A DNA stretch of 24,470 nucleotides, from the IMG/VR virus record IMGVR_UViG_3300044630_000040, positions 1-24,470 of that record. One strand, 5' to 3'. Below the pieces are notes generated by a model. The model did not search any database. It saw only the letters and a list, made by a program, of their open reading frames with translations, and was not told the DNA's origin. The stretch is from a virus. Position 1 is the first letter of the stretch; every line of letters starts with the position of its first letter. The translations under genes and the position numbers were made by a program. Below are positions 1 through 24,470 of the stretch, piece after piece.

Positions 1-283
1 CACGAATAGGTGTGATGTCATAAAACACCCCGCCGTCCTCAACATAAAACTTTGCATTAGTGCCAACACCCATCAGGTTAAAACCTTTGAGCGTTACCCA
101 GTTCCACAATGAGCGGCAGTAGCCAAGAAATGTAGTGTAAGTTTCAACCGCCCATCCGCCTATCTTTTCAGGAAAACCAGAGCGGAAACGAACCTTATCG
201 CAGTCATACCAACCACCTTCGTTGGCAAGCGTGGTGCCTTCGCGGTTTACACCGGGGCGGAATTGTAATTTTTGTAGGGGCAC
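1..283 (-). CDS. Tail protein N-terminus, possibly P22 gp10-like, cut by window edge
   Basis: The first 94 residues of a gene running off the left edge, with a GTG start at 283 and AAGGAG upstream inside the fibre's stop region. The visible part reads MPLQKLQFRPGVNREGTTLA, then NEGGWYDCDKVRFRSGFPEK and IGGWAVETYTTFLGYCRSLW, followed by GVGTNAKFYVEDGGVFYDIT. The FRPGVNREGT ... DKVRFRSGxPEKIGGW pattern is typical of podovirus tail hub or stabilisation proteins (gp10-like), which I recall but could not check. The start of a beta-propeller would fit the W/G/Y spacing. Confidence 0.75.
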   Translation of the reverse strand, partial: MPLQKLQFRPGVNREGTTLANEGGWYDCDKVRFRSGFPEKIGGWAVETYTTFLGYCRSLWNWVTLKGFNLMGVGTNAKFYVEDGGVFYDITPIR

Positions 284-292
284 GGTAGCTCC

Positions 293-1342
293 TTACAATT
301 TCATGATAAATGCTAAAGCAAAATACGGCGGAATATTTTGGTCAGTTCCAGACGAGCCTACTGTACTGTTAGATACGGAAATTCCAGTTGTATTAGTTGT
401 TAGACCACCAGCAAAGCCACCAACAGGGCCACCGTCGTAGCGACCACCAGCAGCCTGCCCCACAATAAAATCAAAGTTGTTAACTGCTGTGTGCGTGTGG
501 CCGGGGTCTGTAACAGTTGCAGTGTGGGTATGGCTTACAACAATAGCGTCTTTAGTACCCCCCGTTTTTGTGTTGCCGCCTGTAATCGTGGTAACTGACT
601 GTCCGCCACTATCTACACTAGCGCCAACAATGAAACGATTACGCAGGTCAGGAGTACCGCTAGAGCCATTACAAAGCGCCCAACCAGATGGGATGGTAGC
701 AATCGTACCCGACCACATCATAATCATGCCGGTAACAAATGCCTGCCCCCATATCGGCGGGTTCCCCGAACCTTGAGAGATTACTACTTGACCAGTTGTA
801 CCCGACGAACCATTCAGAATTAGATCGTCTTGTAGTGTGGTTGTGCCCGTCACTGTTGCAGTGGTTATGGACGCAGTTGCTATAGTGGCAGTGCCGCTGA
901 CACCAAAATTACCTACAACATGATTGAGCTGCTCGACTATGTTCGTACCATCTGAACGTAAAAGAACTGATTTACCTGCTGGAACTGCAACACCTGTACC
1001 TGCGGCTGTGGTATTGCCTAGCACGGTAGAACAAAAGACAGTTGCTGTATAAATAGACGCATTATTGATCACATACAACTTAGGTACCGGAGGTACATAT
1101 ACTGCAAAGTTTGCGGCAGTTGTTGTAGTTAGACTGACAGCAGCGCATCGCGCTTGATCGGCACCGCCGTTTACCGCAGTAAGAGCTTGATTAGCGGAGG
1201 TAACTGAGACAGATGCCAACCCCGCGATAGCGTCCTCAATCAGCGTGCCAAGGTTGGTGTTGGTTGTCGTACCCCACGTACCGGACTGTTCGCCGTTGGC
1301 AATGAGTTCGATCCGTAGATCGGGAGAGTATGTACTTGGCAT
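293..1342 (-). CDS. Tail fibre with collar-type domain, second copy
   Basis: A 349-residue fibre protein. It starts MPSTYSPDLRIELIANGEQS with GTWGTTTNTNLGTLIEDAIA, a fibre-attachment pattern I recall from many podoviruses. A beta-rich stretch (ANFAVYVPPVPKLYVINNAS, GKSVLLRSDGTNIVEQL) and Thr/Ala repeats (TATIATASITTATVTGTTTL) follow. Residues 204-240 are a phage tail collar domain (GMIMMWSGTIATIPSGWALC, SGTPDLRNRFIVGA). The tip has HTHTATVTDPGHTHTAVNN, His pairs that may bind metal, and ends with ALAFIMKL. AAGGA lies 6 bases before the ATG. Differs widely from the fibre at 9441-10406. Confidence 0.84.
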   Translation of the reverse strand: MPSTYSPDLRIELIANGEQSGTWGTTTNTNLGTLIEDAIAGLASVSVTSANQALTAVNGGADQARCAAVSLTTTTAANFAVYVPPVPKLYVINNASIYTATVFCSTVLGNTTAAGTGVAVPAGKSVLLRSDGTNIVEQLNHVVGNFGVSGTATIATASITTATVTGTTTLQDDLILNGSSGTTGQVVISQGSGNPPIWGQAFVTGMIMMWSGTIATIPSGWALCNGSSGTPDLRNRFIVGASVDSGGQSVTTITGGNTKTGGTKDAIVVSHTHTATVTDPGHTHTAVNNFDFIVGQAAGGRYDGGPVGGFAGGLTTNTTGISVSNSTVGSSGTDQNIPPYFALAFIMKL

Positions 1343-1353
1343 CGCTATTCCTT

Positions 1354-1866
1354 TTAGGCAATCATCGTTTCGGCATGAGTTTTAGCCTCAGCGACGCGGC
1401 GCAGCCAGCCTTTACCGAATGTTGCAAACGTAGGCAGACTGCGGTAAAACGCTTCCTTTTCTGCACTGAATTTTGCCACTAATTCGCTCTGATTGGCATC
1501 TTTTAATGCTTGCATGGTCTTGGGGCCAATAGCGCCGTCCGGGGCAGTCCCGATAGCTTTCTGCATAGTCTTAATCGCCCGACCGGGGCCAGCGTTAATA
1601 GCGAAGTCGAACATCAGGTAGTCTAGACCGTCCGGCAGGTCGTCGGCCTTAACCGCATCCCAATACTTTTTCTTGTACATGGGGCCTACCACTTCAGGTG
1701 TCAGAGCGCGCATTGCCTTTTCGTCAACAGGCTTGCCTACCCACTCTTCCCAGACTTTCTTAGTCACGCCCAGATTGGTCATGCCGCCGGGGTCTTTTGG
1801 GTGGTTTACGAACCCACCTTCGTGTTTAAGGATTGCTTTCAGGGCTTCGTCGAAGTTCTCTTTCAT
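1354..1866 (-). CDS. Endolysin, glycoside hydrolase 108 muramidase
   Basis: A 170-residue lysozyme. The catalytic motif is ILKHEGGFVNHPKDPGGMTN with E16 in HEGG and the following TNLGVT of the GH108 (ZliS-type) family. The middle has YKKKYWDAVKADDLPDGLDY and MFDFAINAGPGRAIKTMQKA, then a C-terminal peptidoglycan binding-type part (GTAPDGAIGPKTMQALKDAN). It cleaves the glycan strands of peptidoglycan once the holin has opened the membrane. No signal peptide is visible, so it depends on the holin. It overlaps Rz by 41 bases. Confidence 0.88.
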   Translation of the reverse strand: MKENFDEALKAILKHEGGFVNHPKDPGGMTNLGVTKKVWEEWVGKPVDEKAMRALTPEVVGPMYKKKYWDAVKADDLPDGLDYLMFDFAINAGPGRAIKTMQKAIGTAPDGAIGPKTMQALKDANQSELVAKFSAEKEAFYRSLPTFATFGKGWLRRVAEAKTHAETMIA

Positions 1867-2338
1867 TTCTCAATATCTCCTGACAGGCAGTTAGTTGGTG
1901 GGTGATTTCGTCGGCGTCGGCTGCGATGGCGATAAGAGCTTCCGCAGCCTCTCCTGAAAGTCGGGCTTTCGTTCCTCCATGATCGCTGCTGGGACTGGGG
2001 GCAGCACTGGGCACGGCGTTACTACTGTCTGGACACGCGGCGTCGATGAACAACCCGTCAGTACGAGCAATATCAACAAGCTGCTTGCGCTCCACTTCCA
2101 CAGTCCTAACCTTGTCAACATAGACCTTCTCCACTTTGTTTTGCGTGTTCGCCAGAAGATGTTCTAACTCACGGACTTCCTTGTTGGCTTTGTCCAGCGC
2201 CTTGCCCGCTTCAATCGCCGCTGTGGCTTTCTCTGCTTCCCACTCCGCCTTGGTTACCTGCACACCCGTATGATGCCCGTAGAAGTACGAGCAGATAGCA
2301 AAAACAAGTGCGCCAAGAATTACGTAGGGGTTAGGCAT
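1826..2338 (-). CDS. Rz-like inner membrane spanin
   Basis: A 170-residue i-spanin starting at the ATG at 2338, 8 bases inside the holin gene with AAGAAG upstream. Residues 4-22 are an N-terminal signal-anchor (PYVILGALVFAICSYFYGHH), followed by a long periplasmic coiled coil (AEWEAEKATAAIEAGKALDK, KEVRELEHLLANTQNKVEKV) and a C-terminal part with ALIAIAADADEITHQLTACQ. It should join Rz1 to fuse inner and outer membranes at the last lysis step. A longer start at 2404 would lie in the holin frame and is unlikely. Its 3' end runs 41 bases into the endolysin gene. Confidence 0.83.
   Translation of the reverse strand: MPNPYVILGALVFAICSYFYGHHTGVQVTKAEWEAEKATAAIEAGKALDKANKEVRELEHLLANTQNKVEKVYVDKVRTVEVERKQLVDIARTDGLFIDAACPDSSNAVPSAAPSPSSDHGGTKARLSGEAAEALIAIAADADEITHQLTACQEILRNERELRRSPESNP
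1891..2121 (-). CDS. Rz1-like outer membrane lipoprotein spanin, nested in Rz
   Basis: A 76-residue lipoprotein fully inside the Rz gene in another frame. A signal peptide (KWSASSLLILLVLTGCSS) ends in the lipobox L-T-G-C24. The mature part is Pro-rich (CPVLPPVPAAIMEERKPD, LLSPSQPTPTKSPTN), typical of Rz1. Together with Rz it forms the spanin complex between the membranes. The nested layout is well known from lambda Rz/Rz1, and the lipobox makes the call firm. Confidence 0.86.
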   Translation of the reverse strand: MLTRLGLWKWSASSLLILLVLTGCSSTPRVQTVVTPCPVLPPVPAAIMEERKPDFQERLRKLLSPSQPTPTKSPTN

Positions 2339-2618
2339 CTTCTTCTTTCCCAGCTTTGATTGACTCGATCTTCTCCTGCCCACGCGTCCAAGCGGAGATA
2401 CCAAGGATTGCCATAAAGGTGATGTGGATGAATCCGCCCGACTGCAAAGTCAAGGAAGTCCACGCACGGAAAGCATCATTAGCCGCCTCGGTCTCCCAGA
2501 ACTGCACTACCGTCCAGAGCATGGGGAAGAGCACAAAGTCGCACAGGCAAATAATCATGTAAGTGATCGCCATCATCGGACGCCACTTAGTCGTCATCCA
2601 GTCAGTTGCATCGTTCAT
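2331..2618 (-). CDS. Holin, GTA-type small membrane protein
   Basis: A 95-residue membrane protein. Residues 12-40 form the first membrane stretch (WRPMMAITYMIICLCDFVLF) and 60-78 a second (SGGFIHITFMAILGISAWTR), followed by a charged C-terminal tail (QEKIESIKAGKEEDA). The KWRPMMAI start and the Gly/Ile/Trp-rich second helix resemble the holin family of gene transfer agents and podoviruses. It should form holes in the inner membrane and trigger lysis. It is coupled to the upstream membrane gene, overlaps Rz by 8 bases and precedes the spanins and endolysin. Confidence 0.78.
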   Translation of the reverse strand: MNDATDWMTTKWRPMMAITYMIICLCDFVLFPMLWTVVQFWETEAANDAFRAWTSLTLQSGGFIHITFMAILGISAWTRGQEKIESIKAGKEEDA

Positions 2619-2866
2619 TCTTCACCCCTCATTTCCCGTAGAACTTTCAATCGTAATTCTTTCATCTTGCGGGTCTCTTCTGCCGCTCGGTACATTGCGT
2701 TGTTCATGTCCATGTACATCACACCCATGACAGGCAGGGCGATAACTAACACAAAACACAAGACCACCACGGCGATAAGTAAAGTCCACGGTACGTCTGA
2801 CTCAGGCGGAGGAGGACTAGGAGTCCTGCGAACCACGCCACGACGAAAAGGATTGCTCCAACCCAT
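2615..2866 (-). CDS. Small membrane protein overlapping the previous gene by 121 bases
   Basis: An 83-residue protein. Residues 1-26 are basic and Pro-rich (NPFRRGVVRRTPSPPPPESD), 27-51 are one membrane segment (WTLLIAVVVLCFVLVIALPV), and the rest is a charged helix (YRAAEETRKMKELRLKVLRE). Its ATG lies inside the previous gene in another frame, and the stop overlaps the holin ATG by 4 bases (ATGA). Any downstream start would remove the membrane segment. A place before the holin suggests a second holin, antiholin or lysis regulator; this is inference. Confidence 0.66.
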   Translation of the reverse strand: MGWSNPFRRGVVRRTPSPPPPESDVPWTLLIAVVVLCFVLVIALPVMGVMYMDMNNAMYRAAEETRKMKELRLKVLREMRGEE

Positions 2867-3456
2867 ACCGCTTCTTCTTTCCTTTTTCTAGCCAGCCTGC
2901 GTCTTTGCGCCGCCTCAATCTGCATCTTTGCAGTCTCACGTTTGTGTGCCTCGTCCTGCTCTTCAACAATCTGCTTCCACATCTTTTCGTACTTCGTCCA
3001 TAAGTCTCCTAACTCAGGCGGGGCCTTATAAACCATCGTTTCACGCAGTTCAGCTAACATTGCGTCCAATCTGGCACGAATAATGACGCGGTTTAACGCC
3101 CGCTTTCCTATTGAATCTTTGCCCGTGTACACCCGCGTTGCTTCTACCTCTTGCGCCAAGAATGCCTTACCGATGTCGTCATACGCATCCATCAACGCAC
3201 CAAGATCGTTGCCAATCTTTAAAAACACATCGTTCGGGTCAGACCTTCCAATCTCTTGTACTCTTGCTACTTCTTCGTTGTACTGAATTTTCTGGGTGTT
3301 TGTTGGATTGGGTATCTTTTGGAACTGTGACTTCAGGTCATCTAGTACTTCCTTGACCTCTCCTGCCGCGCCCTTGATGTCCTTATATAACTGGCATCCT
3401 TTTTTAACAGCAGCTACAGCGGCATTAGCGGCAGCTAGAAGCGTTAACGGGTCAAT
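2746..3456 (-). CDS. Helical protein with C-terminal membrane segment, apparent ATT start
   Basis: A 236-residue helical protein. The frame is open from a stop at about 3489. It contains IDPLTLLAAANAAVAAVKKG, KDIKGAAGEVKEVLDDLKSQ, a conserved-looking core (VYTGKDSIGKRALNRVIIRA, LRETMVYKAPPELGDLWTKY), a coil and a membrane segment at 196-217 (AVWVGAILFVVAWFAGLLVL). No ATG, GTG or TTG precedes the conserved N-terminal part. ATT at 3456 is 2 bases after the previous stop with GGGGGG 5 bases upstream and would give MDPLTLLA. A GTG at 3228 lacks a binding site and would delete 76 residues. Function unknown; an adhesin-like or lysis-related membrane role is possible. Confidence 0.72.
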   Translation of the reverse strand: MDPLTLLAAANAAVAAVKKGCQLYKDIKGAAGEVKEVLDDLKSQFQKIPNPTNTQKIQYNEEVARVQEIGRSDPNDVFLKIGNDLGALMDAYDDIGKAFLAQEVEATRVYTGKDSIGKRALNRVIIRARLDAMLAELRETMVYKAPPELGDLWTKYEKMWKQIVEEQDEAHKRETAKMQIEAAQRRRLARKRKEEAVWVGAILFVVAWFAGLLVLLRLSQTYRGLYLSPWWSCVLC

Positions 3457-3458
3457 TT

Positions 3459-4193
3459 CTACCCCCCAAAAAGTTTCTTCACTTCGTTATAGTTCTTGAC
3501 AAATCTAGACGCATCATATAAGTCGGATAATGCAAGTTTATCCGTTGGCACGGCGTCTCTGCAAGTAAAATCTAGTTGCTCTTTTGGCACTAAAATATAT
3601 TGGGCTATTGGGGTGCCTGCTTTGATTAGTGTTTCCCCGTCAAGCACATGCCACATAAGCTGGACATTCATGGAAGCGGGGCCTGCGTCTCGCGGGAAAA
3701 AGCCGGGGATCACGCTAAATCGGTTTTCTTCGGATAGTGGCAGCGGCATTTCCATAAGGTAGTAGCCTTTGGGGACGTTACACCGCCAGCCTGTGTTTAT
3801 TTTTATGATTGTGCGAAGGGTATCGGCGGGCCATTCTTCCCAAAAATCCGCGAGTTGATTAGGAGAGTGGTAACTGATCGATTCTTGGTTACGAGCGCAC
3901 AACCACGAAAAATTAATTGAATCGTCTTTGTTTGTAGTTATAACAATGTCTTGCCAAGTGCGCATGATCCAGCCATGCCGTTGGATAGTAAATATGCCGG
4001 GACACCGCGCAGTATGTATAAAATTTTTGTGCCGCCACTTAGGGTCTTTGCGTATCTCGGAGAAATCATTTAACGCTTTAATTGCCCAAGGGTGTTTGTA
4101 ATCTCGGGCGGGAATAAGCGGCATCATTTCTGCCACGCCGGGAGTTTCGTTTATAAATTCTATTTTAGGTTTGCGCGTAAATAAATTAAGCAT
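3459..4193 (-). CDS. Beta-rich protein of unknown function ending the enzyme island
   Basis: A 244-residue protein. It begins with NLFTRKPKIEFINETPGVAE and IPARDYKHPWAIKALNDFSE. The centre has ARCPGIFTIQRHGWIMRTWQ and DIVITTNKDDSINFSW, then TIIKINTGWRCNVPKGYYLM, RFSVIPGFFPRDAG, NVQLMWHVLDGETLIKAGTP and IAQYILVPKEQ. The order CPxxF, GWxM, W, IxTGW, PxGY, IPG, aGxPIAQ vaguely recalls DUF6065-type proteins and the jelly-roll of dUTPase or dCTP deaminase, but no catalytic motif is clear. The ATG at 4193 has AGGGA 9 bases upstream and overlaps the previous gene by 8 bases. I do not name a function. Confidence 0.7.
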   Translation of the reverse strand: MLNLFTRKPKIEFINETPGVAEMMPLIPARDYKHPWAIKALNDFSEIRKDPKWRHKNFIHTARCPGIFTIQRHGWIMRTWQDIVITTNKDDSINFSWLCARNQESISYHSPNQLADFWEEWPADTLRTIIKINTGWRCNVPKGYYLMEMPLPLSEENRFSVIPGFFPRDAGPASMNVQLMWHVLDGETLIKAGTPIAQYILVPKEQLDFTCRDAVPTDKLALSDLYDASRFVKNYNEVKKLFGG

Positions 4194-4701
4194 GGATAAG
4201 GTTCCCTGAAATACTGATACGGACATCCGACCCCATGTTCTTCGCCACTTTATGTTTTGCCCACGCAGGGAACATATATAAGTGCCCCACTTGCGGGGTT
4301 ATAGAAGACATGCCCCCCTCAAACTCAAAACAAAGCACCCCCGCTCCCGGTGGCACGGCTACGTAATACACAAACGCAGCGGCTGCGCCATTACCTTCAT
4401 GATTGTGCAGACTGGTGCTTTCTAAGGGTCTATGAATTTGCGACCAGATGGTTTGTATAGTGAACCCTTTACCAGTAAACATAGCCCCTAGTTCGGTAAG
4501 TAGTTTGTACCCTTCGGTATTCACTTCTGGAGAAAAAGCCGTATCCTCAAATAACGCATACCGTGGGTCGTTAGATAGTCTGTTTTGCTGCGCCATTACT
4601 TGGGTAGCTAACAGGTTGTTATCTACATTCTCAACAAGCCAATGCTCAGCAAAAACTTCGTAGAGACAGATACTGCCTAAACGACGGGGCGCTATATTCA
4701 T
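4186..4701 (-). CDS. 2OG-Fe(II) oxygenase-like protein, HxH type, second copy
   Basis: A 171-residue protein with the same layout as the gene just upstream: WSQIHRPLESTSLHNHEGNG with H99-x-H101, then AAFVYYVAVPPGAGVLCFEF, a GHLYMFPAWAKHKVAKNMGS stretch with H150, and R161 (SDVRISISGNLI). The N-terminal half (YEVFAEHWLVENVDNNLLAT) and a helix pair match the family. Little identity to the neighbour remains, so duplication, if it happened, is old. It begins one base after the previous stop and overlaps the next gene by 8 bases. Substrate unknown. Confidence 0.76.
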   Translation of the reverse strand: MNIAPRRLGSICLYEVFAEHWLVENVDNNLLATQVMAQQNRLSNDPRYALFEDTAFSPEVNTEGYKLLTELGAMFTGKGFTIQTIWSQIHRPLESTSLHNHEGNGAAAAFVYYVAVPPGAGVLCFEFEGGMSSITPQVGHLYMFPAWAKHKVAKNMGSDVRISISGNLIHA

Positions 4702-4702
4702 A

Positions 4703-5266
4703 TTAAAACTCGCATTTTATGTTGAACGCAACGGTGGTTCTGGTCTGCTCACAAGGCAATACGTAGTGCAACAAATGCGCGGGAAACAAAACTATATCGC
4801 CTTCTTTTGCTTCAACAAGGCGCTTTTCTGCGGGGAACAAACTAGACCCACTAGCCGCGTGGCTAAAAAATACAGTTTTGTTTTCTTCTTTAAGCTCAAG
4901 AAGATATATACCTGACAGGCTTACACCGTATTCTAAGTGCCTATGCACCTCTTGATAGTCCCTCTGCCCGTACCGGTTGTACCAGATGTGGGTTACTGTA
5001 GAAGCTTTTGGCTGCTTCAACGGAAGATCAGAAAACAAACGATCTACCGCAGGGTAGACGGCTTGCGTTATAAGGTCAATATACTTAGTGTGCTTGCTTT
5101 CTTGTGAGAAATATTCGGTATTTACCTCGCACATCCAATTACCCCGGTGCTGATCTTGGGTTGTTGGCAGTAATTTTTCAATCTCTGCTAGTAGCTGAAC
5201 CTTGAGTACTTCATGCTGTTGTACGGGCTCCCAAAACACAAAGTCGGTTATGAAAATATGTTTCAT
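4703..5266 (-). CDS. 2OG-Fe(II) oxygenase-like protein, HxH type
   Basis: A 187-residue protein of the TIGR02466-like (2OG-FeII_Oxy_5) layout. The core is HIWYNRYGQRDYQEVHRHLE, then YGVSLSGIYLLELKEENKTV, GDIVLFPAHLLHYVLPCEQT and RTTVAFNI. H108 and H110 sit where HxD would be, with H167 as the distal ligand and R176 for 2-oxoglutarate. The LSGIYLLEL stretch is characteristic of the family. The ATG at 5266 overlaps the previous stop by 4 bases; a GTG start at 5275 would lie deeper inside that gene. Substrate unknown. The spacing to the next gene is one base. Confidence 0.8.
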   Translation of the reverse strand: MKHIFITDFVFWEPVQQHEVLKVQLLAEIEKLLPTTQDQHRGNWMCEVNTEYFSQESKHTKYIDLITQAVYPAVDRLFSDLPLKQPKASTVTHIWYNRYGQRDYQEVHRHLEYGVSLSGIYLLELKEENKTVFFSHAASGSSLFPAEKRLVEAKEGDIVLFPAHLLHYVLPCEQTRTTVAFNIKCEF

Positions 5267-5829
5267 ATGAACCACGTAATGACTGAATACCGCACGCCCT
5301 TGGTAATAGGCATAATCTCATGAGGGTACATGAAGTTTGAGGGGAACAAAATAGCAGCTCCTTTTGGCGGCTTTATCTGCATAGCACGGTCGAAGAACCC
5401 CCACTCCCCTCCTTCGTAATCGTCATTCAACGCAAAAGAGCAAGATATACTGCGAGGGCGTCCTTTAAATGAATCAGTGTGCTGGGTATAAAACTGACCC
5501 TCCGTATACCGTAAAAGTTCGTACCCAGAGTCTTCTTGTACAAAAACATCCGGGAATTTACTCCGGTACTTATTTATAGCGTTCCCCGCAGACGCAAAAA
5601 TGTACCTATCTAACTTCCTACGAACCTTTAGGTTTTGTTGCATTACGGAGTTTTGAGACAGAATAATAGTGCTGGCACTTCGTATGTTTTTATCAATTTT
5701 TGCCTCGGAGCCTACTACTGTGTTTAGCCACTCATCCGAAGCAGTATATTCTGCCAATATAGCGTCACATAACGCGGGCGTTATCGCGTTATCAAGAACC
5801 ATTATGTAATCTCGAAGATCGTAAGTCAT
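5263..5829 (-). CDS. 2OG-Fe(II) oxygenase, prolyl hydroxylase type (complete HxD...H...R)
   Basis: A 188-residue enzyme with all canonical residues: H117-x-D119 (YTQHTDSFKGRP), H170 (SNFMYPHEIM) for iron, and R180 (TKGVRYSVITWF) for 2-oxoglutarate. Further family features are ITPALCDAILAEY at the N-terminus, SISCSFALNDDYEGGEWGFF and KPPKGAAILFPS, where the GGEWxFF strand is typical of PKHD or P4H-type proteins. It should hydroxylate a protein or small-molecule substrate using 2-oxoglutarate, oxygen and Fe(II). It starts in an ATGA overlap with the radical SAM gene and ends in an ATGA overlap with the next oxygenase. Confidence 0.88.
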   Translation of the reverse strand: MTYDLRDYIMVLDNAITPALCDAILAEYTASDEWLNTVVGSEAKIDKNIRSASTIILSQNSVMQQNLKVRRKLDRYIFASAGNAINKYRSKFPDVFVQEDSGYELLRYTEGQFYTQHTDSFKGRPRSISCSFALNDDYEGGEWGFFDRAMQIKPPKGAAILFPSNFMYPHEIMPITKGVRYSVITWFI

Positions 5830-7307
5830 GCCGCCACCAAAGATTGTGCACTGGCAGGGAGCCGCACGGATAGGTTTAACTTATTCTGTTTGTATGCGTG
5901 TACCGCGCTATAAATACGGGGAGCGTCCCTATTAAACTGATTAGCATGTAAGTCAAAAAAAGAGTCATCACATATTCTTGACCCTTGCATAGCCCGCAAC
6001 CCAAAGTTGTAAGTAGGATCCATATGCATGTCTTCTAAGTCTTCATACAACCGGATTGCGTCAAAAATATTCATATGCTCGTTAGTCCACATAAAATCAT
6101 CTTTATAAACACCGGTGTAATCGCCTCGGTCTATCTCGCGATACCCGTATTTTTCGTAATCTTCAAACATTTTTGAGGCTGGGGTAAACACCCCCGACAC
6201 CCCGCGCGTACCTATTTTTAACGCCGCAGGGTTGTATGACTCTCCTTGCCAGTAATCGCATAACCATTTTTTTGTTTGCAAAATAGATTCGATGGGTTCA
6301 TGGGGGAGCCCTATGATAAGGCCCAAGGTACCCCGATATTTTTTAGAACCGTTATTTTTGAAGTACTCTTTGATACGCACAAGCCCGTCTTTCATTTCGT
6401 CAGGATGCATACCTTTACCAATAGCTTTTCCTGCTTCGTGATGAAATGTTTCTACCCCGTAAAAGTGACCTAAAAAATTCATACGAAGTAGCTCTGGCAT
6501 TTCTTGCGGACGGCGTATTAAAAGATCAGCGCGTAGATAGCCAGCAAATAAAGGGCTGAAATTTAGCCGCTCAACCACGTTTGCAAATTTAGTGATCTTG
6601 TCTGTATGGTCGTTAAAAGTCTCATCGGCAACAATATATTTAGACACACCGAACCGGTCGTATGCATCCTGTAGCTGCTCTCGAAAATCGTCCGCTGTAC
6701 GAGAATGATCTTCTTTAACCCCTAATACGGGGAAATTACAGAACGCGCATTTAAATCGGCACCCGCGTGCTAGTTCCACTCCAAGCCACTCATAAGGCTG
6801 TAGAAAATCCCGATCCTGATACTTAATCATGTAACTAGGCATGGGGTAAGCAGGGTATGCTTTTGTAGCATCGATAGTTTTTACGCCGCCCCGAAGAAGA
6901 AATTGAGGGCGGGGGCCGTTACTGAAAAGGTAGGCTAACAAAGCAAGTAAAGCCTGTTCGCCGTAGCCGCCGATTAGATAGTCAATGTACTCGTGGTTGT
7001 ACGGCCAAATATTTGGCCCGCCTACAATAATTTTTATATGAGGGTATTCTTCACGTAACCACGCCAAAAATTGAACCGGAAACAAATCTTTGGCGTAAAA
7101 CATAAAACTAAACCCAAAGAACTTAGTATCCGCGTGAACGCGGGTTCTTGTAAGCTGCTTTAACTCGTCAAGAGTCCAGTATTGCAAGTAATCTATAACT
7201 TCTACATCCCAGTCATAGCCCCGCAAGAAATGAGCAATTCTATATGGCCCCGGAGAACGCGTTGGGGTTAGTGTTCCTATATTAGTAAACAGAACACAAT
7301 GATTCAT
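5826..7307 (-). CDS. Radical SAM enzyme with N-terminal Rossmann (B12-binding-like) domain
   Basis: A 493-residue enzyme. Residues 1-130 form a Rossmann-like domain with the layout of B12-binding radical SAM proteins (RIAHFLRGYDWDVEVIDYL, KIIVGGPNIW at 92-101, YIDYLIGGYGEQALLALL), but the DxHxxG cobalamin ligand motif is not visible. Residues 175-400 are the radical SAM barrel: C183-x3-C187-x2-C190 (ARGCRFKCAFCNF) binds the 4Fe-4S cluster, followed by KYIVADETFNDH, YGVETFHHEAGKAIGKGM and TLGLIIGLPHEP. Residues 400-493 are an extra C-terminal part. Many such enzymes are methyltransferases or do C-C and C-S chemistry. It lies inside the coupled chain with 4-base overlaps on both sides. Confidence 0.88.
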   Translation of the reverse strand: MNHCVLFTNIGTLTPTRSPGPYRIAHFLRGYDWDVEVIDYLQYWTLDELKQLTRTRVHADTKFFGFSFMFYAKDLFPVQFLAWLREEYPHIKIIVGGPNIWPYNHEYIDYLIGGYGEQALLALLAYLFSNGPRPQFLLRGGVKTIDATKAYPAYPMPSYMIKYQDRDFLQPYEWLGVELARGCRFKCAFCNFPVLGVKEDHSRTADDFREQLQDAYDRFGVSKYIVADETFNDHTDKITKFANVVERLNFSPLFAGYLRADLLIRRPQEMPELLRMNFLGHFYGVETFHHEAGKAIGKGMHPDEMKDGLVRIKEYFKNNGSKKYRGTLGLIIGLPHEPIESILQTKKWLCDYWQGESYNPAALKIGTRGVSGVFTPASKMFEDYEKYGYREIDRGDYTGVYKDDFMWTNEHMNIFDAIRLYEDLEDMHMDPTYNFGLRAMQGSRICDDSFFDLHANQFNRDAPRIYSAVHAYKQNKLNLSVRLPASAQSLVAA

Positions 7308-7885
7308 AGAATGGTTACGGGGAGTTTATTGTCCGTTGGGGTAGGAAGCTGTTGTTTTTGTATGTCAAAAAATGACCACGCTTTATCCCCATTAGCTCGT
7401 ACATAGTGCATAAAAACCTGTAGGTACTGACTGCCGTTAAATGCTTCCCGCCAATGTGGGGCTTCGCAGCCCATATACATTACTGCATCACCGGGTTCAA
7501 GCTCTACAGCAACGGCTGTTCCGTCTGGTCGCTCGATGTATATAGGCCAGTCCGCATTTTTTCGTAGATTGAGGGTCAAACTGATCTCACAAGCAGGACG
7601 GTCTACATGCCGAACAAGAACATTTCCTTGCTCGTAAATTCTAGAATACACATAAGTCGGCAACACGGGCTCCCCCAGTATTTCCGATACTTGCGGTATC
7701 TTCGACACTAACAACCGTACAAACGGCAGGTAGTTATAGACGTTAACTATGTCTGGGAAGTTTGGGTCGGGCACACACTTTTTGTGGGTATCAGACAAAA
7801 AAGCGGAGGCAAACTGCTCCGCTGCGTATTTGGGAATAAAATCCCGCACCACCACATAGTGGTTAGACAACAGCATTCGATTCAT
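7304..7885 (-). CDS. 2OG-Fe(II) oxygenase-like protein (HxD...H)
   Basis: A 193-residue protein of the 2-oxoglutarate/Fe(II) oxygenase family, prolyl 4-hydroxylase-like. The facial triad is visible as H93-x-D95 (VRHVDRPACEISLTLNL) and H144 (CEAPHWREAF). The double-stranded beta-helix strands are EISLTLNL, PIYIERPDGTAVAVELEPGD, AVMYMG and YLQVFMHYV. Arg at 163 could bind 2-oxoglutarate but the usual spacing is unclear. Similar proteins occur in marine and freshwater phages, with substrates unknown. It overlaps the cupin and radical SAM genes by 4 bases each (ATGA), so translation is probably coupled. Confidence 0.84.
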   Translation of the reverse strand: MNRMLLSNHYVVVRDFIPKYAAEQFASAFLSDTHKKCVPDPNFPDIVNVYNYLPFVRLLVSKIPQVSEILGEPVLPTYVYSRIYEQGNVLVRHVDRPACEISLTLNLRKNADWPIYIERPDGTAVAVELEPGDAVMYMGCEAPHWREAFNGSQYLQVFMHYVRANGDKAWSFFDIQKQQLPTPTDNKLPVTIL

Positions 7886-8238
7886 AGTAGATGGTCTGTT
7901 ATGGGGTACGCTAAGTTAACACCTTCCGGCACCATCGAAGGATCTACGATGTCGTCAACATCCTCGCCAATACGAAGTGGGTGGATGCAATAGGCTACAG
8001 TATCTGGAACCAGCGCAACAAGCTCATGCTGCTTATCTTTTTTGATGTAGATCATGTGGGGGGCTGTAAAAATCGATGCCTGCCCTTCTACAGTTACTTG
8101 GAGTTTGCCAGCGGCCAGCAAAGTTAGATGGTCAAACTGATGAGTATGCCCGTGCTCAATATCCCCCGTGTTTTTAAAGTGCATCATGCGGCTAAACAAA
8201 TTAGCAACGCACCCTATTTTAACGTCTGGTTCTGGCAT
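7882..8238 (-). CDS. Cupin-fold metalloprotein
   Basis: A 118-residue single-domain cupin. H29, H31, H33, D36 and H37 lie in DIEHGHTHQFDHLTLLAAGK, the usual first cupin motif with an H-x-H pair and the following G; the second motif is HMIYIKKDKQH71ELVAL. Strands VTVEGQASIFTAP and VAYCIHPLR complete the barrel. Cupins of this size bind Fe, Zn, Ni or Mn and act as dioxygenases, epimerases or ligand sensors; the substrate cannot be told. The ATG at 8238 has GGAG 6 bases upstream and shares TAATG with the chaperone gene. It opens the enzyme island. Confidence 0.82.
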   Translation of the reverse strand: MPEPDVKIGCVANLFSRMMHFKNTGDIEHGHTHQFDHLTLLAAGKLQVTVEGQASIFTAPHMIYIKKDKQHELVALVPDTVAYCIHPLRIGEDVDDIVDPSMVPEGVNLAYPITDHLL

Positions 8239-8720
8239 TATGTACTCCACTGGGCTTCTGGGATAGGCGTAAAGTCTACCGGGGCGGTAGGAGGGCTGAC
8301 GGCAACCGCGCGTACAGTACTACGCCATGATAAGAAATCTGCTTGATTAAGTAAATAAGGATTTGACTGCGCGGGGTCAGCAACGGCGGGGATTGCGGCC
8401 CAATCTGTTTCGTCTAATAGTCCAACAGCGGTTGTCTTGTTTTGTGCCTGAATTTGTTCCGGAGTCGGCGGTGGGGGTGGCGCATGTTCTTCATCATACT
8501 TAGTCTGCCATACGGCAAGAGCCGCGTTTGCCCAATCCGGTAAAACGGTTATGTCTTGGTTCTGGGACAACGGACTAACAAACTCTATATGCCCAAAAGT
8601 GCTGTACCACTGCAATGCCCATACATCCGCTGGGACGCCACACCCAGATAGGTTAAGATAAGAATACGCAAACCCGTCTTTGTTGACGGTTGATGTTTCC
8701 GCAAGAATAACAAGCCTCAT
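8238..8720 (-). CDS. Tail fibre assembly chaperone-like protein
   Basis: A 160-residue protein. Residues 1-75 are a beta-rich part (MRLVILAETSTVNKDGFAYS, ADVWALQWYSTFGHIEF). A Pro/Gln-rich linker with PPPPPTPEQIQAQ follows. Residues 95-142 match the tail assembly chaperone pattern: KTTAVGLLDETDWAAIPAVA, then NQADFLSWRSTVRAVAVSPP, with LLDxTDW and the R-x3-R-A core. Such proteins help fold or attach tail fibres. The ATG overlaps the previous stop by 4 bases, and the TAA overlaps the cupin start by one base. It may serve the fibre just upstream. Confidence 0.76.
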   Translation of the reverse strand: MRLVILAETSTVNKDGFAYSYLNLSGCGVPADVWALQWYSTFGHIEFVSPLSQNQDITVLPDWANAALAVWQTKYDEEHAPPPPPTPEQIQAQNKTTAVGLLDETDWAAIPAVADPAQSNPYLLNQADFLSWRSTVRAVAVSPPTAPVDFTPIPEAQWST

Positions 8721-9001
8721 TTTAACCTCTTCGTTTCTGTAGCGGCCAACAGCATTTGGGTGCTCATCTCATTAGCTTTAACCATTTCGTTCCGGAAACT
8801 CTCTACTGCAACACCTGTTCTACGCTGCTGACCAGAGTTTTCGATGAGTAACATAGGTAGCCACGAAACCGCACACTGCCAATCTTCGACTTCTTTCCCA
8901 GTGTTCATATCCACACCGTTTACTTTGGTAAACCACGCACATTGCATCTGCACACAATCGTTTTTAATCAGGGGACAAAAGCTGCCGGATTTGATTTGCA
9001 T
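8717..9001 (-). CDS. Small cysteine-rich protein, CPLIKNDC type
   Basis: A 94-residue protein. C9 (FCPLIKNDC16), C21 (QCAWF) and C43 (DWQCAVSWLP) are in the first half, followed by a helical second half (VESFRNEMVKANEMSTQMLL). Four cysteines in this spacing may bind a metal ion or cluster. I recall similar sequences from phage genomes, next to fibre and chaperone genes, with no function. The ATG begins one base after the YkgJ-like stop and the stop overlaps the next ATG by 4 bases (ATGA). Confidence 0.7.
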   Translation of the reverse strand: MQIKSGSFCPLIKNDCVQMQCAWFTKVNGVDMNTGKEVEDWQCAVSWLPMLLIENSGQQRRTGVAVESFRNEMVKANEMSTQMLLAATETKRLK

Positions 9002-9002
9002 A

Positions 9003-9437
9003 TCACTCTATCTTTAAGTTGTGAAACTCTGGGCTACCAAATCGGTTCCACGCCCCTTCTAGTTCATATAGAAGATTTTTATTTTCCCGCAATGCCCACA
9101 ATAATAACCAGTTAAGGTAACGCGCCTTCATGGGGGTGCCTGTCTCTTTAATTTGAAAGTACACCACCCCTTCTTTTACCCGTCGAATAATAATTAAATT
9201 ACTGAGGGTGGGCTTCATCCACTCTGGAAAAGCATAGCTCGATACCCACTCACAAAAAAATTCTTTGCATACGTCATCGCGCTCTTCGTATACGGTGCAT
9301 TTCTCACCCACGTAAAAACATGGTTTACCGGGATAATGCTGCACCCCGAAAACCTCTGCTTCAGACCACCCATCGCAACACCTATGGCAGTCCCCACACT
9401 GTCTACCTTTAAATATCGGAATTGTTTTTTGCGTCAT
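9003..9437 (-). CDS. YkgJ-like cysteine-cluster protein (putative Zn/Fe binding)
   Basis: A 144-residue protein with the CxxCxxCC cluster of the YkgJ family: C14-x2-C17-x2-C20-C21 (RQCGDCHRCCDGW). The second half follows the family layout: YPGKPC40, C47-x-Y, R-x3-C57, F-x-C62-E-W. That gives eight cysteines able to bind zinc or iron. The remaining residues form an alpha/beta part (LIIIRRVKEGVVYFQIKETG). Family members are usually annotated as putative zinc or iron chelating proteins of unknown role. It starts 3 bases after the tail fibre gene and is followed by another cysteine-rich gene and the enzyme island, so it could support the iron enzymes or modify virion proteins. Confidence 0.82.
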   Translation of the reverse strand: MTQKTIPIFKGRQCGDCHRCCDGWSEAEVFGVQHYPGKPCFYVGEKCTVYEERDDVCKEFFCEWVSSYAFPEWMKPTLSNLIIIRRVKEGVVYFQIKETGTPMKARYLNWLLLWALRENKNLLYELEGAWNRFGSPEFHNLKIE

Positions 9438-9440
9438 TAG

Positions 9441-10406
9441 TTAATTTTTAGAAGCAATAATCACGTCAATATACTGCACTGCGAGATTGATTGCATTACC
9501 CGTAAATGTACCTGTACCACTGCTAAAACTGAATGGGTGGGTGTGCGCCCCATCGCCGCCCGCCCCGCCAGTGGGGTTAGTACCCGGTGCAGTCATGTAG
9601 TTACCCGGAACCGCGCCACGTTTAGCATTACCAGAGCCGCCCGCAGGATGAGAGTGGCTTGGAATCTGGGGGGTCGTAAGTGTCGTAGAACCTGCTGAAC
9701 CCGAAACTCCGGTAATCGACACTGAACCAGATGGAGTCTGAGAAGCAAATGCTGTAGTAAACGCCACCGAACCGCCCGTACCGCCACCCGTACCAGACAC
9801 AACACGCAACGCTTTGTTGTTTTGAGTCGTTACTTGAGTCCACCCTGTAGGCGCACTTGCCTGATAAAACAACATAACGGTACCGGAGGGAATAGCGTTT
9901 GGAGCGGGGGAGCTTGTCCAAGTCGTACCGTTCGAAGTGAGCAGATTGCCCGAGGAGCCCGGAGCTACAAACTGAACGCCCGAAGTCCCGTTACCTAACA
10001 GTACGTTGTTAGCAGTAAGCGCCGATTGTCCAGTACCCCCACTAACTACCTCCAATATCGCAGCGTTATCCGGCTTGATATTTGTACCATCAGAATAAAC
10101 AGAGCGTTCTGCCGGGTAGGCCACGAATACATCTTTAGTTCCAGCGGAGAAATTTGTCTTAGTGGGAGCCCCCGCACTAGAGGCTAATACTGTGTCTCGG
10201 GATAGCGTAGTACCAGAAGCGGTATATGTACCGATACCCACTTCCCATTCGGATGAACCCTGAGCCGAGATAGTGTAGTAGGTTGTATTGCCGTCACCTA
10301 TTACAGAAAACGATTGAAACCCTATTACGGCCCCGCCAAGAGTGAGAGTGCCAGTACCGGCAGTTGTAGTAGTTTCTTTAACTCGATCCGCTAGTACTAA
10401 CGGCAT
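9441..10406 (-). CDS. Tail fibre with collar-type domain
   Basis: A 321-residue fibre protein. Residues 1-110 hold an N-terminal attachment part (MPLVLADRVKETTTTAGTGT, EWEVGIGTYTASG, TKDVFVAYPAER). Residues 120-170 are the GGTGQSALTANNVLLGNG stretch common in phage fibre shafts. A phage tail collar domain follows near residues 173-205 (SGTVMLFYQASAPTGWTQVT). The rest is a Gly/Ser/His-rich tip with HSHPAGG and AHTHPFSF, where paired His-x-His could bind metal ions as in other collar tips, ending in YIDVIIASKN. GAGGT lies 5 bases before the ATG. It probably contacts the host surface. Confidence 0.84.
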   Translation of the reverse strand: MPLVLADRVKETTTTAGTGTLTLGGAVIGFQSFSVIGDGNTTYYTISAQGSSEWEVGIGTYTASGTTLSRDTVLASSAGAPTKTNFSAGTKDVFVAYPAERSVYSDGTNIKPDNAAILEVVSGGTGQSALTANNVLLGNGTSGVQFVAPGSSGNLLTSNGTTWTSSPAPNAIPSGTVMLFYQASAPTGWTQVTTQNNKALRVVSGTGGGTGGSVAFTTAFASQTPSGSVSITGVSGSAGSTTLTTPQIPSHSHPAGGSGNAKRGAVPGNYMTAPGTNPTGGAGGDGAHTHPFSFSSGTGTFTGNAINLAVQYIDVIIASKN

Positions 10407-10414
10407 AATTTACC

Positions 10415-11443
10415 TCACACTGTATCTATTACTTGCCAATTACCGGGCTCATCGGTGTTGACGGAGTTCCAACCCGGAGATGTATTGCTAACTATGTTCT
10501 GCCAATTTGGCACTTGATCATCTGGAATAAGCTCCCACAGCAATCTTCCGATTACTACATCCGTCGCTGTAAACTGTTCCAACAAAGAAACTACAAAATC
10601 TGTTTGTGCAGATGAAGTGTCAATAGTTGTAACTGACTCCGTCATCGTAGCTACAAAATCAACTTGCGCGGTAACAAGCTCAGAAAGAACAATTGATTCG
10701 CTGACATCGCTTACGAACGCTACTAGCGCGGATACGGTGTCGCTACCACTAATTGTTTCACTTATTGCAGAGACGAAAACTACCTGCGCAGACTGCGAAT
10801 CCGTCCCAGATACAGAATCAGATACCGCCACAGCAAAATCAATCTGCACAGACTCGACATCTGAGGCTACAACGGTATCGGTAATAGCTACGACGAAATC
10901 AACTTGTGCGGCTTCAGTGCTACTTGCAGTCATACTTTCGTTAACAGACTGCGAGGTAATATACACCGCGCTATTTACATCACTACCGGTAACCGTCTCA
11001 TCTACAGCACTAACAAATACCACTTGTGCAGCTTGAGACTCCGCCCCCGCCACGGTCTCACTTACGGAACCAACGAAATCTACTTGAGCCGCTTCAGAAC
11101 TACTGCCGATTATAGTCTCGCTTACCGAGCCAACAAAATCGGCTTGAGAATCAAACGCGGAAGAAACATCTAACGATTCGCTAACAGCGGAAACAAAATT
11201 CACCTGCGCCGCAACAACATCACTACCAGTTAGAGTTTCGCTTACTGCTCCTAATACATCAAACTGTGCAACTACTACATCGCTGCCAGTTAATGTTTCA
11301 CTTAGCGCGGAGGCAAAAACTACTGTCGTAGCGACAGCGTCGCTTACCCCAACTGTCTCTGAAACTGAAACATCAAATACATTACCCCCTGTAGTAGGGA
11401 GCGTCGAAAAAGGCGCTTCAGAAAAAGCAGAAAAACCGAACAC
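10415..11443 (-). CDS. Acidic repeat protein: 14 exact 20-residue repeats and a tryptophan-periodic tail
   Basis: A 342-residue protein with a GTG start (AAGGA 6 bases upstream). Residues 1-21 are Phe/Ser/Pro-rich. Residues 22-302 are 14 repeats of exactly 20 residues without any indel. The key acidic residue recurs at 29, 49, 69 and so on to 289. The consensus is roughly [D/V]FVx[A/S]VSE[T/S][V/L]x[G/A][S/T][D/E]xxxAQV. The last 40 residues have Trp at 303, 314, 325 and 336, exactly 11 apart. There is no Lys, His or Cys and only one Arg. A regular beta-solenoid or stacked-hairpin shaft is likely. It lies directly upstream of a tail fibre, so a tail or fibre role is probable. Confidence 0.82.
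   Translation of the reverse strand: MFGFSAFSEAPFSTLPTTGGNVFDVSVSETVGVSDAVATTVVFASALSETLTGSDVVVAQFDVLGAVSETLTGSDVVAAQVNFVSAVSESLDVSSAFDSQADFVGSVSETIIGSSSEAAQVDFVGSVSETVAGAESQAAQVVFVSAVDETVTGSDVNSAVYITSQSVNESMTASSTEAAQVDFVVAITDTVVASDVESVQIDFAVAVSDSVSGTDSQSAQVVFVSAISETISGSDTVSALVAFVSDVSESIVLSELVTAQVDFVATMTESVTTIDTSSAQTDFVVSLLEQFTATDVVIGRLLWELIPDDQVPNWQNIVSNTSPGWNSVNTDEPGNWQVIDTV
10418..10537 (-). repeat. 33-base coding repeats, Trp every 11 residues
   Basis: This codes for the last 40 residues of the repeat protein: WELIPDDQVPN, WQNIVSNTSPG, WNSVNTDEPGN and WQVIDTV. Each full unit is 11 residues with Trp first, Ile or Val at position 4 (three of the four units) and Pro/Gly/Asn at the end. This is a second, unrelated periodicity in the same gene. 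Period 33 bases, three full units and a partial one. Confidence 0.85.
10541..11380 (-). repeat. 14 tandem 60-base coding repeats
   Basis: The repeat track of the acidic repeat protein. The unit is 60 bases and the period never shifts, so codon phase is kept through all copies. Copies share patterns such as GTTTCGCTTACTG / TCTCGCTTAC on the plus strand but have diverged strongly at the DNA level, while the positions of the Val/Ser/Glu/Thr and Ala/Gln residues are kept. This points to old duplication followed by selection on protein shape. Boundaries given are for protein residues 22-301. Confidence 0.85.
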
Positions 11444-11456
11444 GCCTGTTCCTTAT

Positions 11457-11633
11457 TTAAGCTACAACTAACTGATCCTCATCAAACCAGCGCGACTGAG
11501 TAGTCCCATCCGCATCAGTCCACGAAATCAGATATTGAACATTGCCATCTTCGTCCATACGCATGGACTCAACGGGTCCTTGAGGAATAACCCCCTTAGT
11601 TCTTAGAACATCACCTTTTTTAAACGTCGCCAT
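11457..11633 (-). CDS. Small SH3-like protein of unknown function
   Basis: A 58-residue gene that fills the gap between two larger ones: MATFKKGDVLRTKGVIPQGP, then VESMRMDEDGNVQYLISWTD and ADGTTQSRWFDEDQLVVA. The opening FKKGDVLRTKG with a following V-strand, WTDADG turn and WFDEDQLV end looks like a small SH3-type barrel, similar in style to YodC-like proteins. The ATG follows the previous stop by 12 bases and its own stop is 13 bases before the GTG of the repeat protein. The even spacing and the well-formed barrel pattern support a real gene. Confidence 0.75.
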   Translation of the reverse strand: MATFKKGDVLRTKGVIPQGPVESMRMDEDGNVQYLISWTDADGTTQSRWFDEDQLVVA

Positions 11634-11645
11634 GTATTCCCCCGA

Positions 11646-12221
11646 TTAAGCTGCATCTGCGTTGAACGTGTATGTCACATTAACGGTATCGCCTGAAGCT
11701 ACGATTTTATCCCCGCCAGTGAAATCACCTTCGGAAAACAAAATTCCAGAAGTACCCGTAGCTACGTTTGTAAGAAATGCTCCGGCAACAGTGCCGCCCG
11801 GCGCAGTGATCACAAACGACGAAGGGGAAGCCGTATTTGAAATAACGGAAGGATCAGCCAGCGAAGGACTACCAAATGTCACCGACTTACGATTTCCAGA
11901 ATAATTAGTAAACTCGGTCCAGCCAGCGTGAGTAGCAAGCGTATCACCAGCGTTATAAGTAGTGCCCGAGCCGGGGCCTTCAACCAAACCCAAATACCAA
12001 GCGGCGCTGTACGTCACGCCTTTGAAGTACTTATCATTTAAATCTTGTAGCCCCTCGTTGACAACGAGGTTGTGGAAAGTATCTTCCCACTTAAAGTTAC
12101 CTTCTTTGTCGTAACATGTAACAGTGAACACTCCGCCCAGACCAACTCCAGCGTCACTTTGCGCGGCTTTGTCTACATTAGCCTGAACAGTCTCACCCAT
12201 TTGCGATTTTGCGATAGGCAT
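11646..12221 (-). CDS. Beta-rich virion protein, KWEDTFHNLVVNEGL type
   Basis: A 191-residue protein. After a short polar N-terminus comes GLGGVFTVTCYDKEGNFKWE, then DTFHNLVVNEGLQDLNDKYF, SAAWYLGLVEGPGSG, and a long Gly/Thr/Ser beta region ending in TVNVTYTFNADAA. The sequence has the look of tail or fibre attachment proteins in podoviruses, and I recall similar proteins annotated only as structural. The ATG follows ten bases after the previous stop, with AAGGAG in the gap. Function is inferred from position and composition. Confidence 0.72.
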   Translation of the reverse strand: MPIAKSQMGETVQANVDKAAQSDAGVGLGGVFTVTCYDKEGNFKWEDTFHNLVVNEGLQDLNDKYFKGVTYSAAWYLGLVEGPGSGTTYNAGDTLATHAGWTEFTNYSGNRKSVTFGSPSLADPSVISNTASPSSFVITAPGGTVAGAFLTNVATGTSGILFSEGDFTGGDKIVASGDTVNVTYTFNADAA

Positions 12222-12230
12222 GATTACTCC

Positions 12231-12662
12231 TTATGGAAAACGAATTAGAGCCGTCGTGGCCGTGTTCGCGGGCATGGTGACGGTGTTGTTGGTTGAAGTA
12301 AATGTTTTATCTGAACCAAAGTCCAGTACTGCTACGGTCTTGTTACTACGAGTCACGTTATAGATCAAAGCACCACGAGCGGTAAAGTTAGCACCGGGCC
12401 ACGACACATCATTAAAATCTACGTACACCGTACCAGCTTTAGGCCCCGTGGTTTGTGTGTTGATAGTCACACCCGTCATCGTCACGCCGCCAGCCGTGTA
12501 GCCCGTGCCGGTCACTTCATTATCTGTGGTGTACACAGTGGTCAACTGCCCAATATCAGAAAACGCCGTGTACAACGCCATCCGCAACGTATCGGTCGCC
12601 AAGTTCTGCCCCGCTTGGAGCATCTCTTGTTTGAAACTGTTTGTCAGTCCTTGCTGGATCAT
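12231..12662 (-). CDS. Beta-rich virion protein, LATDTLRMALYT type
   Basis: A 143-residue protein. Residues 1-35 include FKQEMLQAGQNLATDTLRMA and LYTAFSDIG; the rest is beta-rich, with TGTGYTAGGVTMTGV, GTVYVDFNDVSWPGANFTAR, GALIYNVTRSNKTVAVLDFG and a final MPANTATTALIRFP. I recall this pattern from many uncharacterised phage structural proteins. Low charge, no cysteine and a short N-terminal helix suggest a tail or fibre-base protein. It overlaps the adaptor-like gene by 4 bases and is followed by a related-looking beta protein. Confidence 0.74.
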   Translation of the reverse strand: MIQQGLTNSFKQEMLQAGQNLATDTLRMALYTAFSDIGQLTTVYTTDNEVTGTGYTAGGVTMTGVTINTQTTGPKAGTVYVDFNDVSWPGANFTARGALIYNVTRSNKTVAVLDFGSDKTFTSTNNTVTMPANTATTALIRFP

Positions 12663-13378
12663 GGGTTGACCTTAATCTTTGCCTGTCCGTCGCGGTACGC
12701 ATCACCACGCTCCAGACCTGTACCCAGACGATTGAGTTGACCCATAGCCTCTTGGTACTTCTTCTCGTACTGACCGATCATGTCAGCTTCACCCTTCAAG
12801 AAGGTGTACGCTTCAACTAATGTGCCATATAGCAACACTGGGGAATAATTATCGGCGAGCCATGTACGCCCATCAACCGCCACCGTGATTGACTCAGGGT
12901 AGTAGTAATAGTGCAGTTCTACGTCATACGCATCATCGGGTGTTGGGCCAAGGATAAAGCTCAGCTCATCCGTAATGATGTTGCTTGTCACAGTCGGGCC
13001 AAACAGCGCATAGTACTTAGGAAGTCCTTCAGTATTCGGGTTCGGATAAGCCGCCCGGATGAAGTTCACATCCTTGTTCAGCAAGTACTCGTAGTTGCCA
13101 GTACCATCGATTACCGCCATCGAAAAGACCGACAAGAAATCGGATGGACAAGACAAATACTGATTACCACCGGTAGTCACGCCCGTGACGTTCTTACGGA
13201 GCGCAGGAATCTGCACCGAGTTGTAAACGCGCTCTTCAGCTTGCTGAATAAAGAAATTAATCTGGTTCGTACCGTCAGACGTGGTAACGCCAGTCCCTGC
13301 TACGTTCGTCCAAGTATTCGTTGGAAAGTCGTTTTGCAGGTAGTTCTTAACCGCAATGAAAAGCTCGTTGTACGTCAT
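12659..13378 (-). CDS. Head-tail adaptor-like protein
   Basis: A 239-residue protein resembling the adaptor proteins that sit between portal and tail (the SU10 adaptor type). Features are the N-terminal helix (MTYNELFIAVKNYLQNDF), a helix with QINFFIQQAEERVYNSVQIP, the short ALRKNVTG and YLSCPSDFLSVFSMAV stretch, DVELHYYYYPESI, and a C-terminal helical hairpin (LLYGTLVEAYTFLKGEADMI, QYEKKYQEAMGQLNRLG). The pattern of a helical bundle plus beta insert matches adaptor folds. The next gene overlaps it by 4 bases (ATGA). With the gp4-like gene it gives two proteins for the connector; which one contacts the portal cannot be told. Confidence 0.76.
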   Translation of the reverse strand: MTYNELFIAVKNYLQNDFPTNTWTNVAGTGVTTSDGTNQINFFIQQAEERVYNSVQIPALRKNVTGVTTGGNQYLSCPSDFLSVFSMAVIDGTGNYEYLLNKDVNFIRAAYPNPNTEGLPKYYALFGPTVTSNIITDELSFILGPTPDDAYDVELHYYYYPESITVAVDGRTWLADNYSPVLLYGTLVEAYTFLKGEADMIGQYEKKYQEAMGQLNRLGTGLERGDAYRDGQAKIKVNP

Positions 13379-13380
13379 GA

Positions 13381-13575
13381 TTAACCCATCGGGCCTCGTG
13401 CCATCACGCCTTTAGTCGCAGCACCCGTGCCGCGAATCTTGATGCCAGTTGTCTTGGCTTCCTTGTAGTTGCCTTTGCTGACAACGCCACCCGCGATGTT
13501 CATCTCGTTGGTGTACTCAGTGCCGGTCTGATTCTTAACCTCGGCTTTGTGCGGAGATGGTTTGATCTTTTCCAT
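13381..13575 (-). CDS. Small phage protein with C-terminal RGTGAATKGVMARGPM motif
   Basis: A 64-residue basic protein starting in a TAATG overlap. Most of it is polar (KAEVKNQTGTEYTNEMNIAG), and it ends with IKIRGTGAATKGVMARGPMG. The end motif, with alternating Gly and basic residues, resembles the ADGIAxRGKTRG tails of genes 2-3 kb upstream, though the residues differ. I recall this RGTGAATKG ending from other small phage proteins but have no function for it. Its stop lies 2 bases before the adaptor-like gene. Confidence 0.68.
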   Translation of the reverse strand: MEKIKPSPHKAEVKNQTGTEYTNEMNIAGGVVSKGNYKEAKTTGIKIRGTGAATKGVMARGPMG

Positions 13576-13736
13576 TATCGACCTCTTCCCGAAGACTTCT
13601 GATTCATCGCACGAGCCATGTTACGGCCCATTTTACGCATAGCTTCGCCAGTCACGCCGCCTTTAGCCATGCCCTTGTGCATCCGCTTCTCATGCGCCTT
13701 GACCTCTGCCTTGGCTACCTTCTTCATGCTGTCCAT
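13575..13736 (-). CDS. Small basic Met/Lys/Arg-rich protein
   Basis: A 53-residue protein starting at the ATG at 13736, which has AGGAG 5 bases upstream. A longer reading from 13847 would overlap the zinc-ribbon gene by more than 100 bases and is unlikely. The chain is basic throughout: SMKKVAKAEVKAHEKRMHKG, then GVTGEAMRKMGRNMARAMNQ and a Ser/Gly/Arg tail. KAHEKRMHKG and the GGVT turn suggest an amphipathic helix pair. It overlaps the next gene by one base (TAATG). No family is recognised; it belongs to the cluster of small basic proteins here. Confidence 0.68.
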   Translation of the reverse strand: MDSMKKVAKAEVKAHEKRMHKGMAKGGVTGEAMRKMGRNMARAMNQKSSGRGR

Positions 13737-13744
13737 ATGAACTC

Positions 13745-14152
13745 CTAAGTAATTGTCACACTGCCCACTACGCTGATAGGAGCCAGAGCATTTGGCGTCA
13801 ACGACGCGTCGTTCGCACTCGCCCCGCCAACCGGTGCCCAGCCCCACTGAAACACCCGGCTACCCCCAGAAGGATCGCCAAAGTCTGTATTCAACGTCAA
13901 CTGCAAGCCCGTGTAACCTGCCTGCAAATAGCTGTTGTCCCGACGCGGTTCCCGTACTGCCTGTGGATCACTAACCGGATACATACCTAACTGCAACTGC
14001 GGCTGATCCGGTTCCCAACACGTAGGACATACCTTAATCGTAACCTGCTTGGTCTTGATCGTCAGCTTTTTCAGCTCTTTTAACTTGTAGCGAAACCCGC
14101 AGCGGTCACATTCCGCAATCGAGTTTTTCGCACTGGAAAACCTATTGCCCAT
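13745..14152 (-). CDS. Zinc-ribbon protein with beta-rich C-terminus
   Basis: A 135-residue protein. C15-x2-C18 (AECDRCGF) and C42-x2-C45 (VCPTCWEP) form a clear four-cysteine zinc ribbon with a basic strand pair between them (KLKELKKLTIKTKQVTIKV). Residues 60-135 are a separate Gly/Ser/Pro-rich part (LQAGYTGLQLTLNTDFGDPS, VFQWGWAPVGG) that ends with VGSVTIT. The ribbon may bind nucleic acid or a protein partner. It shares TAATG with the gp4-like gene, and its stop codon lies inside the ribosome binding site of the next gene. It may be a tail or connector protein; the role is open. Confidence 0.75.
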   Translation of the reverse strand: MGNRFSSAKNSIAECDRCGFRYKLKELKKLTIKTKQVTIKVCPTCWEPDQPQLQLGMYPVSDPQAVREPRRDNSYLQAGYTGLQLTLNTDFGDPSGGSRVFQWGWAPVGGASANDASLTPNALAPISVVGSVTIT

Positions 14153-14892
14153 TAGAAGAACATTTCACGTGGAACAAGTCGATCAGCCGCCTTCTCACGG
14201 TCTTCACCTGCCGCCAAATCCCAAGCCTCGTCATACATTAACTTTAATGCCTGAATTCGCATCGGATCAACTTCGGGCTTCTTAACTGCCAGCATATACG
14301 CCAACCCTGCCACCAAGCAGTTCTGAAAGCGGAACGGAATATCAATCACGTTCGTGCCGGTACCGGCATCGTAAATGCGCTTCAATCGCCAGTAGTAGAA
14401 CACATAGTATGGGTTCAAAGTCGTGCCCTGATCCGGCGCGGGCCACACATTAATCTGCGGGTTTTTCGGGATCGCTACGTTAGACCCAACTTGCTGCCCC
14501 GACTGACGGTTAATCCAGACCTGAATCGGACGCCCCTGTGCCAGCTTGTTCGGGATGGTCGAATAGGTCGAGACCGAGATACGGGTGATGTTCAAATCCG
14601 TCTGATTAGGGCCTTGTCCGGAATCAGTGCGAATAACATGTTCCAGAAGATCAACGGTATCATTAGGTAGATCATACGTAGTCACTCCTTGCGCCAAGTT
14701 GATCGAACCCTGCTCAATAGTCCACAGGTTAATGCCCCGGTTAGCCCACTCGCCAATCAGGAAGTTCAAACTACGCCGCGCCGTACGGAAGTCATAGCCC
14801 GTACGCAACTCCAAGCCACAACGCTCAAACGCCTCTTCGAATATCTCGTTGAGGTCTGGGTTAAACGCTGTTGTGTTGGTTGTAAAGGCCAT
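14152..14892 (-). CDS. Tail accessory (head completion) protein, P22 gp4-like
   Basis: A 246-residue protein that likely binds below the portal ring, closes the filled head and starts the tail. The N-terminal helices match the gp4 pattern: NPDLNEIFEEAFERCGLELR, then TARRSLNFLIGEWANRGINL, followed by LWTIEQGSINLAQGVTTYDL and a beta part (PQINVWPAPDQ, PYYVFYYWRLKRI). A C-terminal helical part (CLVAGLAYMLAVKKPE, MYDEAWDLAAGEDREKAADR) completes it. It is longer than P22 gp4 (166 residues), as usual for the wider family. TAATG overlaps on both sides couple it to its neighbours. This gene is a main reason to call the phage a podovirus. Confidence 0.82.
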   Translation of the reverse strand: MAFTTNTTAFNPDLNEIFEEAFERCGLELRTGYDFRTARRSLNFLIGEWANRGINLWTIEQGSINLAQGVTTYDLPNDTVDLLEHVIRTDSGQGPNQTDLNITRISVSTYSTIPNKLAQGRPIQVWINRQSGQQVGSNVAIPKNPQINVWPAPDQGTTLNPYYVFYYWRLKRIYDAGTGTNVIDIPFRFQNCLVAGLAYMLAVKKPEVDPMRIQALKLMYDEAWDLAAGEDREKAADRLVPREMFF

Positions 14893-15125
14893 TACCTAAA
14901 CCCCGCTGTTTTCTTCGCAATGCCTTTAGGCTGCGCTACGAACTGCTTTCCTGCTTTCTTCCCCGCCCGCTTAGCCTTGGTCGTTGCCGCATACTCAGCA
15001 GGACTCAACGCCTTAATCGCCTTCTCCGGCAGATACCGCTCACCGGTTTTACTGGAGGGCTTACCGGACTTAGTCCGCCACTTCTGGTCTCCCCAGTTTT
15101 TCAGCGATTGCTGCGGAGCTTTCAT
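14892..15125 (-). CDS. Small basic phage protein, TGERYLPEKAIKAL type
   Basis: A 77-residue protein, nearly a quarter Lys and Arg. It begins with a helix (QQSLKNWGDQKWRTKSGKPS), then a conserved-looking core (TGERYLPEKAIKALSPAEYA), and a basic Ala/Lys tail (KAKRAGKKAGKQFVAQPKGI). The TKSGKPSxxTGERYLP pattern is one I recall from small phage proteins (DUF5872/DUF6321-like entries), which I could not check. It starts one base after the preceding TAG stop and shares TAATG with the gp4-like gene. Function unknown. Confidence 0.7.
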   Translation of the reverse strand: MKAPQQSLKNWGDQKWRTKSGKPSSKTGERYLPEKAIKALSPAEYAATTKAKRAGKKAGKQFVAQPKGIAKKTAGFR

Positions 15126-15126
15126 A

Positions 15127-15402
15127 CTAGTCCTTGTACCCGCCGCCAGCGGCTTTGTACTTCTTGGCTACCAACTGCGCTTTACGGGCAGACCACTGAC
15201 CTGCACCCGTGCCATGAGTTGCTGCGGCTTTCACTTGGCTCACGATCTTCTTACGTAGACCGGGCTTGGTGTAGTTACCAGCAGCATTAACCTCCCCACC
15301 TTCTTTGTACTGCGTAAAGTCGGTGTCATCCCGACGGGCTTTCTTCTTCCCGCCGGGCATCTTGGAAGGGTTAATCGCCCCCATACCACGCGAGGCCATC
15401 AT
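15127..15402 (-). CDS. Small basic phage protein with GQWSARKAQLVAKKYK motif
   Basis: A 91-residue basic protein starting in a TAATG overlap. The N-terminus (MASRGMGAINPSKMPGGKKK) is basic and Gly-rich, followed by TDFTQYKEGGEVNAAGNYTK and a C-terminal helical part with VKAAATHGTGAGQWSARKAQ and a closing AAGGGYKD. This layout recurs in small proteins of many tailed phages, to my recollection, always without assigned function. It sits in the run of basic genes upstream of the gp4-like gene. Packaged DNA-binding or injected protein are possible roles, both inferred from charge and place. Confidence 0.72.
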   Translation of the reverse strand: MMASRGMGAINPSKMPGGKKKARRDDTDFTQYKEGGEVNAAGNYTKPGLRKKIVSQVKAAATHGTGAGQWSARKAQLVAKKYKAAGGGYKD

Positions 15403-15830
15403 TAGCAGTACCCGCCTTTTTTCATGCCCTTGGCACCAGCCATCTTGACCATCGTGCCTTTGGTCTTACCTTTGACAGCAACGCCATCTTTGCTAGGGGC
15501 AGCGGTCTTAACAGCGCCCATCTTGGAAGCCATCACACTGCCACCGTTAGCGTATTTCTTCATAGCCATGCCGCCTTTTTTCATGCCAGCCTCCGCCATT
15601 TCATGTTTGACCATCGATTTAGGAGCACCTTTCTTCTTCATGAAGCCGATCTCCTTCTTAACCATCGCCTTTGATTCTTTCATTTCACCGCCTCCTTTAA
15701 ATTTCTTGCCTTTGTCAGCTTCCATAAACTCTTTTCCCACAGATTGTGGAATCTTAGTCTTCTTAGCCACGGCTGGATTAGTTGCCACCGCAGCCATGAG
15801 ACGGTGTTGTTTACCTGAGACGCTTGGCAT
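15402..15830 (-). CDS. Lys/Gly/Met-rich protein with SGKQHRLM motif and repeated basic modules
   Basis: A 142-residue protein of strikingly basic composition. It opens with MPSVSGKQHRLMAAVATNPA and TKIPQSVGKEFMEADKGKKF, a pattern I recall from small phage proteins of unknown function. The rest is built from basic Gly/Met-rich pieces (FMKKKGAPKSMVKHEMAEAG, MKKGGMAMKKYANGG), then ASKMGAVKTAAPSKDGVAVK and GKTKGTMVKMAG. The ATG at 15830 has GGAAGA 7 bases upstream and overlaps the previous stop by one base; an upstream TTG at 15836 is less likely. The composition suggests nucleic acid binding or membrane activity, with no direct proof. Confidence 0.7.
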   Translation of the reverse strand: MPSVSGKQHRLMAAVATNPAVAKKTKIPQSVGKEFMEADKGKKFKGGGEMKESKAMVKKEIGFMKKKGAPKSMVKHEMAEAGMKKGGMAMKKYANGGSVMASKMGAVKTAAPSKDGVAVKGKTKGTMVKMAGAKGMKKGGYC

Positions 15831-16081
15831 CAGCAAATCTTCCCACGGGTCTTACCACGTTGAGCAATACCGTCCGCTGCACGAACGTAGCCGCCTTTAG
15901 CTTTTTTAACCGGCTTATTAGGCATTTCACCCGTTGGGTATTTAGAGGCGTCTTCATAAGCCTTGCGGTTCATGTTGTCCATCTTGGTGTATAACGCGTC
16001 AAGCTCAGGGACAGACTCACCTTTTGCACGGCGGCCTTCTAATTCACGGACGCGTGCTTCCATTTTTGCCAAGTCAGCCAT
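15830..16081 (-). CDS. Small helical protein with C-terminal ADGIAQRGKTRG motif
   Basis: An 83-residue protein. Residues 1-45 form a charged helix (LAKMEARVRELEGRRAKGES) and a second helix (ALYTKMDNMNRKAYEDASKY). A Pro/Lys linker follows, then the C-terminal motif GGYVRAADGIAQRGKTRGKI and a final Cys. The same motif ends the upstream gene and lies inside the downstream gene. It begins 2 bases after the previous stop and its stop overlaps the next ATG by one base. Function unknown; the shared tail suggests a common partner or destination, such as the virion interior. Confidence 0.7.
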   Translation of the reverse strand: MADLAKMEARVRELEGRRAKGESVPELDALYTKMDNMNRKAYEDASKYPTGEMPNKPVKKAKGGYVRAADGIAQRGKTRGKIC

Positions 16082-16083
16082 GA

Positions 16084-16968
16084 TTAAGCCCTCGTCTTTC
16101 CGCGAATAGCAATACCGTCAGCACGGGCGGAAGCAGAGCGCATAGTAGGCTTAGCTGTCTTAACCGAACCCATCTTGGACGCTTTAATCGCCCCGCCGCG
16201 TTTAAACCCACCACCTAATGACTGAGTCATCATCTCTTCAGAAGAAGGACGGCTACGTCTTCTCTTTTCCGCTTCAGCCTCGGCTTTAGCTTTCTCTTCG
16301 CGCTCCTGTGCAGCTTTTCTCTGGAACACGCTAGTCGTGTCAGTGCCGTAGACAGTCTTATTCGTGCCCTTCAAGTCAATACCTTTAGGCATAGCAGTAT
16401 TAGCGTTCTTATCCGCTGTCTCTCTAATCATCATCGGAGAGGTCTTGGACGCCCGTGCTTCATTCGGTTTTGACTTGATAGGGTAAGGCTTACTTGCAGT
16501 GCCTTCTTTTTTATCCGCAGCGGCCTCCGGGGCGAACGACCTAGACATAGCGGCCTTTGGCGCAGTGTCGGTCCTTGGTCTAGCTTTTGGTTTAACCACG
16601 GGTTTACGCTTGTTATCCCCTGTTCTTGTAAGTGCTTTGTCGGATTCGTACAGCACGTCCTTATCCGCGCCTTCAGGCACTAGGTTCGATTTAGGGTCTT
16701 TTGACTGTCGTAATGCACGTTCCCTAGCCTCATCTCTGTCATCAGCTACCTTGGCTTCAGCTTTTTTAGCGTCAGCTTTCTCTTCCGACTTTTCTTCAGG
16801 GAATTTACCCTTAGTGCCGTACTCTTTTACTCTGCGAGTGTAGTCGTCGTCCTTACTTTCGCCTTTATCTCTAGTCAGGTACTTATAAGCACCATAACCG
16901 GCAAGGCCAGCACCTAGGGCTGTAAGAATGTCGCCACCGCTGGCAAACTTCCTGACTTTCTTTTTCAT
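16084..16968 (-). CDS. Long disordered, charged protein with a glycine-zipper helix and C-terminal ADGIA motif
   Basis: A 294-residue protein. Residues 1-12 are basic (MKKKVRKFASGG), and residues 13-31 form one small-residue hydrophobic helix (ILTALGAGLAGYGAYKYL) that may enter a membrane. The next 220 residues are low-complexity and rich in Lys, Ala, Asp, Glu and Arg, including a coil of KAKAEAEAEKRRR type. The last 45 residues carry two motifs also found in the next genes: ASKMGSVKTAKP and RADGIAIRGKTRA. Length, charge and disorder recall internal head proteins ejected with DNA, but no family is recognised. It starts in a TAATG overlap. Confidence 0.68.
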   Translation of the reverse strand: MKKKVRKFASGGDILTALGAGLAGYGAYKYLTRDKGESKDDDYTRRVKEYGTKGKFPEEKSEEKADAKKAEAKVADDRDEARERALRQSKDPKSNLVPEGADKDVLYESDKALTRTGDNKRKPVVKPKARPRTDTAPKAAMSRSFAPEAAADKKEGTASKPYPIKSKPNEARASKTSPMMIRETADKNANTAMPKGIDLKGTNKTVYGTDTTSVFQRKAAQEREEKAKAEAEAEKRRRSRPSSEEMMTQSLGGGFKRGGAIKASKMGSVKTAKPTMRSASARADGIAIRGKTRA

Positions 16969-17210
16969 TATTTACTCCAGAATTTGATTATGCTGTCGAT
17001 AACTATCGTTATCACCCCGCCTGCACCTGCGGCAGCAGCCAACAAACGCCAGCCACCTTTAGCCTCAGACAAAGTAGTCTGAATGCTCTGGATAGCTTTC
17101 TTAATCTCTTCCATATCTTGGACGAGTTTATCCATGTCCTTTTGCAAATGCTCTATGTCATTTGCATGGGTAGCAAGCTCTCGCGCTGTTTCTATCTCAG
17201 GGGTTGCCAT
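16968..17210 (-). CDS. Coiled-coil protein with C-terminal membrane segment, XhlA-like
   Basis: An 80-residue protein. Residues 10-50 form a heptad-patterned coil (IEHLQKDMDKLVQDMEEIKK), and residues 55-78 form one membrane segment (LLAAAAGAGGVITIVIDSII) ending in KFWSK. A coil followed by one membrane helix is the layout of the XhlA or haemolysin-type phage membrane proteins, which assist lysis. Here it lies 14 kb from the lysis genes among virion genes, so it may instead be a virion or injection protein. The ATG at 17210 has GGAAG 8 bases upstream; an upstream TTG at 17225 would overlap the previous gene more and lacks a site. Confidence 0.72.
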   Translation of the reverse strand: MATPEIETARELATHANDIEHLQKDMDKLVQDMEEIKKAIQSIQTTLSEAKGGWRLLAAAAGAGGVITIVIDSIIKFWSK

Positions 17211-17212
17211 AG

Positions 17213-17458
17213 TTAGCACTTCCAAGCTCTCAAAGACTTATTGATCCGGCTGTTCGGGTCATTTGCCGTCTTCGCCGACGTTAATTTCTTTTTCATCCCT
17301 GACATACGGGCGCAGAAAGAGTCCTTGCGCTTTCCGCCTTCCGGCTGGGGAGCTTTCAAGTTCATGCCTTGCGCTTTCGCGGAGGCCCGCCCCTTGGCGT
17401 TCAACCCACCACTGGGACTCTTTCCCTCTTTCCTCTGCCATGCCGGAGACTTAGCCAT
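17213..17458 (-). CDS. Small basic phage protein with FCARMSGM motif
   Basis: An 81-residue, strongly basic protein. It contains KSPAWQRKEGKSPSGGLNAK near the start and DSFCARMSGMKKKLTSAKTA followed by an Asn/Arg-rich end and the final WKC. The pattern of GGLNAKGR, LKAPQPEGGKRKDSFCARM and a terminal R-x-W-x-C is one I recall from small phage proteins of unknown function, possibly the DUF6321 group; I could not check this. Two conserved cysteines lie near residue 50 and at the C-terminus. The ATG overlaps the upstream stop by 8 bases. A nucleic acid or capsid interior role is suggested only by charge. Confidence 0.72.
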   Translation of the reverse strand: MAKSPAWQRKEGKSPSGGLNAKGRASAKAQGMNLKAPQPEGGKRKDSFCARMSGMKKKLTSAKTANDPNSRINKSLRAWKC

Positions 17459-17942
17459 AGAACACCGTTGCGGTTACCGATGAGCCACACCCAACAAAGA
17501 TTCCGTTAGGGCAGTAGATGCCTTCGCCGGGGATCAGTACAGGTAGACCAATCGTATTAAAGGTATCAATCTCTAAAGCAATGCTGCTATACATCGTGAC
17601 GTTACCGCTTGTGGTCGTGGTCGGCGCATCCGCACAAGTAAACGTATCTGCACCCGTCTTTGTGATCGTATACGCGCCATCCCGTGCTGTCCCTGACGTG
17701 AAGTCCAGAAACACCCGATCCCCAGTCTCAAGGCCGTGGTTCACTATCGTGACTGTGATGGTGGCACTTGGACTTGTACGGCTGTACGTCCCAGACTTTT
17801 GCTGCGTTGGGTCGCATACACACGTATTTCTTGCAGACACCGTCGCACTTGTCACCGTAATCGACTTCAAGCGTACAGGAGCCTGCGTCACAAGCAGTCC
17901 TGTACTTGCTGCACGGGCGGACTTAACGTCTGTTTGCATCAT
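17451..17942 (-). CDS. Beta-rich structural protein, paralogue B of a tandem pair
   Basis: A 163-residue paralogue of the gene just upstream. Shared landmarks in the same order are QxDVKS near the N-terminus, VNHGLETGDRVFLDFTSGTA, DGAYTITKTGADTFT, TTSGNVTMY, LIPGEGIYCPNGIFVGCG and the terminal TVFYG. It differs by extra cysteines (RNTCVCD near residue 40, CPNG and VGCG near the end) that could form disulphides or a metal site. It begins 4 bases after the previous stop and overlaps the next gene by 8 bases. Retention of both copies suggests a pair of non-identical subunits, but that is inference. Confidence 0.78.
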   Translation of the reverse strand: MMQTDVKSARAASTGLLVTQAPVRLKSITVTSATVSARNTCVCDPTQQKSGTYSRTSPSATITVTIVNHGLETGDRVFLDFTSGTARDGAYTITKTGADTFTCADAPTTTTSGNVTMYSSIALEIDTFNTIGLPVLIPGEGIYCPNGIFVGCGSSVTATVFYG

Positions 17943-17946
17943 GGCG

Positions 17947-18435
17947 CTACCCGTAGAAAATAGTCATAGTTATCGTGGTAGACGGCAACAAGCAAAACAG
18001 ACCGCCCTGCGCAAGAATGCCTTCGCCCGGAATCAGCGTGTAGAACGCCGTACCTGAAGAACAATCCAGCTCGACAAGTACTTTCGGGTACATCGTCACA
18101 TTGCCGCTGGTGGTCAAACTCGCCGTGGTTATAGTAAACGTATTCGTTGTTACGTTTGATACCGTATACGAATCGTCTACTGCCGTACCGCTGGTAAAGT
18201 TAAAACCAACCGTGTCGCCGTTCGACAGCCCATGATTAGCGATGGTAACGGTACAAGTCGTTGACCCCGGAATATCATACGTACCCGACAAGGCACCCTG
18301 CGTATCAACAACACACGAGTTAAACGTCGTCGAAGTCGAGGGCGAAATAACTACGCCCTTTAACCGGGTACGATCCGCGTACGCAAGCGCCGAGGCTGTT
18401 GCGTGGAATGACTTTACGTCGTATTGCATCGCCAT
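17947..18435 (-). CDS. Beta-rich structural protein, paralogue A of a tandem pair
   Basis: A 162-residue protein with GAGGAG 6 bases before its ATG. The core is a beta domain with VTIANHGLSNGDTVGFNFTS, then DDSYTVSNVTTNTFTITTA, and a TSGNVTMYPKVLVEL strand leading to LIPGEGILA and the last residues TMTIFYG. The pattern N-H-G-L-x2-G-D-x-V followed by a Y-x-V ... F-T repeat resembles the FCCH-like beta domain that occurs in several phage tail and fibre proteins; this match is from memory. The next gene has the same layout from end to end, so the two arose by tandem duplication. Likely a virion protein. Confidence 0.78.
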   Translation of the reverse strand: MAMQYDVKSFHATASALAYADRTRLKGVVISPSTSTTFNSCVVDTQGALSGTYDIPGSTTCTVTIANHGLSNGDTVGFNFTSGTAVDDSYTVSNVTTNTFTITTASLTTSGNVTMYPKVLVELDCSSGTAFYTLIPGEGILAQGGLFCLLPSTTITMTIFYG

Positions 18436-18449
18436 GATAGGCTCCTCAA

Positions 18450-18953
18450 TTAGACGTTCTGCTGACCGAGCAGTGGGTCTGTGACGTAGTACAGGATTGT
18501 GCCGGTGATTGCGCCGCCGGTTGGGCCGTCGCCGGTAGTAGCGCCGCCTGTAAGCGTAACCATCTGGGTCAGAGACATAGCCACACCAAGATCATCGCCC
18601 GCTGTAGCGGAAGCAAAGTTAAACACTTGCTTACCTGCGTCAGCGTCAGCGGCGCTCAACAGGCCGTTCGCATCAACAGCGGTAGGGTCGGTGTAGCCGA
18701 TCCAGCCCATGTCAAACGTGGGGGTAGTACCGCCGGTACCAGCAGCATTAGCTTGGATTTCGACAACAACCGCGCCAGCCGGAAGGATCACAGCTGGAGC
18801 ACCGGCAGCAGAAGAGACTTTAACGGTAGTGGTGTCAGCGGCGGAAGGGTCGATGTAGAACTGCGCAGCCATCAGGCCGGTGCCACAGTATGCGGTGCGA
18901 GTGTTGTCGCCGCCGCCCGAACGCCAGATGCTTTGGGTAGTAGAAAGTGCCAT
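18450..18953 (-). CDS. Beta-rich virion protein of unknown function
   Basis: A 167-residue protein, the first gene after the terminator. The start chosen is the ATG at 18953, which has GAGG about 9 bases upstream; a longer reading from 18968 would cover that site. The chain is rich in Ala, Gly, Thr and Val, with a strand-forming centre (AGAVVVEIQANAAGTGG, GKQVFNFASA) and a C-terminal ITGTILYYVTDPLLGQ. Only one cysteine and few charged residues are present. It looks like a secreted-type or virion beta protein, perhaps another capsid surface or head-completion protein. I do not recognise a named family. Confidence 0.72.
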   Translation of the reverse strand: MALSTTQSIWRSGGGDNTRTAYCGTGLMAAQFYIDPSAADTTTVKVSSAAGAPAVILPAGAVVVEIQANAAGTGGTTPTFDMGWIGYTDPTAVDANGLLSAADADAGKQVFNFASATAGDDLGVAMSLTQMVTLTGGATTGDGPTGGAITGTILYYVTDPLLGQQNV

Positions 18954-19070
18954 TTGAGTTGTCCTCACATGCGAGTTAAGCGCAAACGATCTGCATGTCG
19001 TTAGGCGGGGGGCCTATTCGTAAGCGCCGGGAAATCCCCCGGAAATTCTGTACTTTATACCATAAAACAA

Positions 19071-19104
19071 ATAAAAAAAGGGGGGTTTTTACGCCCCCCT
19101 TTTT
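19071..19104 (-). terminator. Rho-independent terminator after the capsid gene
   Basis: Read on the minus strand just after the capsid stop, there is a run AAAAA GGGGGG, a loop CGTAAAAA, then CCCCCC and seven T. The six-pair G:C stem is extended by A:T pairs and followed by a U-tract, the classical intrinsic terminator. The plus strand also has a shorter T-tract after the stem, so it could act both ways. It is the only clear terminator in the window and divides the head module from the following structural genes. The next gene therefore needs read-through or its own promoter. Confidence 0.88.
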
Positions 19105-19105
19105 C

Positions 19106-20014
19106 TTACGCGCCTTGTGAGCCGTACATGCCCAACGGATCAGACCAGCCGAACGAGTAACGCTCACGAGCCTTATAGCGAACGTTGCCAGTATCGAAAT
19201 CTCCGTCCATCGAGTTAGCCAGCGGGCTACGAACAAAGTGCTTCATGCCGTTTGGAACGTCAGTGGTCAGGAACCATGCGTTTGTGTCGGTCAGGAAGTG
19301 GTTGATCGTATAGCCTTCTGGGATCGAACCGTTGTTCTTCAGAGCGTTGATGTCGTTGTCATTGGTGCCGACGCGGAGTTCGGTTTCCAACAGACGAGTA
19401 GCAACGAACTGGAGAGCAGGAGGAACAATCAGCTTCTTGGGCTTAGCAGCGATCAGCAGACCACGTTCGTCAGTCCACGCAGCGATTTGAATCACAGCGT
19501 TTTCCAGCGAAGTTTCGTTCAAGTCAGCAGCCGTAGCTGGGATGTTCGAGTTAGTGCCACCGGAGACGAGCGGGTGGGTAGACGAGAACAGAGCCTGACC
19601 ATCACCGCCCGGATAGGACGACGAGAAGCCATTGTTCAGTACGTTAGCTGATTTGACTTGCTTGGTGTAAGCCATAGCACGAGCCAGAGCCTTGGTATAA
19701 CGAGCCGACAGGCTGTCATACAGGTTATCTTCGATGGCCTCTTCGGTCAGCGAGAAACCCAGAGCAATGGTTTCGTGGTTGTATCGAGCAGTCCAAGCTT
19801 CCTGCGCATTGTCATAAGCAATTGCAGAGCCTTCGTTCTTGACTGGAGCAGCCGAGAAGCCAGACAGCTTGGTTTCTTCTTCGAAGGAACGCTCGGAAGT
19901 CTCGGTTTCGTAGATTTCCTTGTGCTCTTCGCCGTAGCGAGCGTACTCCAGACCGAACAGTGCGTTCAAGCCGGGGAGCAGCTCTTTCAGTAGTTGTGCG
20001 CGTGAAATAGCCAT
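19106..20014 (-). CDS. Major capsid protein
   Basis: Coat protein of the icosahedral head, 302 residues. The pattern resembles the Mu gpT-like branch of HK97-fold capsid proteins: an N-terminal helical arm (QLLKELLPGLNALFGLEYAR), a strongly acidic E-loop-like region (KEIYETETSERSFEEETK), a spine helix (ARYTKALARAMAYTKQVKSA), the turn STHPLVSGG, and a long A-domain with RGLLIAAKPKKLIVPP. It has a strong ribosome binding site (AGGGAG, 7 bases before ATG), fits its place after scaffold, and is followed at once by an intrinsic terminator, as expected for the most abundant virion protein. GC is visibly higher here (33 of 60 bases at 19441-19500) than in the enzyme island. Confidence 0.9.
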   Translation of the reverse strand: MAISRAQLLKELLPGLNALFGLEYARYGEEHKEIYETETSERSFEEETKLSGFSAAPVKNEGSAIAYDNAQEAWTARYNHETIALGFSLTEEAIEDNLYDSLSARYTKALARAMAYTKQVKSANVLNNGFSSSYPGGDGQALFSSTHPLVSGGTNSNIPATAADLNETSLENAVIQIAAWTDERGLLIAAKPKKLIVPPALQFVATRLLETELRVGTNDNDINALKNNGSIPEGYTINHFLTDTNAWFLTTDVPNGMKHFVRSPLANSMDGDFDTGNVRYKARERYSFGWSDPLGMYGSQGA

Positions 20015-20026
20015 GATTTAACTCCC

Positions 20027-20698
20027 TTATACGTTGGCAGTGCCGGTCGGGTTGTAGTACGAATGACCGCCGTTATACGCCACGACGTTAGGAGCACCTT
20101 CCGTCAGAGTGATATACGGCATGTTCCACTTAACGATAACTTCACTGTAGTTACCGCTTGCATCGACGCTTTCTTCGATCAGACCGACGACACGCAATGG
20201 CAGCGTAAACGCTGTATTCGAACCAGAATCGTAAGCACCAATATTCGAGTTACCCGAAATAGTGGTGTTAGTCGAAGGTTGCGAAATTGCCATGTTGTTA
20301 CCCAGAATGGTGTTATCAATCGGGGTGATGGTGGTCGAAGTTGCGCCACCGGTTACCGCGACTTGAAACAGTGCATCAGGATCGTCAACGACGTAAGCCA
20401 TAATGTCAGAAGCAACAACGCTGCCCGGATACGAGTTAGCGAACAGTTTCTGGCCTGTGGACGGGTTTGTATAAGTTACACCAACAAACACGCCAATAAC
20501 ACCGGTTGCCGAGACAGTCGTAGTACCAGTCTCTTTGACGATGAAGCCAGACGATAGGCGAACGATGTCGCCGTTGTTAATAACACCAGCAGTATTGCTG
20601 GCAATCGGGAGTTCACGAGTCTGACCCGCAAACACCTGACCGCCGATCAAATTGATCGGCTTTAGCCCGTAAGGGGCATTTACAGTCGGATAAGCCAT
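20027..20698 (-). CDS. Beta-rich capsid-associated protein, possible decoration protein
   Basis: A 223-residue, Gly/Thr/Ser/Val-rich protein with almost no predicted helix. The N-terminus (NAPYGLKPINLIGGQVFAGQ) and the stretch INNGDIVRLSSGFIV look like a beta-barrel opening; a Thr/Asn-rich middle and a Tyr/Gly-rich tail follow. GGAGC lies 5 bases before the ATG. It sits 12 bases upstream of the major capsid gene, a common place for capsid decoration or head-fibre proteins, and the composition fits a surface beta protein. That role is inferred from position and composition, not from a recognised family. Confidence 0.72.
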   Translation of the reverse strand: MAYPTVNAPYGLKPINLIGGQVFAGQTRELPIASNTAGVINNGDIVRLSSGFIVKETGTTTVSATGVIGVFVGVTYTNPSTGQKLFANSYPGSVVASDIMAYVVDDPDALFQVAVTGGATSTTITPIDNTILGNNMAISQPSTNTTISGNSNIGAYDSGSNTAFTLPLRVVGLIEESVDASGNYSEVIVKWNMPYITLTEGAPNVVAYNGGHSYYNPTGTANV

Positions 20699-20720
20699 AT
20701 TAAGCTCCAGTAATTAGAAA

Positions 20721-21167
20721 TTAACCTTTACCAAACGATGTCGAAGATTTCTTCTCGGAGAAAAGAGGCATCCGCGAATCGCTTTCTCGCATAAAGCTGT
20801 TGTCGATTGCAGTCGTTTGCGCTTGGGTTTGGTTCGCATAATATTCATTACGCTGTGCTACAAACTCTTGCGGCGTTTTGCAAAGCACCAGCCCACCGAT
20901 TTCGATATTGTCCTTAAAGCGACTATTCGGATCGATTAGCAGTTGAAACTTTGGTTGCTCAGACACTTTCACAGGCTCCCAACCCTCACGCAACTTCGCT
21001 GAGAGGTTACGGGGATCGGCCTTGTCCATTGTCGAGACACGAATCCACCTGTACGCAAAACCGGGCTGCTTATCTGGTTCTGGCAGTAGCTCAGCAGGTG
21101 CCCACTGCTTGGGGCGTTCCTGTTGTGTACGGGCTTCTAGTTCACGAGTTAGTCGATTTTCAGCCAT
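20721..21167 (-). CDS. Conserved head-module protein of unknown function
   Basis: A 148-residue protein starting in a TAATG overlap with the scaffold stop. It has a charged helical N-terminus, a central part that looks like a compact alpha/beta domain (GFAYRWIRVSTMDKADPRNL, then KFQLLIDPNSRFKDNIEIGG and LVLCKTPQEF), and a disordered Gln/Ser/Lys-rich tail. No membrane segment or metal-binding motif is visible. I do not recognise a named family. Its place between scaffold and capsid genes suggests a role in head assembly, for example a minor capsid or scaffold partner. Confidence 0.75.
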   Translation of the reverse strand: MAENRLTRELEARTQQERPKQWAPAELLPEPDKQPGFAYRWIRVSTMDKADPRNLSAKLREGWEPVKVSEQPKFQLLIDPNSRFKDNIEIGGLVLCKTPQEFVAQRNEYYANQTQAQTTAIDNSFMRESDSRMPLFSEKKSSTSFGKG

Positions 21168-22126
21168 TATCTGCTCTCCAATTTGAGGACTTCACGGGCA
21201 TATTGCTCCGGGGTCAGTTTAAATTTCTTAGCCAGCGCAGCTTGTGTCGCTGTCAACTTAATCTGCTTCGGAGCCGTGCTCCGCTTAGCTGAAGCAACGA
21301 CTGTACTCGGTTTACTTTTTTGAGCTTTTGGTGGCTCAGAGTCCCCGCCATTGGGGAAGGCTTCTGGGAATCGCTTGCGGATCGTTTTGTCGATTCGCTC
21401 GTAGTAATCGTCAGTACCAATATATTCAGGGCCGTACTCACGATACAACTTCTTATGCAAACCCATTGCAGCGTCGGTCATCTCCTCGTCCTTTTGGAAC
21501 CAATTTGAGTTACGACGTTGCCAATCTGTAAACTTTGGATCAACTGGCTGCGGTTTGTTATCAGCTTGTGATCTTTGCGGCAGTTGTACCTCAGTTTCTT
21601 CCTCTTGTAAAGTGGGCTTAAAGTTTTTTGTACGATCCAACTTTAAGGACGCCTGCATTAAGGCTTCCTGTGCGTCAACTAACTTCTCAGTATCACCCGA
21701 GTCGTAGGCTTCCCGATAGTTGCGCTTCGCCACTTCCACTTCGGTTTCAGCCGCCGCTTTGACCGTTGCGATGTACTCCTGCTCACCAGACGAGAGAGTA
21801 GCTTTTAGTCGCTTGTTCTCCTCAAGGATGGACTGGGCAATCCTTAGAGCTTCTTCTTGCTCACGGAACGCAGCTTCCTTCTCCCGACGCTCATCATGCC
21901 AAGCCTTTTTATACTGCTTAAACTTGACAATTACTTCCTCGGGATACTCTCCGCCTTCTTCTGGGGCTTCGAGTGAGTTAACTATATCTTTAGGGAGGGG
22001 TTCCTTACCACGGTCTTCTTCCGGGGTATCGTCCTCGATTTCAACGACAAACTCTTCTTCATCCTCTTGGGCTGAAGCTTTTGTCTCATCGATCTCGTCC
22101 GGAAACTTGTATTCTTCCTTGTCCAT
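21167..22126 (-). CDS. Capsid scaffolding protein
   Basis: A 319-residue, highly charged, mostly helical protein directly before the capsid genes. Residues 1-60 are very acidic (EDEEEFVVEIEDDTPEEDRG). Residues 65-175 form a long coiled coil (KFKQYKKAWHDERREKEAAF), then a Pro/Gln linker, and a basic C-terminal helical domain (ATQAALAKKFKLTPEQYARE). A long acidic coil with a small basic C-terminal domain that binds coat protein is the usual design of P22-type scaffolds, which guide procapsid assembly and then leave. AAGGAG lies 5 bases before the ATG. There is no protease gene in view, so cleavage of the scaffold is not indicated. Confidence 0.82.
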   Translation of the reverse strand: MDKEEYKFPDEIDETKASAQEDEEEFVVEIEDDTPEEDRGKEPLPKDIVNSLEAPEEGGEYPEEVIVKFKQYKKAWHDERREKEAAFREQEEALRIAQSILEENKRLKATLSSGEQEYIATVKAAAETEVEVAKRNYREAYDSGDTEKLVDAQEALMQASLKLDRTKNFKPTLQEEETEVQLPQRSQADNKPQPVDPKFTDWQRRNSNWFQKDEEMTDAAMGLHKKLYREYGPEYIGTDDYYERIDKTIRKRFPEAFPNGGDSEPPKAQKSKPSTVVASAKRSTAPKQIKLTATQAALAKKFKLTPEQYAREVLKLESR

Positions 22127-22135
22127 GTATTCTCC

Positions 22136-22537
22136 TTATGCTCGTGAAATACCGCGTGGGTCATCCACAACACCCTCGATTGAGTCATCGTTGATCAGAC
22201 GGAACTCCCGACCATGAATCTTCAAACGGGTGCCGCTGTTCGGGCGTGCAAGGACAAAATCGCCCTCTTTACACCACGGCCCACTAGGGAATCGGCTTGC
22301 GTCTTTGTAGCAATCTGGCCCCATCTTCACGACAAAAAAGACCGTGCTAAGGACTTCCTCATAGTGCATGGTTGAGTCTGCCTTAATGATCCCGCTATCG
22401 TATTTAGCTTCGATCTCAGGAATTGCTACCAAAATGTGGTAACCAGAAGGTTGTGGCAGTTGTGTCGCCTTCTCTTCTGCTGTTTCCGGCAGTGTTGATA
22501 CTTCACCGCTTTCTGTAGCGATGGCAAGTTCAGTCAT
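22136..22537 (-). CDS. GroES-like co-chaperonin
   Basis: A 133-residue protein whose residues 32-125 follow the GroES fold. It has an opening strand (YHILVAIPE), a mobile-loop-like stretch (YDSGIIKADS), a middle strand pair with FFVVKMGPDCYKD, then WCKEGDFVLARPNSGTRLKI and a closing strand (REFRLINDDSIEGVV). Residues 1-30 are an acidic, Thr/Glu-rich extension absent from cellular GroES. Phage co-chaperonins such as T4 gp31 replace GroES on host GroEL so that the coat protein can fold; the place here, between portal and scaffold, fits that job. I chose the ATG at 22537 because GGAG lies 7 bases upstream; an ATG two codons earlier has poor spacing. It overlaps the upstream gene by 8 bases. Confidence 0.85.
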   Translation of the reverse strand: MTELAIATESGEVSTLPETAEEKATQLPQPSGYHILVAIPEIEAKYDSGIIKADSTMHYEEVLSTVFFVVKMGPDCYKDASRFPSGPWCKEGDFVLARPNSGTRLKIHGREFRLINDDSIEGVVDDPRGISRA

Positions 22538-22718
22538 CTTCATGCTCCATTCTTTTTGCGAGGTCTAAAAGGTACGTCTCAACTGCGGTGAGACCTCGGA
22601 TTTCACCGCAGATAAATTGATACTCATCAAAGGTCTTAGCCGCTCTGTTGGCTAACGCGTCGGAAAGTTGTGCCCGACGCTCCCTTAGTTCTTTAATCGC
22701 CGCTTCTATAGCGTTCAT
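22530..22718 (-). CDS. Small helical protein of unknown function
   Basis: A 62-residue protein, almost entirely charged helix (KELRERRAQLSDALANRA), with heptad-like leucines and alanines that suggest a short coiled coil. There is no signal peptide or membrane segment. Its ATG overlaps the portal stop by 4 bases, so it is probably translated by coupling to the portal, and its last bases hold the ribosome binding site of the GroES-like gene. Small helical proteins at this place in podovirus head operons are usually uncharacterised. A role in head assembly is inferred from position only. Confidence 0.7.
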   Translation of the reverse strand: MNAIEAAIKELRERRAQLSDALANRAAKTFDEYQFICGEIRGLTAVETYLLDLAKRMEHEDD

Positions 22719-24470
22719 TTTTTACCTTTTTGTGGTGGTCTATTCTGCTGTTGCGCCCGCTGTTGCATAGTCATCGCTGCACGGAAGCCTTCACTTTCCT
22801 GCGCACGATCCATCTTCATGCGGTCAGTCTGTGTCTTGACCGCCATGTTTGCACCAGCAATTTCTTTCTGGGCGTCAATCCGCTCACGCTCAATCTGCAA
22901 CTGCTGTTCACGTGCCATAGCATCAGCCTGATCTTTAGCGATCTTGCGCTGAACTTCTGCCTGCTTGATCTGCAACTCTTGCATCTGCATCTGGATGATC
23001 GGGTCTTGCATCTGCTGCTGAGCCTGTTGCTGCTGGGCTTCAGCCATGTGCTGTTGTACAAGCTGTTGTGTAGCCTGTGCTGCACGTTGAGACACTTCGA
23101 CCTCGATCTCTTTCGGGATCATTACATCGTCGTCTTCCTCATAGTTTGGAAGCTGTATACCCATTATTGCTTCCATCTGCTTGCGGTACTCGTAGCCTAC
23201 GTGCTCATTAATATGCGCCATCATTGCTGCTTGCATCATCTGAGCTTGTGGGTTCTGCCCGATAATTTCTTGTACTTTCGGGTCTTGCATCGCGCCCATG
23301 TGAACAGCGATATGCGCCTGATGATCCTGATACAGGAACGCTTTGACAGGCTTACCCATCAAGACGTTCTGGTTCTCAGTAACAGGGTCACGCGGGCGCG
23401 TGTCGTCTTCAGTCGGAATTAACTTGTTTGCGTTCTTCACGCCCAACACTTCCACCATCTGACGGTGCAACATCGGCATGTCGTACAACTGAGGTGCGCT
23501 TTGTGCAAGCTGGAACACTGCCTGATACTGCACAACCTTCTGCGACATCGTCGCTGCATTCGGATCACTAACAGGAATTACATCCACCGAGTCATAATCA
23601 CTCTGCTTCGCACGACGCGAACCATCTACTGGCTCATAGCTGTACTCTTCCGGCGCAAAGTCGCGGATGATCTCTTTCAGAAGTCTAAACTCTTCGTGCA
23701 TCGCGTAGTGGATACGCGCTTGAACCGCTGACATAATCTTCAGGGTTCTTTCTAAAATAGCCAGCGTCGTGCCAACGGGGGATTGAGCAGACATATCGCT
23801 GACTTTAAGATCAGCAGCACTGGCAAACCTACGGCCTTCATCGATGATTTGATTCATCAACGCAGACAAAACTTGCGATGGTTCTTTGTACGGCAGCGGC
23901 AAAATGTTGTCGCGTATCGCACCGCTCGGTACATCTACGTCTCTAAACTCACCCGGAGAGATCGGTGTGTCGTCGCCTTTAACACGCATACCACGTGTTT
24001 TCAAGCCACCCGGCAGGTTCGACAATGTACCTGCGTCTACAAGCTGACGCAGAATAGAAGTACCGCTCTTCGCGTATGCCCCGATCAAGTGGATCAAACC
24101 AAAGCAATAGAAGCCAAAGCCGGGGATGTATCCGTAGTGCACAAAGTGCATACGCTTGTGTTGAAGCTTGTCCTCGGGTCTCCAGTTGCGGCGAATGGAG
24201 AGGATTGTTTGTGTGCTCTTTTCTATAGTTACAATGTATGGCAGCGCAATGCCTGTCGGCTCACCCTCATCATCTACGTCCTCGTAACCCGGCAAGTCCA
24301 AGTCAACCTGCATCTCAAGGAGCTTGTAGCGGTCATCAGTTGTCGCTCTAAAGCCCAGCTTCTCTGCAATCTTCTTCTCGACTTCTTCAATGGTATTAAC
24401 TGGGTCGCCTAAGTCAACGTCAAGATAAAAGCCTGAGACTTGTAGTTTGCGTAGCTCGTTCGGAGTCTTA
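22715..24470 (-). CDS. Portal protein, P22-like, N-terminus beyond window edge
   Basis: Portal ring protein of the DNA packaging vertex, through which the genome enters and leaves the head. The frame is open to base 24470, so the N-terminus is missing and an internal ATG at 24313 is not the start. About 584 residues are visible. The first part has the compact core typical of podovirus portals, with HYGYIPGFGFY followed by GLIHLIGAYAKSGTS, and a long helical region. The last 150 residues or so are very rich in Gln, Met, Ala and Lys and should form a long helix, like the C-terminal barrel of the P22 portal. It heads the head module, and its stop overlaps the next start by 4 bases (ATGA). The portal call is firm; placing it in the P22 type rests on length, the tail and the neighbouring genes. 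Confidence 0.88.
   Translation of the reverse strand, partial: KTPNELRKLQVSGFYLDVDLGDPVNTIEEVEKKIAEKLGFRATTDDRYKLLEMQVDLDLPGYEDVDDEGEPTGIALPYIVTIEKSTQTILSIRRNWRPEDKLQHKRMHFVHYGYIPGFGFYCFGLIHLIGAYAKSGTSILRQLVDAGTLSNLPGGLKTRGMRVKGDDTPISPGEFRDVDVPSGAIRDNILPLPYKEPSQVLSALMNQIIDEGRRFASAADLKVSDMSAQSPVGTTLAILERTLKIMSAVQARIHYAMHEEFRLLKEIIRDFAPEEYSYEPVDGSRRAKQSDYDSVDVIPVSDPNAATMSQKVVQYQAVFQLAQSAPQLYDMPMLHRQMVEVLGVKNANKLIPTEDDTRPRDPVTENQNVLMGKPVKAFLYQDHQAHIAVHMGAMQDPKVQEIIGQNPQAQMMQAAMMAHINEHVGYEYRKQMEAIMGIQLPNYEEDDDVMIPKEIEVEVSQRAAQATQQLVQQHMAEAQQQQAQQQMQDPIIQMQMQELQIKQAEVQRKIAKDQADAMAREQQLQIERERIDAQKEIAGANMAVKTQTDRMKMDRAQESEGFRAAMTMQQRAQQQNRPPQKGKK

Follow-up and report, generated by a model that had tools for sequence, protein, structure and literature searches.

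Why should a phage carry six putative metalloenzyme genes in a row between its tail fibres and its lysis genes, and what might their products act on? The window studied here, the whole 24,470 bases of a stretch from an IMG/VR virus record, encodes on its minus strand portal and capsid, then tail genes, fibres, the enzyme island and finally lysis genes, and its portal protein is kin to those of HTVC027P-, Pag-Yong1- and CRP-901-type podoviruses (about 41-45% identity). A sequence-only reading of this DNA had described an island of six enzymes, and we found all six genes in the classes which it named, although the cupin ends at 8250 and not at 8238. The island occupies 4186-8250 on the minus strand, with the genes in the order cupin, ox4, radical SAM enzyme, ox3, ox2 and ox1, where ox1 to ox4 are 2OG oxygenases. 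That the genes lie in one direction is also correct, but it is uninformative alone, since the whole morphogenesis region is on the same strand. Most of the genes overlap or abut, with overlaps of 4-13 bases or gaps of 1 base. The run also takes in a DUF6065-type gene (3459-4226) at its far end, and upstream it extends through a tail-fibre-assembly-like gene (g8238 or TFA, 8238-8720), a gene for a small four-cysteine protein which marks the fibre region (g8717 or CPL, 8717-9001), a YkgJ-like gene (9003-9437) and the gene for a collar-type tail fibre (g9441, 9441-10406), all on the minus strand. The DUF6065-type and YkgJ-like genes had been overlooked in the sequence-only reading; both recur beside such oxygenases elsewhere.

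Are these genes likely to encode working enzymes? As judged from the alignments, each of the six proteins retains its predicted metal ligands, and degenerate active sites, which had been raised as a possible objection, were looked for and none was seen. The cupin (7882-8250) matched Cupin_2 below the cut-off both in the window (0.0064) and in a relative (L117, 7.8e-4), and its residues H35, H37, H41 and H75 are invariant; on this motif and the weak profile the protein can be placed, with some caution, in the cupin superfamily. ox3 (5263-5829) is a PF13640 oxygenase (1.9e-17) with conserved H117, D119 (D or E), H170 and R180 (R or K), and its sequence matches in the PDB are P4H, PHD2, PiuC and LH3. 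ox2 (4703-5275, PF13759 1.4e-9) and ox1 (4186-4701, PF13759 3.8e-13) exceed the cut-off of the broader PF13759 family and do not reach the 62.5 bits of TIGR02466 (28.8 and 54.3 bits, respectively). Across 61 sequences H111, H113, H170 and R179 of ox2 and H99, H101, H150 and R161 of ox1 are invariant; the invariant H-x-H, which in both proteins replaces H-x-D/E, is a family-wide feature in this alignment.

The identity of ox4 (7304-7885) needs more comment. The protein belongs to phrog_2954 (E 2.3e-53), no Pfam family matched it at E up to 1 and a PDB sequence search with its profile returned zero matches. Its relatives were found by a profile scan, while a scan with the single sequence gave none. 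H93, D95, H144, R146 and Q156 are invariant in 44/44 aligned sequences, and both ox4 and ox3 carry the iron-ligand and 2OG motif, H-x-D/E followed by a second H and a distal basic residue. The AlphaFold2 model of ox4 (pLDDT 88.7) has a double-stranded beta-helix of the 2OG prolyl-hydroxylase type, for which the best Foldseek matches were the P4H of P. putida and PHD2 (E about 1e-8 to 1e-7) and VIA-align gave Z scores of 15-17 against 2OG oxygenases. Thus ox3 and ox4 both resemble protein hydroxylases; several of the leading structural matches of ox4, namely SnoN, HalB and HygX, are small-molecule enzymes. PHROGs name phrog_2954 and phrog_3531 "ferrochelatase", and the same name is given to the single fused protein which ox4 and ox3 form in T4-like phages. 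We found no match of ox4 to a ferrochelatase family, and the label is very probably wrong because the model matches P4H, PHD2 and other 2OG oxygenases. In HTVC023P-type pelagiphages, Wittmers reported that a "ferrochelatase" always adjoins a 2OG oxygenase (PMC9599517); most likely this is an oxygenase pair, ox4 with ox3 or a similar partner. The new assignment would correct a widespread annotation from which one or more published conclusions on iron and haem have been drawn (PMC9599517).

The gene between ox4 and ox3 encodes a radical SAM enzyme (5826-7307; PF04055, E 1.7e-12, 48.3 bits where the cut-off is 29.5), and the cysteines C183, C187 and C190 of its CxxxCxxC motif are invariant in eleven viral relatives. 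The match to the B12-binding domain PF02310 is under the cut-off (21.8 against 32.1 bits). The nearest solved structures are TokK, CysS and AprD4, and this kinship suggests cobalamin-dependent chemistry; TokK and CysS share with the window enzyme the B12-type and radical SAM domain sequence, but the similarity is low. The sequence-only reading regarded so many oxygenases together with a radical SAM enzyme as unusual. For the oxygenases alone this does not hold, as isolated cyanophages carry between 10 (PMC9964418) and 24 (PMC9602691) 2OG oxygenases, but the B12-type radical SAM member is indeed rare, with one weak match among 50,697 annotated phage records. In IMG/VR there are 29 viral relatives. 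In the tree the window enzyme groups with that of L005 (97/96) within a mostly viral clade, and inside this clade falls the sole close bacterial sequence, which comes from a Pseudomonadales MAG. The operon context of the best bacterial relative (L277, 40%) was considered as a clue to function and set aside, its flanking genes being apparent housekeeping genes and the sequence itself nesting among viral ones. In two viral contigs (L008 and L010) a Gly-rich fibre, DUF6065, PF13640 oxygenase and cupin-like genes precede the radical SAM gene, and in another (L029) a PF13759 oxygenase overlaps its end.

The DUF6065-type gene (phrog_7084, 8.1e-42) overlaps ox1, and its true start is probably near 4190. 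The window protein matched no Pfam family at E up to 1, and its relative in L010 gave a weak PF19541 match. Its AlphaFold2 model (pLDDT 90.4) shows a dUTPase-like fold: Foldseek found a dUTPase at E 1.5e-4, and VIA-align gave Z of about 10-11 over 109-131 aligned residues, all of the top 50 rows being dUTPases. The modelled protein would thus have the dUTPase fold, and we do not class it as a dUTPase because the likeness is one of fold with no sequence-family match. Such a fold brings DNA hypermodification to mind, which we rejected, the oxygenases here being of PF13640 and PF13759 and not of the Tet/JBP family. A 2OG oxygenase lies within 3 genes of a DUF6065-type gene at 38/45 nonredundant loci, as against 74/161 in the control (p 3e-6). 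At 29/45 loci a halogenase-family gene is found within 3 genes, and at the same number a Gly-rich gene is found within 6.

Does the same set of genes occur in other phages? A cupin scan of IMG/VR gave 25 nonredundant contigs with a cupin and then ox4; as loci were selected by ox4 or cupin, all the following counts describe order given presence and not frequency among all phages. ox3 comes next in 23 of these contigs, directly in 18 and past an insert in 5, and the remaining two end there or have a weaker ox3 relative. Cupin and ox4 overlap by at least 16 bases or by 4 in 22/25. Each insert encodes one more 2OG oxygenase-like protein (in L404 with a PF13640 match of 0.0024), to which a GDSL-like protein and a carbamoyltransferase are added in L118; the insert of the window is the radical SAM gene. 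The ox4 profile scan gave 49 nonredundant loci with strong matches, in which ox4 is fused to ox3 (28), stands directly before it (8) or is parted from it by an insert (3); ox3 is upstream in 1, the contig ends in 2, and 7 are without a strong ox3, most of them with a weaker relative nearby. Upstream of cupin-ox4, a member of the CPL or TFA family lies within 3 genes in 23/25 contigs, and a g9441- or g293-type fibre within 4 genes in 24/25. The overall order is therefore fibre-CPL-TFA-cupin-ox4-(slot)-ox3, and the homologues are not single and scattered, the pattern which would have spoken against a common system. As for the proposal that the six enzymes form one pathway, a coupled core of cupin, ox4 and ox3 is supported because their order recurs and ox4 and ox3 are fused in many myoviruses, but ox1, ox2, the DUF6065-type protein and the radical SAM enzyme look swappable.

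In L120 a relative of g8238 (8094-8558) gave a match to the tail fiber assembly family phrog_4912 (0.0015) and a weak one to PF16778, Phage_tail_APC (0.012), and the position of this family in the gene order is the same among relatives. The small protein g8717 has four invariant cysteines in its alignment. The YkgJ-like protein (phrog_9155, E 5.6e-32), of the CxxCxxCC type, has eight cysteines conserved in 3 aligned sequences, and its relatives in L105 and L109 adjoin DUF6065 and 2OG oxygenases. Fibre-like genes, called partly by motif, lie within 5 genes of ox4 at 44/65 loci, as against 28/112 control genes at a distance of over 8 genes at these loci (p 4e-8); with such an internal control and motif-based calls, the p is approximate. 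In the related complete genomes HTVC027P and 023Pt_psg01, annotated oxygenases adjoin tail-collar and fibre genes. Some DUF6065-oxygenase pairs (L040-L048) are situated away from fibres.

In the lineage of the window the enzymes occupy a slot which follows the genes of the acidic repeat protein and of the collar fibres, and its contents differ among relatives: DUF6065 and an oxygenase in L037, an ox4-type protein in L199, ox2 between Gly-rich fibres in L204, ox4 and ox3 in L212, a cupin in L215, a cupin and three oxygenase-like genes in L234, and none of these in others. At least one oxygenase is present at 9/20 testable loci. Could the Gly-rich fibres be the specific partner? Within the lineage they show no association with oxygenases (Fisher p 1.0), and we dropped this candidate. 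A comparison of the composition of fibres with and without oxygenases (47 and 13 sequences) gave a lowest p of 0.010 over 20 residues, and none survives correction; composition thus favours neither the fibre nor another substrate. The lower GC of the island, noticed earlier from spot counts as a hint of different origin, is a real drop (0.452 on average, as against 0.505; the Mann-Whitney test gave p 7e-5 for GC and 0.017 for GC3), but it is not specific to the island because neighbouring genes of the fibre region are equally low (g8717 0.449, YkgJ-like 0.439, acidic repeat 0.461); we therefore did not take GC alone as a sign of horizontal origin.

What, then, is the substrate? Gene proximity alone cannot name it. 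Among the candidates of the sequence-only reading, a virion protein is favoured because a fibre neighbour is near-constant in the 25 contigs, but this neighbour is the g9441-type collar fibre and not the acidic repeat protein. We propose, with a probability of roughly 55%, that the island is a variable, swappable cassette which covalently modifies the phage's own tail fibre. The core of cupin, ox4 and ox3 would be translated serially, immediately behind fibre, four-cysteine protein and fibre-assembly-like protein, and ox4 and ox3, if catalytically active, would hydroxylate fibre side chains during fibre synthesis. Interchangeable enzymes, encoded in the slot that separates ox4 from ox3 and downstream of ox3, would further oxidise or decorate the fibre. 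The B12-type radical SAM enzyme would C-methylate or otherwise alter unactivated carbons, and the two PF13759 oxygenases with their dUTPase-fold DUF6065 partner may be the window's other interchangeable members. Exchange of cassette enzymes would change the receptor-binding surface, and perhaps this is where the benefit to the phage lies.

The chief rival is a role in the synthesis or decoration of a small molecule or of a surface polysaccharide such as a capsule, as Iyer 2021 proposed for a related cluster in a cyanophage; we think this unlikely, if well worth keeping in view. The S-SSM6a cluster was read as a secondary-metabolite or capsule-decorating system (PMC7824862), cassette relatives carry a carbamoyltransferase, a DegT aminotransferase and a weak GT25 match, glycosyltransferases adjoin the fused ox4-ox3 of S-SCSM2R, and TokK and CysS, among the nearest solved relatives of the radical SAM enzyme, work in antibiotic biosynthesis. 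However, the minimal cupin-ox4-ox3 set comes without any scaffold-building enzyme and yet keeps its fibre or assembly neighbours in 23-24/25 contigs, and carbamoyltransferase, halogenase and glycosyltransferase are absent from the window; that cupin-ox4-ox3 can stand bare next to a fibre favours the fibre as substrate. It is rather improbable that the oxygenases are auxiliary metabolic genes acting on host proteins or metabolism (translation factors, 2-oxoglutarate or nitrogen status), since a place in the late structural block, overlapping frames and near-constant fibre or assembly neighbours are not needed for host takeover, even though this is the customary published view of cyanophage and pelagiphage 2OG genes and the P. 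putida P4H, ox4's top Foldseek match, was solved with EF-Tu. A mere hot spot of recombination, low in GC and storing unrelated cargo without a common substrate, would suit the varying slot contents among close relatives and the low GC throughout the fibre region, but we consider it very improbable, as it leaves unexplained the fixed cupin-ox4-ox3 order, the ox4-ox3 fusion and the recurrence across unrelated podo- and myoviruses.

If the fibre is indeed the substrate, recurrence beside similar fibres in about two dozen independent contigs points to phages which tailor by chemical means the proteins with which they grip the host, and receptor-binding proteins would be diversified by chemistry as well as by sequence. 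Many 2OG oxygenases of aquatic phages have been classed as metabolic helpers without a target, and cupin-ox4-ox3 beside a fibre offers a common, testable one. In cyanophage Syn10 a DUF6065 homologue stands immediately after CPUG_00131, which is the viral halogenase VirX1 (PDB 6QGM, full-length match); VirX1 beside DUF6065 would fit a protein substrate. More tentatively, and with rather more doubt than confidence, we suggest a general maturation of phage fibres, in which receptor-binding fibres are first hydroxylated post-translationally and interchangeable chemistry then diversifies them, be it a B12-type radical SAM enzyme, a flavin halogenase such as VirX1, a carbamoyltransferase or a glycosyltransferase; the native substrate of VirX1 would then be a neighbouring fibre, and directly testable as such.

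How does this locus compare with known systems? Oxygenase-rich phages have been described before, and their oxygenases are treated as auxiliary metabolic genes (PMC9602691, PMC9964418, PMC9599517). The enzyme families are known; what appears to be new is the conserved operon, the corrected identity of ox4, the radical SAM variant and the link to VirX1, and we found no proposal of fibre modification by such oxygenases in the open-licence literature. The 2OG clusters of S-SCSM1 (PMC9602691), S-CREM1 (PMC9964418) and HTVC023P-type phages (PMC9599517) share with the window PF13640, PF13759, phrog_2954 and phrog_3531 and often lie beside tail fibres, but the sections of these papers available to us propose neither a fibre substrate nor the cupin-ox4-ox3 order, and the slot of the clusters presented there is without a B12-type radical SAM gene. 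The S-SSM6a cluster has a halogenase, carbamoyltransferases, 2OG oxygenases and a cupin (Iyer 2021, PMC7824862) and is thus alike in combining 2OG oxygenases with a cupin-like protein and other enzymes of the tailoring kind. Clusters of this type also include a HemK-like methylase; this methylase, the halogenase and the carbamoyltransferase are all absent from the ten proteins encoded at 3459-9437 and present beside relatives, whereas the window has ox4, the radical SAM enzyme and ox3 in a row, together with DUF6065. The VirX1 region of Syn10 shares with the window the DUF6065 homologue, a long run of small genes downstream, among them several 2OG-like ones, and neighbours from the fibre region, but Syn10 has halogenases in place of the radical SAM enzyme of the window.

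The families phrog_2954 and phrog_3531, to which the oxygenase ox4 (window 7304-7885) and a gene of a related locus (L122:9001-10158) belong, bear the PHROG name 'ferrochelatase', whereas the model of ox4 has a 2OG prolyl-hydroxylase-type fold; the same label is also carried in the GenBank entries of many cyanophages. Relatives of ox3 (window 5263-5829), among them L117:2690-3250, also match families that PHROGs calls 'DNA endonuclease V' or 'DNA endonuclease'; these names appear to be wrong, and the families to be 2OG oxygenases. In ox1 and ox2 (window 4186-5275) an H-x-H motif is invariant, in contrast to the H-x-D/E of most 2OG oxygenases.

In one related locus (L127:10157-17007) the genes after the ox4-ox3 fusion include glycosyltransferase-like, aminotransferase, hydroxylase-like and carbamoyltransferase genes; S-SCSM2R (L032) has glycosyltransferases together with a radical SAM maturase in that position. 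Large marine phage contigs (L002, L004 and L029) contain several radical SAM genes as well as Asp/Asn-hydroxylase-like and 2OG genes, interspersed with fibre-like genes. In two T4-like contigs another gene lies in the stretch from the cupin-like to the radical SAM genes: one of the Coq4 family in the first (L010:6533-7342), a desaturase-like one in the second (L008:5315-6088).

A YkgJ-like protein with eight conserved cysteines (window 9003-9437; L105:3884-4315; L109:10326-10784) recurs between DUF6065 and the 2OG oxygenases, beside Gly-rich fibres. The DUF6065-type protein itself (window 3459-4226), which has no sequence-family match, is predicted to adopt a dUTPase-like fold. In the fibre region of cyanophage Syn10 (L034:7443-9807) its homologue directly follows the viral halogenase VirX1 (CPUG_00131). 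A fibre may be the native substrate of VirX1.
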